Shown here: positions 1 through 64,000 of the stretch, one piece after another
Position numbering within the stretch: the first letter of the stretch is position 1
How the letters are laid out: each line of letters opens with the position of its first letter
DNA from: Slackia sp.
GTDB lineage: Bacteria > Actinomycetota > Coriobacteriia > Anaerosomatales > Anaerosomataceae
DNA: 64,000 nucleotides
Reading direction: 5' to 3'
NCBI GenBank assembly: GCA_020725885.1
Contig: DYEA01000016.1
Span: forward strand, 124,001-188,000
The notes under the pieces: generated by a model
Database searches by the model: none
Seen by the model: the letters and a program-made list of their open reading frames with translations, nothing else
What the model was told of the DNA's origin: nothing
Translations under genes and position numbers: made by a program

Positions 1-2
1 CG

Positions 3-128
3 TGGCAGCCCGGCGCGGTCATCGACGGCGCGAGCGTCAAGCCCGAGGCGTGGTGGCTGTACGGCCTCACGGCTGCCGTGTCGCTGGCGGCCAGCGTCGC
101 GATCTTCTCTCGCCGCGACGCGGCGTGA
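3..128 (+). CDS. C-terminal end of a membrane protein (5' truncated)
   Basis: An open frame enters from the left edge and stops at TGA 126-128. Its 41 residues end in one hydrophobic helix (starting around WWLYGLTAAVSLAAS) followed by a short basic tail, SRRDAA. This is a typical last transmembrane segment with a cytoplasmic positive tail, as in ABC-2 type permeases. Too little is visible to name the family. A 94-base gap separates it from pncB. Confidence 0.5.
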   Translation, partial: WQPGAVIDGASVKPEAWWLYGLTAAVSLAASVAIFSRRDAA

Positions 129-190
129 GCGGACCGGCGGTCCCAGACGCGGTCGCTGCCTTCCGGGTGGCGTGCACCTGCCTGGTTCGG

Positions 191-206
191 GTACCGTTCT
201 CGGTAC
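191..206. promoter_or_regulatory. Inverted repeat upstream of pncB
   Basis: GTACCG (191-196), spacer TTCT, CGGTAC (201-206) is a perfect repeat of two 6-base arms. It ends five bases before the pncB Shine-Dalgarno sequence (AAGGAGGG 211-218). It could be a repressor operator for the NAD-salvage genes or a small RNA hairpin near the ribosome-binding site. No clear -35/-10 pair is visible around it. Confidence 0.35.
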
Positions 207-222
207 GCTGAAGGAGGGTGCG

Positions 223-1677
223 ATGGACCTGCCTGGAGCGCCGAGCCCGCTTCTCACGGACCTGTACCAGATCACCATGGCGTACGCCTACTGGCGCAGC
301 GGGATGGCGCGCCTGGACGCGTGCTTCCACATGGTGTTCAGGTCGCACCCGTTCGGCGGGGGCTACGCAGTTGCGTGCGGGCTCGCGCAGGCCGTCGAGT
401 TCCTCGAGCGGCTGCGGTTCGAGCAGGACGACCTGGCGTACCTGGCGACGCTCACGGGCGTGGACGGGGCGCCGCTGTTCGCGCCGGAGTTCCTCGAGTG
501 GCTCGCCGCCATGCGGTTCTCGTGCGACGTCGATGCCGTGCCTGAAGGGACTGTGGTCTTTCCGAACGAGCCGATCCTGCGCGTCGCGGGACCGATCGCG
601 CAGGCCCAGCTCGTGGAGACGACGCTGCTCAACATCGTCGGCTTCCAGACGCTCGTGGCGACGAAGGCGGCTCGCGTGTGCCACGCAGCGAAGGGCGCTC
701 CGGTCATCGAGTTCGGGCTGCGGCGCGCGCAGGGGCCGGACGGCGGCCTGTCTGCCAGCCGGGCGGCGTACGTGGGCGGCTGCGTGGCCACCTCGAACGT
801 GCTCGCCGGCAAGCGCTACGGCGTCCCGGTCGGCGGCACGCATGCGCACAGCTGGGTGATGGCCTTCGAGCGGGAGATCGACGCGTTCGCCGCGTACGCG
901 GACGCGATGCCGAACAACTGCGTGCTGCTGGTGGACACCTACGACACGCTCGAGGGGGTCCGCAACGCCATCGAGGTGGGCAAGCGGCTCGCGGAGCGCG
1001 GCCAGACGCTCGTCGGCATCCGCATCGACTCCGGCGACTTGGCGTGGTTCGCGGCGCGCGCCCGGGAGATGCTGGACGCGGCAGGCATGCGACACGTGAA
1101 GATCTACGCGTCGAACGAGCTCGACGAGCAGACCATCGAGGCGCTCAAAGACCAGGGTGCCCCGATCGACGTGTGGGGCGTCGGGACGAAGCTCGCCACC
1201 GCCGACGGGCAGCCGGCGCTCGGGGCGGTCTACAAGCTGTCCGCCGTGCGCGAGCCCGGGGGGCAGTGGGGGCCCCGCATCAAGGTCTCCGAGCAGAGCG
1301 CGAAGACGACCGTGCCCGGCGTCCTGCAGGTGCGGCGCTTCGTGAAGGACGGCGTGTTCGACGGGGACATGGTGTTCGACGAGACGAGGCCGTTGCCTGA
1401 CCGGTGCGAGATGGTCGATCCCGGCGACCCGATCAGGCGGAAGCGCATGTGCGGCGAGGTGCACGAGGACCTGCTCGTCCCGGTGTTCCGTCGAGGCGAG
1501 CGAGTCTACGAAGTGCCCGACGCGACGGCGGCCAGGGCGCGGGCGGCGGCGCAGCTCGCGAAGCTCGATCCGAGCGTCAAGCGCCTCGTGGCGCCGTACA
1601 TCTATCCCGTAGGCATCGAGTCCGGGCTGCACGAGCTGCGGACGGCGCTCATCGCGAAGGCGCGCAGGCGCGGCTGA
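223..1677 (+). CDS. pncB: Nicotinate phosphoribosyltransferase
   Basis: 484 residues. The enzyme converts nicotinate and PRPP to nicotinate mononucleotide, using ATP, in NAD salvage (Preiss-Handler pathway). The N-terminus (LLTDLYQITMAYAYW) is typical of the family, and GTHAHSWV carries the His expected to be phosphorylated (about H209). Downstream motifs such as RIDSGDLAW (phosphoribosyl binding) and VWGVGTKL are present. The ATG at 223 is chosen because AAGGAGGG lies five bases upstream; an in-frame upstream GTG (172) has no such site. The next gene, pncA, makes its substrate, and the pncA SD overlaps the stop codon region, so the two are probably co-transcribed. Confidence 0.95.
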   Translation: MDLPGAPSPLLTDLYQITMAYAYWRSGMARLDACFHMVFRSHPFGGGYAVACGLAQAVEFLERLRFEQDDLAYLATLTGVDGAPLFAPEFLEWLAAMRFSCDVDAVPEGTVVFPNEPILRVAGPIAQAQLVETTLLNIVGFQTLVATKAARVCHAAKGAPVIEFGLRRAQGPDGGLSASRAAYVGGCVATSNVLAGKRYGVPVGGTHAHSWVMAFEREIDAFAAYADAMPNNCVLLVDTYDTLEGVRNAIEVGKRLAERGQTLVGIRIDSGDLAWFAARAREMLDAAGMRHVKIYASNELDEQTIEALKDQGAPIDVWGVGTKLATADGQPALGAVYKLSAVREPGGQWGPRIKVSEQSAKTTVPGVLQVRRFVKDGVFDGDMVFDETRPLPDRCEMVDPGDPIRRKRMCGEVHEDLLVPVFRRGERVYEVPDATAARARAAAQLAKLDPSVKRLVAPYIYPVGIESGLHELRTALIAKARRRG

Positions 1678-1688
1678 AGGAGGTCGAT

Positions 1689-2309
1689 GTGAAGGCGCTC
1701 ATCTTGGTGGACTTGCAGAACGACTTCATGCCGGGCGGAGCGTTGCCGGTCCCTGACGGCGACGCGGTCGTGCCCTTCGCCAACGCGCTCTCGCCGCTGT
1801 TCTCGCTCGTCGTGGCGACGCAGGACTGGCACCCTCGCGGGCACGCGTCGTTCGCGTCCTCGCACCCCGGGAAGTCGCCGGGCGACGTGGTGCTCCTCGG
1901 CGATACCGAGCAGGTGCTCTGGCCCGACCACTGCGTCCAGAACACGCCCGGGGCGTCGTTCCACTCCGGGCTCGACGTCGTGCCGATCGGCCACGTGGTG
2001 CGCAAAGGCGCCGACCCGCGCATCGACAGCTACAGCGCGTTCTTCGACAACGACCGGGCGTCCAGCACCGGGCTCGACGCGTTCCTGCGCTCGCACGGCG
2101 TGAGCGAGCTCGTCGTGCTCGGCCTCGCGACCGACTACTGCGTCAAGGCCACGGTGCTCGACGCGCTCGGCCTCGGGTTCGGCGTGACCGTCGTGCGGGA
2201 CGGCTGCCGTGCCGTCGACGTCGTGCCAGGCGACGGCGAGCGGGCGTTCGCTGCGATGGAGGCCGGAGGAGCGCGCATCGTCGAGGCGGCCGCCGTGCCG
2301 TCGCTCTAG
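1689..2309 (+). CDS. pncA: Nicotinamidase
   Basis: 206 residues, isochorismatase-fold cysteine hydrolase converting nicotinamide to nicotinate, which feeds PncB encoded just upstream. The catalytic triad is visible: D8 in LVDLQNDF, K106 in VRKGADP and C151 in ATDYCVKAT. The metal-site region TQDWHPRGHASF is also present. It starts at GTG 1689 behind AAGGAGG (1677-1683), which begins on the last base of the pncB stop codon. The two genes therefore form a salvage pair returning nicotinamide from NAD breakdown to the NAD pool. Confidence 0.95.
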   Translation: MKALILVDLQNDFMPGGALPVPDGDAVVPFANALSPLFSLVVATQDWHPRGHASFASSHPGKSPGDVVLLGDTEQVLWPDHCVQNTPGASFHSGLDVVPIGHVVRKGADPRIDSYSAFFDNDRASSTGLDAFLRSHGVSELVVLGLATDYCVKATVLDALGLGFGVTVVRDGCRAVDVVPGDGERAFAAMEAGGARIVEAAAVPSL

Positions 2310-2321
2310 GGAGGAAGGCCG

Positions 2322-2903
2322 ATGAAGGTCGTCGCGTTCAACTGCAGCCCGCGTCGCGAGGGCAACACCGCCCGGCTGCTCGAGGCCGTGCTGGCTGAGC
2401 TGCGCGCCGAGGGCATCGACACGGAGACGTTCTCGCTTTCGGGCAAGCGCGTCCACGGGTGCACCGCCTGCATGAAGTGCCGGGAGACGCTCGACCGCCG
2501 GTGCTCCGGCATCAACGACTACATCAGCGAGTGCATCGAAGCGATCGATGCTGCCGACGGGATCGTGATCGGCTCACCCGTGTACTTCGCCGACGTCACG
2601 CCCGAGGCCAAGGCGCTCATCGACCGCGTGGGGTACGTGGCGAGAGGCAACCCGGAACTGCTCCGCCGCAAGGTGGGGGCCGCGGTGATCGCGGTGCGGC
2701 GCGGCGGCGCCATCCACGCCTTCGACAGCATCAACCACCTGTTCCTCATCAGCGAGATGATCGTGCCGGGCTCGTCGTACTGGAACATCGGGGTCGGCGG
2801 GCCGGCGGGTGCGGTGGAGCAGGACGACGAGGGTCTGCAGACGATGGCGCGCCTCGGGCAGAACATGGCATGGCTGCTCAAGCGCGTGCGGGCGGAGGGC
2901 TGA
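2322..2903 (+). CDS. Flavodoxin-fold NAD(P)H-dependent oxidoreductase / iron-sulfur flavoprotein family
   Basis: 193 residues. The N-terminus (VVAFNCSPRREGNTARLL) is the FMN-phosphate loop of the NADPH-dependent FMN reductase fold, and GIVIGSPVYFADVT is the second flavin loop. Cysteines in the pattern CTACMKC followed by C about eight residues later resemble the cluster-binding insert of archaeal and clostridial iron-sulfur flavoproteins. It lies 12 bases after pncA behind GGGAGG, so it probably belongs to the same transcript. The electron acceptor or substrate cannot be deduced from sequence. Confidence 0.8.
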   Translation: MKVVAFNCSPRREGNTARLLEAVLAELRAEGIDTETFSLSGKRVHGCTACMKCRETLDRRCSGINDYISECIEAIDAADGIVIGSPVYFADVTPEAKALIDRVGYVARGNPELLRRKVGAAVIAVRRGGAIHAFDSINHLFLISEMIVPGSSYWNIGVGGPAGAVEQDDEGLQTMARLGQNMAWLLKRVRAEG

Positions 2904-2921
2904 GCGGCTCGCCGGACCCGT

Positions 2922-3500
2922 CTAGAAGAACAGCGCTTGGAAGTCCTCGAGCACGTCGTCGACCCGGTCGAAGCCCCAGTCTTCGAGCGACAGGTAGAAG
3001 CGCGGGTTGAACACCAGCCCCATGTCCTGGACGAGGCCGATCACGTCTTCGAGGATCGGGGGGTGCTTGACGAGCAGTTCGAGCAGCTCGGGGTTCACGA
3101 TGTCGTTCGAGCTCGAGGCCGGCGCCCACATGTGCGTCGTGCCGCGGTGGATCACGAACAGGTCGAAGCAGAAGTTGCCGGCCGTCGTCACCGCCGTCCA
3201 CGCGCCGCGCACGCCCGGAACGCGCCGCTTGAGCAGAGACTTGTCCTTCGTGAGCGCAGCGACCTTCGCGAGGGTGTGATCGTCGACGGCCATGCTGCAC
3301 GGGAAGGTCGGAAGCGCTTGCAGCACCTCGCGCAGGTTGATCGCCTTGACGAGCGTCCGCTCAGGCACGGTCTCGCGAAGCACGTCGAGCGCCAGGCCGG
3401 CCTCGGCGTGCGACCGCGCGTTGATCAGCACCGAGAAGACCTCCGGCGTCTTCGCGAAGGGCTCTTTGAGGTCGGCGACGCGCGCCAGCGCTTCGAGCAT
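2922..3500 (-). CDS. Conserved-looking hypothetical protein
   Basis: 192 residues, leftward, with AAGGA ahead of its ATG. No signal peptide, transmembrane helix or recognised motif is visible. The sequence has a mixed alpha/beta character, several Trp and Phe residues in the C-terminal half, and an acidic C-terminus ending in ALFF. It converges on the flavoprotein gene, with 18 bases between the stop codons. Its good codon structure and ribosome site support a real gene, but I cannot assign a function. Confidence 0.65.
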   Translation of the reverse strand: MLEALARVADLKEPFAKTPEVFSVLINARSHAEAGLALDVLRETVPERTLVKAINLREVLQALPTFPCSMAVDDHTLAKVAALTKDKSLLKRRVPGVRGAWTAVTTAGNFCFDLFVIHRGTTHMWAPASSSNDIVNPELLELLVKHPPILEDVIGLVQDMGLVFNPRFYLSLEDWGFDRVDDVLEDFQALFF

Positions 3501-3604
3501 CTGCGTTCCTTGGGCGGAAGATCAGTACGAACCGGGTATCGGCCCGCGCGGCCAGCTAGGTTAGTGGCGCCTGTCACGGCGCAGTAGCATTCCTGACGAG
3601 CGGC

Positions 3605-5308
3605 TCAGCCGTGGGCTTCTGCTCCTCGCGCCCGCGGGTGCCAACGGCCGATTGCGTAGGTGACGGCCGGGCCGAGGACCGCCGCCGCTCCGAGGGCTGT
3701 CGCCTGCAGCAGGTCGACGTCGTACTTGAAGCCCCAGAACAGGTCCGGAAGGCGCCAGACACAGGACGCGCCCCATTGCCACAGGAACCACGCGACTTGC
3801 ACGCCGATGACGGCCTGGATGGTCAGCACCGTCGCGACCCCGAGCGCGAGCCAGCCTGCCGCGTGTCCCTGGCGGACGCCCTTGGGCTCGGCGCGCAGGG
3901 CCAGGTACACGAGCCCTGCGACGGCGCACGCCACGAGCGCGGCGAAGACCGCTTCGGCCATGCGGGCGTTGAAGAACGCCTGGACCTGAGACTCTTCGTT
4001 GAAGGTCGAGAGCGACCACCGATAGCCGTGGACGCCGAAGTACAGCGAGTAGAAGAGTGCGTTGTACGCGAGGGCGCCCGACAGCGAAGCGACGAGCGCC
4101 CGCCACGAGGCGAGCCCGACGACCGCGAGCACGCCGAGCGCCGCGACGGCGAGCGCGAGCGCCTGCGGGACGCGCGAGCGGCGGTCTGAAGCCAGCCTCA
4201 GCGCCTGTGCGCGCGCCATGAGCCGCTCGAGTTCGCTTCGAGACTTGAAGGACTCGAGTCCCGCGAGAGCCGGCGGCCCGGCGACCTCGCGTGCGTACGC
4301 GAGCGCGAAGCCGGAGGCCCGCACGAAGTCGGCGTCTCGCGCGCGGCCGTTGCCGTCAGACAGCACGTCCTCGATCGCCATGCCGCGGGCGAGGCGAGGC
4401 GCTTGCAGTCCAGACAGGACCGCCACCGTCGGCGCGACGTCCTCGAGCCGGGCGTCCGTAGCGGCGTGCCGCACCCCGGGGCCGGCGAAGACCGCGAAGG
4501 TGCGCACCACTGGCTCCTCCCAGCCGCCGTGGCCTCCTTCGGGGGTGTGGCCGTGGTCGGGGAAGACGGCGAAGACTGTCTGTCCGTCGTCGAGCGCTTG
4601 GACCAGGCGCCCCAAGTCGGCATCGACCCGTGCGGCCGTCTCGGCGTATCGCTGCGACGCGCCCCCTTCGGCGTGGCCCGCGTCGTCCACGTCCGGCAGC
4701 AGCACGACCAGGAAGCCAGGGTCCTTCGTGCGGGCGAGCTCGAGCGCGGCATCGACGATGCGGCCTGAACGGTACTCGCCTTCGTCCCACGGAACGAGCG
4801 CCGTGGCCGAGGTGAGCTCGCTCACGCCGAAGAGCGAATCGAGGTCGTCAGGGCCGGACACCGCGAGCCGCCGTCCCGAGCCGGCCGCGACGTCGAACAG
4901 CGTCTCGACCTTCACGCGCCCTTCATACCAGTTGGTCGTGACCCCGCTGATCTGCGGCGGCGCTCCCGAGAACGCCGTCGTCCAACAGGGGTAGGAGAGG
5001 CTCGGCTGCGGAGCGGTGAGCCGGACGTCCGCACCGCTCGCCCGGAGCGCCTGCAGCGTCTTCATCTGCCGCGACGCTTCGTCGGTCAGCCCGTCGATGA
5101 GCACCACGACGGTCCTTCGCTGCGTGGCGCCTGGGACGGGCGAGGACAGCGCCGGGCGAGCGCCGGTGAACCGCTCGGTGTCGAGGTCGACGAACGGGCT
5201 TCGGTACTCCACGACCTGGTTCCACGAGTACGTCGCGAGCTGCATCGCCCCATACGCGGCAGCGATGGAGCAGGCGATGCCGAGAGCCAGCAGCAACCAG
5301 CGCTTCAC
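3605..5308 (-). CDS. Membrane-anchored alkaline-phosphatase-superfamily hydrolase (type I phosphodiesterase/sulfatase fold)
   Basis: 567 residues. An N-terminal helix (WLLLALGIACSIAAAYGAM) anchors or exports the protein. The catalytic domain shows the superfamily's metal-site pattern: VVVLIDGL (first Asp), SYPCWTTAFSG (Thr nucleophile region), LPDVDDAGHAEG (Asp and His) and FPDHGHTPEGGHGG (Asp-His and His). After about residue 375 come at least four hydrophobic helices, so the hydrolase domain is carried by a polytopic C-terminal part. The start is the second in-frame GTG (5308), which sits five bases after GGGAGG; the GTG at 5314 overlaps that site. The substrate is unknown; phosphodiesters of lipids or glycans are candidates outside the cell. 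Confidence 0.75.
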   Translation of the reverse strand: MKRWLLLALGIACSIAAAYGAMQLATYSWNQVVEYRSPFVDLDTERFTGARPALSSPVPGATQRRTVVVLIDGLTDEASRQMKTLQALRASGADVRLTAPQPSLSYPCWTTAFSGAPPQISGVTTNWYEGRVKVETLFDVAAGSGRRLAVSGPDDLDSLFGVSELTSATALVPWDEGEYRSGRIVDAALELARTKDPGFLVVLLPDVDDAGHAEGGASQRYAETAARVDADLGRLVQALDDGQTVFAVFPDHGHTPEGGHGGWEEPVVRTFAVFAGPGVRHAATDARLEDVAPTVAVLSGLQAPRLARGMAIEDVLSDGNGRARDADFVRASGFALAYAREVAGPPALAGLESFKSRSELERLMARAQALRLASDRRSRVPQALALAVAALGVLAVVGLASWRALVASLSGALAYNALFYSLYFGVHGYRWSLSTFNEESQVQAFFNARMAEAVFAALVACAVAGLVYLALRAEPKGVRQGHAAGWLALGVATVLTIQAVIGVQVAWFLWQWGASCVWRLPDLFWGFKYDVDLLQATALGAAAVLGPAVTYAIGRWHPRARGAEAHG

Positions 5309-5441
5309 GCGCACCTCCCATCACGCATGGCGCGAGTGTGCTCCACACCGGGCTCGCGCGCAACCGTACGGGTCTGGACTGCTGGCCGTCCGAGGCGCAT
5401 CATTGCGCGGGGTTGCGAGCCTGACGGAAGGAGCGTGACGC

Positions 5442-6311
5442 ATGGCGGTCCGGGTCGTGACCGACAGCACCTCGTACCTGCCTGATGACGCGGTCGAGCG
5501 ATACGGGATACGGATCGTGCCGCTGTCGGTGACGCTCGACGGCGTGACGTACGTCGAGCGCGTGGCCGATGCCGCGTTCTACCAGGCGCTGCGGTCGTCG
5601 TCGGGGTTCCCGACGAGCTCGCAGCCGTCGGCGGCGTCGCTCGCGGACGCGTTCCGGGCGGTCATCGAGGCCGGAGACGACGTGGTCGCCGTGTTCCTGT
5701 CGTCGGAGATGAGCGGCACGTTCTCGACGGCGCTGCTTGCGCGCGACATGGTTCTGCAGGAGCATCCCGAGGCGCGCATCGAAGTGGTCGACTCGCGCTC
5801 GAACTGCATGGAGCTCGGGTTCGCGGTCCTCGCTGCTGCGCAGGCGGCCGAGAGCGGAGCCAGCGCCGAGGAGGCCGCGCAGGCAGCCAGGGACATGACG
5901 CTCCGGACCCGGTTCCTGTTCGTCCCTGACACGCTCGAGTACCTGAGGCGCGGGGGGCGGATCGGCAATGCGTCCGCGCTCATCGGGACGCTTCTGCAGA
6001 TCAAGCCGATCCTCACGGTGGTCGACGGCAAGACCGACGTGTTCGCGAAGGTCCGCACGAAGCACAAGGCGATGGCCGAGATCGTGGCGGCGTTTTCCCG
6101 CGACATCGAGAGCAAGGGGCTCGTCGACGTCGTCGCACACCACATCGACGACGAGGACGAGGGCCGTCAGATCGCCGTGATGGCCGCGGAGGCGGCGAGC
6201 CGGGAGGTTCCGGTCGTGCCCGTGGGGCCGACCATCGGCACGCACGTCGGGCCGGGGTCCGTGGGGCTCGTGTACGTCACCGAGAAACCGATGGAGAAGC
6301 GTTCGCGCTGA
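5442..6311 (+). CDS. DegV family fatty-acid-binding protein (copy 1)
   Basis: 289 residues with the complete DegV fold: N-terminal VVTDSTSYLPDD, the ligand-loop motif SSEMSGTFSTA, the RTRFLFVPDTLEYLRRGGRIG segment region, and the C-terminal GPTIGTHVGPGSVGL signature. Family members bind a single fatty acid and some serve as FakB subunits for the fatty acid kinase FakA. No fakA is in the window. GGAAGGAG precedes the ATG. It is followed after 33 bases by a second DegV gene, probably in one transcript. Confidence 0.9.
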   Translation: MAVRVVTDSTSYLPDDAVERYGIRIVPLSVTLDGVTYVERVADAAFYQALRSSSGFPTSSQPSAASLADAFRAVIEAGDDVVAVFLSSEMSGTFSTALLARDMVLQEHPEARIEVVDSRSNCMELGFAVLAAAQAAESGASAEEAAQAARDMTLRTRFLFVPDTLEYLRRGGRIGNASALIGTLLQIKPILTVVDGKTDVFAKVRTKHKAMAEIVAAFSRDIESKGLVDVVAHHIDDEDEGRQIAVMAAEAASREVPVVPVGPTIGTHVGPGSVGLVYVTEKPMEKRSR

Positions 6312-6344
6312 GGCGCTGCGCGGCTTACGAAGACAGGAGCGACC

Positions 6345-7232
6345 ATGACGGCAACTGACGCACGGCCGATGCTCGCGATCGACTCGTGCTCGGACCTCAC
6401 CCCCGAGATCGTCGAGCGGTTCGAGGTCGAGGAGCTGCACTTCCCGTTCACGCTCGATGGGCAGGAGCGCACCGACGACTTCGGCCGGAGCTTCCCGCAC
6501 CGCGACTTCTACGGCGCGATGCGTGCGGGTGCTGCGCCGACGACGGCGCAGATCCCGCGCGCGGCGTTCGAGCGGCTCTTCCGTTCGGCTGCCGATAGCG
6601 GCCGGCCGCTCGTGTACCTCGGGTTCTCGTCCGGGCTCTCGGGGACGTTCGACACCGCGCACCTCGCGCGCCAGGAGGTGCTTCGCGAGCACCCCGATGC
6701 AGACATCCGGCTCGTCGACACCCTCAACGCGTCGGCTGCAGAGGGCTTCCTCGTGTACCACGCGATGCGCATGCACGCAGACGGCGCCAGCGCGGACGAG
6801 ATCGTGGACTTCGTCGAGCGCGAGAAGCTCAAGGTGAACGGTTACTTCACGCTTGAGAGCCTCGAGGCGCTCAGGCGCGGCGGCCGCATCTCAGACGCGG
6901 CTGCGGCAGCGGGCGCGGTGCTCGACATCAAGCCGATCCTGACGATCGACCGGGCGGGCAAGCTGGTCGTCCGCAGGAGCGTGCGCGGGCGCAAGAAGTC
7001 GATCGCTGCCTTGCTCGACATCATGGAGGAGCGGCGGGATCCGTCGCTCGGTGATATCGTGGCCGTCGCGCACGCGGACGCGCCCGAGGAGGCCGCCGCG
7101 CTCAAGGCCGCCATCGAGGAGCGCTTCTCGCCGAGCGATGTGCTGGAGCTCGCGGTCGGGCCCGTCATCGGCTCGCACGTCGGGCCGGGGATGCTCGCAG
7201 TGGTGTTCTGGGGCGCCGAGCGGGACCGCTAG
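6345..7232 (+). CDS. DegV family fatty-acid-binding protein (copy 2)
   Basis: 295 residues, a divergent paralogue of the gene just upstream. It keeps the motifs LAIDSCSDL, SSGLSGTFDTA, SLEALRRGGRIS and GPVIGSHVGPGMLAV. Two adjacent DegV proteins may provide different fatty-acid specificities to one kinase, as is known for FakB1 and FakB2; this role is inferred. Its TAG stop (7230-7232) overlaps the stop codon of the convergent carbamate kinase gene in the palindrome CTAG. Confidence 0.9.
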   Translation: MTATDARPMLAIDSCSDLTPEIVERFEVEELHFPFTLDGQERTDDFGRSFPHRDFYGAMRAGAAPTTAQIPRAAFERLFRSAADSGRPLVYLGFSSGLSGTFDTAHLARQEVLREHPDADIRLVDTLNASAAEGFLVYHAMRMHADGASADEIVDFVEREKLKVNGYFTLESLEALRRGGRISDAAAAAGAVLDIKPILTIDRAGKLVVRRSVRGRKKSIAALLDIMEERRDPSLGDIVAVAHADAPEEAAALKAAIEERFSPSDVLELAVGPVIGSHVGPGMLAVVFWGAERDR

Positions 7233-8188
7233 CGCTGCCGCGCGAGCACCCGCGTGCCTGCTCTGCCCGCGAGCGCATCGGCAAGCCGCTCGACCGCGCA
7301 GATCAGCGCGTCGCGCCCCGTCGTGCGGGCGAAGTGCGCGCACGCGGCGACCTTCGGGCCGACGCTGCCGGGGTCGAGCGCAGGCAGCAGGCGCTCGGCC
7401 TCTTCGACTGTCAGCGCGTCGATCGGCCGGGCGGCCAGGGTGCCGAAGCCCTCGTAGACCCGGTCGGCCTCCATGAGCACCACGAGCGAGTCGGCGCCGA
7501 TGGCCTCCGCGAGCACCGCCGATGCCCAATCCTTGTCGATGACCGCATCGACGCCCGCGAGCGTGCCGTCGGCGTTCCGCACCACGGGGACGCCCCCTCC
7601 GCCGGCGGCGATGACGACGTCTCCGGCGTTCGCCAGCGTCGCGATCGTCGGCGCCTCCACGATCTCCAACGGGCGCGGAGAAGGCACGACCCTGCGCATG
7701 CCGGCTCCGGGGACCTCGACGAACGTCCAGCCTTCGTCGGCTGCGAGGCGTGCCGCCTCGGCCGGCTCGTAGTACGGGCCGATGGGCTTGGTCGGGTGCG
7801 CGAACGCTGGGTCGGCAGGGTCGACCACGCACCGCGTCACCACGGTGACGACTCTCCGGTCGACGCCGGCCTCGGAGAGCGCGTTCGTCAGGCTCGTCTC
7901 GAGCATGAAGCCGATGCCGCCTTCGCTGTCGGCGTCGGCGATGAACAGCGGCATCGGCGGGATGCGGTCGCGCGCGGCCTCGTTGCGGATGACGATGTTC
8001 CCGACGATCGGTCCGTTCCCGTGCGTCAGCACCACCCGGGCGCCGTCGGCGAGCAGCGGCACGATCTGCCGCATCGACTCGTCTGCGCGCCGAAACTGCG
8101 TCTCGATGGTGCCGTCGTCTCCGCGGCGGAGGATCGCGTTGCCGCCGAGAGCGATGACGAGCAGCGGCTTGTCAGGAAGCGTGGTCAT
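7229..8188 (-). CDS. arcC: Carbamate kinase
   Basis: 319 residues, amino-acid-kinase family. It would catalyse ADP + carbamoyl phosphate to ATP + carbamate (which breaks down to ammonia and CO2), or the reverse. Family features are visible: VIALGGNAI at the N-terminus, LTHGNGPIVGN, a central IAAGGGGVPVV loop, and VIDKDWASAVLA. No arginine deiminase or ornithine carbamoyltransferase gene is in the window, so the source of carbamoyl phosphate is not shown. Its start overlaps the stop of the upstream cDPG-synthetase-like gene as ATGA, implying translational coupling. Confidence 0.92.
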   Translation of the reverse strand: MTTLPDKPLLVIALGGNAILRRGDDGTIETQFRRADESMRQIVPLLADGARVVLTHGNGPIVGNIVIRNEAARDRIPPMPLFIADADSEGGIGFMLETSLTNALSEAGVDRRVVTVVTRCVVDPADPAFAHPTKPIGPYYEPAEAARLAADEGWTFVEVPGAGMRRVVPSPRPLEIVEAPTIATLANAGDVVIAAGGGGVPVVRNADGTLAGVDAVIDKDWASAVLAEAIGADSLVVLMEADRVYEGFGTLAARPIDALTVEEAERLLPALDPGSVGPKVAACAHFARTTGRDALICAVERLADALAGRAGTRVLARQR

Positions 8189-9528
8189 GCTGGCCGCTCC
8201 GTGTGTCCTTGCTGCCTAAGGAAGGCGTCTACGACGTCGTCGAGGGTCGGAGACGAGACGTCGACGACCTCGTAGGTAGCCCGCACGGTTGCGTGCGGGA
8301 TGTCGATGAGGCGGGCGAGGTCGATCGGCGTGGCCACCACTACGGCGTCGCACTTCGCCGCGCGGATGGTCTCCTCCAGCTCGGCCAGTTGACGTCGCGA
8401 GTACCCCATCGCCGGAAGCACCTCGGTCAGGTGGGGGTAGCTCGCGAACGTCTCGGCGATCGACCCGACGGCGAACGGCCGGGGGTCGACGAGCTCGGCC
8501 GCGCCAGCCGCTCGCGCCGCGATCGCTCCCGCGCCGTACGGCATGCCGCCGTGCGTGACGGTCGGCCCGTCTTCGATGACGAGCACGCGCTTCCCCGAGA
8601 CGGCATCCGGGTCTGCGAGCGTGATCTCGGAAGCGGTCTCGACGACGATGGCGCTGTGGTTGTGGGTGGCGGCGACCCGTTTGAGGTCGTCGACCACCTC
8701 GCGATCGACGGTGTTGACCTTGTTGATAACGAGCACGTCGGCCCTCAGCATGTTCGCTTCGCCGGGGTGGTACAGCCGTTCGTGGCCGGGGCGGTGCGGG
8801 TCGAGTGCGACGATCTCGAGGTCCGGCGCGAAGAACGGGAGGTCGTTGTTGCCTCCGTCCCAGATCACCACATCGGCCTCGCTCTCGGCGGCGCGGAGCA
8901 CCGCTTCGTAGTCGACGCCCGCGTACACGACGATTCCGTCCCGGACGAGGTGCTCGTACTCCTCGCGCTCCTCGATGGTCACGCCGTACCGGTCGAGGTC
9001 TTCGAGCGAGGCGTACCGTTCGACGCGCATGGAGAGCAGGTCGCGGTAGGGCATCGGATGGCGCACGTCGACCGCCGTGAGGCCCCGGTCTCGCAGGGCG
9101 CGGATCACGCGCTTGGAGATGCCGCTCTTGCCGACGCCGGTGCGCACGGCGCAGATGGAGATCACGGGCTTGCTCGACTTGAGCATCGTCGGCGTGGAGC
9201 CCATCAGCACGAAGTCGGCGCCTTCGGCGACGACGAGCGACGCCTTGTGCATCAGGTCGATGTGCGAGACGTCGCTGTACGCGAACACCACGCGCTCGAC
9301 GCCTTCCTCGCGGATGAGGCGGCGCAGGTCCGATTCGGGGAGGATGGGGATCCCATCGGGGTACAGCGGCCCGGCGAGGTCGGCGGGGAAGACCCTGCCT
9401 TCGATGCCTGGGATCTGCGTCGCGGTGAACGCGACCACTTCGGTGCTCTCGTCGTCACGGAAGCGCGTGAGGAAGTCGTGGAAGTCCCGGCCTGCCGCGC
9501 CCATGATGACCGTGCGGGTGCGCTTCAT
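8185..9528 (-). CDS. P-loop NTPase of the cyclic 2,3-diphosphoglycerate synthetase-like family
   Basis: 447 residues. An N-terminal Rossmann-like half (MKRTRTVIMGAAGRDFHDF) is followed by a P-loop, AVRTGVGKSGIS, at about residues 127-138. Motifs such as VIWDGGNNDLPFF, VLINKVNT and the tail region HATVRATYEV match proteins annotated as cyclic 2,3-diphosphoglycerate synthetase in archaea and uncharacterised GTPases in bacteria. The start is ATG 9528, preceded by GGAGGTG. It is translationally coupled to carbamate kinase downstream, suggesting a shared role in carbamoyl-phosphate or phosphate-energy metabolism, but its reaction in this organism is not established. Confidence 0.75.
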   Translation of the reverse strand: MKRTRTVIMGAAGRDFHDFLTRFRDDESTEVVAFTATQIPGIEGRVFPADLAGPLYPDGIPILPESDLRRLIREEGVERVVFAYSDVSHIDLMHKASLVVAEGADFVLMGSTPTMLKSSKPVISICAVRTGVGKSGISKRVIRALRDRGLTAVDVRHPMPYRDLLSMRVERYASLEDLDRYGVTIEEREEYEHLVRDGIVVYAGVDYEAVLRAAESEADVVIWDGGNNDLPFFAPDLEIVALDPHRPGHERLYHPGEANMLRADVLVINKVNTVDREVVDDLKRVAATHNHSAIVVETASEITLADPDAVSGKRVLVIEDGPTVTHGGMPYGAGAIAARAAGAAELVDPRPFAVGSIAETFASYPHLTEVLPAMGYSRRQLAELEETIRAAKCDAVVVATPIDLARLIDIPHATVRATYEVVDVSSPTLDDVVDAFLRQQGHTERPA

Positions 9529-9640
9529 GCAATGCACCTCCGAAAGTATGCAGCCGTGCGGTGCTGCCGCGCGTGGGTCTACGTAGAGAGCATACCCCGT
9601 TATGCGAATGGCGTGCATGCCACCGGCCGAGCGCGCCGGC

Positions 9641-10225
9641 TCAGGCAAGCGGGCGAATCCCGATCACGACGTCGTGGTACTGCAGGACGGGCTTAGGCTC
9701 TATCCCGACGAAGCCCGCGCGCGCGAGGTCGTCGGCGATGCGTTCCGCCCCCGCCCGGTGCTCCACCGGCGGCCCCTTAGGGGTCGGCTCCTTCTTCCAG
9801 TCGACGATGCCGATCCGCGCTCCCGGCTTCAGCACCCGAAGCGCCTCGGCGAGCGCTCTCACGGGATCGTCCAGCTCGTGGTGCAGGTTGATCATGTACA
9901 CCAGGTCGGCGGACTCGTCGTCGAACGGGAGGTCCTCGGCCGCGGCGTCGACGACCTCGATCCTGGCGCCGCCCGTTTCATGCAGATGCTCACGCATCCA
10001 GGCGGTCATCGCGGGCTCGGCATCCACGGCGTAAACGACACCGTCAGCCGGCATGCGGGCCGCGAACTCGCGGGCGAACAGCCCCGTGCCAGCCCCGACC
10101 TCCACGACGACGAGTGCTTCAGCCGCGCCGAACGCCTCCCACATCGCGTCCGGCACGAGGTCGTCGAGCCGCGCCACGTCGTTCAACTTCGCAAGCTTCT
10201 TCGGGTCGAAGCGATACGGGGCCAT
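9641..10225 (-). CDS. Class I SAM-dependent methyltransferase (UbiE/type 11 like)
   Basis: 194 residues from ATG 10225, which AAGGAG precedes; a longer reading from 10246 lacks such a site. Motif I is VVEVGAGTGLFAREFA, motif II ends VYAVDAEPAM, and the acidic loop VVDAAAEDLPF and post-motif region ALRVLKPGARIGIVDW are clear. Such proteins transfer a methyl group from S-adenosylmethionine to small molecules. No neighbour indicates the substrate. It is divergent from the exported DUF2680-like gene. Confidence 0.85.
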   Translation of the reverse strand: MAPYRFDPKKLAKLNDVARLDDLVPDAMWEAFGAAEALVVVEVGAGTGLFAREFAARMPADGVVYAVDAEPAMTAWMREHLHETGGARIEVVDAAAEDLPFDDESADLVYMINLHHELDDPVRALAEALRVLKPGARIGIVDWKKEPTPKGPPVEHRAGAERIADDLARAGFVGIEPKPVLQYHDVVIGIRPLA

Positions 10226-10347
10226 ACGCACTCCTTCGGCGTTCACGACACCGGCGCGGCGCGTTCACCGCGTCTTCACGACTGCTGGACACAATCGATT
10301 CCAGAGCCCAGACGGGGCTCAAGACCGTGACACAGGAGGTGTCTGAA

Positions 10348-10908
10348 GTGAAGCATAGCAAGTCCCTCGCACTCATCGCAGTCGGTCTGGTGGCCGGCCT
10401 GGTGCTCGGCAGCGTCAGCCTTGCTTTCGCGGCGCCGGCCGCCATGGCGACCGGGACCGTCGCTCCGCAGACGGGCGTCCTGGGCGCGTGCATCGGCATG
10501 GGCCAGGCGATCCGCGGAGCGGGCGCGCGGCTGATCGACGTCCTGGCTGACCTCACAGGGCTGAGCACCACGGACATCCAGGCCAAGCGGGCCGCGGGCG
10601 AGTCAATCGCCGACATCGCGAAGAGCGAAGGCGTCGACCCGGACGACGTGGTGGCCAAGGCGCTCGAGGCGCGCAAGGCGCTGCTCGAGCAGAAGGTCGC
10701 TGACGGCACGATCACGCAGGAGCAGGCCGACGCTGCGCTCGCGCAGATGAAGAGCCGGCTGACCGAGCGCGTCAACACGACCGCGACCGGCAGGCCGTCG
10801 TGGGCCGGCCAGGGCGCTGGCCAGGGCGCGGGCCGCGGCGGGTACGGCCGTGGCGGCAACGGCGCCGGCAACTGCGGCGCGTGCGTGAACGCGGTGCAGG
10901 CCCAGTAA
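10348..10908 (+). CDS. Exported small protein with a DUF2680-like helical domain
   Basis: 186 residues starting at GTG 10348 behind AGGAGGTG. A Sec signal peptide (KSLALIAVGLVAGLVLGSVSLAFA) precedes a mature protein. Residues about 65-135 form charged helices with a characteristic pattern: a short helix (DIQAKRAAGESIADIAK), then a long Lys/Glu helix with ITQEQADAAL. This resembles DUF2680 proteins of anaerobic Gram-positives. The C-terminal 45 residues are Gly/Arg/Asn rich with a CGAC motif. Function unknown; it is probably an extracytoplasmic structural or stress protein. Confidence 0.75.
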   Translation: MKHSKSLALIAVGLVAGLVLGSVSLAFAAPAAMATGTVAPQTGVLGACIGMGQAIRGAGARLIDVLADLTGLSTTDIQAKRAAGESIADIAKSEGVDPDDVVAKALEARKALLEQKVADGTITQEQADAALAQMKSRLTERVNTTATGRPSWAGQGAGQGAGRGGYGRGGNGAGNCGACVNAVQAQ

Positions 10909-10937
10909 GCCACACCCCCTCCCTCATCCCCTCCCTC

Positions 10938-10975
10938 GCGCTGCGGGCGGTCGCTTCGGCGGCCGCCCGCAGCGC
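10938..10975 (+). terminator. Strong hairpin after the DUF2680-like gene
   Basis: A perfect 13-base-pair stem (10938-10950 with 10963-10975, arms GCGCTGCGGGCGG and its complement) with a 12-base loop lies 29 bases after the stop codon. No T-run follows, only a T/C-rich stretch, so it may act as a GC-type terminator or as a 3' stabilising hairpin. Confidence 0.6.
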
Positions 10976-11014
10976 ATCTCGTCCTCGTCGTAAGCGCTCC
11001 GGCAGCCGTCATGC

Positions 11015-11043
11015 TTACCGGGACAGCGGGCGTGTGGCATGAT
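11015..11043 (+). promoter_or_regulatory. Candidate promoter for the NYN-LOTUS gene
   Basis: TTACCG (11015-11020), a 17-base spacer and CATGAT (11038-11043) sit 31 bases before the ATG. The match is moderate at both boxes but the spacing is ideal, and a hairpin ends the preceding gene just upstream. Confidence 0.4.
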
Positions 11044-11074
11044 GTGGCGGGGGCTACCGGAAGGAAGGCATGCC

Positions 11075-11869
11075 ATGACGGACGAAGCGCACTCGCTCGC
11101 CGTGCTCATCGACTTCGAGAACCTCGCGCTCGGGTTCGAGCGCGGCGGCCACGGATCGCGCGGGAAGGCCGGGACGGCCAAGCCTGCGGAGTTCGACATC
11201 AAGTCGGTGCTGGAGCGGCTGGTCGAGAAGGGCAAGCTCATCGTGAAGCGGGCGTACGCTGACTGGGGCCGCTTCTCTCAGTACCGCGAGGTGATGCACG
11301 ACGCTGGAATCCAGATGATGGAGATCCCGGAGCGCGGCATGACCGGCAAGAACTACGCGGACATCCAGCTCGCCGTCGACGCGCTCGACCTGTGCTATTC
11401 GAAGATGCACATCGACACGTTCGTCATCGTCTCGGGCGACTCTGACTTCACGCCGCTCGTGTCGAAGCTGAAGGAGAACGGGAAGTCGGTCATCGGGCTC
11501 GGCATGAAGGAGTCGACGAGCGACCTGCTCGCCGCCAACTGCGACGAGTTCATCTACTACGAGGACATCGTGCGGCCTGCAGCGGGGCCGGCCGTGCCGC
11601 TCACATCGATTCCGAAGGCGAAGCGTCCAGCCATCAAGCTCCTCATCGAGGCGGTCGAGGCGCTTCAGCGCGAGAACAAGGACGTCATGTACTCCTCGAT
11701 GGTCAAGGACACGATGAAGCGCAAGCAGCCGCAGTTCTCCGAGTCGTCGTACGGCTACCGCTCGTTCTCCGATCTGCTGCAGGACGCCGAGAAGATGGGC
11801 GTCGTCACGCTCCGGACCGACCAGCGCTCCGGGACGTGGGTCGTCGTGGGGTTCGCGAACGGGAAGTAG
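11075..11869 (+). CDS. NYN-domain ribonuclease-like protein with C-terminal OST-HTH/LOTUS domain
   Basis: 264 residues. The N-terminal NYN (PIN-like, LabA) domain shows its acidic catalytic positions in VLIDFENLAL, DIQLAVDALDL and VIVSGDSDFTPLV. The C-terminal 75 residues (AIKLLIEAVEAL to TWVVVGFA) form a winged-helix LOTUS/OST-HTH module, a proposed RNA-binding domain that commonly accompanies NYN. The protein is therefore a likely RNA-processing or RNA-degrading enzyme in the cytoplasm; its target is unknown. ATG 11075 follows AAGGAAGG. The glycosyltransferase gene begins four bases after its stop. Confidence 0.85.
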   Translation: MTDEAHSLAVLIDFENLALGFERGGHGSRGKAGTAKPAEFDIKSVLERLVEKGKLIVKRAYADWGRFSQYREVMHDAGIQMMEIPERGMTGKNYADIQLAVDALDLCYSKMHIDTFVIVSGDSDFTPLVSKLKENGKSVIGLGMKESTSDLLAANCDEFIYYEDIVRPAAGPAVPLTSIPKAKRPAIKLLIEAVEALQRENKDVMYSSMVKDTMKRKQPQFSESSYGYRSFSDLLQDAEKMGVVTLRTDQRSGTWVVVGFANGK

Positions 11870-11873
11870 CGCC

Positions 11874-13208
11874 GTGCGCATCGCGATCGTCACCGACACG
11901 TACGCGCCTGAGGTCAACGGCGTCGTGACCGCCATCGTGACGCACACGCGGCTGCTCGCGGAGCGGGGCCACGAGATCCTCATCATCGCGCCGCGCTACG
12001 GGGACTTCCGCGATGAGCCGCATCCGGGTATCAGGGTGGAGCGGTATCCCGCCGTCAGCTTCGTCACGAACAAGGCGACCCGGGTCGCGCTGCCGGCGAT
12101 CGCCTCCGTCACGCGCAAGATCCGCGCGTTCGACCCGGATCTCGTGCACGTGCACACCCCGCTCTCGCTCGGAGTCGTGGGGCTGCTTGCGGCGAAGGCG
12201 CTTCGCCTTCCGATCGTGCAGACGTACCACACGTACATCCCGGACTTCATGCAGTACGTCGAGATCTCCCGGCTGCTCGGCATCGACACCCTGCAAGAGC
12301 GTGTCGTCAACTCGCTCGTCTTCGAGCGGGTGCTCGCGTCGGGGCTCTGGCAGCGCATCGTACGTTCGCGCGCGCTTCTGGAGACCGGCCTCGACGATTT
12401 CGTGGACGCCTGGCTCGGCATCAGCGCGGACGTGGCCGAACGGCCCCCCGAGCTGACGGCCCGCATCGCGTGGCGGTACACGCGGCTGCTGTACAACCGC
12501 TCCGACCTCGTGCTCACGCCGTCGCTCACGCTCAAGCGCGAGCTCATCCGCCACGGCGTCACAGCCCCGATCGACCACGTGAGCAACGGCATCGACCTGA
12601 CGCTCGTCACGGTGAAGCAGTCGTACTCTCGCACCGGCCGCCTCGTGCACGCAGGCCGGTTGGGATACGAGAAGAACGTGGACGTGGTCATCAAGGCCTT
12701 CGCGCGAGCGCTCGGGCACGGCACCGAGGCGACGCTGGACGTCGTGGGCGACGGCCCCGCGCGCGACTCCCTCGAGCGGCTCGTCTCTCGGCTGGGAATC
12801 GAGGAGCGGGTGCGGTTCGTCGGCTTCGTAGCCAGAGACGAGCTCGTGCAGCGCTACCACGAGTACGACGCATTCCTCACTGCGAGCACGATCGAGACCC
12901 AGGGCATCGTGCTGCTGGAAGCCATGGCCGCGGGCCTGCCGGTCGTGGGCGTGCGCGCGCTCGCGATACCCGAGATCGTGCGCACGGGTAAGAGCGGCAT
13001 TGTCGTGGCTCCGGGCGACGTGCAGTCGTTCGCGCGCGCGATCGAGCGGCTGGAGGCGGAAGACGCCCTGCGGGAGCGGATGGGCCGCGCGGCGCGTTCA
13101 GACGTCCAGCACCACGAGATCGGTCTCGTGGTGAGCGAGTTGGAGCAGCTGTACCGTCAAACGGCGGCGGCCGCGGAAGCGGTTCCGGCGCCGATCCGTG
13201 GCGGCTAG
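11874..13208 (+). CDS. Glycosyltransferase family 4 (glycolipid glucosyltransferase-like)
   Basis: 444 residues starting at GTG 11874. The N-terminal domain begins IAIVTDTYAPEVNGVV, the acceptor-domain signature of GT4 enzymes that glucosylate or mannosylate diacylglycerol or phosphatidylinositol. The C-terminal donor domain has HAGRLGYEKNVDVVIKAF, VVGDGPARDSLERL and the E-x7-E type motif in TIETQGIVLLEAMAAGLPVVG. It is likely membrane-associated and makes membrane glycolipids or lipoteichoic anchors; the exact acceptor is unknown. Its stop overlaps the convergent ferredoxin stop in CTAG. Confidence 0.85.
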   Translation: MRIAIVTDTYAPEVNGVVTAIVTHTRLLAERGHEILIIAPRYGDFRDEPHPGIRVERYPAVSFVTNKATRVALPAIASVTRKIRAFDPDLVHVHTPLSLGVVGLLAAKALRLPIVQTYHTYIPDFMQYVEISRLLGIDTLQERVVNSLVFERVLASGLWQRIVRSRALLETGLDDFVDAWLGISADVAERPPELTARIAWRYTRLLYNRSDLVLTPSLTLKRELIRHGVTAPIDHVSNGIDLTLVTVKQSYSRTGRLVHAGRLGYEKNVDVVIKAFARALGHGTEATLDVVGDGPARDSLERLVSRLGIEERVRFVGFVARDELVQRYHEYDAFLTASTIETQGIVLLEAMAAGLPVVGVRALAIPEIVRTGKSGIVVAPGDVQSFARAIERLEAEDALRERMGRAARSDVQHHEIGLVVSELEQLYRQTAAAAEAVPAPIRGG

Positions 13209-13399
13209 ACGGCCTCGATGGATATCGCGGCGGTCGGGCAGATCTCGGCGGCGGCTTTCACGTCGCCGTAGAGCTCGTGCGGCGGCTCGCTGCGCAGGAC
13301 GTAGGCGACCCCGTCCTCGTCGATGCGGAAGACGTCCGGGCAGGTGTCCTCGCACAGCCTGCATCCGATGCACAGCGTGCGATCGACTGTCGGCTTCAT
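13205..13399 (-). CDS. Single-cluster [4Fe-4S] ferredoxin
   Basis: 64 residues. Cysteines C10, C13 and C16 in CIGCRLC, and the distal C in EICPTAAIS, form the pattern of monocluster ferredoxins of the Thermotoga type. The extra Cys in EDTCPDVF is the one that forms a disulfide or is free in that family. It is a cytoplasmic one-electron carrier for anaerobic redox enzymes. AGGAGG precedes its ATG. It stands alone, convergent with the glycosyltransferase gene. Confidence 0.92.
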   Translation of the reverse strand: MKPTVDRTLCIGCRLCEDTCPDVFRIDEDGVAYVLRSEPPHELYGDVKAAAEICPTAAISIEAV

Positions 13400-13601
13400 G
13401 GCGGTCCTCCTGTCCGTTCGGGGGGCTCGTAGTCAGGGTACCCCATCGGCCCGGCATAGTCTCACCGAGTGACGTCGGTCACGAACGGGCCGCGACGCCG
13501 CTGCGCGTGCAAGCCGTTCGTCAGGTGCGTGTGCAGACCGCGTCTGGACGTGCCGATGAGGAGGTATCCTGCAGGTGTGGAGTCATGCAAGGAGGTGCTC
13601 G

Positions 13602-14186
13602 ATGCGGAAGCTTCTTGCTGCGGCGCTCGTGGCTGTGCTCGCGTTCGCGCTCGTCGTTCCGAGCGTCGCGTTCGCGCGGAAAGGCGGCGTCCCCGCATCC
13701 GCTCGCGGACGTGGCCACGCAGCCGCGTCGGCGACGGCCGAAGAGCAACCGCAGGCCGACAAGCCAGGGAAGGGCAAGCAGGACAAGGGCTCTAAGCCCG
13801 ACCGCGGCGCGCGTCAGGGTGCAGCGCTGGCGGCGTCCGAAGACGCATCGGAGACGCCTGACGGCGAGGAGCAGGGCGGTCGGCTCCGAGAGCGCGAGCG
13901 CACAGGGATCGCGAACGCGCTCGAACGGCTCCAGAGGAACCTCGCGCGTATGCAGGCCCAGATGGAGGCCGGCCAGCGCAAGGGCCTGCCACCCGGACTG
14001 CAGCGCGTCATCGCCAAGTTCCTCGGCTGGCTCGGCCTGGACGGTGACACGGTGGAGGAGCCGTCGGACGGTGCGGACGACGGGACCGTGAGCGACGAGC
14101 CCACGGAAACGGTCGAGCCCACCGCGACCGTTGAGCCCACTCAGACCATCGGGCCCGAGCCCGCCGACCCGGTCCCGGCCGAGTAA
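13602..14186 (+). CDS. Exported low-complexity protein with Thr/Glu/Pro-rich tail
   Basis: 194 residues from ATG 13602, preceded by AAGGAGG. A signal peptide (LLAAALVAVLAFALVVPSVAFA) leads into a Lys/Gly/Ala-rich linker, a helical segment around NALERLQRNLARMQAQME, and an acidic tail with a Thr-x-Glu-Pro repeat (TETVEPTATVEPTQT). Such tails resemble wall-spanning or surface-exposed stalks. No catalytic motif is seen and no function can be assigned. A TATCCT box at 13564-13569 may be its -10. Confidence 0.65.
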   Translation: MRKLLAAALVAVLAFALVVPSVAFARKGGVPASARGRGHAAASATAEEQPQADKPGKGKQDKGSKPDRGARQGAALAASEDASETPDGEEQGGRLRERERTGIANALERLQRNLARMQAQMEAGQRKGLPPGLQRVIAKFLGWLGLDGDTVEEPSDGADDGTVSDEPTETVEPTATVEPTQTIGPEPADPVPAE

Positions 14187-14240
14187 GGTCGTACGAGCAG
14201 GGCGGGGGCGGCCCTGAACTGGAACCGCACAGATGCGTCG

Positions 14241-14273
14241 CGCAGCGGTCCCTCGCGCGGAGGGACCGCTGCG
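14241..14273 (+). terminator. Perfect 14-bp hairpin between the exported protein and the transporter
   Basis: Arms CGCAGCGGTCCCTC (14241-14254) and its exact complement (14260-14273) with a 5-base loop lie 55 bases after the upstream stop codon, followed by TGGGTTCTGT. It looks like an intrinsic terminator, but it lies inside what appears to be the true N-terminal coding part of the transporter. Confidence 0.6.
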
Positions 14274-14309
14274 TGGGTTCTGTACGACCTCGCCAACACC
14301 ACGTTCGCG

Positions 14310-15485
14310 ATGGGCGTCGCGGGCCGCTACTTCGCGCCGTGGATCGTCGCAAGGGGCGGGACTGACGCGGCTATCGGCGTCGCGGCGGCGGCGGCAGGCG
14401 CTGTGGTCGCGGTCCTCGCGCCGTGGCTGGGATCCGTCGGAGACCGTACCGGCAGGCGCGTGCCGCTTCTCGCCGCCACCACTGTCGTGACGGTCGTCGC
14501 TACGGCGCTGCTCGCGGCGGGATCCGTGCTCTGGTCCCTCGTGCTGTACGCCGTCGCGAGCGCCGGGTTCCACCTCGGCAGCGTCGTCTACGATGCGCTG
14601 CTGCCGACGGTCAGCACCGAGGCCGACCGAGGCCGCGTTTCCGGCCTCGGCGTGGCGGTGGGCTACGTCGGCTCGCTTCTCGCGCTCGGCATCGGCTCAG
14701 CCGTGCTGCCGCGCTACGGTCACTCAGCGCTGTTCGTTGCGCTGGCTGCCGCGTTCTTGGTGTTCGCGCTTCCTGCGTTCGTGGCGATCCGCGAGGCGCC
14801 GCACCCGGCGCCCGGCGGGTCTCCTCGATCCGCCTTCTCCGCGCTCGCGGACGCATGGGGGGTCGCGATCCGCGAGCGGGGGATCAGACGGTTCCTGCTC
14901 GGCCGATTCCTCTACGTCGACGCCATCAACACGTTCTTCCTGTTCAACGCCGTGTACGTCCGGTACCAAGTGGGACTCGACGATCGGGCGACCGACCTGG
15001 CTGCCGCGGTCGGCGTCGCGGCGGCGCTTGTCGGTGCGGCTTTGGCGGGTGCGGCAGTCGACCGCTTCGGCGCAGCCGCAGTGTTGCGCGTCGCGATAGG
15101 CGCGCTGGTGGCGGCCGTCGCGCTCGGCGTAGCGGCCGGACTCGGCGCGCCGCAGCAGACGGCGTACGCTGTGGCGCTTCTCGGAGGCGCAGGCGTCGGG
15201 GCTGCGTGGACCTCGGATCGGGTCGTCATGACGCGGCTGGCGCCGCCGGAGCGCCTTGGCGAGCTGTTCGGCTTGTACGCGACCGTCGGGCGCTTCGCGG
15301 TGCTGCTCGGTCCCGTGGTGTGGGCGTACGTGAGCGGCATCCCCTCGTTGGGCCGGCCGGGCGCGCTCGGGGCGCTCGGCGTGCTGCTGGCAGGAGCGTT
15401 CGGCGTGCTCTGGCGTCTCGACGACGAGCCGTCCGGTCAGCGGTCCCCGGCGGCGCCCGCAGCGGACGGCACGATGAGCTCGTAG
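14310..15485 (+). CDS. MFS transporter, UMF1/Atg22-like family (start unclear)
   Basis: At least 391 residues with about eleven hydrophobic helices and the MFS loop GSVGDRTGRRVPLLA after helix 2. The UMF1-like signature region, W-V-L-Y-D-L-A-N-T-T-F-A, lies upstream of the first ATG, in frame at 14274-14309. The frame stays open back to 14187, but there is no ATG, GTG or TTG in that stretch; CTG 14214 is the only near-start codon. The coordinates given are therefore conservative. Some UMF1 members are amino-acid or sugar exporters; the substrate here is unknown. Its last 49 bases overlap the convergent acetyltransferase gene. Confidence 0.75.
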   Translation: MGVAGRYFAPWIVARGGTDAAIGVAAAAAGAVVAVLAPWLGSVGDRTGRRVPLLAATTVVTVVATALLAAGSVLWSLVLYAVASAGFHLGSVVYDALLPTVSTEADRGRVSGLGVAVGYVGSLLALGIGSAVLPRYGHSALFVALAAAFLVFALPAFVAIREAPHPAPGGSPRSAFSALADAWGVAIRERGIRRFLLGRFLYVDAINTFFLFNAVYVRYQVGLDDRATDLAAAVGVAAALVGAALAGAAVDRFGAAAVLRVAIGALVAAVALGVAAGLGAPQQTAYAVALLGGAGVGAAWTSDRVVMTRLAPPERLGELFGLYATVGRFAVLLGPVVWAYVSGIPSLGRPGALGALGVLLAGAFGVLWRLDDEPSGQRSPAAPAADGTMSS

Positions 15486-15952
15486 ACGGCTACGTCGAGC
15501 CAGCGGTCGAACTTGCGCCCGACTTCCCGCTGCACGCCGCACGGCTCGAAGCCGAGACGCTCGACGAGCGCGATGCTCGCTGCGTTCTCGGTGCAGATGC
15601 GAGCGAGGATCGCGTGCACGCCGAGCGACGGAGCGAGTGCGAGCAGGTGCTCCGCGAGGGCGCGGCCGATCCCGCGGCGGTGGTGCGTGGGCGCGACGTA
15701 CACCGACAGCTCGACGCTCGCGCGGTAGGCGCAGCGGTCCGACCACGGCGAGAGCGCGCCCCAGCCGACCACGGCGCCGTCCGCTTCTGCGACGACGACC
15801 GGGTGCTCCGGCCCGCGCCGTTCGAGCCACTTGCGGCGCGACTCAGGCGTGACCGGCTCGGTGTCGAAGGTCGCCGTCGTGTGCAGCACGGCGTGGTTGT
15901 AGATGGCAGCGATCGCCTCTGCGTCTTCGAGCCGGGCCGGCCTGATGCGCAT
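15437..15952 (-). CDS. GNAT N-acetyltransferase, phosphinothricin acetyltransferase-like
   Basis: 171 residues. It begins IRPARLEDAEAIAAIYNHAV, typical of the PAT/YncA subgroup of GNAT enzymes. The acetyl-CoA loop appears as YVAPTHHRRGIGRALAEHLL, and the C-terminal region has RLGFEPCGVQREVG. It would acetylate a small amine using acetyl-CoA; family members act on phosphinothricin, methionine sulfoximine or related compounds. AGGAGGGG precedes the ATG. The gene overlaps the transporter tail-to-tail by 49 bases. Confidence 0.88.
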   Translation of the reverse strand: MRIRPARLEDAEAIAAIYNHAVLHTTATFDTEPVTPESRRKWLERRGPEHPVVVAEADGAVVGWGALSPWSDRCAYRASVELSVYVAPTHHRRGIGRALAEHLLALAPSLGVHAILARICTENAASIALVERLGFEPCGVQREVGRKFDRWLDVAVYELIVPSAAGAAGDR

Positions 15953-15992
15953 GGTCCCCTCCTGCGCTTGACGACGGGCAAGACGAGCGCGT

Positions 15993-16021
15993 TGTCCGCG
16001 CCGACGCCCTAGCGTACACTA
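15993..16021 (+). promoter_or_regulatory. Promoter for the LeuCD-type dehydratase / IDH operon
   Basis: TTGTCC (15993-15998), 17 bases, TACACT (16016-16021). The site lies 52 bases before the first possible start codon and is the only good pair in the 120-base intergenic region. Confidence 0.65.
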
Positions 16022-16072
16022 TCATCTCCGCGCCACGGCAGCCGTGCCGCCGCGCGCTCTGGAACGAGGAGG

Positions 16073-17341
16073 GTGGTAGCGATTCCCGGCAAGACGATCG
16101 CCGAGAAGATCCTCTCGGCACACTCCGGCACCGACGCGCACGCGGGCGACATCGTCGTCGCCGACGTCGACTTCGTGATGGGACAGGACGGCACCTCGCC
16201 GCTCGCGATCCGCGCGCTCGAGCGGATGGGCGTCGACGGCGTGTTCGATCCCGCGAAGGTCGCGCTCGTCATCGACCATTCGGCCCCGAGCCCGCTGGAG
16301 GGCGTGAGCGCGCTGCATACGGTGATGCGCGAGTTCGGGAAGCGCACCGGTGCGAAGGTCTACGACATCGGCTGCGGCGTGTGCCACCAGCTCATCCCAG
16401 AGAACGGGCACGTCGTGCCGGGCGACCTCATGGTCGGCTGCGACAGCCACACCTGCACCTATGGCGCGCTCAACGTGTTCTCCACGGGCGTCGGTTCCAC
16501 CGACGGCGCAGCCGCGATGGCCTCCGGCAAGCTGTGGTTCAAGGTGCCCGAGACGATGCGCGTGACCTACACGGGCGAGCTCAAGCCGGGCGTCTTCAGC
16601 AAGGACCTCGTCCTGTACCTCGCGGGCCAAATCGGCGCGGACGGCGCGACGTACATGGCCCTCGAGTTCGACGGGCCCGTCATCGAGGCGCTCTCGGTCG
16701 ATGCGCGCATGACGATCTCGAACATGGCCATCGAGGTCGGCGCGAAGGCCGGGCTGATGCGGGCGGACGCCAAGACGCTCGCGTGGTACGAGGGCCGCAG
16801 CGAGCGGAAGCCGAACCCGGTCGATCCTGACCCCGACGCCCGGTACGCGCAGGAGATCGTGATCGACGCGAGCGAGATCGGCCCGCAGGTCGCCAAGCCG
16901 CACTCGGTCGACAACGTCTCGCCCATCGAGGAGGTCGAGGGCACGCCGATCCAGCAGGGCTTCCTCGGCACCTGCACGAACGGCCGGCTGGAGGACCTCG
17001 CGATCGCCGCGAGCATCCTCGAAGGCCGTCGCGTGCACCCGGACGTGCGCTTCATCGTCGCACCCGCGTCGCGCCGCATCCTGCTCGACGCGATCGAAGC
17101 GGGCTACGTCCAGACGCTCGTGGAAGCGGGCGCAGCGCTCGTGACGCCGGGTTGCGGGCCGTGCGTGGGCACGCACAACGGCGTGCCGTCCGACGGCGAG
17201 AACGTCATCTCGACGGCCAACCGCAACTTCAAGGGGCGCATGGGCAACTCCAACGCGTTCATCTACCTCGGCAGCCCGGCGACGGTCGCTGCCTCGGTCA
17301 TCGAAGGCAAGATCACCGACCCGCGGAAGTACCTGGGCTAG
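16073..17341 (+). CDS. Aconitase/IPM-isomerase family large subunit (probable citrate-isocitrate hydro-lyase)
   Basis: 422 residues, LeuC/HacA type. The 4Fe-4S ligands are in [12 protein letters not shown] and in the C-x2-C of TPGCGPCVGTHNG; GTCTNGRLEDL and the STANRNFKGRMGN tail are also typical. It is encoded with its small subunit and an isocitrate-type dehydrogenase, whereas a separate leuC lies at 32.6 kb within the leucine genes. I therefore infer an aconitase-like role; homoaconitase is the alternative. The start is uncertain: GTG 16073 directly abuts GAGGAGG (16066-16072), while a rare ATT at 16082 would have ideal spacing and give the usual N-terminus. Confidence 0.8.
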   Translation: MVAIPGKTIAEKILSAHSGTDAHAGDIVVADVDFVMGQDGTSPLAIRALERMGVDGVFDPAKVALVIDHSAPSPLEGVSALHTVMREFGKRTGAKVYDIGCGVCHQLIPENGHVVPGDLMVGCDSHTCTYGALNVFSTGVGSTDGAAAMASGKLWFKVPETMRVTYTGELKPGVFSKDLVLYLAGQIGADGATYMALEFDGPVIEALSVDARMTISNMAIEVGAKAGLMRADAKTLAWYEGRSERKPNPVDPDPDARYAQEIVIDASEIGPQVAKPHSVDNVSPIEEVEGTPIQQGFLGTCTNGRLEDLAIAASILEGRRVHPDVRFIVAPASRRILLDAIEAGYVQTLVEAGAALVTPGCGPCVGTHNGVPSDGENVISTANRNFKGRMGNSNAFIYLGSPATVAASVIEGKITDPRKYLG

Positions 17342-17349
17342 GAGGCGTC

Positions 17350-17853
17350 ATGTCCGCGATCCGCGCTCGCGCGTTCAAGTACGGCGACGACATCAACACC
17401 GACTACATCATCTCCGGCAAGTACAAGTTCAAGTCCACGGACATGGAGGCCATGGCGGTGCACGCCATGGAGGACCTCGATCCGGAGTACTACAGCAAGG
17501 TCAAGCCGCAAGGCGGCATCCTCGTGGCCGGCAAGAACTTCGGCATGGGCTCCTCGCGCGAGCAGGCGCCGCTCGTGCTCATCCACAGCAACACCAAGGC
17601 GGTGCTCGCCAAGAGCTTCGCGCGCATCTTCTTCCGGAACGCGATCAACACCGGGCTTCCCGTGGTCGAGTGCGACACCGATCTCATCGACGACGGCGAC
17701 GAGCTCGAGATCGACCTCGAGGGCGGCGTGGTGCGCGACCTCACGAAGGGCGTCGACATCCCGTTCGCGCCGCTGCCGCCGGTGATGGCGCAGCTTCTGG
17801 CCGACGGCGGTCTGGTCGAACACTTCAAGAAGCACGGCGGATTCGCCGTCTGA
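17350..17853 (+). CDS. Aconitase/IPM-isomerase family small subunit
   Basis: 167 residues, LeuD swivel domain. It shows YGDDINTDYII, the substrate loop GKYKFKSTD, NFGMGSSREQAP and [16 protein letters not shown]. The loop differs from the leucine-cluster LeuD (RYLNTSD), supporting a different substrate. It starts eight bases after the large-subunit stop; its GGAGG begins on the stop's last base. With its partner it would interconvert tricarboxylic acids through a cis-aconitate-like intermediate in the cytoplasm. Confidence 0.85.
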   Translation: MSAIRARAFKYGDDINTDYIISGKYKFKSTDMEAMAVHAMEDLDPEYYSKVKPQGGILVAGKNFGMGSSREQAPLVLIHSNTKAVLAKSFARIFFRNAINTGLPVVECDTDLIDDGDELEIDLEGGVVRDLTKGVDIPFAPLPPVMAQLLADGGLVEHFKKHGGFAV

Positions 17854-17909
17854 TCACGTTCTGTCACGGGCAGCCGCTGTGAGCCGCCCTGTCGCGAAGG
17901 AGGACACTG

Positions 17910-19004
17910 TTGGCGAAGCACACGATCACGCTCATCCCCGGAGACGGCATCGGGCCCGAGATCACGCACGCGATGCGGCGTGTGGTGGAGGCTGCAGGCG
18001 TCGACGTCGAGTGGGAGGTCGTCGAGGCCGGCGCGGACGTGATGGAGAAGCACGGCACGCCGCTGCCCGAGAGCGTGCTCGAGTCCATCCGGCGCACCAA
18101 GGTCGCAATCAAAGGTCCCATCACCACCCCTGTGGGCACCGGGTTCCGCAGCGTGAACGTGGCGCTCCGCAAGGAGCTCGACCTCTACGCATGCTTGCGT
18201 CCCGCCTTCAGCATCCCGGGAACGGGCGCGCGCTACGACGGCGTCGACATCGTGATCGTGCGCGAGAACACCGAGGACCTGTACGCGGGCATCGAGTTCG
18301 AGGAAGGCAGCGACGGTGCGCGGCGGCTCATCGAGTTCGTCGAGTCCGAGGGCGCCGGCCGCATCCGCCCGGACTCGGGCATCTCGCTCAAGCCGATCTC
18401 GGTCACGGGGACGCGTCGGATCGTGCGCTTCGCCTTCGAGCACGCGATCGCGAACGGGCGCAAGAAGGTCACCGCAGTCCACAAGGCCAACATCCTCAAG
18501 CACTCGGACGGCCTGTTCCTTCGCGTCGCCCGCGAGGTCGCGGAGGAGTACGCAGGGTCCGGCGTCGAGTTCGAGGACTACATCGTCGACGCGACGTGCA
18601 TGCAGCTCGTCCTGCGTCCCGAGCAGTTCGACGTGCTCGTGCTTCCGAACCTGTACGGCGACATCGTGAGCGACCTCGCCGCTGGCCTCATCGGCGGCCT
18701 CGGCATCGCGCCGGGCGCGAACATCGGCGACGAGTGCGCGGTCTTCGAGCCGGTGCACGGAAGCGCGCCGAAGTACGCCGGCAAGGACGTGGCGAACCCG
18801 ACAGCGGAGATCCTCTCGGCCGTGCTCATGCTCAACCACATCGGCGAGCGCGAGGCCGCCGAGAAGATCCTCGCGGGCGTGAAGCGCGTGCTCGCGGAGG
18901 GTAAGAGCGTCACCTACGACGTCATGCGCACGCTCACCGGCTCGACCGAGGGCAGCGTGGGCACGCAGGCGTACGCCGACGCGATCATCGCGACGTTCGA
19001 GTAG
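17910..19004 (+). CDS. icd: Isocitrate dehydrogenase, short type, NADP-type signature
   Basis: 364 residues of the beta-decarboxylating dehydrogenase family, begun by a TTG codon behind AAGGAGG. The substrate loop reads S81-V-N83-V-A-L-R87 followed by LYACLRP, the isocitrate pattern; the LeuB at 42 kb instead has [16 protein letters not shown]. Coenzyme positions are K288-Y289 (APKYAGKD) and Y336/R340 (VTYDVMR), matching the K344/Y345/Y391/R395 set of NADP-dependent E. coli Icd. It should make 2-oxoglutarate for glutamate synthesis and the transaminases encoded nearby. Homoisocitrate dehydrogenase is a less likely alternative. Confidence 0.8.
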
Positions 19005-19022
19005 GAGCCGCAACCGCGGCTC
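19005..19022. terminator. Short bidirectional hairpin between convergent genes
   Basis: A 7-base-pair stem (GAGCCGC 19005-19011 with GCGGCTC 19016-19022) and a four-base loop fill the 16-base gap between the IDH stop and the AcuC-like stop, touching the latter. It would serve both transcripts. No T-run is present. Confidence 0.45.
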
Positions 19023-20019
19023 AGTGCTCGGCGATGAGCTCTGGCGGGACGTCGCGTTCGAGCAGCGCGTACGCGAGCGCTGCCCAAGCCCGCGGGACGA
19101 CGGTCTCGTACGCGTAGCCGCCGCCGCCGAACGCGACCATGCGGCCGTCGCAGACCTCGCGGGAGAGCGCGGCGAGCCTGCTCGTGAGCGCGTGGTAGCC
19201 GTGCAGCGTGAGCGCGAGGTGCGTGAGCGGGTCTGGCGCCAGCGCGTCCGCGCCGTTCTGGGTGACGAGCAGGTCCGGACCGAAGGCGCGGACCGCGGGC
19301 ACGACCCGCTCGTCGAGCGCGCGCAAGAAGTCGCTGTCGCTCGCGTACGGTTCGAGCGGTACGTTGACGACGGTGCCAGGCGCTTCCGGCCCGCCGGTTT
19401 CGCGCTCCGAGCCGGTGCCAGGGAACAGGAAGCGGCCGGACTCGTGAATGGACGCGGTCAGCACGCGGGGCTCGTTCCAGAACGCCTCCTGGACCCCGTC
19501 GCCGTGGTGCGCGTCGATGTCGACGTACGCGACGCGAAGCCCAGGCTGCTGTTCGAGCGCCCACGCGATGCCGACGGCGACGTCGTTGTAGACGCAGAAC
19601 CCCGCAGCCCGGTCGCGGTGCGCGTGGTGGAGGCCGCCTGCGATGGACAGCGAGCGGTCGGCGCGGCCGGACAGCACCTCGTGGAAGGCCGTGATCGCTG
19701 CTCCGGCTACGAGGGCCGCCGCGTCGTGCATGTCGGGGAATGCAGGCGTGTCGCCCGGGCCGATCCCGCGGCGAGGCGCGAACCGGTCTGGATCCCGCCC
19801 AGCCTCCTTGACGGTCTCGACGTAGGCTCCGTCGTGGACGCGCAGCAGGTCCTCGTCGCCGGCGGGGACCGGCTCGACCACGCGCATGCCACCTTCGTCC
19901 AAGAGGTGGAGGCGCTGCATGAGGTCGACCGCCCGGAGGAAGCGCTCGGGCCGCAACGGGTGTGTCGGACCGAGGTCGTATGATGCAAGGCGTTGAGAGA
20001 AGACCAAGGCGGCTCGCAC
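19021..20019 (-). CDS. Class I histone-deacetylase-superfamily protein, AcuC-like
   Basis: 332 residues from GTG 20019 (GGGGG nearby); longer readings have no supported start. The zinc-hydrolase motifs are complete: GGLHHAHRDRAAGFC (catalytic His pair), YVDIDAHHGDGVQEAFW (Asp and His zinc ligands) and GGGGYAYE near the C-terminus. In bacteria such proteins include AcuC, thought to deacetylate acetyl-CoA synthetase, and acetylpolyamine amidohydrolases. No acs gene is nearby, so the substrate is open. Confidence 0.85.
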   Translation of the reverse strand: MRAALVFSQRLASYDLGPTHPLRPERFLRAVDLMQRLHLLDEGGMRVVEPVPAGDEDLLRVHDGAYVETVKEAGRDPDRFAPRRGIGPGDTPAFPDMHDAAALVAGAAITAFHEVLSGRADRSLSIAGGLHHAHRDRAAGFCVYNDVAVGIAWALEQQPGLRVAYVDIDAHHGDGVQEAFWNEPRVLTASIHESGRFLFPGTGSERETGGPEAPGTVVNVPLEPYASDSDFLRALDERVVPAVRAFGPDLLVTQNGADALAPDPLTHLALTLHGYHALTSRLAALSREVCDGRMVAFGGGGYAYETVVPRAWAALAYALLERDVPPELIAEH

Positions 20020-20077
20020 GGTGCCCCCAGTCGCTCGCTGTGGTCTGCCGATAGTGTGATTCCCAGTACCAGGCAGA

Positions 20078-20175
20078 GCATCACGGCTGGCCGTTGGCGC
20101 CGTGATGCAGGAGACCCGCGCGAACCAGGGACCGGGCGGTGCTGTCGATCCGCGATAAGCGGGTGAAGGGGTCCC
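20078..20175 (+). ncRNA. Structured 5' leader of unknown class
   Basis: Three nested helices can be drawn: a perfect 10-bp hairpin (20078-20087 with 20099-20108), a long-range 6-bp helix GGGACC (20128-20133) with GGTCCC (20170-20175), and inside it CCGC-GATAA-GCGG (20150-20162). The helix closes five bases before the GGAGGTG of the 72-residue gene. It fits no riboswitch consensus I can recall with confidence. Confidence 0.4.
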
Positions 20176-20190
20176 GAACGGAGGTGCGAA

Positions 20191-20409
20191 GTGGATGACG
20201 AGCCCATGCGGGCCGAAGACGCTGTCGCGTTCATCGACGGGCTGCGGCTGATGCTCCGGGACAGGCCGGGATTCGGCTGGCTTGACCGCAAGCTCGCATT
20301 GCTTCGCCAGGGCGTAGAGGCGCTTCACGACGAGGTGGAAAGCATGCGAGCCTTCCTCGACGAGCGCGGCATGAGGTCAGACTACGAGCGGTGGCGGGCT
20401 CGGGAGTAG
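20191..20409 (+). CDS. Small hypothetical protein
   Basis: 72 residues starting at GTG 20191 behind GGAGGTG (20180-20186). The sequence is predicted mostly helical and charged (GWLDRKLALLRQGVEALHDEVESMRAFL), possibly a short coiled coil. There is no signal peptide, metal site or known motif. It precedes the histidine kinase gene by 42 bases and may be expressed with it, and it follows a structured leader. Function not recognised. Confidence 0.55.
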   Translation: MDDEPMRAEDAVAFIDGLRLMLRDRPGFGWLDRKLALLRQGVEALHDEVESMRAFLDERGMRSDYERWRARE

Positions 20410-20451
20410 AATCGTTCACGACCGGTCAGGTTTCGGAAGCTGGGGGTCCGC

Positions 20452-21885
20452 ATGGCTGACGTGTCGGAGCGCGACGCACTGGGGGAGGAGACGGGCGGCT
20501 CGCGGTTCGACGCCCTCATCCGCATCTCGCACCTGCTGTCTGCGACGCTCGAGCTTCCTCGGGTCCTTCAGACCGCGATCGACAGCGCGTGCGACGTGCT
20601 TGGCCTTGAGACCGGCGCGATTTACGAGCTCGAGGCTGGCACGCTCGTCCTCGGCGCTACGACGCCCCCGCTCCCGCCCGGGTTCCCGGACGAGTTCCGC
20701 AGGGCTCCTCTCGAGGACCATCCGCACATCGGCCGCGCGCTTGCGACCGGGGGGCCGGTCTTCGTGCGCGACACGTCTCAAGGGGAGTTCACCCCCGCCG
20801 AGCGCGCGATCTGCGAGGCCCGGCGCCTGCGGACGATCCTCTACGTCCCGCTGCTCGTCGAGGGCCAAGCGGTGGGCGTCGTCATCGTCGGCTCGACGAC
20901 GGGAGCGGAACGCGAGCTCACTGACGACGACAGAGCCGTGTGCGAGGCGCTGGCGGGACAGATCGCGCTTGCGATCGCCAACGCGCGGCTCTATCGCTCG
21001 GTCGAAGACGCGCGGCAAGCTTTGGCGGAGCACAACGAGCGGTTGGAGGTCCTCGTCGCCGAGCGCACCCGGGAGCTCGCGGAAGCGAACGAGGAGCTCG
21101 AGGCCGCGAATGCCGAGCTGGAGGCCATGAACGAGGAGCTCCAGCGCATCAACTTCGAGCTGGCCGAAGTCTCTGCGGCCAAGAGCAGGTTCTTCGCGAA
21201 GGCGAGCCACGAGCTGCGAACGCCGCTCACCGCGATCATAGGGTTCGGCACCATCCTTGGCCGTGGGATGGCCGGCGAGCTTTCGCCGGAGCAGCGTCTT
21301 CAGGTGGACACGATCGTGGGCGCCGCGCGTCACCTGCTGGCGCTCATCGACGACCTGCTCGACCTGTCGCGGCTGGAAGCGGGGCGTGTCGAGGTCACGC
21401 TTTCGGACTTCGACGCGGGGAGGACCGTCGAAGAGGTGGCCGAGGCCTGCCGTCCGCTCGCTTTGGAGAAGGGGCTGCGCCTGGAGACGGAAGTGCCGCA
21501 AGGCGGGTGCCCGGTGCGCCAAGACGAGATGCGCTTCCGCCAGATCCTGACGAACCTGGTGGGGAACGCGATCAAGTACACCGAGGAAGGCGAGGTGCGC
21601 GTCCGTCTGCTCGCGACGTGCGACGGATGGATCGCTTTGGAAGTCCACGACACCGGCTGCGGGATCGCAGACGACGAGATCGAGGCGGTGTTCCAGCCGT
21701 TCTCGCGAGCGTACGCCGTGGAGACGTCGGGGGCGGTCGCGGGCGCCGGCCTCGGCCTCACGCTGGTCAAGGAGTTCGCCGAGCTTCTGGGCGGCAGAGT
21801 CTCCGTCCAGAGCGAGGTCGGGCGCGGCTCGGTCTTCACGGTCGAATTGCCGCGAGAAGCGGCCTCGGGAAGCGGCCTCAGCTGA
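20452..21885 (+). CDS. Soluble GAF-domain sensor histidine kinase
   Basis: 477 residues with no transmembrane segment. A GAF domain covers roughly residues 20-185, followed by a coiled-coil linker rich in Glu and Leu (about 190-240). The HisKA box is KASHELRTPLTAIIGFG with phospho-acceptor H253. The ATPase domain has an N box (ILTNLVGNAIKYTEEGE), G1 (DTGCGIADDEIE) and G2 (GAGLGLTLVKEFAELLGG). It autophosphorylates in response to a cytoplasmic ligand or redox signal sensed by GAF. No response regulator is adjacent, so it is an orphan kinase here. Confidence 0.93.
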   Translation: MADVSERDALGEETGGSRFDALIRISHLLSATLELPRVLQTAIDSACDVLGLETGAIYELEAGTLVLGATTPPLPPGFPDEFRRAPLEDHPHIGRALATGGPVFVRDTSQGEFTPAERAICEARRLRTILYVPLLVEGQAVGVVIVGSTTGAERELTDDDRAVCEALAGQIALAIANARLYRSVEDARQALAEHNERLEVLVAERTRELAEANEELEAANAELEAMNEELQRINFELAEVSAAKSRFFAKASHELRTPLTAIIGFGTILGRGMAGELSPEQRLQVDTIVGAARHLLALIDDLLDLSRLEAGRVEVTLSDFDAGRTVEEVAEACRPLALEKGLRLETEVPQGGCPVRQDEMRFRQILTNLVGNAIKYTEEGEVRVRLLATCDGWIALEVHDTGCGIADDEIEAVFQPFSRAYAVETSGAVAGAGLGLTLVKEFAELLGGRVSVQSEVGRGSVFTVELPREAASGSGLS

Positions 21886-21969
21886 GACGCGCATGCTGCG
21901 CGGCGGTCCTCGCCGGGTCTGCGGCCTTTGCGTGGCTGCGCGATGCAACCCTATGGAAACGTCCGCTGA

Positions 21970-21998
21970 TTGTGCCCGCGCACGTCCGGCGCTATACT
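21970..21998 (+). promoter_or_regulatory. Promoter of the ilv-leu operon
   Basis: TTGTGC (21970-21975), 17-base spacer, TATACT (21993-21998). Transcription would start near 22005, so the leader before ilvD is about 365 bases and contains the whole T-box element. The same -35 hexamer occurs at the cytochrome promoter. Confidence 0.75.
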
Positions 21999-22004
21999 CC
22001 GTGT

Positions 22005-22369
22005 CCAATCCCATACGGGAATGGCGACGACGGGGACGAGTAGAGGCCAATCCTCGCTCCAGAGAGCCGGGGACGCTGGAATCCCGGTGCAGGACGCTTC
22101 GAACCTGGCCCCTGAGCCGCTCGGAAGAACGCGCGGGCGCGCGGCGGACGACCTCCGCGAAGCGCCCGGCAAGTAGGCCGGGTCGGTGGCATCCGTTATC
22201 TGCCGCATGAGAGGGCGCACGGCCCGCATCCGTGCGTCAATCAGGGTGGTACCGCGGGAGCGTGCTCTCGTCCCTGGCGTGGACGGCGCGCGAGCGCGGT
22301 GCTTCGTCTACGCGTCCCTGTCTTGCTCATGCGGCTGACGCGGCGCCGGCCCACGGAAGGGGTGGGACG
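22005..22369 (+). promoter_or_regulatory. T-box leader controlling ilvD and the branched-chain operon
   Basis: Hallmarks are in order: the GACGAGTAG motif (22035-22043), the stem I apical signature AGAGAGCCGG (22061-22070), GAAC followed by a specifier CTG (22105-22107) and CCTGAG, a long linker with GC stems, and the T-box AGGGTGGTACCGCGGG (22243-22258), whose UGGU would pair with the tRNA acceptor end. Read this way the specifier is Leu (CUG), so uncharged tRNA-Leu would turn on the genes. I see no classical terminator with a T-run. Instead TCGTCCC (22268-22274) can pair with GGGACGA (22364-22370) over the ilvD start, suggesting translational control. The leader fills the 484-base gap before ilvD. 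Confidence 0.85.
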
Positions 22370-24034
22370 ATGCAGTTGCGCAGCGACCGCATGAAGCGGG
22401 GCGTCACCCGGGCTCCCCACAGGAGCCTGCTCAAGGCCGACGGCCTCACCGACGAGGAGATCTCCCGGCCGCTCGTTGCCGTCGTGAACTCTGCCAATGA
22501 GGTCATCCCCGGGCACCTGCAACTCGACGCCATCGCCGAGGCGGTGAAGGCCGGCATCCGCATGGCCGGCGGCACGCCGCTGGAGTTCTCCACGATCGGC
22601 ATCTGCGACGGTATCGCGATGGGCCATCCGGGCATGCGGTACTCGCTCGCGTCGCGCGAGGTCATCGCGGACTCCGTCGAGCTCGTCGTGCAGGCGCACG
22701 CGTTCGACGCGATGGTGCTCATCCCGAACTGCGACAAGATCATCCCCGGCATGCTCATGGCTGCCGCGCGGCTCGACATCCCGGCGATCGTCGTGTCCGG
22801 CGGGCCGATGCTCGCGGGCCGGTTCCGCGGCAAGCCGGTCGACCTCGACACCGTGTTCACCTCGGTGGGCGCCGTGGCCGCCGGCGAGATGAGCGAGGGC
22901 GACCTGTGCGCGCTCGAAGACGCCGCCTGCCCGACCTGCGGCTCGTGCGCCGGGCTGTTCACCGCGAACTCGATGAACTGCCTGACGGAGGCCATCGGCA
23001 TGGGCCTTCCTGGCAACGGCACCGTGCCCGCGGTGTTCTCCGAGCGGCTGCGGCTGGCGAAGCGCGCCGGCATGAAGATCATGGAGCTTCTTGAGCACGG
23101 CATCACCGCGCGGCGCGTCATGACGCGCGAAGCGGTACGCAACGCGATGACGCTCGACATGGCGTTCGGCGGCTCGTCCAACACCGTGCTGCACCTGACG
23201 GCGATCGCGCACGAGGCGGGCGTGCCGATCACGCTCGACGACTGGGCCGAGGTGTCAGCTCGCACGCCGAACCTGGTTCGCATCTCGCCTGCGAGCGAGT
23301 ACCGCATCGAGGACCTCTACTACGCTGGCGGCGTGACCGCGATCCTCGCTGAGCTCGACAAGGCGGGCCTGGTCGAGCGCAAGGCGCTCACGGTCACGGG
23401 CGAGACCATGGGTGAGGTGGTCAAGCGCTCACCGGCGGCCGACGGCGCCGTCATCCGCCGCATCGATGACCCGTACTATCCGGAGGGCGGGCTGCGCGTC
23501 CTTCGGGGGAACCTCGCGCCGCGCGGGGCGGTCGTCAAGCAGTCTGCCGTCGCGCCGGAGATGCGCCGCCACACGGGCCCCGCGCGCGTCTTCGACTCCG
23601 AGGAAGCGGCGGTCGACGCGATCCTGCACGGGCGCATCAAGCCCGGCGACGTCGTCGTCATCCGCTACGAGGGCCCGAAGGGCGGTCCCGGGATGCGCGA
23701 GATGCTGCAGCCCACCTCGGCGATCTCGGGCATGGGGCTGGCGAACTCCGTCGCGCTCATCACGGACGGCCGCTTCTCGGGCGCCACGAAGGGCCCATGC
23801 ATCGGCCACGTGTCGCCAGAAGCTGCCGAAGGCGGGCCGATCGCGCTCGTCGAGGAAGGCGACGCGATCGAGGTCGACATCGACGCGGGCACGCTCACGC
23901 TCATGGTGACCGATGAGCGGCTCGCCATGCGGCGCCGCGAGTGGGTCGCGCCCGAGCCGAAGGTCACCAGCGGGTACCTGGCTCGGTACGCGCGGTTCGT
24001 GGGAAGCGCCGACACCGGCGCGGTGCTGTCGTGA
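22370..24034 (+). CDS. ilvD: Dihydroxy-acid dehydratase
   Basis: 554 residues. It dehydrates 2,3-dihydroxy-isovalerate and 2,3-dihydroxy-3-methylvalerate to the keto acids for valine, leucine and isoleucine. The Fe-S ligand regions [10 protein letters not shown] and [18 protein letters not shown] are present, as are [17 protein letters not shown] and the C-terminal [20 protein letters not shown]. The ATG at 22370 follows GGAAGGGG. It is the first gene after the T-box leader, so its expression should respond to tRNA charging. It is followed by ilvB after 31 bases. Confidence 0.97.
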
Positions 24035-24065
24035 GCGGGCGCGCTCACGTCGAGGAGGTGGTCGC

Positions 24066-25813
24066 GTGAAGCTGACAGGAGCACAGGCGCTCGTCAAGAC
24101 GCTGGAGGCGGTGGGCATCGACACCGTGTTCGGCTATCCGGGCGGCGTCGTGCTGCCGATCTTCGATGCGTTGTACGACGCCAAAGACCTGCGGACGATC
24201 CTCGTCAGGCACGAGCAGGGCGCGGCCCACGCTGCCGACGGCTACGCACGGGCGACGGGCCGTGTCGCTGCCACCATCGTGACGAGCGGCCCCGGGGCCA
24301 CCAACACCGTCACGGGCATCGCGAACGCGTACATGGACTCCATCCCGATGCTCGTCATCACCGGCCAGGTCGCCACGCACGTCATCGGGACGGACGCGTT
24401 CCAGGAGTCGGACATCACGGGCATCACGATGCCCATCACCAAACACAACTACCTTGTCACCGATCCCGCGGACCTGCCTGAGATCATCAAGGAGGCGCAC
24501 CACATCGCGACGACCGGGCGGCCCGGCCCCGTGCTCGTGGACATCCCGGTCGACGTGAGCAAGGCGGAGATCGCGTATCGTCTGCCGGAAAGCGTCAACC
24601 TGCCTGGCTACAAGCCGACCTACCGGGGTCACGCGAAGCAGATCAAGCAGGCTGCCGGCATGATCGCGAAAGCGCGCAAGCCGCTTCTGTACGTCGGCGG
24701 CGGGGTCATCTCGTCCGGCGCGTGGAAGGAGCTCAAGGAGCTCGCCGAGCTCATGCAGCTGCCCGTGGTGACGACCCTGATGGGCAAGGGCGCCTTCCCC
24801 GAGGACCACTACCTCTTCGTCGGTATGCCGGGCATGCACGGCGGCAAGTACACGAACTACGCGATCACCGAGACGGATCTGCTGATCGGCGTCGGGGTGC
24901 GGTTCGACGACCGCGTGACCGGCAAGCTGGCCGCATTCGCCACGAAGGCCAAGGTCATCCACGTCGACATCGACCCGGCCGAGATCGGCAAGAACCGCGC
25001 AGTGGACGTGCCCATCGTCGGCGACGCCAAGCAGGTGCTCGCTGGGCTCGTCGCTGAGCTCCGGAAGATGGCGGCCGAGCCGCGCACGACCGCGTGGATG
25101 CGGCTCATCGACGACTGGCGCAGCCGCTACCCGTTCCACTACCACCCGAGCGACGAATCCGTCATGCCGGAGTTCGTTGTCGAGCGCGTCCGCGAGCTCA
25201 CCAAGGACCGTCCGACGGTGTACTGCACCGAGGTCGGGCAGAACCAGATGTGGGCCGCGCAGTACCTGAAGATCCGCGAGCCGCGGACCTGGGTGTCCTC
25301 CGGCGGCCTCGGCACGATGGGGTTCGGGCTGCCGGCGGCCATCGGGGCCCAGGTTGGGCGCCCCGACTACCTCGTCGTCGACATCGCAGGCGACGGCAGC
25401 ATCCAGATGAACAGCCAGGAGCTCGCGACCGCGTCGGTCAACAAGATCCCGGTCAAGGTGGTCATCCTCAACAACGGCTACCTCGGCATGGTGCGCCAGT
25501 GGCAGGAGCTCTTCTACGGCAAGCGCTACGCGTCGAGCACGCTTCCGCAGGACTGCCCCGACTTCGTGAAGCTCGCCGAAGCGTACGGCTGCCTCGGGCT
25601 CCGGGTGACGCGCCCGGACGAGCTCGACGCCGCTCTCGTGCGTGCGTTCGAGCACGACGGGCCCGCGGTCGTGGACGTGCGCGTCGAGCGCGAAGAGAAC
25701 GTGTTCCCGATGGTGGCGCCCGGCGGGTCGATCGACGAGATGCTCGGCGGCATACCAGGGGGTCCGGTCTCCGACATGCTCGACGAGGAGCTGCTCGAGG
25801 AGGTGTGGGAGTG

Positions 25814-25814
<1 letters not shown>
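24066..25814 (+). CDS. ilvB: Acetolactate synthase large subunit
   Basis: 582 residues, thiamine-diphosphate enzyme making acetolactate or acetohydroxybutyrate. The catalytic Glu is in VRHEQGAAHAADGYA; the ThDP motif runs from GDGSIQMNSQ to ILNN; GYPGGVVLPIFDAL and FQESDITGITMPITKHN are typical of biosynthetic AHAS. Start GTG 24066 behind GAGGAGGTG. Its TGA overlaps the ilvN ATG (TGATG), as expected for subunits made in fixed ratio. Confidence 0.97.
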
Positions 25815-27351
<1,537 letters not shown>

Positions 27352-27413
27352 GACGCATCCAGCAGGGGTGAGCCAGCCGCGCGAGGCGGCGTGACGACAG
27401 GGGAGAGGACGCG

Positions 27414-28562
27414 ATGCAGAAGAAGTACCTGATGACGCCAGGCCCGACGCCGGTGCCGGCAGAAGTGTTGCTCACACAGGCAGCGCCGATGATCCACCAC
27501 CGGACGCCGGACTTCTCGGCGGCGTTCATGGAGGCCATCGAAGGGCTGAAGTACGTCTTCCAGACCGAGAAGAGCGACGTGCTCGTGTTCGCGTCGTCCG
27601 GCACGGGCGCGATGGAGTCGTCGATCGCCAACTGCTTCTGCGCTGGCGACACCGTCGTCGTGTGCCGCAACGGCAAGTTCGGCGACCGCATGAAGCAGAT
27701 CGCCGAGGTCTACGGCCTGAACGTCATCGACCTCAAGTACGAGTGGACCGAGGTCGTGGACCCGGCCGACGTCGCGACGGCGCTCGAGGAGAACCCGGGC
27801 GTCCGCGGCGTCATCGTCACGCAGTCCGAGACGTCCTCGGGCGTGCTCAACGACGTCAAGGCGATCGGCGCGATCGTGCGGAAGCACCCCGACACCGTGC
27901 TCATCGTCGACAGCATCACGGGCATCGGAGCGGTCGAGTGCAAGACCGACGAGTGGGGGCTCGACGTCGTGATGACGGGCTCGCAGAAGGGGCTCATGCT
28001 GCCGCCCGGCCTGGCCGCGATCACCGTCTCGGAGAAGGCGTGGCGCGCATACGAGCGCTCGACCCTGCCGAAGTTCTACTTCGACTGGAAGAAGTACAAG
28101 AAGAACCTCGAGAAGCAGACCACGCCGTTCACGCCCGCCGTCTCGCTCATCCTCGGCCTGAACGAAGCGCTGAAGATGATCCGCGACGAGGGCATCGAGA
28201 ACGTGATCGCCCGCCACGCGCGGCTGGCCGAGGCGACCCGCAAGGGCTGCGAGGCGCTCGGGTTGAAGCTCTTCGCGCCGCCCGAGGGCCGCGGCAGCGC
28301 GGTCACGCCGGTGTGGGTGCCGGAAGGCGTCGACGGCAAAGCCATCGTCAAGATCATGAAGGACAAGTACGGCGTGACCATCGCCGGCGGGCAAGACGAG
28401 TACGCCGGCAAGATCTTCCGCGTCGGCCACCTCGGCTACTTCGGCGACTTCGACATCATCACGACGCTCGCGGCGCTCGAGATGACGCTCGCCGAGCTTG
28501 GTTACGAGTTCGAGCGCGGCGCCGGGATCCGGGCCGCCGAAGCCGTGTTCATGGGAGCGTGA
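27414..28562 (+). CDS. Class V aminotransferase (serine/alanine-glyoxylate type), probable phosphoserine transaminase
   Basis: 382 residues. It begins YLMTPGPTPVPAEVL, with MIHHRTPDF, the typical start of this aminotransferase V branch. The PLP lysine is in TGSQKGLMLPPGL, and the substrate Arg near KIFRVGHLGYFGDFD. It lies four bases before serA, and no classical serC or serB is in the window. I therefore infer that it supplies the transamination step of serine synthesis, 3-phosphohydroxypyruvate to phosphoserine, as such enzymes do in some bacteria and archaea. Serine-pyruvate or alanine-glyoxylate transamination is the alternative. Confidence 0.85.
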   Translation: MQKKYLMTPGPTPVPAEVLLTQAAPMIHHRTPDFSAAFMEAIEGLKYVFQTEKSDVLVFASSGTGAMESSIANCFCAGDTVVVCRNGKFGDRMKQIAEVYGLNVIDLKYEWTEVVDPADVATALEENPGVRGVIVTQSETSSGVLNDVKAIGAIVRKHPDTVLIVDSITGIGAVECKTDEWGLDVVMTGSQKGLMLPPGLAAITVSEKAWRAYERSTLPKFYFDWKKYKKNLEKQTTPFTPAVSLILGLNEALKMIRDEGIENVIARHARLAEATRKGCEALGLKLFAPPEGRGSAVTPVWVPEGVDGKAIVKIMKDKYGVTIAGGQDEYAGKIFRVGHLGYFGDFDIITTLAALEMTLAELGYEFERGAGIRAAEAVFMGA

Positions 28563-28566
28563 GACG

Positions 28567-30150
28567 ATGAAGGTTCTGGTAGCGGACGGAATCTCCGACA
28601 CCGGCGTAGCCAAGATGCGCGACGCCGGGCTCGAGGTGGACGTCAAGACCGGGCTTTCCGAAGACGAGCTCGTCGAGATCATCGGCGCGTACGACGCGCT
28701 CGTGGTGCGCTCGGCCACGAAGGCCACGCGGCGCATCATCGAGGCCGCGGACAACCTGAAGATCATCGGGCGCGCCGGCGTCGGCGTCGACAACGTCGAC
28801 GTGGAGGCCGCAACGGCGCGCGGCATCGTGGTGTGCAACGCGCCCACCTCGAACATCGTCTCAGCCGCTGAGCACACGATCGCGCTTCTGCTCGCACAGG
28901 CGCGCAACGTCCCGCAAGCCAACGCGTCGATGCACGCCGGCAAGTGGGAGCGCTCGAAGTTCACCGGCACCGAGGTGCTCGACAAGACGCTCGCCGTCAT
29001 CGGGCTGGGACGCATCGGCACGCTCGTGGCCGAGCGGGCGCGCGGGCTGGGCATGAAGGTGCTCGGCTTCGACCCGTACGTGTCGGACGAGCGCGCGGCG
29101 CAGCTCGGCATCGAGCTCGTGCATTCGCTCGACGAGCTGCTGCCCCGCGCCGACTTCATCACCGTGCACCTGCCGAAGACCAAAGAGACCATCGGCATGT
29201 TCGGCCCCGCCGAGTTCGCGAAGATGAAAGACGGCGTGCGCGTCGTCAACACGGCGCGCGGCGGCATCTACCAGACCGAGGCGCTCGCTGAAGCGCTGAA
29301 GAGCGGCAAGGTGGCGAGCGCGGCCATCGACGTGTTCGAGGTCGAGCCGTGCACCGAATCTCCGCTCCACGGCATGGAGAACGTCATCCTGACGCCGCAC
29401 CTCGGCGCGTCTACCGACGAGGCGCAGGATCGCGCCGGCGACCAGATCGCGGAGTACATCATCGCGGGGCTCTCGGGTCAGATGGTGCCGACCGCGGTGA
29501 ACATCGCGCCGGTGGCGCCGGAGGTCATGGAGGCCGTCGGGCCGTATCTGCCGCTCGCCGAGAACATGGGCGCGGCCGTCGCGCAGCTCGCCCAAGGCGG
29601 CGTGGCCTCGATCGACGTGCTCACCGTCGGCCAGCTGGCGGAGGTCGACGCCCGCATCCTCAAGACCGCGGTGCTGAAGGGGCTGCTCGGGCGCATCTCC
29701 GCCGAGCCGGTGAACTTCGTCAATGCCGACTACTACGCCCAGCAGCGCGGCTTGCACGTCACTGAGACGAAGCGGCCAGAGACGCACGACTACACGAGCC
29801 TGCTCGTCGTGCGTGCCGAGACGCCGCGGGAGCCCATCGAGATCGCCGCGGCGCTCATCGGCAAGAAGAACGAGCCAAGGCTCGTGTCGCTCTTCGGCTA
29901 CGACCTCGACATGGCGCCTGGGCGGTACATGGCGTTCTTCCGCTACCCGGACCGCCCCGGCATGATCGGCAAGGTCGGCACCATCTTGGGCGACCGGAAG
30001 ATCAACATCGCGTCGATGCAGGTTGGCCGCACGGGCGAAGGCGGCACGGCGCTCATGGGCCTCGTGGTCGACTCGCCGATCTCGCCGGAGCTGCTCGCCG
30101 AGATCAAGGCCGCGGCAGACATGGACGACGCATGGAGCATCGAGTTGTGA
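28567..30150 (+). CDS. serA: D-3-phosphoglycerate dehydrogenase, long form with ASB and ACT domains
   Basis: 527 residues. It performs the first step of serine synthesis from 3-phosphoglycerate. Catalytic residues lie in GRAGVGVDNVD, VNTARGGIYQTEAL (Arg region) and LTPHLGASTDEAQ (His); the NAD site is VIGLGRIGTLVAERA. After about residue 320 come an allosteric substrate-binding domain and a C-terminal ACT domain (PDRPGMIGKVGTIL, INIASMQVGR) for serine feedback. Its presence here puts serine synthesis under the same transcript as the branched-chain genes. Confidence 0.96.
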   Translation: MKVLVADGISDTGVAKMRDAGLEVDVKTGLSEDELVEIIGAYDALVVRSATKATRRIIEAADNLKIIGRAGVGVDNVDVEAATARGIVVCNAPTSNIVSAAEHTIALLLAQARNVPQANASMHAGKWERSKFTGTEVLDKTLAVIGLGRIGTLVAERARGLGMKVLGFDPYVSDERAAQLGIELVHSLDELLPRADFITVHLPKTKETIGMFGPAEFAKMKDGVRVVNTARGGIYQTEALAEALKSGKVASAAIDVFEVEPCTESPLHGMENVILTPHLGASTDEAQDRAGDQIAEYIIAGLSGQMVPTAVNIAPVAPEVMEAVGPYLPLAENMGAAVAQLAQGGVASIDVLTVGQLAEVDARILKTAVLKGLLGRISAEPVNFVNADYYAQQRGLHVTETKRPETHDYTSLLVVRAETPREPIEIAAALIGKKNEPRLVSLFGYDLDMAPGRYMAFFRYPDRPGMIGKVGTILGDRKINIASMQVGRTGEGGTALMGLVVDSPISPELLAEIKAAADMDDAWSIEL

Positions 30151-30195
30151 CGCCACGCTGGCCACACGGTCGCACGCTCTCCCGTCGACTTAGGT

Positions 30196-30230
30196 AGCCG
30201 GCGGGCCGCACCCGTGCGGTCTCGCCGGCT
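30196..30230 (+). promoter_or_regulatory. Large GC hairpin between serA and leuA
   Basis: An outer stem AGCCGGCG (30196-30203) with CGCCGGCT (30223-30230) encloses an inner CCGCA (30206-30210) / TGCGG (30215-30219) stem. It lies 45 bases after serA and ends 44 bases before leuA. No T-run follows and no leader peptide with Leu codons is apparent. It may be a weak terminator, an RNA processing site or a stabiliser that sets leuA apart from the upstream genes. Confidence 0.5.
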
Positions 30231-30274
30231 CGCAAGGGCGACGTGCTGGGAAGCGATGGAGGAGCGTGGAAGCC

Positions 30275-31816
30275 ATGGCTGACAGGGTCTACATCTTCGA
30301 CACGACGCTGCGCGACGGCGAGCAGTCGCCGGGCGCGAGCATGAACACCGAAGAGAAGCTTGAGATCGCGCGCCAGCTGGTGCGGCTGGGCGTCGACGTC
30401 ATCGAGGCGGGGTTTCCCATCTCGAGCCCGGGCGACTTCGAGAGCGTGAAGCGCGTCGGCGAGGAGGTCGGGGACGCCGTCGTGGTGTGCGGGCTGTCGC
30501 GCGCGGTGCCGAAGGACATCGAGGTGGCGGCAGAAGCGCTCAAGAGCGCGAAGCGCCCGCGCATCCACACCGGCATCGGCGTGTCTGAAAGCCACCTGCG
30601 CGACAAGCTCCGTATCACGCGCGAGGAGGCGCTGGAGCGGGCAGTGGCCGCAGTGAAGCTCGCGCGGAAGTTCGTGGACGACGTCGAGTTCTACGCGGAG
30701 GACGCGGGACGTGCCGAGCCGACGTTCCTGTACCGCATGGTCGAGGCCGCCATACGCGCCGGCGCGACGGTCGTGAACATCCCGGACACGACCGGCTACG
30801 CGTACCCCGAGGTCTTCGGCGAGCTCATCCGCGGGCTGATGGAGCACGTCGACGGCATCGAGGACGTGACGGTGTCGGTGCACTGCCACAACGACCTCGG
30901 CATGGCCACCGCAAACGCGCTCGCCGGCGTGCGCGCGGGGGCTCGGCAGGTGGAGTGCACCATCAACGGCATCGGCGAGCGGGCGGGCAACACGGCGCTC
31001 GAAGAGGTCGTCATGGCGCTCAAGTCCCGCCGGGACCTCTTCGGCGTGGAGACCGGCATCAACACGCGCGAGATCATGCGCACCTCGCGCCTCGTCTCCA
31101 GCATCACCGGCATACGCGTGCAGCCGAACAAGGCGATCGTCGGCGCGAACGCCTTCGCGCACTCCTCAGGCATCCACCAGGACGGCGTGCTCAAAGAGCG
31201 GACGACGTATGAGATCATCGATCCTGCCGAGGTCGGAGCCGGCGTGTCCCGCATCGTGCTCACCGCGCGTTCCGGCCGCCATGCGCTCCGTCATCGGCTC
31301 GAGGAGCTCGGCTTCGCGCTCACCGACGACGAGTTCGAGCGCGTGTACGAGGCGTTCTTGGATGTGGCCGACAAGAAGAAGGAGGTCTACGACGAGGACC
31401 TCGAGGCCATTGTGGGCGAGAGCGAGCGCACGCTGCACGAGACGTACCACCTCCAGCAGGTGCACGTGAGCTGCGGCGAGCCGGGCATTCCGACGGCAAC
31501 CGTCGAGCTCGTCGCTGCAGACGGCCGGCACCTGATCGACTCCAGCCACGGCAACGGCCCGGTGGACGCGGTCTACAACGCCATCAACCGCATCGTGCAG
31601 GTGCCGAACGACCTCACGGAGTTCTCGGTGCAGTCGGTCACGCGCGGCATCGACGCCATCGGCGAGGTCACGATCCGGATCAGGGCCGAAGACGGCCAGG
31701 TGTTCACCGGCCGCGGCGCGCACCCGGACATCATCGTCGCGTCGGCCAAGGCGTACACGAACGCCCTCAACCGCTTGCTGTCAGCGCAGAAGAAGTCAGT
31801 CGAAGAGGAGCTGTGA
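30275..31816 (+). CDS. leuA: 2-isopropylmalate synthase
   Basis: 513 residues, long form with regulatory domain. It condenses 2-ketoisovalerate and acetyl-CoA as the committed leucine step. The N-terminus [17 protein letters not shown] and the metal motif [12 protein letters not shown] are diagnostic, as is [16 protein letters not shown]. The C-terminal LeuA dimer domain ([17 protein letters not shown] to [16 protein letters not shown]) binds leucine for feedback inhibition. ATG 30275 is preferred over GTG 30266, because GGAGGAG lies 10 bases before the ATG. Confidence 0.96.
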
Positions 31817-31834
31817 GGCTTCCGGATCGTGCCA

Positions 31835-32260
31835 TCACGGCAACCGTTCGAGGACGGCGAGGAAAGTCCTCGAGTCGACCACGCGCAGGCCGCCGGCGCG
31901 CTGCGGCATGTCGAGCAGGTGTGCGTCTCCGGTGACGACGGCGTGGGCAGCGGCGGCATTCGCCAAAGCGAGCACCACGTCGTCGTCCGGGTCAGGTGAG
32001 AGCCTGGGAACCTCGACAGGGTCCGGTTCGACGATCGCGACGCGGCGGTACCACGCCACGATCGCGACGGCATCCTCGTGCGCGATCCGCTTCGCGATGC
32101 GCGGCCGCTCGAACACGGACGCGAGCTCGTCGAGGAGCGTGGGACACGTGATCGCGTCGAAGCGGCCCTCGGCCAAGGCTCGCAAGAGCTGCGCGGGCGC
32201 TCCGTCACGCGAGAGCGCTGCAGCGACGATGACGTTCGTGTCCAGTATCGCGCGGATCAC
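31835..32260 (-). CDS. PIN-domain toxin (VapC-like, putative TA toxin family)
   Basis: 141 residues beginning at GTG 32260. The PIN acidic residues are visible: D7 in ILDTNVIVAA, E in LLDELASVF, D in PDPDDDVVLALA and D in VTGDAHLL. The fold is that of a Mg-dependent ribonuclease, commonly a translation-blocking toxin. Its start overlaps the antitoxin stop as GTGA. The pair is antisense to the leucine genes; the toxin ends 18 bases from the leuA stop. Confidence 0.88.
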   Translation of the reverse strand: MIRAILDTNVIVAAALSRDGAPAQLLRALAEGRFDAITCPTLLDELASVFERPRIAKRIAHEDAVAIVAWYRRVAIVEPDPVEVPRLSPDPDDDVVLALANAAAAHAVVTGDAHLLDMPQRAGGLRVVDSRTFLAVLERLP

Positions 32261-32487
32261 CGGCGTGCGCGGCGCGCGGCGCGCGTCTCTTCGACGGCGA
32301 GGTCGAGCGCTTCGGCCGGATCCATGGTCGCCGTCTCCCAGACTCTCTCGAGCGCGTTCAAGCCGAGGTAGTCGCGCAGCGCCTCCTCGACGACTTCGTA
32401 GTCGCGCTTGCCTGTGCGCGCGGCATACACCCGTGCCGCTCGCATGACCTCTTCGTCCACGTAGATGGTGGTGCGGGTCTTGCTCAT
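32257..32487 (-). CDS. Ribbon-helix-helix antitoxin
   Basis: 76 residues. The N-terminus [23 protein letters not shown] is the beta-strand plus helices of an RHH/Arc-type DNA-binding domain; the C-terminal part ([18 protein letters not shown]) would wrap the PIN toxin. There is no SD before the ATG at 32487, and the predicted transcript start falls on this ATG, so the mRNA appears leaderless. An inverted repeat over its promoter fits autoregulation by the toxin-antitoxin complex. Confidence 0.85.
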
Positions 32488-32489
32488 GG

Positions 32490-32513
32490 TTGCATCATAG
32501 CAGAATGGTGCAA
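32490..32513 (-). promoter_or_regulatory. Operator-like inverted repeat at the toxin-antitoxin promoter
   Basis: TTGCATCAT (32490-32498), six bases, ATGGTGCAA (32505-32513) is an inverted repeat with 8 of 9 positions matching. It covers the leftward -10 box (TATGAT, 32499-32494) and most of the spacer. Position and symmetry fit binding of an RHH antitoxin dimer pair that represses its own operon. Confidence 0.6.
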
Positions 32514-32521
32514 AAACGCAA
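32494..32521 (-). promoter_or_regulatory. Leftward promoter of the toxin-antitoxin pair
   Basis: Reading leftward: TTGCGT (32521-32516), 16 bases, TATGAT (32499-32494). Only six bases separate the -10 from the antitoxin ATG, so transcription should begin at or next to the start codon. Confidence 0.65.
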
Positions 32522-32609
32522 CCCCGCCCAGCAGAGCCTCGGGGATTTCGCGTACAATACGCAGACCGCGACATGCGAGCGCGAAACGCGTCTGGAGAAA
32601 GGATTTCCG

Positions 32610-33878
32610 ATGCCGCGTCCGATGACCATCACCGAGAAGATCCTGGCCGCTCATGCGGGGCTCGACGAGGTCGTCCCGGGGCAGCTGGTGAACTGCCGGC
32701 TCGACCTGGTGCTCGCCAATGACGTCACGGCTCCCATCGCCATCAAGGAGTTCCGCAAGGTTGGCGTCGAGCGCGTGTGGGACCCCGAGCGGATCGCGCT
32801 CGTGCCCGATCACTACACCCCGAACAAGGACATCAAGAGCGCCGAGCAGGCGAAGATGGTGCGCGAGTTCGCCCGCGAGCAGGACATCACGCACTACTAC
32901 GAGATCGGGTGCATGGGCGTCGAGCACGCGCTCTTGCCCGAGCAGGGCGTCGTGGTGCCGGGCGACGTCGTGATCGGTGCGGACAGCCACACCTGCACGT
33001 ACGGCGCGCTCGGTGCCTTCGCGACCGGCGTGGGTTCGACGGACGCCGCTGTCGGCATGGCCACCGGCGAGGCGTGGTTCAAGGTGCCGGCGTCGCTCAA
33101 GTTCGTCATCGAGGGCGAGCTCGGGTCCTGGGTGAGCGCGAAGGACGTCATCTTGCACATCATCGGCATGATCGGCGTGGACGGCGCGCTCTACCAGGCC
33201 ATGGAGTTCACCGGCAGCGCGATCTCCGCGCTCGACATGGACGGCCGCATGACCATCTGCAACATGGCGATCGAGGCCGGCGGCAAGAGCGGCATCATCG
33301 CGGTCGACGACGTGACGCGTGAGTACGTCCGCGGCCGCGCGGAGCGCGAGTGGGCGGAGTTCGAAAGCGACCCGGATGCCGAGTACGCCCGAGTCTTCGA
33401 GATCGATGCGGCGTCCATCGAGCCGACGGTCGCGTTCCCGCATCTGCCGAGCAACACGCGGCCGGTGCGTGAGGCGCGCGACGTGCGGGTCGACCAGGTC
33501 GTCATCGGCTCGTGCACGAACGGCCGGCTCGCGGACCTGCGGGTCGCGGCCGAGATCCTGCGCGGACGGCGCGTGCACCGCGACGTGCGGCTTATCGTCA
33601 TCCCGGCCACCCAGCAGATATACCGTGACGCGATGCACGAGGGGCTCATCGACGTGTTCCTCGACGCAGGGGCGGCCGTCTCGACGCCGACCTGCGGCCC
33701 GTGCCTCGGCGGGCACATGGGCATCCTCGCGGCGGGCGAGCGGGCGCTCGCGACCACGAACCGCAACTTCGTCGGCCGCATGGGCGACCCCACGAGCGAG
33801 GTCTACCTCGCGAGCCCGGCGGTTGCGGCCGCCACGGCGGTCGCGGGCCACATCGCACTGCCGGAGGACCTGGCGTAG
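32610..33878 (+). CDS. leuC: 3-isopropylmalate dehydratase large subunit
   Basis: 422 residues. It isomerises 2-isopropylmalate to 3-isopropylmalate with LeuD. Cluster ligands lie in [14 protein letters not shown] and [28 protein letters not shown] and [13 protein letters not shown] are typical. It is a clear paralogue of the protein at 16.1-17.3 kb, but the GPCLGGHMG motif and the leucine-gene context support the leucine role. Its small subunit is 7.5 kb away at 41.4 kb, across the cytochrome cassette. AGAAAGGA precedes ATG 32610. A TACAAT box at 32553-32558 may be its own -10. Confidence 0.9.
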
Positions 33879-33897
33879 CGGGAGGCGGGAGGTCGCG

Positions 33898-35691
33898 GTG
33901 GGGGAGCGGCGTCACGGACCCGGAGCCAGACCGCCAGGCAAGCCGAGGTCGGAGGCAGGACCGGGCTGGACGAGCGTCGTCCTGGTCGCGTGCGCGCTCA
34001 GCCCGCTCGTGCTGCAGCTGGTGGGGACCGATGCCGCAACGGCGGTGGACGCCGCGGCCGTCGGCGCGGGCGTCGCGGGCATCGCCGCCGCGTACGTGGT
34101 GGTGCGTGAGGGAGTTCCGATCGAGCGGCCGGTCCGGACGGTCGCGCTCCTCGGCGTTGCCTTCGTCGTGTGGTCGCTGGTCTGCGCTGCGTTCTCGGGA
34201 CGAGGGTGGTCGGCTTTCGTCGGAGAGCCGACGAACATGCTCGGGGCGCTCACGTTGGCGGCGCTTGCCGCGGTCGGCCTCGCAGCCGCGGCCCTCGGCG
34301 AGCGGCTCGTCCAAGCGCTTGGCCGCGCCGCCGTGGCGGTGGTCGCGCTGCAGGTGCTTTTCGCGGCTCCGCAGTTCGTTGCGTCGGGAACCGCTCGCGG
34401 GCTGCTCCCGAACTCCACCTACCTCGGCGAGCTCGTCGTGCTGCTGCTGCCGCTGCTGCTGGTCGAGCGAGACGGTGTGTGGAACGCGGCTGGGCGGGTC
34501 CTTGCTCCCGCGGCTGCGGCGGTCCTCGCGGCAGCGGGCAGCCGCGTGGCGGCGGCGGCCGCGGTGGTCTGGCTGGTCGTCGTATGGGCTCCCGCCGTAG
34601 CGCGGAAGCCGCAGGCCGCATGGCTGGTGAGGATCGGCGTGGTGGCTGTGGCCGTGGTGGGCGCGGCGGTGTTCTCCCGAGATGAGATCGCCTCGAGCAT
34701 AACCGCGGCCGCGCTCGGCGAGCGTCCGCAGATGTGGCAGGCGAGCGCGTGGGCAGTGGCGGCACGGCCTCTTCTCGGATACGGGCCAGACGGCTTCGTC
34801 CCCGGGGCGGCTTCCGTGCTGGATCTCGAACGCCTGCAGCGGGGCGCGCACCTCGCGCTCGGCCCGGGAAGCGCCGACCCCCACAGCGCGCTCGCGTGGG
34901 TCGCGGTCTCGTGCGGTCTGGTCGGCGCTGTGCTGTTCGCCGTGCTGGCCGCCGCGGTCGCGCGCGCGTGGCGGATCCCCGGGCGGCCGCCCGTGGCGGT
35001 GGCTGGCGCGTGGGGCGCCGCGATGGCCTTCGCGGTGTTCCTCACAGCTCCGGCGGCGCTGCAGGTGCTGCCTGCGTTCGCGCTGGTGCTGGGCGCTTCG
35101 CTCGTGCCCGGGGGCGCGCCCGCCCGCTCCCTGCAGCAGCCGCCCAGCCGGCCGGCATGGCTCCGGCCGGTGGCGTACGCGACGGCGCTCGCGTCGCTTG
35201 CGCTTGCGCTGAACGCGGGCACGCGGCTGCCGTTCGAAGTCGCAAGCGCCGACCGGTCGCCGTCGCTGGCGCCGGCAGCGCTTGCGGCAGCCCGAGCGTG
35301 GCGGGTGGATGCCCACCTGTGGTACCTCGCCTCGCTCCACAGCGGGTGGGCGGTCTGCGCCCAGGCTCCAGGAATCGAGCCGATGGCCGACCTCGCGGCC
35401 GCGCGCCGGGCGGCGTCGCTGGACCGGCGCGACCCCTGGTATGCGTTCGAGGCCGCCCGCACGCTGGCTTTCTACGGCGTGTCTGAGGCCGAGGTCGAGG
35501 CGGCGTTCGCGGAGGCGTTCCGTCGGTGGCCGGCGTTTCCGATCGCAAGGGCCGAACGGGCGTCGTGGTTGGCGCGGAGGGGCCGGACGGAGGAAGCGAA
35601 GCGGGAGATCTCGCTCGTCCGCCCCGTAGTCGCCAGCGACCCGCAGCTCGCCGAGGCGGTGCGCGCGGCGGAGGCCGCGCTCGCCCGCTGA
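33898..35691 (+). CDS. O-antigen ligase/polymerase-like membrane protein with C-terminal TPR region
   Basis: 597 residues from GTG 33898, five bases after GGAGG. About ten hydrophobic helices are followed by a soluble C-terminal third. The Wzy_C-like signature is RPLLGYGPDGFVPG, then PHSALAWVAVSCGLVG. The C-terminus (about 440-597) looks like TPR helices (AARAWRVDAHLWYLA, DPWYAFEAARTLAFYG). Such proteins join glycans to lipid A, other glycans or, as PglL-type enzymes, to proteins. It starts 19 bases after leuC and opens the cytochrome cassette, so I infer glycosylation of the exported cytochrome or of a surface polymer. The gene is exceptionally GC- and Ala-rich. Confidence 0.7.
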   Translation: MGERRHGPGARPPGKPRSEAGPGWTSVVLVACALSPLVLQLVGTDAATAVDAAAVGAGVAGIAAAYVVVREGVPIERPVRTVALLGVAFVVWSLVCAAFSGRGWSAFVGEPTNMLGALTLAALAAVGLAAAALGERLVQALGRAAVAVVALQVLFAAPQFVASGTARGLLPNSTYLGELVVLLLPLLLVERDGVWNAAGRVLAPAAAAVLAAAGSRVAAAAAVVWLVVVWAPAVARKPQAAWLVRIGVVAVAVVGAAVFSRDEIASSITAAALGERPQMWQASAWAVAARPLLGYGPDGFVPGAASVLDLERLQRGAHLALGPGSADPHSALAWVAVSCGLVGAVLFAVLAAAVARAWRIPGRPPVAVAGAWGAAMAFAVFLTAPAALQVLPAFALVLGASLVPGGAPARSLQQPPSRPAWLRPVAYATALASLALALNAGTRLPFEVASADRSPSLAPAALAAARAWRVDAHLWYLASLHSGWAVCAQAPGIEPMADLAAARRAASLDRRDPWYAFEAARTLAFYGVSEAEVEAAFAEAFRRWPAFPIARAERASWLARRGRTEEAKREISLVRPVVASDPQLAEAVRAAEAALAR

Positions 35692-35753
35692 CCGCCGTCT
35701 GCGCGGCACGGGCTTTGCTACAATACCGCACGCTGTCTCGTGGAAGGGTTCAC

Positions 35754-36491
35754 ATGTCGAGAGTCGTCTCGAGGGATCTTGCCCGCCTGCAACGCGGGAA
35801 TCGCATGCTCGTCATCGCCTTGCTGGGCACAGTCGTCGTGATGCTCGCCGCCATCCTGTGGGCTGTCGCCACGGTCCTTCCGCAACGAGACACGCCCAGG
35901 ACCTTCGTGGAGCGTCAGCTCGCCATGCTCGAGCGTGTCGTCAAGGAGAAGCCCAAGTCTGAAGAGGCATGGGCGGACTACATACTCGCCCTCGTCGCTG
36001 CGAAGCAGTACTCGAAGGCCCAAGCGGTGATCGCGCAGGCGGAGAAGGCCGTCGGCAAGGACGTCGTCGACATCCTCTACGTCCGGGCCAGGCTCGCGCA
36101 CGCACGCGGCGATCGCGGCGAGGCCGAGCAGCTCGTCAAGAAGGCGATCGACTCAGGGCTTGCGTTCCGTCAGAAGGAGCTTGCGCGTCTGGCCGAGCAG
36201 GCGACGTTTCCTGATCCACACGTGATCAAAGGCAAGGTCCTCGCGTCGGCGTACTACTTCCAGGCGCAGCTGCTGGCGGAGAAGAAGCAGTGGCAGGAGG
36301 CCGCCGAAGCGCTCACCAAGTCGCTGGCAGAAGAGCCCGCGTCGGCAGACGCGCTCGTGTTCCGGGGCAACGTCTACCTGGAGCTTTCCGAGACGGCCTC
36401 CGCGACGGCCGACTTCCGGCAGGCATTGAAGTACATCCCCGGCTTCCAGCCGGCTCTTGACGGACTCAAGAAGGCGGGTGCAGCCAAGTGA
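35754..36491 (+). CDS. Membrane-anchored TPR protein
   Basis: 245 residues. A single N-terminal helix (MLVIALLGTVVVMLAAILWAVATVLP, quoted in part: LVIALLGTVVVMLAAILW) is followed by tetratricopeptide-type helices from about residue 60 to the end, for example AWADYILALVAAKQYSKAQ and ADALVFRGNVYLELSET. The domain should face the outside. It resembles the TPR tail of cytochrome c-biogenesis factors and assembly scaffolds. It overlaps the NHL gene by four bases, so the two products probably act together, perhaps assembling or exporting the cytochrome encoded next. A TACAAT box (35719-35724) lies upstream, without a good -35. Confidence 0.75.
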   Translation: MSRVVSRDLARLQRGNRMLVIALLGTVVVMLAAILWAVATVLPQRDTPRTFVERQLAMLERVVKEKPKSEEAWADYILALVAAKQYSKAQAVIAQAEKAVGKDVVDILYVRARLAHARGDRGEAEQLVKKAIDSGLAFRQKELARLAEQATFPDPHVIKGKVLASAYYFQAQLLAEKKQWQEAAEALTKSLAEEPASADALVFRGNVYLELSETASATADFRQALKYIPGFQPALDGLKKAGAAK

Positions 36492-37753
36492 GCGATGATC
36501 GCGACATCGTGGCCGCCTCCGGTTCGCCGGAGCGCGACGAGCGAGAAGACGAGCGTGCGTACGAGCGGGCGCGCCGGACGCGCCTGATCCTCGCTGGCGG
36601 GCTCGTGGTGCTGTTCTTCCTCCTGATCGCCGTCCTGGCGTTCGTGGTACGCATCGCGACTCCCGTGGGCCGTCCTTCCACTGAGGAGATTCCGGAAGGG
36701 CTTACCTGGGTCCGCTCGATCTACGGGTGGGGGCCTGGAGAAGACCAGCAGTTCGGCGGCCCCACCGACGTGGGTGTCGGTCCTGACGGGACGATCTGGG
36801 TGGCCGATTCGCAGCGCTTCCAGATCGTCGGGTTCACGCCGGCCGGGACGTTGAAGCAGATCCTGACTCTGGGCCCCGGAGCGATGTTCCCGCAGTCGTT
36901 CGACGTGGCGGAGAACGGCGAGATCTACGTGTGCGATTTCGCGCACGATCGCATCGTGGTGCTGACCCCCGACAACCGGCTCGTCCGCGAGTGGAAGGTG
37001 CAGTTGCCGATGGAAGTCGCCGTCCGCGGCGACCGTGTGGCAGTGGGGTCGCGCTTCGGCGTGGCCGTGTACGACCGCCAGGGCAACGTGATCTCGTACT
37101 GGGGCTCCGGAGGCTCGAAGGAAGACCAGTTCGACGTGGTGCGGGGCGCAGCCATCGGACCCGACGGCACGTTGTACTTCTCTGACACGCAGAACCATCG
37201 TCTGAAGGCCTACGACGAGCGCGGGACGTTGAAGTGGGTGTACCCGAGTCCTGCGGAGGCCGCCCGCTTCGCCAAGGCGAGCGTCGAGGAGACGGCGACG
37301 AAGAAGCCCTTCCAGATACCCACCGGCATGACCTTCGACGCTGCCGGGCGGTTGCTCGTGACCGACCCCTTCGAGTTCGCGATCATGAGCATCGACACGC
37401 GCAACGGGCACGTGCTTCAGCGCTGGGGCGAGTTCGGCGAGAAGGACGGGTATTTCGCGTACCCCACCTCGATCGACTACGATCCCGTGCGCGACTGGTA
37501 CGTCGTCGCAGACACGGCGAACCGGCGCGTGCAAATCGTGCGGATCGAAGGCAGCGGCGGCGGGCCGGGCGCCGCATTGCGGCGCGCGTGGACGGGTCCT
37601 GCGTGGGCGTGCTACGGGCCGCTCGTTTTGCTGCTGCTTGCTGTGATCATCGCCGTGTCTGGTCGGCGACGTCGCGGAGAAGCCGCAGACGAATGGGCAA
37701 GCAAGGGCGACGAACGGGAATCCGCAGACCTTTCGTCGCCCACTCAGGCATGA
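36488..37753 (+). CDS. NHL-repeat beta-propeller protein with two membrane anchors
   Basis: 421 residues from GTG 36488, overlapping the TPR gene stop as GTGA. A charged N-terminal tail precedes a helix (LILAGGLVVLFFLLIAVLAFVV). Then comes a six-bladed NHL propeller with repeats such as GPTDVGVGPDGTIWVADSQ, AIGPDGTLYFSDTQNHRLK and WYVVADTANRRVQIVRI. A second helix near the C-terminus (YGPLVLLLLAVIIAVSG) is followed by a basic/acidic tail. The propeller would lie outside the membrane. NHL and TPR genes recur beside extracellular cytochrome filament genes, so a role in cytochrome assembly or secretion is a reasonable inference. Confidence 0.82.
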   Translation: MSDDRDIVAASGSPERDEREDERAYERARRTRLILAGGLVVLFFLLIAVLAFVVRIATPVGRPSTEEIPEGLTWVRSIYGWGPGEDQQFGGPTDVGVGPDGTIWVADSQRFQIVGFTPAGTLKQILTLGPGAMFPQSFDVAENGEIYVCDFAHDRIVVLTPDNRLVREWKVQLPMEVAVRGDRVAVGSRFGVAVYDRQGNVISYWGSGGSKEDQFDVVRGAAIGPDGTLYFSDTQNHRLKAYDERGTLKWVYPSPAEAARFAKASVEETATKKPFQIPTGMTFDAAGRLLVTDPFEFAIMSIDTRNGHVLQRWGEFGEKDGYFAYPTSIDYDPVRDWYVVADTANRRVQIVRIEGSGGGPGAALRRAWTGPAWACYGPLVLLLLAVIIAVSGRRRRGEAADEWASKGDERESADLSSPTQA

Positions 37754-37757
37754 AGGC

Positions 37758-37786
37758 TTGTGCAATACTGAACTTGAGCCGATAAT
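37758..37786 (+). promoter_or_regulatory. Promoter of the hexahaem cytochrome gene
   Basis: TTGTGC (37758-37763), 17-base spacer, GATAAT (37781-37786), starting just after the NHL gene stop. A start near 37793 would give a 5' leader of about 70-100 bases. This allows the exported cytochrome to be made at much higher level than the upstream assembly genes. Confidence 0.7.
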
Positions 37787-37860
37787 GGTCGCGAGCATGG
37801 ATGCTTCGCTTCGATAAGGAGCGTGCAGGATTCTTAAGCGAAAGGAGGTGCTTACTGTCT

Positions 37861-39003
37861 ATGCGAAACAACGACATGGAGAGGGGAACGCACATGATCC
37901 GTAAGTCAACCATCATCGTCGCGGCTGTGGCTGTGATGGTGCTCGCGTTCGCTGCGTCCGCGTACGCTATCGGCCCGGTGTACATTACATGGAACGCCGG
38001 TGGCAACAACTCGGGCACGGGCGGGCCGCACCAGAACTACCAGCTCACGACGGAGAAGTGCGCCGTGTGCCACTCGGTGCACGCGGCTGCACCTTCGAAC
38101 GCTGCGGCCGGGCAGTTCGGCCCGGATTCGACAGGCGCTGCAGAGACGCAGCTCTTGCTGCGCTCGTCGGTGGCTGACGCCTGCACCTACTGCCACATCA
38201 CCTCGAACGTTGCGGGTCTGCAGATCTACAACGCTGTGGCATCGAACTACCAGACCGATGACCAGTACGGCCACAATGGCAGCACGTCGGCTGAGTGCGC
38301 CGACTGCCACGCGGTGCATGGCGCCGACACGTTCAAGGGCTACATCGCCGGCAAGATCCTGAAGGCCAACAGCAACCTGGTGAGCAACGTGAGCGGCGGC
38401 GTGCAGACGGAAGCCGCTGCCACGCTGAACACGCTGGTCTCTACCGGAACGGTCTTCACGGCGCCTGCCGCTGCAGACGGCGACCTGCAGGTCACCGCGT
38501 TCTGCACCCGGTGCCACAAGACGTTCTCGGACGCCTCCGAGACGACCATCACGGCTTCGGGCTACTTCTCGAACTGGAACGGCACGACGACGTTCGGTGC
38601 CCGCGACTATAAGAACCACCCGTTGAAGGCCGCGGAAGCCACATTCGCGGCATCGGGCGCCAACTACACCGGCCGTGTTGCGTGGGCCGATGCGCAGACC
38701 TGCCGTTCGTGCCACGCGGCTGGCGACACCCGCGTGTCGACCTCGTACGGCGGTTCGGGCGGCGTTGTCGCGTGGTCGTTCCCGCACTGGACGAACGGCA
38801 ACGCGTCGTTCCTGGTGTCCGGCTGGGGCGTCAACGACGCGAACATCGGCATCCTGGACGACCACCAGGCGAGCACCGGCAAGCCTGCTGGCTCGCACAG
38901 CGTGGCTGACGGGGCGGAGGACGGCGTGTGCTTGCGCTGCCACACCAACGGCTCGACGGGCGCGCCGAACGACGCGACCGCTGGCGTGAACGTCACGTTC
39001 TAG
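37861..39003 (+). CDS. Exported hexahaem c-type cytochrome (candidate filament-forming or surface cytochrome)
   Basis: 380 residues from ATG 37861 (AAAGGAGGTG upstream), or 369 from ATG 37894 (GAGGGGAA upstream), which gives a compact signal peptide (IIVAAVAVMVLAFAASAYA). Counting from 37894, six haem motifs occur: CAVCH 56-60, CTYCH 97-101, CADCH 135-139, CTRCH 204-208, CRSCH 270-274 and CLRCH 346-350. Eight other His residues (46, 63, 127, 142, 242, 298, 324, 335) are enough for bis-His ligation of all six. Two motifs are extended as CxxCHxVH, as in cytochrome filaments of the OmcS/OmcE kind. The rest is Gly/Ala/Ser/Thr-rich with no membrane anchor, so the protein should be released or assembled outside. 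Filament formation is inferred, not shown. Confidence 0.9.
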   Translation: MRNNDMERGTHMIRKSTIIVAAVAVMVLAFAASAYAIGPVYITWNAGGNNSGTGGPHQNYQLTTEKCAVCHSVHAAAPSNAAAGQFGPDSTGAAETQLLLRSSVADACTYCHITSNVAGLQIYNAVASNYQTDDQYGHNGSTSAECADCHAVHGADTFKGYIAGKILKANSNLVSNVSGGVQTEAAATLNTLVSTGTVFTAPAAADGDLQVTAFCTRCHKTFSDASETTITASGYFSNWNGTTTFGARDYKNHPLKAAEATFAASGANYTGRVAWADAQTCRSCHAAGDTRVSTSYGGSGGVVAWSFPHWTNGNASFLVSGWGVNDANIGILDDHQASTGKPAGSHSVADGAEDGVCLRCHTNGSTGAPNDATAGVNVTF

Positions 39004-39051
39004 GCACAGAGAGCACGGTCCTTCGCGCTCAGTGTGCTGAAGGGACCACGA

Positions 39052-39081
39052 GGGCGAGGCCTGGTCCTCCGGGCCTCGCCC
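39052..39081 (+). terminator. Terminator after the hexahaem cytochrome gene
   Basis: GGGCGAGGCC (39052-39061) pairs with GGCCTCGCCC (39072-39081) around a ten-base loop, followed by CCTTTCCTGT. A weaker hairpin (GGTCCTTC around 39018 with GAAGGGACC around 39039) lies just before it. Together they should separate the strongly expressed cytochrome from the two large cytochrome genes. Confidence 0.65.
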
Positions 39082-39112
39082 CCTTTCCTGTATCGTGCGC
39101 GACACGCGGAGC

Positions 39113-40132
39113 ATGATCATCGGCATGACGACTCCGGAACACGGCCCAGACCCCCTCGCTGCGCGTCCGCGGTGTCCGAATCGCGGGGCGCTGGCGGTCG
39201 TCGCGATCGCCGCCGTGACCGTCGTGCTCGTGCTCGGGGGCGGGTCGACGCGTGCAGCCTGCGCCGTGTGCCATCGTGGACTTGGGGGTGCCGCGGGCGC
39301 GGCTCCCGGCCACGCGCGCCTCTCGTGCTACGCGTGCCACCTCGGACGCGGGGCTGCCGACTGGCCGTCGTTCAAGGCGCGCGAGCTCTTCGTGATGTAT
39401 CCGAAGGCCGTCGCGGGCGCCGGCCTGACGTACGGGCCTGCTCCGGTCGAGCGAGCGGCGTGCCTGCGCTGCCACCGGCGCGTGGCCGATTCTGTCGTCG
39501 AAGCGAACGGGATCCGCGTCGACCACCGCGCGTGTGCCGCCGACCGGCCGTGCGGCGATTGCCACGGCGCGTCCGCTCACGGCTCCGCGCTGCGGTGGAG
39601 CAAGCAGCCGGTGATGGAGGAGTGCGTGGCCTGTCACCGGGCAGCCGGCTCGCCCACGGAGTGCGACTCGTGCCACGTCGAGCACACCGAGCGGGAACGT
39701 CTCGCGAAAGGCCCCTGGCAGATCACGCACGGTGCGAACTGGTCCAAGACGCACGGCATGGGCACCTTGCAGTGGTGCGCGACGTGCCATCCGTCCGGCT
39801 ATTGCGTGCGGTGCCACGGCGTCGGGCTCCCGCACCCGGCCGACTTCGGGCGCACGCACGGCGCGCTCGCGAAGGCCCCGAAGGCGGCGTGCCGTTCGTG
39901 CCACGACGAGGCGCTGTGCGACGGCTGCCACGGCGTGCCCATGCCGCACCCCGAGGGCTTCCTCGTCCGCCATTCGAGCGAGGCGTCGTCGTCCGCTGAC
40001 CCCAAGTGCCTCTCGTGCCACATCCAGAAGGACTGCCAAGCGTGCCACGAGATGCACGTCCACCCGGGCTCGACCGAAGGCACGGCCCGGCTGCCGCGTC
40101 CCGAGGACGTAGGGCTGGAGGGCACGCCGTGA
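39113..40132 (+). CDS. Dodecahaem c-type cytochrome, membrane-anchored
   Basis: About 339 residues with 12 CxxCH motifs in order: CAVCH, CYACH, CLRCH, CGDCH, CVACH, CDSCH, CATCH, CVRCH, CRSCH, CDGCH, CLSCH and CQACH. An N-terminal helix (ALAVVAIAAVTVVLVLGGG) ends four residues before the first haem region, acting as a signal or anchor. Two motifs are extended as CHG-x2-[ML]PHP-x2-F, also seen in the next protein. It would carry electrons between membrane and cell wall. The start is uncertain: GTG 39095, ATG 39113 and ATG 39125 are all in frame and none has a strong SD. Its stop overlaps the next GTG. Confidence 0.85.
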   Translation: MIIGMTTPEHGPDPLAARPRCPNRGALAVVAIAAVTVVLVLGGGSTRAACAVCHRGLGGAAGAAPGHARLSCYACHLGRGAADWPSFKARELFVMYPKAVAGAGLTYGPAPVERAACLRCHRRVADSVVEANGIRVDHRACAADRPCGDCHGASAHGSALRWSKQPVMEECVACHRAAGSPTECDSCHVEHTERERLAKGPWQITHGANWSKTHGMGTLQWCATCHPSGYCVRCHGVGLPHPADFGRTHGALAKAPKAACRSCHDEALCDGCHGVPMPHPEGFLVRHSSEASSSADPKCLSCHIQKDCQACHEMHVHPGSTEGTARLPRPEDVGLEGTP

Positions 40133-41289
40133 GCGCTCTTTGGCGTGACATCCAACGGCTGGCCGGGCTTATCGGCGAGGTCATCGCGGCCCCGACTGCG
40201 AATCTGAGCGCCGCCTTGCTGCTGCTCGCAGCCCTCGCGCTGCTGCTGCTGATCGTCGTGACCGTGATCGCGCTGCTCGTCCTGCCGTCCCCGAAGCCGC
40301 CGCGGAAACGTGCGCGAGCAGCAGGCGTGGAGCTGCAGAGGGACGGGAAGACGGTAGCGAGGCGTCGCGCACGGGCGCCGCTGATAGCGGTGCTCGTGAC
40401 GGTTGCGCTTGCGCTCGGGTACGCGGGGACGGGCACCGACCAGTTCTGCGTCTCGTGCCATGCGGACCTTGCGATGGCGAGCGCGGCCGGCTCGTCTGGA
40501 TCTACCGAGACGCCAGGTCCGGCGAACCTCCACGGCGAGGTCCGGTGCGTCCGTTGCCATGAGGAAACGCTGCCGATCGGGTTGGTGTCCAACGTCGCCG
40601 CACGGATCCGGTTCGGTGTCAGGTACGCCATGGGAGCGGATCCGAACGACGGCGTTGCGTCTGTGCCCACGCGCCGGTGCGTCGGCTGCCACCGGACGAT
40701 CCTGGACAGGACGACCGAGTCCAGCGAGACCGGTGTAGCGATGTCGCACGCTGAGCCGGTGCGTTCTGGCGTGCCGTGCCTCGAGTGCCATAAGAACGCC
40801 GGGCACAGGAGCGGATCGCAGGGCGTGTCGATGAATACCTGCTTGCGATGCCACGACGGATCGCAGGCGTCTGCGGAATGCTCCGCGTGCCACACGAAGG
40901 ACACCGCGTTCGCGGTCCGCACCCGGCGTACTTTCTCGTTCGTCCACCTGCCGCCCGTCACGGACTGCGGCGGCTGCCACGACCAGCGCTCCTGCGACGC
41001 GTGCCACGGGCTCCGGATGCCGCATCCGAAGGATTTCCTCGATGGCGAGCACGCTCGGCAAGCGGGTTTCGAGAAGAAGGAGCTGTGCTGGCGCTGCCAT
41101 ACCTATCTCGAATGTGGGAAGTGCCACGCCGTCAAACCGCCGGGACAAGGCGCGTGGGGCCATGGCACCGGCGATTGGTGGCGCAAGGAGCACGGCCGCT
41201 CGACGCCTAAAGGCGCGCAGACCGGATGCGGCTGCCATGGCCGCAGCCCGTACGCGCGTGCCGGCAACTACTGCAAGGCGTGCCATTAA
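40129..41289 (+). CDS. Undecahaem c-type cytochrome with two N-terminal membrane helices
   Basis: 386 residues from GTG 40129, overlapping the previous stop as GTGA. Two hydrophobic segments (LLLLAALALLLLIVVTVIAL and APLIAVLVTVALALGYAG) precede 11 CxxCH motifs: CVSCH, CVRCH, CVGCH, CLECH, CLRCH, CSACH, CGGCH, CDACH, CWRCH, CGKCH and CKACH. One more motif, TGCGCHGR, is CxCH and may or may not bind haem. The final CKACH is the exact C-terminus. The layout, with membrane helices then haems outside, resembles quinol-oxidising NapC/CymA-like cytochromes in principle, although the haem number is far higher. It is a likely electron entry point from menaquinone. Confidence 0.85.
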   Translation: MSALWRDIQRLAGLIGEVIAAPTANLSAALLLLAALALLLLIVVTVIALLVLPSPKPPRKRARAAGVELQRDGKTVARRRARAPLIAVLVTVALALGYAGTGTDQFCVSCHADLAMASAAGSSGSTETPGPANLHGEVRCVRCHEETLPIGLVSNVAARIRFGVRYAMGADPNDGVASVPTRRCVGCHRTILDRTTESSETGVAMSHAEPVRSGVPCLECHKNAGHRSGSQGVSMNTCLRCHDGSQASAECSACHTKDTAFAVRTRRTFSFVHLPPVTDCGGCHDQRSCDACHGLRMPHPKDFLDGEHARQAGFEKKELCWRCHTYLECGKCHAVKPPGQGAWGHGTGDWWRKEHGRSTPKGAQTGCGCHGRSPYARAGNYCKACH

Positions 41290-41361
41290 GGCAGGCGGCG
41301 TTCTCGCGAATCGCCTCGTGCGTGGTACAATCCCGCCACTTCGGAGGCGAGGAGGCGCGCG

Positions 41362-41859
41362 ATGAAGTTCGAAGGCACCGCACACCGCTACGGCCGCGAC
41401 ATCGACACGGACGTGATCATCCCGGCCCGGTATCTCAACACGAGCGATCCGGACGAGCTGGCGGCCCACTGCCTCGAGGACCTGGATCCGGCGTTCGTGC
41501 AGAAGGTCCAGCCCGGCGACATCCTCGTCGCTGAGGAGAACTTCGGGTGCGGCTCCTCGCGCGAGCACGCGCCGATCGCCATCAAGCACGCGGGGGTCGC
41601 TGCCGTCGTCGCCAAGAGCTTCGCGCGCATCTTCTACCGCAACGCCATCAACACCGGGCTTCCGATCTTCGAAGCGCCGGAAGCCGTCGACGGCATCCGT
41701 GCCGGCGACCGCGTGGCGATCGACGCGGATGAAGGCGTCATCACGAACCTCACGACGGGCGAGTCGTGGCAGGCGCAGCCGTTCCCGCCGTTCATCCGCG
41801 AGATCATCGAGCGCGGCGGGCTCGTCGCGTACGCGCGGGAGAAGGTGGCGGGCCGGTGA
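41362..41859 (+). CDS. leuD: 3-isopropylmalate dehydratase small subunit
   Basis: 165 residues, partner of the LeuC at 32.6 kb. Motifs: [21 protein letters not shown] (substrate loop YLNTSD), [12 protein letters not shown] and [27 protein letters not shown] box (41326-41331) lies 30 bases before the ATG and probably gives the gene its own promoter after the cytochrome cassette. It overlaps leuB as GTGA. Confidence 0.93.
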
Positions 41860-42974
41860 GCGCGCCGCAGGCCGCCTGCCGCATCTGCCTGCTGCCGGGC
41901 GACGGCATCGGCCCGGAGATCACCGCTGAGGCCGTCAAGGTGCTCGAGGCCATCGGGAGCCGCTTCGGCGTGCGCTTCGAGTTCACAGAGGCGCTGCTCG
42001 GCGGAGCGGCCATCGACGCCACCGGCACCGCGCTGCCCGACGAGACGCTCGCAGCTGCGAAAGCTGCAGACGCCGTGCTGCTCGCCGCCATCGGCGGGCC
42101 CAAGTGGGACACCACGGACCCCGACAAGCCACGGCCGGAGCAGGGGCTGCTCGGCATCCGCAAGGCGTTGGGGCTGTACGCGAACCTCAGGCCCGTGCGC
42201 ATCTTCGAGCCGCTCAAGGGCGCGAGCACGCTCAAGCCCGAGGCGCTCGAAGGCGTCGACATGCTCATCGTCCGCGAGTTGACCGGCGGGCTGTACTTCG
42301 GCCCGCGGGCGCGCGAGCGTGACGTCGAGGGCGCGGCTGCAGGCGGCGCGCGCGGGATGCGCGCCTACGACACCTGCGTGTACTCGGAGCTCGAGATCGA
42401 GCGCATCGCTCGGGTGGCGTTCGAGGCCGCGCGCACGCGGCGCGGGCGCGTGCACTCGGTCGACAAAGCCAACGTCCTCGAGTCGAGCCGCCTGTGGCGC
42501 GAGGTCGTCCACCGCGTGCACGCGGCGGAGTACCCGGACGTCGAGCTCCTCGACCAGCTGGTCGACAACACTGCGATGCAGCTCATCCGCTACCCGGCGC
42601 AGTTCGACGTGGTGCTCACCGAGAACATGTTCGGCGACATCCTCTCGGACGAGGCGTCGATGCTCACCGGCTCGCTCGGGATGCTCGCGAGCGCGTCGCT
42701 GGGCGACGGCACCGCGCTCTATGAGCCGAGCCACGGCAGCGCGCCCGACATCGCCGGCCAAGGGGTGGCGAACCCGCTCGCCATGCTGCTCTCGGTCGAG
42801 CTGATGCTCCGTCACTCGTTCGGCATGCACGAGGCGGCAGACGCGCTCGCTGCGGCCATCGACGGCGTGCTCGCGGACGGCTGGCGCACCCGCGACATCG
42901 CGGACGAGACCACGCTTCCGCAGCGCACGGTCGGCACTGCCGCGATGGGCGACCTGGTAGCTGAGCGGATCTGA
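41856..42974 (+). CDS. leuB: 3-isopropylmalate dehydrogenase
   Basis: 372 residues from GTG 41856. It oxidises and decarboxylates 3-isopropylmalate to 2-ketoisocaproate. The substrate signature is [16 protein letters not shown], and the coenzyme loop [18 protein letters not shown] carries the Asp-Ile of NAD-dependent enzymes. This contrasts with the paralogous dehydrogenase at 17.9 kb (S-x-N-x3-R and Lys-Tyr). It is translationally coupled to leuD. Confidence 0.97.
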
Positions 42975-43011
42975 GGCGCAAGACCGGCCGGTCTCACGGC
43001 GCTCTCAAGTG

Positions 43012-43040
43012 TTCGCGCACGGCCTGATACGCGCTACTAT
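43012..43040 (+). promoter_or_regulatory. Candidate promoter before ilvE
   Basis: TTCGCG (43012-43017), 17 bases, TACTAT (43035-43040). The -10 is good and the -35 weak. A 14-base perfect palindrome, AGACCGGCCGGTCT (42981-42994), lies 17 bases upstream of the -35 and could be an operator or the end of the leuB transcript. Confidence 0.4.
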
Positions 43041-43085
43041 TACCATTCACACTGCTGTATGCCAGCGAGTCGGAAGGGGAGCGCG

Positions 43086-44003
43086 ATGGCCAGCCTGCCG
43101 AGAGTCGATTACATCTGGATGGACGGCGAGCTCGTCGAGTGGGAGAAGGCGACCGTCCACGTCCTTACGCACGCGCTGCACTACGGCTCCGGCGTCTTCG
43201 AGGGCATCCGCTGCTACGCCACCGCCGACGGTCCTGCGATCTTCCGGCTGCGCGACCACATGGAGCGGTTCGACCGCTCTGCGAAGATGTTGATGATGGA
43301 TCTCGGCATGAGCGTCGACGAGATCTGCGAGGCCGTCAAAGAGACAGTGCGGGCGAACAAGCTCCCTGAGTGCTATATCCGTCCGATCGCCTTCCGCGGC
43401 TACGGCGTGATGGGTCTCGACCCGATCCCTGCTCCGGTGCAGATCGCCATCGCGGCCTGGCCGTGGGAGACCTACATGGGCGAGGAAGCGCTCACGCGCG
43501 GCGTCGACGTCGGCATCTCGTCGTGGCGTCAGCGCGGCATCAACTCGCTGCCGCCGGCGATCAAGGCCACCGGCAACTACCTCAACTCCTCGCTCGCGCG
43601 CGTCGAGGCGAACCGCCACGGCTACAACGAGGCCATCCTCCTGAACGAGGAGGGCAAAGTCTGCGAGGGCACCGGCGAGAACATCTTCGTCGTGCGCGAC
43701 GGCGTGATCTCCACGCCGCCGGTCTCCGACGGCATCCTCGAGGGCATCACGCGCGACTCGATCATGGTGATCGCTGATGACCTTGGCTACCCGGTCATCG
43801 AGGAGTCGCTCGTCCGCACCGACCTGTACGCCGCCGACGAGGTCTTCATGACCGGGACGGCGGCCGAGGTCGTGCCGGTGCGCTCGGTCGACGGACGCGT
43901 GATCGGCGACGCCGGCCCGATCACGCTCGAGCTGCAGAAGACGTTCTTCCGCGTGGTGCGGGGCGAGGAGCCCGACTACGAGGAGTGGCTGGAGCGGGTG
44001 TAG
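43086..44003 (+). CDS. ilvE: Branched-chain amino acid aminotransferase
   Basis: 305 residues, fold-type IV PLP enzyme. It makes Val, Leu and Ile from the keto acids using glutamate. Motifs: HALHYGSGVFEGIRCY (with the substrate-pocket Tyr), IKATGNYLNSSLA (Lys forming the PLP Schiff base), EAILLNEEGKVCEGTGENIF and VFMTGTAAEVVPV. ATG 43086 follows GGAAGGGGA; an upstream ATG at 43059 has none. The cimA start overlaps its last base. Confidence 0.96.
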   Translation: MASLPRVDYIWMDGELVEWEKATVHVLTHALHYGSGVFEGIRCYATADGPAIFRLRDHMERFDRSAKMLMMDLGMSVDEICEAVKETVRANKLPECYIRPIAFRGYGVMGLDPIPAPVQIAIAAWPWETYMGEEALTRGVDVGISSWRQRGINSLPPAIKATGNYLNSSLARVEANRHGYNEAILLNEEGKVCEGTGENIFVVRDGVISTPPVSDGILEGITRDSIMVIADDLGYPVIEESLVRTDLYAADEVFMTGTAAEVVPVRSVDGRVIGDAGPITLELQKTFFRVVRGEEPDYEEWLERV

Positions 44004-45586
44004 TGGTCGTCCTCTACGACACGACGCTTCGTGACGGGACGCAGCGGGAGGGCATGTCCCTCTCGGTGGAGGACAAGCTGCGCGTCGCGCAGCGCCTCGA
44101 CGACCTCGGCATCCGCTACATCGAAGGCGGCTTCCCGGGCTCCAACCCCAAAGACATGGAGTTCTTCGAGCGCGCACGGCATCTCGCGCTCGCGAACGCG
44201 ACGATCGTGGCGTTCGGGGCGACATGCCGCAAGGACCTCGCGCCAGAACGGGACGCCGGCCTGCAGGCGCTGCTCGACACTGGGTGCGAGGCGCTCTGCA
44301 TCTTCGGCAAGGCGTGGGACCTCCACGTGACCGAGACGCTCAACGCCTCGCTGGAGGAGAACCTGCGCATGGTGCGCGAGAGCGTCGCGTACCTCAAGTC
44401 GCACGGCAAGACGGTGTTCTTCGACGCGGAGCACTTCTTCGACGGGTACCTGCACAATGCCGGCTACGCGATCGAGGTCTGCCGCGCGGCGGCCGAGGCC
44501 GGGGCCGACGCAGTGGTGCTGTGCGACACGAACGGCGGCACGCTGCCGCAGGCGGTGCACCGCATCGTGCTCACGATGGCGAACGAGATCGACGTGCCGC
44601 TTGGCATCCACGCGCACAACGACGGCGGCTGTGCGGTGGCCAACTCGCTGCTTGCGGTCGATGCGGGCTGCACCCACGTGCAGGGCACGATGAACGGCTA
44701 CGGCGAGCGCGCCGGCAACGCCGACCTCACGGCCATCATCCCCGCGCTCAAGCTCAAGATGGGGCTCGAGTGCGTGACCGACGACGAATTGCGCCTGCTC
44801 ACGGAGGTCTCGCACTTCGTCGCGGAGACCGCCAACATCTCGCCCAACCCACACCAGCCCTACGTCGGCGCGAGCGCATTCGCGCACAAAGGCGGCGTGC
44901 ACGCGAGCGCTGCGGCGCGTCTGCCGGGGGCGTACGAGCACGTCGACCCGGCGCTCGTCGGCAACATGGCCCGCGTCGTGGTGAGCGAGCTTGCGGGCCG
45001 GGCGTCGCTCGTGCTCAAGGCGCACGAGATGGGCATCACGCTGTCGGTCGACGACCCCGAGACGAGCCGCATGCTCGACGAGATCAAGCGCCTCGAGCAC
45101 CAGGGCTACACCTTCGAGGCCGCGGATGCGTCGCTCGAGATCATGCTGCGCAAGTCGTTCGGCACCTACGAGCCGTTCTTCCGGCTCGAGTCGTTCCGCG
45201 TGATCATGGAGAAGCGGGAGGACGGCAAGGTGATGACCGAGGCCACCATCAAGGTGCACGTGTCCGGCCACCGGTTCATCGCGACGGCAGAAGGAAACGG
45301 CCCCGTGAACGCGCTCGACAAGGCGCTGAGGATCGCGATCGGCCGGTTCTATCCGGCGCTGGACGCCATCGAGCTCACGGACTTCAAGGTGCGCGTGCTC
45401 GACGAGAAGAAGGGAACGGCTGCCGTCACCCGCGTGCTCATCGAGTCGAGCGACGGCGAGAAGAGCTGGGGGACGGTCGGCGTCTCGGAGAACATCATCG
45501 AGGCGTCGTGGGAGGCGCTCGTCGATTCGGTCGAGTACGGCCTGATGCACCCGAGGCAGGAAACCGGGCAGCCTGAGCGAATGTGA
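44003..45586 (+). CDS. cimA: (R)-citramalate synthase
   Basis: 527 residues from GTG 44003. It condenses pyruvate and acetyl-CoA to citramalate, giving a threonine-independent route to 2-ketobutyrate and isoleucine. It begins VLYDTTLRDGTQREGMSLS and has GGFPGSNPKD, DAEHFFDGY, GIHAHNDGGCAVANSL and GTMNGYGERAGNADL, features of the CimA branch rather than LeuA. The C-terminal domain should bind isoleucine. LeuCD and LeuB can process citramalate in such pathways, which fits its place at the end of this cluster. Confidence 0.93.
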   Translation: MVVLYDTTLRDGTQREGMSLSVEDKLRVAQRLDDLGIRYIEGGFPGSNPKDMEFFERARHLALANATIVAFGATCRKDLAPERDAGLQALLDTGCEALCIFGKAWDLHVTETLNASLEENLRMVRESVAYLKSHGKTVFFDAEHFFDGYLHNAGYAIEVCRAAAEAGADAVVLCDTNGGTLPQAVHRIVLTMANEIDVPLGIHAHNDGGCAVANSLLAVDAGCTHVQGTMNGYGERAGNADLTAIIPALKLKMGLECVTDDELRLLTEVSHFVAETANISPNPHQPYVGASAFAHKGGVHASAAARLPGAYEHVDPALVGNMARVVVSELAGRASLVLKAHEMGITLSVDDPETSRMLDEIKRLEHQGYTFEAADASLEIMLRKSFGTYEPFFRLESFRVIMEKREDGKVMTEATIKVHVSGHRFIATAEGNGPVNALDKALRIAIGRFYPALDAIELTDFKVRVLDEKKGTAAVTRVLIESSDGEKSWGTVGVSENIIEASWEALVDSVEYGLMHPRQETGQPERM

Positions 45587-45627
45587 AAGCGTGGGGGCTG
45601 CGCGTTGACCTGCGAACGGGGTGGGCG

Positions 45628-46377
45628 ATGAGGGTCGTTCGCGTGTTCCACGACGAGGACGTCCGGTACGGTCTGGCGGACGAGGGGAGCGTCACGCTCA
45701 TATCGGACGAGCCGTTCGCTGCGTGGGAGCCTGAAGGGGTCGTGCCGTTGCCGCAGGCGCAGCTCCTGCCGCCCGTCATCCCGACGAAGATCGTCTGCGT
45801 CGGCGTCAACTACCGCGAGCACGCTCTCGAGATGGGTCACGCGCTGCCCGACGAGCCGATCATCTTCTTGAAGCCGCCCACCGCCGTGACCGGCCCGCAC
45901 GGCAAGATCCGCGTGCCCGAAGGGCTCGACGCGGTGGACTACGAGGCCGAGCTCGCGGCCGTGATCGGCCGCCGCACGCACCGAGTGTCGCCCGTCGAGG
46001 CGCAGCGCAGCATCCTCGGCTACACGTGCGCGAACGACGTCACCGCGCGTCCCTTGCAGCGGAAGGACGGCCAGTGGACGCGCGCGAAGGGCTTCGACAC
46101 GTTCTGCCCGCTCGGCCCGTGGATCGAGACCGACGTCGACCCGCGAGACCTGATCGTGGAGTCGTACGTGAACGGCGAGCTCAAGCAGCAGGGCCGCACG
46201 AGCGACATGCTCTTCGACGTGTTCACGCTCGTCAGCTTCGTCAGCCATGTGATGACGCTGCTGCCAGGCGACGTGGTCCTCACGGGAACGCCTGCCGGCG
46301 TCGGCCCGATGCGTCCGGGCGACGTCGTCGAAGTGCGCATCGCAGGCATCGGGAGCCTGGTCAACCACGTGGTCTGA
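45628..46377 (+). CDS. Fumarylacetoacetate hydrolase family protein
   Basis: 249 residues from ATG 45628; an upstream GTG (45583) overlapping the cimA stop is the alternative. The C-terminal FAH domain has CVGVNYREHALEMGH, the metal-binding EAELAAVIG and GYTCANDVTARPLQ, and GDVVLTGTPAGVGPMRPGD. Family members hydrolyse acylpyruvates or decarboxylate oxaloacetate. Oxaloacetate or acylpyruvate damage control would suit a keto-acid pathway, but the substrate is inferred only. It is the last gene of the branched-chain cluster. Confidence 0.9.
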   Translation: MRVVRVFHDEDVRYGLADEGSVTLISDEPFAAWEPEGVVPLPQAQLLPPVIPTKIVCVGVNYREHALEMGHALPDEPIIFLKPPTAVTGPHGKIRVPEGLDAVDYEAELAAVIGRRTHRVSPVEAQRSILGYTCANDVTARPLQRKDGQWTRAKGFDTFCPLGPWIETDVDPRDLIVESYVNGELKQQGRTSDMLFDVFTLVSFVSHVMTLLPGDVVLTGTPAGVGPMRPGDVVEVRIAGIGSLVNHVV

Positions 46378-46383
46378 GCCCGC

Positions 46384-46398
46384 GCCGCTCGCAGCGGC
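46384..46398 (+). terminator. Small hairpin after the branched-chain cluster
   Basis: GCCGCT (46384-46389), loop CGC, AGCGGC (46393-46398), seven bases after the FAH gene stop. It is a compact GC stem without a T-run and a possible end for the ilv-leu transcript. Confidence 0.35.
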
Positions 46399-46450
46399 CT
46401 GTCCTGGTATGCTTGTGGCAGTCCGCGCTCACCGGAAGGTGGTCCCCCTC

Positions 46451-48766
46451 GTGCGAAGCCGTCGCGTGCTTGCCGCCGTTGCAGCCGCCGTGCTTGCGTT
46501 CCCGACCACGGCGGCTGCCGTTTCGCGTGACTTCTTCGAGTTCTCGGCGAGCGGGCAGGCGGTGTACGAAGACTTCGTCATACGGCCCCAGATGCTGGTC
46601 GACGCAACAAGCGGAAGGATCGTCGTCGCCTACCAGGGAAGGTCGTTCGACCCGTATGCCGCCGTCTACGACCCGGCCTCGGGGGCGTGGCAAGGTCCGT
46701 GGCGCATCGCCGACAACCCGCTCGTAGGCGACGAGCACGGGGGTCCGGCGATGGTCGAAGACGCGCAAGGCTTCTACCACGTGTTCTTCGGGTCCCACAA
46801 CTCCGCGATCCTCCACGCGAGAAGCATGCGGCCTCACGACGCCAGCCGCTGGAGCGTCCTCGGCCCCGTCGTGCTCGGAAGCGCCGAGCCGTCGGAGACG
46901 CCCGTCGAAGCGCGAGGCACCTACTCGCAAGCCTCGGTCGACTCCAGCGGCACGGTGCGGCTGCTGTTCCGCGCCAACGGCGGGCTGTTCAGCGACTGGG
47001 TGCTCGCCGAGAGCAGGGACGGGTGTGCGACGTGGTCGGCGCCCGAGCAGGTCTTGGACGGGGTGGCCAACGCATACGGGTGGTATGCGTCTTCGTGGAC
47101 GGAGCCCGACGGCGACCTGCACGTGGCGGCGACGTTGCTGGACTACGACGCGTGGCGCGCGCAGCCGTTCGCACGGCAGAACCTCTACTACCTGTGGAAG
47201 GATGCGAGCACGGGGTCGTGGACGAACGCGTCGGGCGACGCGATCGCCTCTCCGCGGAACCTCGCAACGCTCGAGTCTCAGTGCGTCGCCTACCGGTCTG
47301 ACGGGCGTTACGTCAACCAGCCGGTGATCCGCACGGATGCGGGCGGGTCGCCAGCGATCGTGTTCGTGTCCGCAGATGCGCGCGACCTTGCGTCCTGCCG
47401 GTGGGAGTCGGTGCGGTGGCTCCCAGACGAGGAGGCCTTCAGCGATCCCGTCCCGATCACGCCGACCGACAACCTGTTCGACGCCGGCACGCTGCGTGCG
47501 CTCCCGGACGGGGCGCTCGAAGCGTATCTGACTGTCGGTGGCGAACGAGACGAGATGACGCCCGCGTGGGACGAGGCGTTCGCGGCGCGCGGGGGCGACG
47601 TCGTCCGGTACGAGTCTCGCGACGGCGGCCTCTCATGGGCTGCTCAGGAGGTCGTGCGGGCAGCCGCAGGTCCGTGGGAGCGCTACAACAACCCGCAGTG
47701 CGTCCAGCTTGCCGACGGGCGTGCTGCGGTGCTGTTCTGCGAAGGCAACAACGACTACACGGCAAGCGTCTCGAAGGTCTTCTTGTGGCTGGACGGCGCC
47801 GCGGCTCAGCGGGACATGACGCCGCGCGGATCGCGCGTGGCCGGCTCGGACCGTTATGAGACAGCAGTCGCTCTCTCGCGTACTGCGTTCCCGTCCCATG
47901 CGACCACGGTCGTCGTGGCGACCGGGGAGGGCTTCGCCGACGCCTTGTGCGCCGCGCCGCTCGCGGTGTCGCTCAGAGCGCCGCTCCTGCTCGTGCGCAG
48001 GAACCGGCTGGACGCCGCGGTGGCCGACGAGATCCGAAGGCTGGGGGCGCGCGAGGCAGTCGTAGTGGGCGGGGAAGGTGCGGTCTCAGAGGCCGTCGTA
48101 CGGGCGGTTGGTGCGGCGTTGACGAGGCAGCGACGGGTGGTGCGGGTGGCAGGCGCTGACCGGTACGGCACGTCGGTCGCCGTCGCGCGGCTTCTGGCCC
48201 TGGTTCGTGGGACGCCGCGCGGCATGCTCCTCGCCACGGGCGAGAACTTCCCGGACGCTCTTGCGGGCGGCGTGTTGTCGGCTCGCAAGAACATGCCCGT
48301 GTTGCTCACGCGTCCGGGCGAGATCCCGGCCGAGGTCGAAGCCTTCATCGCAGAGGCGGCGCCAGCGGAGATCGCGGCTCTCGGCGACGCAACGGTGGTG
48401 AGCGACGAGGTCGTATCACGTGCGGCAGCCGCAGCGCCTGCCGCTTCGATCCTGCGGCTCGGCGGGCCCACCCGCTACGACACGGCCGCGGCAGTCGTCC
48501 GCGAGTCGCTGGCGCGCGGAGTCTCGCTCGAGCGGTTCGTCGTGTGCACCGGCGAGGCATTTCCCGACGCGCTTGCGGCGACGGTGCTGGCCGCGCGCCG
48601 GAACAGCGCCGTCCTGTTCGTGCGCCGGTTCGAGGTGCCCGCTCCGACGAGAGCCGTCATCGAGGACGAGCGGCAGGAGGTGATCGGGTGGGACGTCGTC
48701 GGCGGCACCGGGGCCGTGAGCACCGGCGTCTCAGGGACCCTCTCGAAGCTCGTGCTCGCGCAGTGA
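46451..48766 (+). CDS. Surface protein: beta-propeller-like N-terminal region with three CWB2 cell-wall-binding repeats
   Basis: 771 residues from GTG 46451 (GGAAGG upstream). A signal peptide (VLAAVAAAVLAFPTTAAA) is followed by about 430 residues with recurring Ser-x-Asp-x-Gly and Trp-rich blade-like segments (VVAYQGRSFDPYAAVYD, ESRDGCATWSAPEQV, ESRDGGLSWAAQEVV), resembling BNR/sialidase-type propellers. The C-terminus carries three CWB2 repeats beginning RVAGSDRYETAVALSR, RVAGADRYGTSVAVAR and RLGGPTRYDTAAAVVR, each with a GEGFADAL/GENFPDAL/GEAFPDAL motif. CWB2 trios bind anionic wall polymers. The propeller's ligand, perhaps a glycan, is unknown. Confidence 0.85.
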   Translation: MRSRRVLAAVAAAVLAFPTTAAAVSRDFFEFSASGQAVYEDFVIRPQMLVDATSGRIVVAYQGRSFDPYAAVYDPASGAWQGPWRIADNPLVGDEHGGPAMVEDAQGFYHVFFGSHNSAILHARSMRPHDASRWSVLGPVVLGSAEPSETPVEARGTYSQASVDSSGTVRLLFRANGGLFSDWVLAESRDGCATWSAPEQVLDGVANAYGWYASSWTEPDGDLHVAATLLDYDAWRAQPFARQNLYYLWKDASTGSWTNASGDAIASPRNLATLESQCVAYRSDGRYVNQPVIRTDAGGSPAIVFVSADARDLASCRWESVRWLPDEEAFSDPVPITPTDNLFDAGTLRALPDGALEAYLTVGGERDEMTPAWDEAFAARGGDVVRYESRDGGLSWAAQEVVRAAAGPWERYNNPQCVQLADGRAAVLFCEGNNDYTASVSKVFLWLDGAAAQRDMTPRGSRVAGSDRYETAVALSRTAFPSHATTVVVATGEGFADALCAAPLAVSLRAPLLLVRRNRLDAAVADEIRRLGAREAVVVGGEGAVSEAVVRAVGAALTRQRRVVRVAGADRYGTSVAVARLLALVRGTPRGMLLATGENFPDALAGGVLSARKNMPVLLTRPGEIPAEVEAFIAEAAPAEIAALGDATVVSDEVVSRAAAAAPAASILRLGGPTRYDTAAAVVRESLARGVSLERFVVCTGEAFPDALAATVLAARRNSAVLFVRRFEVPAPTRAVIEDERQEVIGWDVVGGTGAVSTGVSGTLSKLVLAQ

Positions 48767-48889
48767 CGGGGCGCCGCCCGTCCGTCAGAAGCTGCCCTCC
48801 GCTCGCCGCCGGGCCCCTCATCGTGTCGGTGGCGGGTGGTAGCATACACCCGTCATCTTGTGGTCTCGTCTGCCTTCGAGGAGCTTGCG

Positions 48890-49204
48890 ATGTCTTCCGA
48901 ATCGATCCGCACCCCCGAGGTCGAGTCGCTGCTCGAGGCGTTCGCCGGGCTGGATGATCCTGACGGCGTGTTCGCGTTCCTGCTCGACGTGTGCACGATC
49001 CGGGAGATCCAAGACATGGCCCAGCGCCTCGCGGTGGCGCGGATGCTGGCAGGCGGCATCCACTACCCTGAGATCCAGCGCGCCACCGGCGCCTCGCCCA
49101 CCACGATCAGCCGCGTGAGCCGCTGCGTGCACTACGGTGCGGGCGGATACCGCAGGGTCATCGAACGGCTCGGGACTATCGAAAGGACGGTCGAGCACGA
49201 GTGA
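48890..49204 (+). CDS. TrpR-superfamily regulator, YerC/YecD type (candidate HisR)
   Basis: 104 residues from ATG 48890 behind GAGGAG. Helices LLEAFAGLDDPDGVFAFLLD and IREIQDMAQRLAVARMLAGG precede the helix-turn-helix HYPEIQRATGASPTTISRVSR, the TrpR-fold DNA-binding unit. Relatives in Firmicutes have been proposed as histidine-biosynthesis repressors. The his operon begins 3.5 kb downstream and has a perfect inverted repeat in its promoter, supporting such a role here. Its stop overlaps the dnaE GTG. Confidence 0.85.
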   Translation: MSSESIRTPEVESLLEAFAGLDDPDGVFAFLLDVCTIREIQDMAQRLAVARMLAGGIHYPEIQRATGASPTTISRVSRCVHYGAGGYRRVIERLGTIERTVEHE

Positions 49205-52200
49205 CCGGTCAGTTCGTCCACCTCCACACGCACTCCGAGTACTCCGTCCTCGACGGCCATGCGAAGATCTCTCGCCTGCTCGATAGGGCGGCGGAGCTCG
49301 GGCAGACCGCGCTCGCCTTGACGGACCACGGCGTCATGTTCGGCGCGGTCGAGTTCTACAAGCAGGCCGTGCGAGGGGACGAGAAGATCGGCCGGCCGCC
49401 GATCAAGCCGATCATCGGGTGCGAGGTCTACTTCACGCCGCACACGCGCACGAAGCGCGACGGCAAGCCGGAGCTGTACCACCTGCTGCTGCTCGCGGAG
49501 AACAACGTTGGATACAAGAATCTGATGGCTTTGGTCTCCCAGTCATGGACGACTGGGTTCTACTACAAGCCGCAGGTCGACCTCGAGCTGCTTGAGGCAT
49601 TCAGCGACGGGCTCATCGCGACCTCGGCGTGTATGAGCGGCATCGTGCCGAAGAGTCTGGAGCGCGGAGATCTGGAAGCGGCTCGCGCGTGGGCCGAGCG
49701 GTACGCCCGGATCTTCGGCGAGGGGCGCTTCTTCCTGGAGGTGCAGGAGCAGGGCATCACGGCAGACAACGGCGTGACGCAACGCGACATCAACCAGGCG
49801 CTGGCCGACCTCGGTCGGGAAGTCGGCTTGCCGCTGGTCGCGACGAACGACATCCACTACGTCAAGGCCGATGAGGCGAAGGTGCAGGACATCCTCGTCT
49901 GCATCCAGACCGGCCGCACGCTCGACGAGGAAGACAGGCTCCGCTTCTCTTCGGACCAGTTCTACATGAAGTCGGCGCAGGAGATGGCCGAGGCGCTTCC
50001 GGAGCACGCCGACGCGCTCGCAATGACAGCCGAGATCGCGGAGCGCTGCAACGTGGGCCTTGAGTTCGGCAAGATCATCCTGCCCGTGTTCGACGTGCCG
50101 GGCGGCAAGAGCGAGGACGAGCACCTGCGCGAGGAGTGCATGAAGGGCCTGGTGCGCCGCTACGGGGAGCCGGTGCCGGCCGAGGCGCTCGAGCGGCTCG
50201 AGAACGAGCTTGCCGTCATAACCTCGAAAGGGCTTTCGGCGTACTTCCTCATCGTGGCGGACTTCGTGCAGTGGGCGAAGCGCAACGGCATCGGCGTCGG
50301 ACCTGGGCGCGGCAGCGCGGCCGGCTCGATCATCTCATATGCGCTCGGGATCACGAACCTCGATCCCATCGAGCACGGGCTGATCTTCGAGCGCTTCTTG
50401 AACCCCGAGCGCACGGAGATGCCCGACATCGACATCGACTTCGACGACGAGCGCCGCGGCGAGGTCATCGACTACGTGCGCAAGAAGTACGGGGAGCACC
50501 GCGTCGCGCAGGTGGTCACCTACAGCACCATGAAGGCGCGGCAGGCCATCCGCGATGCCGCGCGAGTGCTCGGCTACCCGTACGCGATCGGCGACCGCAT
50601 CGCCAAGATGGTGCCCGAAGGGCCTGACGCCACCATCGCCGAAGCGCTGGAGGCGAACCCTGACCTGCGCGAGGAGTACGACGCGGGCGGCGACGTAAAG
50701 GCCATCGTCGACGCGGCGCGCGCGCTGGAGGGCAACGTCCGCGGCGAGGGCGTGCACGCGGCTGCGGTCGTCATCTGCCGCGACCCCCTGCACGAGCACG
50801 CGCCCGTGAAGCTCGACACCAAGGGCGGCTCGGTCATCACGCAGTACGAAGGCACGGTCATCGCCGAACTCGGTTTGCTCAAGATGGACTTCCTCGGCCT
50901 GCGCACGCTCACGGTCATCGCCAAGGCGGTGCAAGCCATCGAGGAGAACCACGGCGTCACGATCGACATCGACTCGATCCCGCTCGACGACCCGGACACC
51001 TTCGCGATGCTCAAGCGAGGCGACGTGGACGGCGTCTTCCAGCTCGGCGAGTCTTCGGGCATGCGGCAGTTGGTCAAGGACCTGCAACCGGAGTCGTTCG
51101 CGGAGATCGTCGCGTGCCTTGCGCTGTACCGGCCTGGGCCGCTCCAATCCGGCATGGTGCGGGACTTCGTGAACCGGAAGCACGGCCGCGCGCCGGTCGA
51201 GTACTACGACGAGCGCATCAAGCACATCCTGGAGGAGACCTACGGCACGATGGTCTACCAGGAGCAGGTCATGCGCCTGTCGATGGATATGGCCGGCTTC
51301 AGCGCCGCGAAGGCCGACAAGCTCCGCAAGGCCATGGGCAAGAAGATTCCCGAGGAGATGGCCAAGTGGCGCTCTGACTTCGTCGAGGGCGCGGTCGCGA
51401 ACGGTTACGACCGCAAGCTCGCCGAGCGCGTGTATGACGACATCGAGAAGTTCGCGGGCTACGGCTTCAACAAGAGCCACTCAGCGGCGTACGGCTTGCT
51501 CGCGTACCAGACCGCGTACCTCAAGGCGCACTACCCGCTCGAGTTCATGGCCGCGCAGCTCACGAGCTACAACGGCAAGACCGAGCAGATCGTCCGCTAC
51601 ATCGCCGCGTGCAACGCCGCCGGCATCAAGGTGCTGCCGCCTGACGTCAACTCCTCGGGCAAGGACTTCACGGCCACGGGCGGCGCGATCCGGTTCGGCC
51701 TGGCCGGCATCAGGGGCGTCGGCGGTCCCGTCGTCGAGGCGATCGTGGCGGCGCGCAAGGAGGGCGGGCCGTTCACCTCGCTCCACGACTTCCTCGCGCG
51801 CGTGGACGCGAAGAGCCTCAACAAGAAGACGGTCGAGGCGCTCATCAAGGCCGGGGCGTTCGACTCCACCGGGTACACGCGCAAGCAGCTCATGGAGCTC
51901 ATGGACCACGCGATGGACCTGGCTGCCAAGCGGCAGCGGGACAAAGAAAGCGGCCAGGTCTCGATGTTCGACCTGTTCGGGGAAGAGGAGCACGGGCTGG
52001 GGGAGCAAGCGCCGCCCCCCGACGGCGTCGAGTGGGACAAGCAGACCAAGCTCGCGTTCGAGAAGGAGATGCTCGGCATCTACGTGTCCGACCATCCGCT
52101 GTCGGACAAGCGCGAGCTGATCGAGGCCGCCCGGACGCACTCCCTCGGAGACGCCGAAGCGTTGAGGGACGGCGTGACGGGCTGGTTCGCCGGCGTGGTC

Positions 52201-52677
52201 CGCGACGTGCAGCGCATCGCCACAAAAGCGGGCAAGCTGATGTGCTCCTTCGTGCTCGAGGACCTGGAAGGGTCGTGCGAGGCGCTCTTGTTCTCCCAGG
52301 CCTACGAGCGCTTCCGTGACGTGGTCGCTGAAGACGCGATCGTGCGCGTGCGCGCGAAGGTGGAGGACTCCGACCGCGGCCGTCGGCTGCTCGTCCAGGA
52401 AGTCCACGGGCTTGCCGACGACGGCACGTTCGCGCGGCCGCCGAAGACGCTGCACGTGCGGGCACCGGTTGCCGTGCTCGGCAACGGCGGATACGAGCAG
52501 TTCCGTGAGATCCTCGCGCACTATCCTGGACGCGACTGCGTGGTCGTCGAGCTGCAGTACCCCGACCGCATCAAGCGGATGCGTCTTGGGGACGAGTGCC
52601 GCGTGGACGCGTCGTCTGCAGGGCTGCATGCGGAGCTGAAGGCGCTTCTCGGGCCGGGTACCGTCTGGGAAGAGTAG
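49201..52677 (+). CDS. dnaE: DNA polymerase III alpha subunit (DnaE)
   Basis: 1158 residues from GTG 49201, full length for DnaE1. The N-terminal PHP domain begins FVHLHTHSEYSVLDG; the polymerase active site includes GIGVGPGRGSAAGS and the catalytic Asp pair in MPDIDIDFDDERRGEV; helix-hairpin-helix and OB-fold regions follow (GYGFNKSHSAAYGLLAYQ, GVVRDVQRIATKAGK). It is the replicative polymerase of the holoenzyme. It is coupled by a 4-base overlap to the YerC-type regulator. No intein or frameshift is seen. Confidence 0.97.
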   Translation: MTGQFVHLHTHSEYSVLDGHAKISRLLDRAAELGQTALALTDHGVMFGAVEFYKQAVRGDEKIGRPPIKPIIGCEVYFTPHTRTKRDGKPELYHLLLLAENNVGYKNLMALVSQSWTTGFYYKPQVDLELLEAFSDGLIATSACMSGIVPKSLERGDLEAARAWAERYARIFGEGRFFLEVQEQGITADNGVTQRDINQALADLGREVGLPLVATNDIHYVKADEAKVQDILVCIQTGRTLDEEDRLRFSSDQFYMKSAQEMAEALPEHADALAMTAEIAERCNVGLEFGKIILPVFDVPGGKSEDEHLREECMKGLVRRYGEPVPAEALERLENELAVITSKGLSAYFLIVADFVQWAKRNGIGVGPGRGSAAGSIISYALGITNLDPIEHGLIFERFLNPERTEMPDIDIDFDDERRGEVIDYVRKKYGEHRVAQVVTYSTMKARQAIRDAARVLGYPYAIGDRIAKMVPEGPDATIAEALEANPDLREEYDAGGDVKAIVDAARALEGNVRGEGVHAAAVVICRDPLHEHAPVKLDTKGGSVITQYEGTVIAELGLLKMDFLGLRTLTVIAKAVQAIEENHGVTIDIDSIPLDDPDTFAMLKRGDVDGVFQLGESSGMRQLVKDLQPESFAEIVACLALYRPGPLQSGMVRDFVNRKHGRAPVEYYDERIKHILEETYGTMVYQEQVMRLSMDMAGFSAAKADKLRKAMGKKIPEEMAKWRSDFVEGAVANGYDRKLAERVYDDIEKFAGYGFNKSHSAAYGLLAYQTAYLKAHYPLEFMAAQLTSYNGKTEQIVRYIAACNAAGIKVLPPDVNSSGKDFTATGGAIRFGLAGIRGVGGPVVEAIVAARKEGGPFTSLHDFLARVDAKSLNKKTVEALIKAGAFDSTGYTRKQLMELMDHAMDLAAKRQRDKESGQVSMFDLFGEEEHGLGEQAPPPDGVEWDKQTKLAFEKEMLGIYVSDHPLSDKRELIEAARTHSLGDAEALRDGVTGWFAGVVRDVQRIATKAGKLMCSFVLEDLEGSCEALLFSQAYERFRDVVAEDAIVRVRAKVEDSDRGRRLLVQEVHGLADDGTFARPPKTLHVRAPVAVLGNGGYEQFREILAHYPGRDCVVVELQYPDRIKRMRLGDECRVDASSAGLHAELKALLGPGTVWEE

Positions 52678-52681
52678 GGTG

Positions 52682-52709
52682 TTGCTCTAGCACTCTATTG
52701 TGCTATAGT
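52682..52709 (+). promoter_or_regulatory. Promoter of the histidine operon
   Basis: TTGCTC (52682-52687), 16-base spacer, TATAGT (52704-52709). It begins five bases after the dnaE stop and predicts a start near 52716, about 45 bases before hisZ. An inverted repeat fills the spacer. Confidence 0.8.
52688..52705. promoter_or_regulatory. Inverted-repeat operator in the his promoter
   Basis: TAGCAC (52688-52693), TCTATT, GTGCTA (52700-52705): perfect 6-base arms lying exactly between the -35 and -10 boxes. A protein bound here would block RNA polymerase. The YerC/TrpR-type regulator encoded at 48.9 kb is the natural candidate. Confidence 0.7.
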
Positions 52710-52760
52710 GCCACAGCAGCGACACCGGTGCCCCCTATGGACCGAGAGGAAGGAACGGCC

Positions 52761-54011
52761 GTGCGGCCAACGACACCGCGAGGATTCCGGGACGTGCTTT
52801 TGAGCGAGGCCGCTGAGCGCGAAGCGGTCGTGGAGCGCGTCGTGGCGGTCTTCGATGCTTGGGGCTACTCGCCCGTCGAGACGCCGGTCGTGGAGGCGTA
52901 CGAAGCGCTCGGAGCGGTCGATGGGCAAGCCGGCGAGGCCGCCCCGTTCCGGCTGCTCGACTCCGACGGCCAGCTCTTGGCTTTGCGGCCCGACATGACG
53001 CTCCCGATCGCGCGCGTGGCAGCGACTCGCCTCGCTGACGACCCTGGGCCGCTTCGCGTGCGGTACGTGGCCCCGGTCTTCCGGGAGCACGCCTCGCTTC
53101 GCGGGCAGGCGCGCCAATTCACGCAGGCGGGCATCGAGCTCATAGGCGGAAGCGGTCCTGAGATCGACGCGGAGGTCGTCGCGGTGGCCGCGGAGGCGCT
53201 GCGCGCCGCGGGGCTCGAGCGGTTCACCGTCGCACTCGGCAGCGTGGAGGTGCTCGGCGAGCTGGTCGACGCCGCTGGGATGCCGGAAGGGTGGCGCACC
53301 GCGGTGCTCCAGGCCGCCCACGTGCGGAACGTCCCAGAAGTCGAGCGGTTGGCGCGCGAGCCTGGCGTTCCTGCGGAAGTGGCGACGGCGCTCGCCACAG
53401 TGCTCCGCACCCGCGGGGGGCTCGAAGCGATCGAGTCGTGCGCCGAGGCGCTCGCCAGGTGCGGGAAGCCGCGGGCCGTCGACGGGCTCCGGGACACGTT
53501 CGAGATACTTGCGCGCCTGGGATACGGCGGTGAAGTCGTCGTCGACTTCGGCACGGTGCGTTCCTTCGGGTACTACACGGGCATCGTCATGCAGGTCTAC
53601 GCCCCGGGCCTGGGCCTGCCTGTCGGCGGCGGCGGACGGTACGACCGGCTCCTTGCGGCGTACGAGCGCCCCGCCCCGGCGGCAGGCTTCGCTCTCGGCC
53701 TCGAACGGCTGATGATCGCGCTGGCCGAGGCGGGTGCGACACCGCACGGACGCGGTCTCGATGCGCTGGTGGGAGGACGCGACGCGGCGAGCTGCTTCAG
53801 AGGCGCTGCCGCGCTGCGCGCCGCCGGTTGGCGGGTCCGGCTCGAGTGCGGCTCGACGGGGATCGGGCTCGTCAAGGCAGCCGAGCGTGCCGGAGCCTTC
53901 GAAGCCGTCGAGGCCGACGGAGACGCGCTGTACCGCCTCGACCGCGCAGGCGGACGCACGGGGCCCCTGCCAACGCCGGTCCCGCCGCCCGCGGGAAGGA
54001 GGGAGCCGTGA
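52761..54011 (+). CDS. hisZ: ATP phosphoribosyltransferase regulatory subunit
   Basis: 416 residues, a HisRS-like protein without aminoacylation activity. It shows the class II core (TPRGFRDVLLSEA, LRPDMTLPIARVAATRL, FREHASLRGQARQFTQAGIE region) and VGGGGRYDRLLAAY motif 3. HisZ activates the short HisG and senses histidine. GTG 52761, six bases after AGAGGAAGGA, is preferred to ATG 52737. It overlaps hisG as GTGA. Confidence 0.93.
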   Translation: MRPTTPRGFRDVLLSEAAEREAVVERVVAVFDAWGYSPVETPVVEAYEALGAVDGQAGEAAPFRLLDSDGQLLALRPDMTLPIARVAATRLADDPGPLRVRYVAPVFREHASLRGQARQFTQAGIELIGGSGPEIDAEVVAVAAEALRAAGLERFTVALGSVEVLGELVDAAGMPEGWRTAVLQAAHVRNVPEVERLAREPGVPAEVATALATVLRTRGGLEAIESCAEALARCGKPRAVDGLRDTFEILARLGYGGEVVVDFGTVRSFGYYTGIVMQVYAPGLGLPVGGGGRYDRLLAAYERPAPAAGFALGLERLMIALAEAGATPHGRGLDALVGGRDAASCFRGAAALRAAGWRVRLECGSTGIGLVKAAERAGAFEAVEADGDALYRLDRAGGRTGPLPTPVPPPAGRREP

Positions 54012-54685
54012 TCGTGCGCACAGCAGCATCGGACGGTCCGTTGCGCGTCGCTGTCCCCAAAGGTGCGTTGTTCGACGACACGGTCGACGCACTCGATCGC
54101 GCCGGCTTCGACGTGTCTGGGCTCCGCAATCCCGGGCGGTCGCTCGTCGTGCGTTCCTCGGATGCCGTCTTCGTCATCGCCAAGCCGACCGACGTGCCCG
54201 TGTACGTGGCGTACGGCGCCGTCGACGCGGCCATCGCGGGCAAGGACGTGCTCGAAGAGGCCGCTCTCGAAGTGGTCGAGCTCGTCGACCTGGGTTTCGG
54301 CGCGTGCCGGTTCGTGGTGGCCGAGCCGTCCGAGGCGTCCAGGAGCGCAGCCGACCTGTACCGCCACCTCGGCCAGATCCGCGTAGCGACGAAGTACCCG
54401 CGCATCACGGAGCGGCACTTCGCCGAACGGGGGCTGCAGGTGGAGATCATCAAGCTCGCGGGCAACATCGAGATCGCGCCGCTCATCGGGATCGCAGACT
54501 GGATCGTCGACATCACGGCGACGGGCACGACGCTCCGCGAGAACGGCCTGCGTGTGGTAGAAGAGGTGATGGGATCCACCGCGCGATTCGTGGCGAACCC
54601 GGCGAGCCTTGCCACGAAGACGCAGCCGGTGACGGAGATGGCCGAGCGGCTGGAGGCAGCCGTCAGAGCCAAGGAAGGGGCGTGA
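54008..54685 (+). CDS. hisG: ATP phosphoribosyltransferase, short form
   Basis: 225 residues, the HisG(S) form lacking the C-terminal regulatory domain, so it depends on HisZ encoded just upstream. It carries out the first step, ATP + PRPP to phosphoribosyl-ATP. Motifs: VAVPKGALFDDTVDAL, RVATKYPRITERHF, and the PRPP loop IADWIVDITATGTTLREN. GTG 54008 with AAGGAGGGAG upstream. Confidence 0.96.
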   Translation: MIVRTAASDGPLRVAVPKGALFDDTVDALDRAGFDVSGLRNPGRSLVVRSSDAVFVIAKPTDVPVYVAYGAVDAAIAGKDVLEEAALEVVELVDLGFGACRFVVAEPSEASRSAADLYRHLGQIRVATKYPRITERHFAERGLQVEIIKLAGNIEIAPLIGIADWIVDITATGTTLRENGLRVVEEVMGSTARFVANPASLATKTQPVTEMAERLEAAVRAKEGA

Positions 54686-54688
54686 GCG

Positions 54689-56023
54689 GTGCTTCGTCGC
54701 ATCGTCATCGAGCGGGGACGGCGCGTATCGGCCGCAGACCTTCGGCCGGCGGGCACGGGGATCGACGCCGAGGTCCTCGGCGTCGCGCAACGCATCATCG
54801 ACGAGGTGCGCGCGCGTGGCGACGCGGCGCTCCGCGAGCTCACGCAGCAGCTCGACCATGCTGCGGTCGAGGACTTGAGGGTCTCGGAAGCGGAGATCGA
54901 GGCCGCCGTAGCCTCGGTCGACGAGCGGCTCCGCAGGGCGCTGTCCGAAGCCGCGTGGGCCATCGAAGACTTCCATCGCCGCCAGGTGCAGCAGTCGTGG
55001 TTCACGACCGGCGAGAACGGCGTCGTCCTCGGGCAGATGGTTACGCCGCTTCGCCGCGTCGGCATCTACGTGCCCGGCGGACGGGCCCGCTATCCCTCCA
55101 GCGTGCTGATGAATGCCATCCCCGCGATCGTCGCGGGGGTCGAGGAGATCGCGATGGTCGTGCCGCCTGCGCCTGACGGTACCGTGGATCCGCACACGCT
55201 TGCCGCGGCTGCAGAAGCGGGTGTGATGGAGATCTACAAGGTCGGCGGGGCCCAGGCGATCGCTGCGCTCGCATACGGGACCGAGACGATTCCGCGCGTC
55301 GACAAGATCACCGGCCCCGGCAACGCGTACGTCACGGCCGCCAAGAAGCTCGTCATGGGAGAGGTCGGCATCGACATGCTCGCCGGCCCGAGCGAGGTCC
55401 TGATCGTGGCCGACGAGACGGCCGAGCCGCTGCTCGTCGCGATCGACCTGATGGCTCAGGCGGAGCACGACCCGAGGGCGGCCACGTTCCTCGTGACGAC
55501 CGACCCGGAGCTGCCTGATGCGGTCGAGGAGGCGATCCGCGGCTTGCTCGAGGACTCGCCGCGCGCCGACGTCATCACCCGGGCCTTGGAGGACAACGGG
55601 GTCGCGGTCGTCTGCCCCGACATCGACGTGGCGCTCGAGGTCGCCAACGAGGTCGCGCCCGAGCACCTTGAACTGCAGGTGGATTCGCCGTTCGAGCTGC
55701 TCGGGCGTGTACGGAACGCGGGCGCGGTGTTTTTGGGCCCGTGGACGCCCGAGAGCGTCGGCGACTACGTGGCAGGACCCAACCACGTGCTGCCGACCGG
55801 AGGGACGGCGCGCTTCTCAAGCCCGCTTTCCGTCGACGACTTCGTCAAGAAGACCTCGGTCATCTCTTACACGCTCGAGGGGCTGTACGCGGACGGAGCG
55901 GCGGTGATGGAGATAGCGTCCGCCGAAGGGCTCGCTGCGCACGCGGGCGCGGTCGGGCTGCGGCTGGCGCTCGCGGAGCACTTCTTCGAAGACGAGGGCG
56001 GCGACGAAGGCGGGGGATCGTGA
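54689..56023 (+). CDS. hisD: Histidinol dehydrogenase
   Basis: 444 residues from GTG 54689, four bases after hisG. It oxidises histidinol to histidine in two NAD-dependent steps. The signature region [22 protein letters not shown], the NAD loop and zinc ligands in [22 protein letters not shown] and [12 protein letters not shown] are present. It overlaps hisC (TGATG). Confidence 0.96.
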
Positions 56024-57156
56024 TGGACCGCGTCCGTCCGCCTCGTCGCGCGCTCGAGTCGCTCAGCCCGTACGACGCCAAGCACCTCGACGCCGAGGTG
56101 ATGCTGGCGAGCAACGAGAACCCGCTCAACCTGCCCGGCGAGCTGCTCGACCGCCTGGCGGAGGCCGTCTCCGAGATCCCGTACAACCGGTACCCCGACC
56201 CCATGGCGACGCGGCTTCGGGAAGAGATCGCGGAGGCCAACGGCTTGGAGCCGGCAAACGTGCTCGTCGGCAACGGCGGCGACGAGCTCATCTTCGACCT
56301 CGTGCTGGCGTGGGGCGGCCCAGGCCGGGTCGTGCTCGACTTCCCGCCGACGTTCGCGATGTATGCCATCGACGCGGCGGCGACCGAGAGCATGCTTGTG
56401 CAAATCCCGCGCCGCGCCGACTTCTCGATCGACGACGACGCGCTGTTCGCGCGGCTCGCTGAAGGCGACGTCGACCTCATCATCATCGCCAACCCGAACA
56501 ACCCCACCGGGACGCTCGTGCCCGAGACCACGCTCATCGACGTGCTCAACTCGACCGACGCGCTCGTGGTCGTCGACGAGGCGTACTTCGAGTTCTCGCG
56601 GCACACGATGCGGCCGCACATGTCCCGCCACGCGAACCTCGCCATCCTGCGCACCTTCTCGAAGGCGTTCTCGCTCGCCGCTCTGCGGGCGGGCTACCTC
56701 CTCGCGCACGAGGACGTCATCCGGGAGCTCACCAAGGTGCGCCAGCCGTACTCGGTCAACCGGTTCACGCAGGCCGCGGCGCGGCTCGTGTTCCGCGAAC
56801 GGCCGGTGTTCGAGTCGGTCATCAGCCAGTTGCTGCGCAACCGGGACGTGCTCGTCCACGGCCTGTCCGAGATCCCCGGCGTCGAGGTCTTCCCGTCCGA
56901 GGCGAACTTCGTGCTGTTCCGCGTGGAGCACGCCTCCTCGGTCTGGAGGGACCTGCTCAAGGAGCACTCGGTGCTCGTACGGGACTTCTCCAGGACGCCG
57001 GGACTCGAGGACTGCCTGCGCGTGAGCGTGGGGACCGAAGACGAGGTGCGCCGGTTCCTCGCGGCCATGGAGTCGATCATGTCCCGGCGCCGTGCCGCCG
57101 CGCACTTCGGCGTTGCGGCTCCGTCGGCGCGCGACGAAGGAGAGGAGCGAGCATGA
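56023..57156 (+). CDS. hisC: Histidinol-phosphate aminotransferase
   Basis: 377 residues, class I/II PLP enzyme. Motifs: LASNENPLNLPGELL, GNGGDELI, NPNNPTGTLVPE, VVDEAYFEFSR, and the PLP lysine in TFSKAFSLAALRAGYLLA. It converts imidazoleacetol phosphate to histidinol phosphate. The last 30 residues are Arg/Ala-rich and lie beyond the usual domain end. It overlaps hisB as ATGA. Confidence 0.95.
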   Translation: MDRVRPPRRALESLSPYDAKHLDAEVMLASNENPLNLPGELLDRLAEAVSEIPYNRYPDPMATRLREEIAEANGLEPANVLVGNGGDELIFDLVLAWGGPGRVVLDFPPTFAMYAIDAAATESMLVQIPRRADFSIDDDALFARLAEGDVDLIIIANPNNPTGTLVPETTLIDVLNSTDALVVVDEAYFEFSRHTMRPHMSRHANLAILRTFSKAFSLAALRAGYLLAHEDVIRELTKVRQPYSVNRFTQAAARLVFRERPVFESVISQLLRNRDVLVHGLSEIPGVEVFPSEANFVLFRVEHASSVWRDLLKEHSVLVRDFSRTPGLEDCLRVSVGTEDEVRRFLAAMESIMSRRRAAAHFGVAAPSARDEGEERA

Positions 57157-57758
57157 GCCGGTTCGCGTCGCTCGAGCGCACGACCTCCGAGACGGCCGTC
57201 AGCGTCGAGCTCGGCTTGGACGGCGCTGGACGGACGGACGTATCCACCGGCGTCCCGTTCTTCGACCACATGCTCGACGCACTGGGCAGGCACGCGCTGC
57301 TGGACCTCCGCGTGCAGGCGCGCGGCGACCTGGGCGTTGACGCGCACCACACCGTAGAAGACGTCGGCATCGTGCTCGGCCAGGCGCTCGACCGCGCGCT
57401 TGGCGATCGCTCAGGGATCCGCCGTTTCGGAACGGCCGTCGTTCCGATGGACGAGGCGCTCGTGCTGGCTGCCGTCGACGTGTCGGGCCGCGGCCAGCTG
57501 CACTACGCCGTCGACCTCCCGATCGAGATCATCGGCACCTTCGATACGACGCTCGCCAAGGAGTTCTTCGTTGCGCTCGCCACCAACGCCGGGCTCACGC
57601 TGCACGTGCGGTCGCTGGCGGGCGAGAACGCGCACCACATCGTCGAGGCCGCGTTCAAGGCCGTGGCGCGCGCGTTGAAAGAGGCGTGCGAGATCGACCC
57701 GCGCGTCGAAGGCGTGCCGAGCACCAAAGGCACGCTCGGCGATGCGCCGGGAGCGTGA
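57153..57758 (+). CDS. hisB: Imidazoleglycerol-phosphate dehydratase
   Basis: 201 residues, monofunctional HisB. Manganese ligands lie in the His motifs FFDHMLDALGRHALLDL, DAHHTVEDVGI and NAHHIVEAAFKA. It has no fused histidinol-phosphatase domain, and no hisN or hisK is in the window, so that step must be encoded elsewhere. Confidence 0.96.
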   Translation: MSRFASLERTTSETAVSVELGLDGAGRTDVSTGVPFFDHMLDALGRHALLDLRVQARGDLGVDAHHTVEDVGIVLGQALDRALGDRSGIRRFGTAVVPMDEALVLAAVDVSGRGQLHYAVDLPIEIIGTFDTTLAKEFFVALATNAGLTLHVRSLAGENAHHIVEAAFKAVARALKEACEIDPRVEGVPSTKGTLGDAPGA

Positions 57759-57763
57759 CGCGC

Positions 57764-58384
57764 GTGATCGCGATCGTCGACTACGGCATGGGCAACCTGC
57801 GCAGCGTGCAGAAGGGGTTCGAGCACGCCGGGGTGTCCGGCGTCGTCGTGACGAGCGACCCCGCTGCCGTCCGGAAGGCGGACGGCGTCGTCTTGCCGGG
57901 CGTGGGGGCCTTTCGTGACGCTGCCGAGAATCTGCGCGCATCCGGGATGTGGGACCTCGTGCGCGAGCGCGTCGACGCAGGCGTGCCGCTGCTCGGCATC
58001 TGCCTCGGCATGCAACTGCTCGTCGACGTGAGCTACGAAGACGGCGAGTGGGAGGGGCTCGGCCTCGTGCCGGGCGTGTGCGAGCGCCTGCCCGCAGGCG
58101 TCAAGGTCCCGCACATCGGCTGGAACACCGTCGAGCAGCCGCGGGAAAGCGCGCTCTTCGCCGGGATCCCTGACGGCACGGCGTTCTACTTCGTGCACTC
58201 GTACCGGGTCGTGCCCGAAGACGAGTCGTGTATCATCGGTCGTGCCGAGCACGGCGTGCCGTTCGCAGCGGCGGTCCAGCAGGGCCGCGTGTTCGGCGTG
58301 CAGTTCCATCCCGAGAAGTCGTCCGCGTACGGGCTTGCGGTGCTCGCGAACTTTGGGCGCATCGTCGCAGGCGAGGGGTTTTGA
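57764..58384 (+). CDS. hisH: Imidazole glycerol phosphate synthase, glutaminase subunit
   Basis: 206 residues from GTG 57764; the in-frame GTG 57755 overlaps the hisB stop but sits on the ribosome site GGGAG (57749-57753). Class I amidotransferase: nucleophile Cys in LLGICLGMQLLVD, His and Glu in VQFHPEKSSAYG. It feeds ammonia to HisF. It overlaps hisA by one base. Confidence 0.95.
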   Translation: MIAIVDYGMGNLRSVQKGFEHAGVSGVVVTSDPAAVRKADGVVLPGVGAFRDAAENLRASGMWDLVRERVDAGVPLLGICLGMQLLVDVSYEDGEWEGLGLVPGVCERLPAGVKVPHIGWNTVEQPRESALFAGIPDGTAFYFVHSYRVVPEDESCIIGRAEHGVPFAAAVQQGRVFGVQFHPEKSSAYGLAVLANFGRIVAGEGF

Positions 58385-59109
58385 TGATCGTCTTTCCCGC
58401 GATCGACATCTTGGACGGCAAGGCCGTCCGGCTCAGGCAAGGCCGGCTGGATGCGGTTACCGTCTACAACGACGATCCGGTCGACCAGGCCAGGCGCTGG
58501 ATCGACCAGGGTGCCGAGTGGCTGCACGTCGTGGACCTCGACGGCGCCGTCCTCGGAGAGCCGAAGAACCTGGACATCGTGGAGCGCATCGCTGCGCTCG
58601 GCACGCCGGTACAGTTCGGCGGCGGCCTGCGCTCGATGGAGACGCTCGATCGCGTCGCCCAGGCCGGCGTCAAACGCATGGTGCTGGGGACGACGCTTAT
58701 CACCCAGCCGGCGTTCGTCGCCGAAGCCTGCGAGAAGTATGGCGCGGCGGTCGTGGCGGGCATCGACGCGCGGGACGGCAAAGTCGCCATCCAGGGGTGG
58801 CGCCAGGGCACGGAGTACGGGGTGCTGGATCTCATCGCCGACCTCGAGCTGCTGGGCGTGAAGCGGCTCGCGTACACGGACATCTCGAAGGACGGCATGC
58901 AGACGGGGGTCAACTACGGCGCGTACCGCGCGCTCGTTGGGCAGACGCTCATGCCGATCACCGCGTCCGGCGGCGTGTCCTCGCTCGATGACATCCGGGA
59001 CTTGCATGCGCTCGGACCGCAGATCGAGGGCGTCATCGTCGGGCGCGCGCTGTACGAAGGCGCGCTCGACCTGGCCGAGGCCATACGGGCCGGCTACGGG
59101 GAGGTCTGA
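58384..59109 (+). CDS. hisA: ProFAR isomerase
   Basis: 241 residues, TIM barrel. It begins VFPAIDILDGKAVRLRQG and has VQFGGGLRSMETL, AYTDISKDGMQTGVN and the second phosphate loop ITASGGVSSLDDI. It isomerises the ribosyl moiety of ProFAR to PRFAR. A dual HisA/TrpF role (PriA) occurs in many actinobacteria, but I cannot decide that from sequence alone. Confidence 0.95.
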   Translation: MIVFPAIDILDGKAVRLRQGRLDAVTVYNDDPVDQARRWIDQGAEWLHVVDLDGAVLGEPKNLDIVERIAALGTPVQFGGGLRSMETLDRVAQAGVKRMVLGTTLITQPAFVAEACEKYGAAVVAGIDARDGKVAIQGWRQGTEYGVLDLIADLELLGVKRLAYTDISKDGMQTGVNYGAYRALVGQTLMPITASGGVSSLDDIRDLHALGPQIEGVIVGRALYEGALDLAEAIRAGYGEV

Positions 59110-59112
59110 TCC

Positions 59113-59880
<768 letters not shown>

Positions 59881-59888
59881 GAGCGCCG

Positions 59889-60368
59889 ATGCGACGGATG
59901 CGCCGCGAAGACCACCGGATGTCGCGCGAAGAGGCCGACGCGCTGCTTCGCCGCGCGCAGGTGATCCGGCTCGGCATGGTGGACGAGGACGGCCCGTACG
60001 TGGTGCCGGTGAATTTCGGATACGACGGCACCCGGATCTACGTGCACGGCGCTCGCGAGGGGCGGCGGCTCGACGCGATCATCCGCGATCCGCGGGTATG
60101 CTTCGAGGTCGACGAGGGCGAGGTGGTCGCCGGCGCGCTGCCGTGCCGCTATACGGCCCGGTTCTCGAGCGTGATCGGGTACGGCCGCGCCCGCGTGCTC
60201 GAGACGGCCGAGGAGAAGCGGCGCGGCCTCGAAGTCCTGATGCGGCACTATGGAGGTCCGGTCGAAGAGTTCGACGAGGCGGTGCTCGAGAAGACCTCCG
60301 TCGTGGAGATTGCGATCGAGTCGATGGACGCGAAGCGGCATGAGGTCGTGACCGAGGGAGGGCAGTGA
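59889..60368 (+). CDS. Pyridoxamine 5'-phosphate oxidase-fold flavoprotein (NimA-like)
   Basis: 159 residues, split-barrel flavin-binding fold. Features: [41 protein letters not shown], and the C-terminal [13 protein letters not shown]. It begins nine bases after hisF behind GGAG and ends two bases before the hisI start, so it is co-translated with the his genes. NimA-like proteins bind FMN, haem or F420 and include nitroimidazole reductases. No histidine step needs it; it may act on a by-product or bind a cofactor. Confidence 0.88.
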
Positions 60369-60369
60369 G

Positions 60370-60741
60370 GTGGATCTCGGCGAGCTCAAGTTCGACGAAC
60401 GGGGCCTGATACCCGCCGTGGTGCAGCAGCACGACACCGGCGAGGTGCTGATGGTGGCGTGGATGGACGCCGAAGCGCTCCGCCGCACCGTCGAGACGGG
60501 CACGACCTGGTTCTGGAGCCGCTCGCGCCAGGAGCACTGGAACAAGGGCGCGACCTCTGGCAACGTCCAGCGCGTCAAAGAGATCCGGTACGACTGCGAC
60601 GCTGACACGCTGCTCGTGCTCGTCGAGCAAGTCGGCGTCGCGTGCCACACAGGCGCCCGCTCGTGCTTCTTTCGGACGCTGATGCCGCCTGCGCCCGAGC
60701 AGCCCGAGGTTTCCGGCGGTGATGGACTGCCGCTGTCGTGA
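60370..60741 (+). CDS. hisI: Phosphoribosyl-AMP cyclohydrolase
   Basis: 123 residues from GTG 60370. Motifs: [34 protein letters not shown] (quoted within limit) and the zinc/magnesium Cys and Asp set in [20 protein letters not shown] and GARSCFF. It is a separate cyclohydrolase, not fused to the pyrophosphohydrolase that follows. Confidence 0.96.
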
Positions 60742-60757
60742 CGAGAGGACGTGGACG

Positions 60758-61078
60758 ATGACGGACGAGCTGTCCGAAGAGGCTGCAGTGCACGGCATTG
60801 GCGCGGTGCTTCAAGATCTGTTCGCGGTGCTCGAGCAGCGCAAAGCCGAGATGCCGGAGGGCAGCTACACCGCCAAGCTGCTCGCGGGGCCGCAAGAGAA
60901 GCTTCTCAAGAAGATCGGCGAAGAGGCGAGCGAGGTCATCATCGCCGCGCGCGACCGGGACGCCGCCCAGCTCCGCTACGAGATCGGCGACCTCGTCTAC
61001 CACCTGCTCGTGGTGATGGTGCGCGAGGGGCTCACGCTCGACGACCTCGCGCGCGAGCTTGCGTCTCGGAGGAAGTAG
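60758..61078 (+). CDS. hisE: Phosphoribosyl-ATP pyrophosphohydrolase
   Basis: 106 residues from ATG 60758. The MazG-like fold shows LLKKIGEEASEVIIAA and RYEIGDLVYHLLVVM, with the acidic residues that bind magnesium. It hydrolyses phosphoribosyl-ATP to phosphoribosyl-AMP, between HisG and HisI. It ends the histidine operon. Confidence 0.96.
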   Translation: MTDELSEEAAVHGIGAVLQDLFAVLEQRKAEMPEGSYTAKLLAGPQEKLLKKIGEEASEVIIAARDRDAAQLRYEIGDLVYHLLVVMVREGLTLDDLARELASRRK

Positions 61079-61085
61079 CCCGCTG

Positions 61086-62804
61086 ATGACCGGCTCGCGC
61101 TCCGGCATGACCGAAGTGACGCTCCCGCCTGGGGTGCGCGGAGACCGGATCGAGACGCTTCAAGCGCGGGTGGGCAGCAACAGGTGGCGGTTCGTCGCGT
61201 TCACTGCCGCGTTCGTGGCTGCTGTCGCGGGGTCGATCTCTGCGACGGTGCTGCTGCTGATGCTGCTGCTGCCGCTGATCGCCCGAAGCCCGGAGCTCGG
61301 GTTCCTCGTGCTCGGCGCGTTTCCGGCAGTCGCCAAGGTCACGGTCGCCGTGTCCGTGCTCGTCGTGAGCGTGTGGGCGGCGGCCGCGCTTGCCCGCTCG
61401 GAACGCACGCTGCTTTCGCGTCTCGGCGCTCAGATTCCCCGGCCGGGCGCGCTGAAGGACACGCGGAGCGCGCTCAAGGACATGAGCCTCGCGGCAGGGT
61501 TCGAGCATTCGCCGCCCTTGTACGTCATCGAGACGGACCGCGTGAACGCGTTCGCCCTCGGGCGCACGCCAGCGCGGGCGGTCATCGGGGTTACGCGCGG
61601 GTTCGCGGAGAAGCTCTCGATCGCAGACCAGCGAGCGGTGTTCGCCAACCTGATGGCCCGCATCGTCTCGGGCGACACCCTGTGGGCGACCGCCGTCTCC
61701 GCGTTGGCGGGTCCGATCTGGGCCCTCCGCGACGCGCAGTTGGGTGCTCCGATGCCCGTAGCCACGGCCGGAGAGGAGAGCGCGGAAGAGCGGGCTGCGA
61801 AGACCACCGCTGCCGCTCGGGGATTCGCTGCCCCATTCGTCGGCTGGTGGATCTTCCAGGCGTTCGTCGTCGTGGTGACCGAGTTCCTCGCGTACTGGCA
61901 TCAGGAGGTCGCCTGGCGAGCTGCAGAGAAGGCCGACGCGGAGGGGATGCTTCTGCTGCGCGATCCGCACGAGATGCTCTCGGCCCTCGAGCATGTGCTC
62001 GAGCGCAACAACCACGTGCCGACCGCAGGGGACGCGTACTCGCAGCTGTTCTACTGTTGGGCCGGGTTCGGTTTCGCCCCAGAGCATGACCCCGAGGCGC
62101 GCCGCGTCGCGCGCCTCCGCGAGGTGCTTGGCGCTGAAGGGCTCGCCGCGCCGCCCCGTCCGAATGTGCCGGGCTGGCCCGCCGCCCCTCGCCTCGCCGA
62201 GGTGCCGTCCGCGGGCTCGTTCGCGCTCGTCTCGCCCGTCGAGACGCCAGTGGAGCGGGGCGCGGATGGCGTGAAGGTGCTGGCAGGGACGGCCGTGCTG
62301 ACTGCTGCGATCGCCGATGCTGGGCTTCTGGCATGGCGGGCGGGCGAACCCGAGGCTGCGGCCGCAGCCATCGTCGCGGCCGTCGTCGCAGCCGCAGGCG
62401 TCTATTGGGGCGTCGCCCGCGTGACCGCGCAGGGGTCTGGAGGGCGGCAGGGCAGAGCATACTCCGCGCTCGCGTTCGCGGCATTTCTGGTGCTTACGCT
62501 CGGAGCAGGCATCCTCGTCGCGCCAGCGTGGCTCGCGGCGACGTTCGCTGGTGTCGCGCGCGGCGAGGCGCTGTCGCGCGAGGAGTGGCGCCGGCGATTC
62601 ATGCGGCGGTACGCTGAGGCGGTGGCTGAGCGGCCGAGCATCGCAGCCAGCGCCGATTCCGCGGTCGATTCCGCGGCTGAGCCAACCCCTGCCGAGTCCC
62701 AGCCGGCCGCAGAGCGGATCTCGGTCGCATGCAAGCGATGCGGCGCACGGAACGCGCCGGTGAACCGCCGATGCACCGTGTGCGGGCGGAGGCTGAAGCC
62801 GTGA
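61086..62804 (+). CDS. M48/HtpX-like membrane protein lacking HExxH, with C-terminal zinc ribbon
   Basis: 572 residues. Two N-terminal helices (residues about 33-110) precede an HtpX-like domain: NAFALGRTPARAVIGVTRGF is the substrate strand region of M48 peptidases. The position expected for HExxH reads N188-L-M-A-R192, so all three key residues are changed. KADAEGMLLLRDPHEML matches the helix that normally carries the third zinc ligand. A second set of helices follows near residues 395-500, and the C-terminus has a CxxC...CxxC ribbon (CKRCGARN, CTVCGRR). It looks like a catalytically dead relative, perhaps a scaffold or sensor in membrane quality control. Confidence 0.75.
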   Translation: MTGSRSGMTEVTLPPGVRGDRIETLQARVGSNRWRFVAFTAAFVAAVAGSISATVLLLMLLLPLIARSPELGFLVLGAFPAVAKVTVAVSVLVVSVWAAAALARSERTLLSRLGAQIPRPGALKDTRSALKDMSLAAGFEHSPPLYVIETDRVNAFALGRTPARAVIGVTRGFAEKLSIADQRAVFANLMARIVSGDTLWATAVSALAGPIWALRDAQLGAPMPVATAGEESAEERAAKTTAAARGFAAPFVGWWIFQAFVVVVTEFLAYWHQEVAWRAAEKADAEGMLLLRDPHEMLSALEHVLERNNHVPTAGDAYSQLFYCWAGFGFAPEHDPEARRVARLREVLGAEGLAAPPRPNVPGWPAAPRLAEVPSAGSFALVSPVETPVERGADGVKVLAGTAVLTAAIADAGLLAWRAGEPEAAAAAIVAAVVAAAGVYWGVARVTAQGSGGRQGRAYSALAFAAFLVLTLGAGILVAPAWLAATFAGVARGEALSREEWRRRFMRRYAEAVAERPSIAASADSAVDSAAEPTPAESQPAAERISVACKRCGARNAPVNRRCTVCGRRLKP

Positions 62805-64000
62805 GCCGCTGCCGGTCCGCCGCCGCACGCCTCATTCTCGGCCTCGCACTGTTCGCGGCCGCCGCCGGGGTCGCGCTGGGTCTGTGGCAAGCGCGCGCCG
62901 TCCGCCCACCGCTCGCTCGGCCCGAGACCCCGCTGCCTTCGGTGCTGCCCACGGTCACCGTCGAGATCCCGCAGCCGCCGCAGGCAGACCCTGATGCGGA
63001 CGGCATCAAGATCGCGACGTTCCTCGGCAACGAGACGCGCTCGTTCTACGGCGTGGGTCCCGTCCCGGAGCGTCTGGAGGTCATCTGGAAAGCTCGCATC
63101 GGCGGCGGCACGACGGGCGGCACCGGCAAGCGCTCAGCGGAGGCGAGCAAGACCGGCGGCATGGTGACCTGGTACGGAACCGGGTGGACAGGCCAGCCCG
63201 CCCTCGTCCGTGAGAACGGCCGTCTGTACCTGCTTATCGGCGGCTTCGACCACGGCCTTCGCAAGATTGACGCGGCGACGGGCGCGACCGTGTGGCGTTA
63301 CGAGTACGACGACGTCATCAAGGGCTCTCCGGCGGTCGTCGCCGACCCGGCCGCTCCCGAGGACCCTTCGCGATACCTGGTGATGACGGGGTCGCGCCGC
63401 GGGTTCCCACGCAGCATCACGGCGCCCGACATCGCGCCGTTCCGCGGAGTCTGGTACGCGACGGGCGAGGAAGCATGGCGCCTTCCGGCGCCCCACACCC
63501 GGAGCTACAGCCGCGACGCTGACGGGAGCGCGCTCATCGTCGGGCGGCACGCCATCGTCGGCGTGGAGTCCGGCTATCTGTACAGGCTCGATCCGTACGC
63601 GACCGAGCCTTGGCGCGGCTACGCGAAGCCGCGCATCCTTCGAGAAGCGCTCCTTCTCGGTGACGCACGTTCCGCCAACCACGGCGGCAACCTCGTGCTC
63701 GAGAGCTCGCCGGTGCTGCTCGGCGACCGTGTGTACGTCGCGTCGGGCGCGGGCCACGTGTATGGCCTCGACGCCGGGACGCTCGAGCTGGAATGGGATT
63801 TCTACATCGGCTCGGATCTTGACGGAACCGTGGTCGCCACCGACGACGGCAGGCTGCTCGTGCCCGTCGAGAAGCAGTACATCCGCGGGCACGGCGGGGT
63901 ACTGATGCTCGATCCGAGTCGCCCGCCGGAGCAGGCAGCGGTCTGGTTCTTCCCGACTGGCGACCGCGCGTTCGCGGACTGGCAGGGCGGCGTCATCGGC
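62801..64000 (+). CDS. Exported PQQ-type beta-propeller protein (3' truncated by window)
   Basis: GTG 62801 overlaps the preceding stop as GTGA, and the frame stays open for 400 codons to the edge. A signal-anchor helix (LILGLALFAAAAGVALGLW) and a Pro-rich linker are followed by propeller blades with the PQQ-repeat pattern, for example LRKIDAATGATVWRYEYDD, YLYRLDPYATEP and HVYGLDAGTLELEWDF. The repeats resemble those of quinoprotein dehydrogenases and BamB, but many such proteins bind no PQQ. A ligand or enzymatic role cannot be assigned from this part. Confidence 0.8.
   Translation, partial: MSRCRSAAARLILGLALFAAAAGVALGLWQARAVRPPLARPETPLPSVLPTVTVEIPQPPQADPDADGIKIATFLGNETRSFYGVGPVPERLEVIWKARIGGGTTGGTGKRSAEASKTGGMVTWYGTGWTGQPALVRENGRLYLLIGGFDHGLRKIDAATGATVWRYEYDDVIKGSPAVVADPAAPEDPSRYLVMTGSRRGFPRSITAPDIAPFRGVWYATGEEAWRLPAPHTRSYSRDADGSALIVGRHAIVGVESGYLYRLDPYATEPWRGYAKPRILREALLLGDARSANHGGNLVLESSPVLLGDRVYVASGAGHVYGLDAGTLELEWDFYIGSDLDGTVVATDDGRLLVPVEKQYIRGHGGVLMLDPSRPPEQAAVWFFPTGDRAFADWQGGVIG

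Follow-up and report, generated by a model that had tools for sequence, protein, structure and literature searches.

A six-gene cytochrome cassette in an actinobacterial leucine operon, a probable route for extracellular electron transfer with a ligase-family partner

What would three multihaem cytochromes do beside a glycan ligase in the leucine operon of an anaerobic actinobacterium? The question is raised by six genes of Slackia sp., all read in one direction (+ strand), at about 33.9–41.3 kb of the 64-kb stretch of DNA analysed here (the window). In order they encode a Wzy_C/TPR ligase, a TPR protein, an NHL protein, an exported hexahaem cytochrome and two membrane cytochromes with 12 and 11 CxxCH motifs (G1–G6; Table 1), a content and order claimed in a preliminary description and borne out by a check of the open reading frames. 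The gene set probably connects the membrane of certain anaerobic actinobacteria to outside minerals, electrodes or partner cells.

Layout and conservation of the cassette

NCBIfam models place leuA and leuC before the cassette and leuD, leuB, ilvE and cimA after it, such that the insertion separates leuC from leuD; this interruption of the leucine operon had been overlooked in the preliminary description. No open reading frame of the window outside the three cytochrome genes has as many as two CxxCH motifs, which rules out chance occurrence. Pfam assigns multihaem families to G4 and G6, the matches of G5 lying only under the gathering score.

Conservation of the gene order in related genomes had been named in advance as a check: the order is kept through the taxonomic order and recurs in other classes, and 53 of the order's 58 genomes have the 12-haem family of G5, which occurs in other classes of the phylum too. 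A second check, for cytochrome c maturation genes, returned three ResB matches above cut-off in the genome.

Table 1. Positions in the window of the cassette genes, associated elements and flanking genes
Feature	Position	Strand	Evidence
leuA, upstream of leuC	30266–31816		NCBIfam TIGR00973
leuC (3-isopropylmalate dehydratase large subunit)	32490–33878	+	NCBIfam TIGR02083
G1, Wzy_C (O-antigen-ligase superfamily) membrane protein	33901–35691	+	Pfam Wzy_C, E 4.9e-10
G2, membrane-anchored extracytoplasmic TPR protein, 245 aa	35754–36491	+	Pfam TPR_19, E 2.9e-12
G3, NHL beta-propeller, 421 aa	36488–37753	+	Pfam NHL, E 1.2e-19
Candidate promoter TTGTGC-17-GATAAT and leader of hexahaem gene	37723–37860	+	DNA alignment
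G4, exported hexahaem cytochrome, 380 aa	37861–39003	+	Pfam Paired_CXXCH / MtrC-MtrF domain
13-bp GC hairpin after hexahaem gene	39052–39081	+	
G5, membrane cytochrome, 12 CxxCH, N-terminal TM	39095–40132	+	NrfH 2j7a_C, E 3.9e-10
G6, membrane cytochrome, 11 CxxCH and one CxCH	40129–41289	+	NrfH 2j7a_C, E 4.2e-10
CXCH (Cys-Gly-Cys-His), 12th haem site of G6	41227–41238	+	Alignment of homologues
leuD	41362–41859	+	LeuD-family TIGR02087 above cut-off; TIGR02084 2 bits below
leuB, ilvE, cimA	after leuD up to 45586		NCBIfam TIGR00169, TIGR01122, TIGR00977

The three cytochromes

Motif counts confirm the 12 and 11 CxxCH described for the two membrane cytochromes, and their proposed quinol-side role gains support from the NrfH matches of both (E ~4e-10), in which a TM anchor is followed by four haems as in NrfH/NapC-type quinol dehydrogenases (2j7a). 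The G5 match runs over 131 residues, TM segment included, and gives an NrfH-like four-haem start (ATG 39113 or 39128 may be the true start codon); G6, with two N-terminal hydrophobic segments, has a comparable start that includes the TM segment, and Pfam assigns it Cytochrome_C7, Cytochrom_c3_2 and Cytochrom_NNT. Against the whole-protein NCBIfam NrfH model the two score 18–20 bits (cut-off 134), and with 12 haem sites each, where NrfH has 4, they are far longer relatives of NrfH, not NrfH itself. G5 has 11 invariant free histidines and an invariant Met101 for its 12 haems, as an NrfH-like haem 1 would lead one to expect. NrfH carries an aspartate at its quinol site, which in G5 seems to be replaced by an invariant Met. 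The 7 largely conserved free histidines of G6 for 12 haem sites count against the main reading. Foldseek with the AlphaFold model of G5 (mean pLDDT 66, low confidence) returned no cytochrome match.

The CXCH at the twelfth haem site of G6 occurs in 16 proteins of separate assemblies, ruling out an assembly error, and the same column reads CXXCH in 12 of 28 homologues. A search of open-licence papers turned up nothing relevant on CXCH in haem attachment.

G4 is exported as first described, with a signal peptide to about Ala36, no anchor and six CxxCH. These six columns are invariant across both alignments, a few divergent rows differing in the form or count of one motif, and six free histidines are conserved for the six haems (precursor positions 57, 74, 138, 153, 253 and 309), a ratio that would fit ligation either within or between subunits. 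Of the 'own strong promoter' ascribed to this gene, a fair candidate spotted by eye stands (TTGTGC-17-GATAAT, both hexamers kept in the DNA alignment of three congeners, with a leader nearly identical in the three immediately 5′ of the start codon), while 'strong' is not supported; a consensus scan found no site. The Geobacter omcS gene is associated with cyclic-dinucleotide riboswitches (PMC10599522); Rfam gave no credible riboswitch 5′ of the hexahaem gene. Downstream, the supposed terminator is a hairpin shared by four relatives, where paired bases have changed together (z −4.2 to −6.3). It has no good T-tract, and so may end transcription in part or serve as a 3′ hairpin that stabilises the mRNA.

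The ligase and the TPR–NHL pair

G1 (~596 aa) resembles the WaaL/PglL O-antigen ligase superfamily in its Wzy_C domain, some 10 TM segments and a conserved Arg and His (Arg275 and His328, the same in all 15 Wzy_C proteins aligned). Its relatives differ from WaaL/PglL in that they mostly carry a TPR C terminus and specifically adjoin multihaem genes; in G1 itself this region is TPR-like by resemblance to those relatives, all Pfam TPR models falling under threshold. A view of G1 as peripheral, its sequence matches being restricted to the genus and one relative, was overturned by divergent ligases found beside many clusters with Pfam on gaps and wider loci, followed by a genome-wide Wzy_C count. 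In that count 29 of 39 long, mostly TPR-fused Wzy_C genes lie at most 12 kb from NHL/G5 genes, as against 0 of 31 short ones (Fisher p 1.6e-11, an overstatement, since neither the genes of one cluster nor the genomes of one order are independent). The Wzy_C–TPR–NHL–multihaem order also recurs in another class. The proximity of the long ligases, and the ligases beside relatives' clusters, mark the enzyme as a true partner in the cassette, as the preliminary description had it. That it is instead an ordinary surface-polysaccharide enzyme nearby by accident, with TPR and NHL as unrelated surface proteins, would agree with some of the order's hexahaem cassettes having no Wzy_C beside the TPR gene; we judge it quite unlikely, given the contrast between long and short ligases and the repetition of the order in a separate class.

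Genome context and the Ser/Thr-rich hexahaem (19.5%) suggest glycan transfer to protein, and most likely G1 would attach a glycan either to the cytochrome that is exported or to a surface polymer that holds it. A search of open-licence papers for a ligase–cytochrome link found nothing relevant.

G2 and G3, whose genes overlap by 4 nt, would act outside the membrane, to which they are anchored, as a pair devoted to receiving, folding or placing the exported cytochrome that the next gene encodes. The two anchors claimed for the propeller are found as N- and C-terminal TM segments in G3; in the NHL alignment, hexahaem-type members have both, whereas 14-haem-type members are without the C-terminal one. 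Among 46 NHL genes from 25 genomes, a sample drawn by the NHL protein alone, a TPR gene stands directly upstream in 43 and a multihaem gene downstream in 38.

Electron path, relatives and alternatives

Published work on relatives bears on function. In the biocathode bacterium EMTCatB1, 1d0125 is among five multihaem genes in the top 10% of transcripts, taken from a working methane-producing cathode from which, in the authors' reading, the bacterium takes up electrons directly (PMC7943316). From gene count we infer that 1d0125 is the hexahaem: counted along the + strand, the hexahaem is gene 125 and V-ATPase A/B are 36/37 (published as 1d0031-37), and in the first 158 kb only cassette genes have at least two CxxCH. 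Global instead of per-strand numbering was rejected, the position of gene 125 overall being without any multihaem gene. Because only 1d0125 of the three cassette cytochromes is named in that list, G4 is probably more expressed than G5 and G6. Parvivirga, seemingly of the same genus as our source, grows with H2 and ferrihydrite and bears appendages on ferrihydrite and none on Fe(III)-citrate, according to the accessible part of PMC9686372. The same part describes a three-cytochrome cluster conserved in Parvivirga and Anaerosoma (MCL4078710-12 / MCK8115470-72), two putative quinol-oxidising multihaems and a third, which is very probably the present cytochrome cluster; its description there mentions no TPR, NHL, ligase, leucine-operon site or CXCH. 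Anaerosoma tenue, which probably has the corresponding cluster, does not grow on Fe(III) according to the discussion of PMC9686372, so the cassette would not by itself suffice for respiring iron, and it may serve a different partner.

How the hexahaem works can be read in two ways. As an unpolymerised protein of OcwA/MtrC type, an electron shuttle or terminal reductase that is soluble or bound to the wall, it has about an even chance. The top solved-structure match of its profile is 6i5b (E 8.6e-7), recorded only as 'Uncharacterized protein', which we take to be OcwA of Thermincola potens, a Gram-positive cell-surface multihaem, and an MtrC/MtrF-like domain II/IV scores above the Pfam cut-off in G4; the similarity is, however, weak and partial, spanning about 100 CxxCH-rich residues that may be motif-driven, and OcwA is longer (526 versus 344 residues). 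Polymerisation into an OmcS-like extracellular filament, with TPR and NHL as assembly platform and the ligase glycosylating the filament, we consider unlikely. G4 does resemble the Geobacter protein (6ef8) in being an exported hexahaem of comparable length with CxxCHxxH at the first haem (CxxCHxVH in G4), and its lack of an anchor, bis-His stoichiometry, probable expression above the membrane cytochromes and the ferrihydrite-linked appendages of Parvivirga all agree with a filament. Yet alignable similarity beyond CxxCH is absent: a profile search gave three short non-collinear matches, aligning the profiles collinearly did not beat shuffles, and OmcS fragments (261 of ~407 residues compared) scored at the level of shuffled OmcS once CxxCH was fixed (z 0.4–1.5). 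The low-confidence AlphaFold model of G4 (mean pLDDT 58) gave a best Foldseek E of 2.3, with no cytochrome among the matches listed. Type IV pilus-type ATPases in 3 of 3 congeners are an alternative source of appendages, and a different iron-reducing Gram-positive had pili-like appendages that were non-conductive (PMC7829351). The OmcS comparison lends the cytochrome filament first proposed no support; the AlphaFold models of G4 and G5 were given no weight.

The direction of flow has its own alternative, in which the cassette works inwards and takes up electrons from cathodes, Fe(II) or syntrophic partners instead of reducing an acceptor. Strong expression of 1d0125 on the cathode speaks for it, but an increase on closing the circuit is named for 1d0898 and 1c0642 only (PMC7943316), and relatives respire Fe(III); we hold uptake to be rather unlikely.

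A putative part in extracellular electron transfer is well supported, and we think it likely that the cassette, with the path below and the roles given to G1–G3, serves a monoderm anaerobe as a unit for extracellular electron transfer. Through their NrfH-like starts the anchored G5 and G6 would link to the menaquinone pool, exchanging electrons with it and conducting them over 23–24 haems across the wall region, and the exported G4 would hand them on to, or take them from, a partner outside the cell, be it an Fe(III) mineral, an electrode or another cell. More tentatively, with a limited chance of being right, the Wzy_C/TPR ligase, TPR, NHL and exported multihaem may throughout Actinomycetota form a line dedicated to glycosylating and assembling surface cytochromes, several per genome and with 3 to 14 haems, and its membrane partner may carry a haem on a non-canonical CXCH.

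Such a locus had been called unusual for a Gram-positive-type genome; its presence in one stands, and the rarity was overstated, similar clusters being published for Dethiobacter and Parvivirga. Clusters of NHL and TPR proteins with cytochromes are already known in Gram-positives. Dethiobacter alkaliphilus, a Gram-positive-type anaerobe, has secreted multihaems, a CymA-like quinol-side multihaem and NHL and TPR proteins together, the last two of which, its authors propose, may aid assembly or positioning (PMC10376724, accessible part). It belongs to another lineage, and its description in that part includes no ligase, fixed Wzy_C–TPR–NHL–multihaem order or 12/11-haem pair. What the present analysis adds is the partnership with the ligase, a module that spans the phylum and the CXCH haem-site variant.

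These findings bear on how electrons pass a thick wall, and on how exported cytochromes are retained at the surface, in single-membrane bacteria. The parts are compact and conserved, and with a cultured iron reducer apparently in the genus (Parvivirga) and a relative that dominates biocathodes, the chain is testable. Switching between CXCH and CXXCH among relatives offers a direct test of how flexible the haem-attachment rule is. If the ligase modifies cytochromes, a specific enzyme would tie surface glycans to electron transfer.

The cassette, its site and its conservation

The preliminary description listed a six-gene cytochrome set, and this is indeed present, in the same order (see table). 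It holds the only multihaem reading frames in the 64 kb, within a 1.83 Mb genome, and interrupts a leucine operon, a placement beside leu genes found again in many relatives of the order Anaerosomatales. The antisense gene pair within this operon reads like a PIN-domain toxin and small DNA-binding antitoxin (translation judged by eye). One relative carries a spermidine-synthase domain protein at its locus; in Geobacter, the spermidine synthase gene GSU2502 adjoins omcT/omcS by locus number (PMC10599522).

Features of the cassette, its surroundings and other cytochrome loci
Feature	Coordinates	Description
Cassette	33901-41289	six co-directional genes, order G1-G6
G1		first gene; Wzy_C membrane protein, TPR-like C-terminus
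G2		second gene; TPR protein
G3		third gene; NHL propeller, two anchors
G4		fourth gene; exported hexahaem cytochrome
G5		fifth gene; membrane cytochrome, 12 CxxCH
G6		sixth gene; membrane cytochrome, 11 CxxCH and one CxCH
CXCH, twelfth haem site of G6	41227-41238	alignment A8
Interrupted leucine operon	30266-45586	leuA, leuC upstream; leuD, leuB, ilvE, cimA downstream
Antisense pair, minus strand	31835-32574	short genes between leuA and leuC
Spermidine-synthase domain protein, relative	L042:4682-6394	571 aa, between leuC and TPR gene
Second, larger cytochrome region, own genome (L129, L130)	C17:178000-201000	first Wzy_C/TPR - TPR - NHL - 14-haem - 33-haem (1392-aa frame); then Wzy_C - 12-haem - G6-like - TPR - NHL - 4-haem hexahaem-like protein
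Very large multihaem ORF, relative	L050:12329-17239	45 CxxCH, near same modules
Very large multihaem ORF, relative	L098:394-7722	43 CxxCH, near same modules
Very large multihaem ORF, relative	L037:2-4774	35 CxxCH, near same modules

The same association recurs in related genomes: the order TPR–NHL–hexahaem–G5–G6 is found again in most loci of Anaerosomatales, and in other classes G5–G6 lie once more close to TPR–NHL–multihaem sets. Hexahaem-related matches turn up in 52 of the 61 genomes, a count that includes the genome studied here, and the 12-haem G5 family in 53/58 genomes of the order and 31/397 sampled genomes of the phylum, other classes among them. G5–G6 is inverted in some loci of the order and TPR–NHL–hexahaem stands alone in a few, and the cassette therefore comprises two sub-modules. 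When loci were sampled by NHL alone (25 genomes), so that the cytochrome did not select them, a TPR gene lay immediately upstream of NHL in 43 of 46 cases and a multihaem gene (3–14 CxxCH) immediately downstream in 38 of 46; two of the three lacking TPR, and two of those lacking the cytochrome, lie at contig ends. In Gram-positive Dethiobacter, published cytochrome clusters also encode NHL and TPR proteins, for which help in assembly has been proposed (PMC10376724).

Cytochromes and probable electron transfer

The best solved structure for both the G5 and G6 profiles is NrfH (E about 4e-10), matching across the transmembrane segment and first four haems. G5 has eleven invariant free His and an invariant Met101 (precursor numbering), which aligns close to the quinol-site aspartate of NrfH; this ligand set is the one expected if haem 1 is NrfH-like and the other eleven haems are bis-His. 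G6 has seven largely conserved free His for twelve haem sites (alignments A3, A8), and several haems would therefore have other or inter-protein ligands. Its twelfth site is one invariant column across 28 homologues, reading CXCH in 16 and CXXCH in 12; the tree requires a minimum of two changes between them. Both Cys, the His and a candidate distal His are kept in all homologues, making haem loss unlikely; CXCH is a possible non-canonical haem c attachment motif.

G4 combines six CxxCH motifs with the same number of conserved free His, counts that fit six bis-His haems. A candidate promoter and leader upstream are retained in congeners, and a downstream hairpin is retained in relatives with paired-base changes, features consistent with a hexahaem level higher than that of G5/G6. 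Genome G002, from a relative, matches Coriobacteriaceae bacterium EMTCatB1, the dominant bacterium on a thermophilic cathode that produced methane (PMC7943316). Under a simple gene caller, its V-ATPase A and B are plus-strand genes 36 and 37 (published cluster 1d0031-37; PMC7943316) and its hexahaem is plus-strand gene 125; within its first 158 kb, only the cassette's three cytochrome genes have at least two CxxCH. Given this numbering agreement and the lack of another multihaem gene there, 1d0125 is one of these three cytochromes, most likely the hexahaem. With the circuit closed, it was one of five multihaem genes whose transcripts ranked within the top 10%; the current-dependent genes named are 1d0898 and 1c0642, not 1d0125 (PMC7943316).

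The cassette is real, with a probable function in extracellular electron transfer. Of the pathway proposed in the preliminary description, the quinol side is now better supported, NrfH being the best match for both membrane cytochromes, and the whole is plausible. PMC9686372 reports a conserved three-cytochrome cluster in Anaerosoma and Parvivirga, with two putative quinol-oxidising multihaems, which is probably the present one. Parvivirga hydrogeniphila (probably genome G001) forms appendages with ferrihydrite only, as would favour a filament built of the hexahaem; several type IV pilus/secretion-type ATPases in the genus argue against this, and we consider such a filament unlikely. The earlier filament claim is unproven, since sequence comparison detected no OmcS homology of the hexahaem; AlphaFold models of G4 and G5 were poor.

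The Wzy_C ligase as partner

Listed initially as an oddity, the ligase emerges as a specific partner. Sequence-detectable G1 homologues are confined to the genus and one relative; Pfam identifies Wzy_C–TPR proteins in other-class loci, and in one of these (L191) the genes follow precisely the sequence Wzy_C–TPR–NHL–multihaem. Among the matches listed from 16 genomes of the order, where weaker ones, such as the window's own G1, are absent, 29 of 39 Wzy_C reading frames with a length of 570 aa or more have an NHL or G5 match no further than 12 kb away (mostly at 1.4–5 kb), against 0 of 31 shorter ones. The contrast is not subtle, with Fisher p 1.6e-11 a guide value only, as the list leaves out weaker matches, the genomes are not independent and the 570-aa limit was chosen after inspecting the list. 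The literature searched yielded no ligase partnership with cytochromes, phylum-wide four-gene module, CXCH haem site or link of the cassette to 1d0125.

Arg275 and His328 are invariant in 15 such Wzy_C proteins, and the mature hexahaem is Ser/Thr-rich (19.5% versus 10–12% in G5/G6) with eight N-x-S/T sites (one each in G5 and G6). From these features and the ligase's proximity it is reasonable to infer, and no more, that it may glycosylate the exported cytochrome. The ligase is the most interesting part of the cassette.

Follow-up and report, generated by a model that had tools for sequence, protein, structure and literature searches.

The inter-subunit haem ligand of OmcS, the polymerising hexahaem cytochrome of Geobacter sulfurreducens, is His16 of its first CxxCHxxH motif. 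In the osc cluster, the companion gene cluster of omcS, OscD is a beta-propeller and OscH a prolyl isomerase. OcwA is a surface cytochrome of Thermincola. In OmcS, eleven of the twelve axial histidines were reported to be intra-subunit and the remaining one, on haem 5, to be supplied by an adjacent subunit (PMC6584659), and OscD was described as a morphology factor (PMC13194489). According to a further report, haem packing is common to OmcE and OmcS without recognisable sequence likeness, and OmcZ filaments form without inter-subunit ligation (PMC9473688).

Gene, haem motifs and axial ligands

An ORF scan of the window, the whole stretch of 64,000 nucleotides that was analysed, gave an open frame at 37801-39003 on the forward strand. 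The best start in this frame is ATG 37894, with a likely ribosome binding site, AGAGGGG, at 37880-37886 (+), 7 nt ahead of it. A preliminary description of this DNA had rightly recognised a gene here, although it had counted from 37861, another in-frame ATG 33 bases off the best start. The gene (37894-39003, +) encodes a hexahaem c-type cytochrome with a predicted signal peptide of 25 residues (37894-37968) and a mature chain of 344 residues (37969-39000) that begins IGPVYITW. The signal peptide was the sole hydrophobic stretch in the hydropathy analysis, indicative of a secreted protein without a membrane anchor. Six CxxCH motifs, at mature positions 31, 72, 110, 179, 245 and 321, contain all 12 cysteines of the mature chain, and Gly, Ala, Ser and Thr together make up 46.5% of its residues. 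The motif count, the composition and the absence of an anchor were thus as first described, as was the extension of two motifs to CxxCHxVH, namely CAVCHSVH and CADCHAVH. The claim that the protein has the haem density of OmcS did not hold: the hexahaem protein is denser, with 57.3 residues per haem as against 67.8 in OmcS.

The motifs, located by a motif scan and in the alignment, are all on the forward strand: CAVCH of haem 1 at 38059-38073, CTYCH of haem 2 at 38182-38196, CADCH of haem 3 at 38296-38310, CTRCH of haem 4 at 38503-38517, CRSCH of haem 5 at 38701-38715 and CLRCH of haem 6 at 38929-38943. The last His of the two CHxVH extensions lies at 38080-38082 (H38, haem 1) and 38317-38319 (H117, haem 3). 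Eight non-motif histidines were counted in the mature chain (21, 38, 102, 117, 217, 273, 299 and 310), in agreement with the preliminary description, which had regarded two of them as spare. An alignment of 24 hexahaem sequences from related loci, with duplicates and one paralogue left out, showed twelve invariant His columns (24/24): the six CxxCH histidines together with H21, within a PH pair at 38029-38031, H38, H102 (38272-38274), H117, H217 (38617-38619) and H273 (38785-38787), all on the forward strand. H299 and H310 are not conserved. With exactly six invariant non-motif histidines, there is one ligand per haem, not a choice of six out of eight. Two relatives (L019, L030) contain exactly twelve histidines in total. 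Six strict CxxCH motifs are found in 21 of the 24 aligned sequences; the exceptions (L008, L010, L028) have a longer motif at haem 5, CxxxCH, and L028 also has a longer one at haem 6. The six motifs and six distal histidines are retained down to approximately 32% identity, so that chance is not an issue. Bis-His ligation of all six haems is therefore well supported by the invariant columns. AlphaFold2 monomer models reached a mean pLDDT of 29.9 (11 aligned members) or 34.9 (12, with a compact relative leading) and were not used.

Comparison with known families revealed resemblances to several of them. Similarity to OmcS (PDB 6EF8, 6NEF) is weak in sequence and profile searches, and is common also to NrfH and the reaction-centre cytochromes. 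The two proteins share six c-type haems, a Gly/Ala/Ser/Thr-rich mature chain (42.5% in OmcS) and CxxCHxxH at haems 1 and 3. However, OmcS has CxxCHxxH also at haem 5, there is no clear homology, and OmcS uses a Gram-negative secretion route and is an established polymer, whereas polymerisation of the hexahaem protein is hypothetical. A search for OmcS in plasmids gave no match. OmcE and the archaeal extracellular cytochrome filaments are likewise secreted multihaem chains with bis-His haems, but OmcE has four haems. A domain-level match to the OmcA/MtrC family (TIGR03507/PF22113) exceeds the Pfam cut-off; however, the hexahaem protein lacks beta-barrel domains and a lipoprotein anchor, and with 33.4 bits against a TIGR03507 cut-off of 209.3, and six haems rather than ten, it is not a member. 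The doubled CXXCH domain PF09699 was matched over its cut-off (37.7 vs 20.6 bits). A YajL/deglycase match at residues 161-220 falls on the Ala/Thr-rich loop and was put down to composition.

The surrounding cassette and its relatives

The hexahaem gene is the third of five cassette genes, all on the forward strand. A TPR protein (35754-36491; Pfam TPR, one N-terminal hydrophobic segment, frame open from 35526) is followed by an NHL-repeat beta-propeller (36488-37753; Pfam NHL 1.2e-19, hydrophobic segments at residues 29-63 and 369-394), the hexahaem cytochrome, and then two multihaem cytochromes, each with an N-terminal hydrophobic segment predicted to anchor it in the membrane. The first of these has 12 CxxCH motifs and a weak NrfH match (39095-40132). 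The second has 11 CxxCH motifs and is NapC/NrfH-like (40129-41289; frame open from 40000, with GTG 40129 as its probable start), with Cytochrom_NNT and Cytochrome_C7 both over cut-off (NapC/NirT family). As omcS lies near the propeller gene oscD, the hexahaem gene adjoins a beta-propeller gene; a Pfam scan of 13 neighbouring frames found no prolyl isomerase of the OscH kind.

Among ten related loci, the complete order from TPR to 11-haem gene is intact in four (L003, L004, L005, L006), and two more (L009, L012) have the same order with the 12-/11-haem pair turned round. The cassette of L007 is cut by a contig end, and the hexahaem gene is the only cassette gene seen in L008, L010 and L011. The TPR gene adjoins the NHL gene in 7/10 loci. 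In a survey of 61 genomes (its own and 60 relatives), the hexahaem protein was found in 52 at E 1e-3. An NHL match lies within 8 kb of 35 of the 48 typed hexahaem hits, and in 31 of the 48 it is on the same strand and no more than 510 bp upstream, a tight linkage to a propeller gene; the other 13, some of them at contig ends, have no NHL match within 8 kb. Among the matches listed, a 12-haem gene lies within 8 kb of at least 27 of the 48. Across the phylum, 5 of 296 sampled genomes yielded the family, three of the same genus and two others: one locus from another family of the phylum (L099) has NHL, TPR, 12-haem and 11-haem genes near its hexahaem gene, and the other (L098) showed only a seven-motif relative. 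The cassette is a conserved unit of Anaerosomatales (Actinomycetota).

The hexahaem module also occurs fused behind FG-GAP repeats (L074, 3e-68; L075, 3.4e-55) and behind a YNCE propeller (L076, 2.5e-4), giving surface cytochromes of approximately 780-920 residues. Histidines corresponding to H21 and H38 are retained in the fused modules. Tandem hexahaem paralogues, some with long insertions and with frames of up to 608 residues, were observed in L009, L077 and L078, where they adjoin the usual cassette partners.

The cassette interrupts a run of leucine-biosynthesis genes (window 30266-45586) comprising LeuA-like, aconitase-family large and small parts, Iso_dh and aminotransferase genes, and is inserted between the aconitase-family gene and the C-terminal partner of that gene. 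The same interruption is seen in L003 and L004, and on the upstream side only in L005. Ahead of the cassette and after the aconitase gene, 33877-35691 encodes a multi-spanning Wzy_C (O-antigen-ligase-like) protein, and a similar frame adjoins LeuB in L004. As the Wzy_C gene does not hold this position in L004, L005 and L006, it was not counted as a cassette member.

Several relatives have a described biology. The uncultured EMTCatB1 (Coriobacteriaceae sp.) is reported to be dominant, alongside a methanogen, on a thermophilic biocathode; its multihaem gene 1d0125 is given in the top 10% of biocathode transcripts, its V-ATPase genes are numbered 1d0031-37, and the passages on the closed-circuit-induced cluster name 1d0898 and 1c0642, not 1d0125 (PMC7943316). 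In the first 200 kb of EMTCatB1, the direct strand has three multi-CxxCH frames and no more. All three are cassette genes (hexahaem, 12-haem and 11-haem), so 1d0125 is among them. In a crude gene count, inexact in that the 12-haem gene was never called, the hexahaem gene was direct gene 125 in the first run (range 120-129 over 16 settings) and V-ATPase D was direct gene 37 (range 35-38 over the same settings). By this counting, 1d0125 is probably the hexahaem gene of EMTCatB1, which lies at 148,093 of BDLO01000001.1.

Parvivirga hydrogeniphila is described as a cultured, obligate Fe(III) reducer that grows on ferrihydrite, with pili-like appendages of 0.8-0.9 nm diameter noted on ferrihydrite only, not on Fe(III)-citrate, and the isolates of Anaerosoma and Parvivirga have a Gram-positive wall (PMC9686372). 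The same report describes clusters in these two genera (MCK8115470-72, MCL4078710-12) of an MtrA homolog beside two quinol-oxidising multihaem cytochromes, and states that Anaerosoma tenue carries a three-cytochrome cluster yet does not reduce Fe(III) (PMC9686372). The published clusters are probably the cassette locus, and that of A. tenue is taken to be the same locus: both have three neighbouring cytochromes, two of quinol-oxidising type and a third. The third is labelled an MtrA homolog in the passages describing those clusters, whereas here it is a secreted hexahaem protein; a propeller, a TPR protein, the ligand pattern and secretion do not come up in those passages.

A second cassette with a probable selenoprotein cytochrome

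On another contig (C17), the same genome contains a second cassette, with genes for a 12-haem cytochrome, a 10-haem cytochrome, an NHL protein and a secreted cytochrome. The secreted protein is a heptahaem cytochrome (L041:83-2026; G000:C17:199882-201825, outside the window) with an N-terminus like that of the hexahaem protein, and no NCBIfam model scored over its cut-off on it. An in-frame TGA follows HDAQPRH. TGA was observed at the same site in all 13 homologues (L043-L055) and likewise in a fourteenth gene (L122), and the paralogues L120, L121 and L123 have Cys there. A hairpin is predicted approximately 10-15 nt behind the TGA in L043-L055, and visual comparison of the species showed substitutions in both arms of its stem. 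The genome contains a tRNA-Sec (74.1 bits), and ARAGORN found a tRNA-SeC in the homologous locus L073. The Sec-containing c-type cytochrome families listed in a 2026 review are ExtKL and the octahaem tetrathionate reductase type (PMC13188914). The heptahaem protein is probably a new family of selenoprotein cytochromes. Also on C17 (L040:3389-9155 of G000:C17), a frame with 14 CxxCH motifs is followed by one of 1392 residues with 33, a very large multihaem cytochrome.

Proposed role of the hexahaem protein

We propose, with a probability of roughly 0.77, that the cassette serves extracellular electron transfer in a Gram-positive-type actinobacterium and that the hexahaem protein forms its outer, secreted part. 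Support for this role comes from the gene, its motifs, the invariant ligands, the secretion signal and the cassette, as well as from the abundant biocathode transcript 1d0125, if that is indeed the hexahaem gene. Weighing against it are the absence of 1d0125 from the genes named as induced by the closed circuit, the 13 typed hits with no NHL match within 8 kb, and the reported failure of A. tenue to reduce Fe(III) although it probably has the same locus. From their NapC/NrfH likeness, the 11- and 12-haem membrane cytochromes would exchange electrons with the membrane quinol/redox pool and would pass them, presumably by direct contact, to the secreted protein. The latter would relay them across the wall and outwards to minerals, electrodes or partners, and in the opposite direction, perhaps, on a cathode. 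Electrons are thus very probably moved across the Gram-positive cell wall by the hexahaem protein and its membrane partners. A neighbouring gene found fused elsewhere is a classic hint of contact. Because of the tight linkage and the natural propeller fusions, the membrane-anchored NHL propeller and the TPR protein may act in export, assembly or docking of the hexahaem protein.

Such a relay need not polymerise. A wall-associated or released relay, or terminal Fe(III) reductase, with a role like that of OcwA, falls only just short of an even chance. It would account for the MtrC/MtrF II/IV domain match over the Pfam cut-off (43.3 vs 30 bits) and for the fusions of the module with propellers, as expected of surface proteins, and all ligands can be intramolecular. 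However, no anchor, sortase or S-layer signal was seen on reading the mature chain, so that retention would need the NHL and TPR proteins or the 12-/11-haem partners. An MtrA-like conduit inside an outer-membrane barrel was also considered, as an MtrA homolog is named beside two quinol-oxidising multihaem cytochromes in both isolates (PMC9686372). This was rejected as highly improbable: the wall of the isolates is reported to be Gram-positive (PMC9686372), the protein has six haems rather than ten, and DmsE/MtrA TIGR03508 gave no match at E 0.1.

The relay could instead take the form of an OmcS/OmcE-like filament, in which monomers stack head to tail and H38 would act as ligand to a haem in the following subunit, giving a continuous haem wire outside the wall, a tentative reading that we consider somewhat improbable. 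It is favoured by the exact match of six invariant distal histidines, H38 included, to six haems, by secretion without a membrane anchor, as in known cytochrome filament subunits, and by the order of haems 1-4, CxxCHxxH/CxxCH/H/CxxCHxxH/CxxCH, which is the same as in OmcS. The beta-propeller partner gene points the same way, the tandem hexahaem genes of L009, L077 and L078 recall omcS/omcT, and the lack of a prolyl isomerase among the neighbouring frames scanned is a point against the parallel. The profile evidence is divided. In the PDB, the 24-row profile ranked OmcS second (E 1.7e-4, haems 3 and 4 aligned in register), but NrfH slightly outscored it (9.6e-5), an 11-row profile gave OmcS only E 7.8, the single sequence gave no OmcS match, and hhalign of the family with OmcS gave a 50-column stretch out of register. 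Since packing is alike in OmcE and OmcS without sequence likeness, poor similarity does not exclude a filament, and since OmcZ dispenses with inter-subunit ligation, six intramolecular ligands alone would not exclude one either. The propeller-fused modules keep the equivalents of H21 and H38, although an N-terminal domain of that size ought to get in the way of stacking. The Parvivirga appendages, reported on ferrihydrite only (PMC9686372), would suit a filament, but the diameter given for them does not fit OmcS. Moreover, type IV pilus-type (T2SSE-type) ATPases and prepilin-like genes were found in 4/4 genomes of the genus. The appendages were therefore rejected as proof of nanowires, as they could be ordinary pili. 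A literature search found no description of the hexahaem family as a filament. The fuller picture of a Gram-positive cytochrome nanowire, in which a hexahaem polymer, lying outside a wall that has no outer membrane, would be charged directly by the 12-/11-haem cytochromes and assembled by the NHL and TPR proteins, with the parallel cassette adding a selenocysteine-bearing cytochrome, is a shade more speculative still.

Electron passage through the thick Gram-positive wall is poorly known. The order-wide cassette, in which membrane multihaem cytochromes are paired with a single secreted hexahaem protein and a membrane-anchored propeller, offers a testable unit, both in cultured relatives growing on ferrihydrite and in the uncultured relative dominant on a biocathode. 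Should the hexahaem protein polymerise, it would put to the test whether nanowires can assemble without any Gram-negative export machinery.
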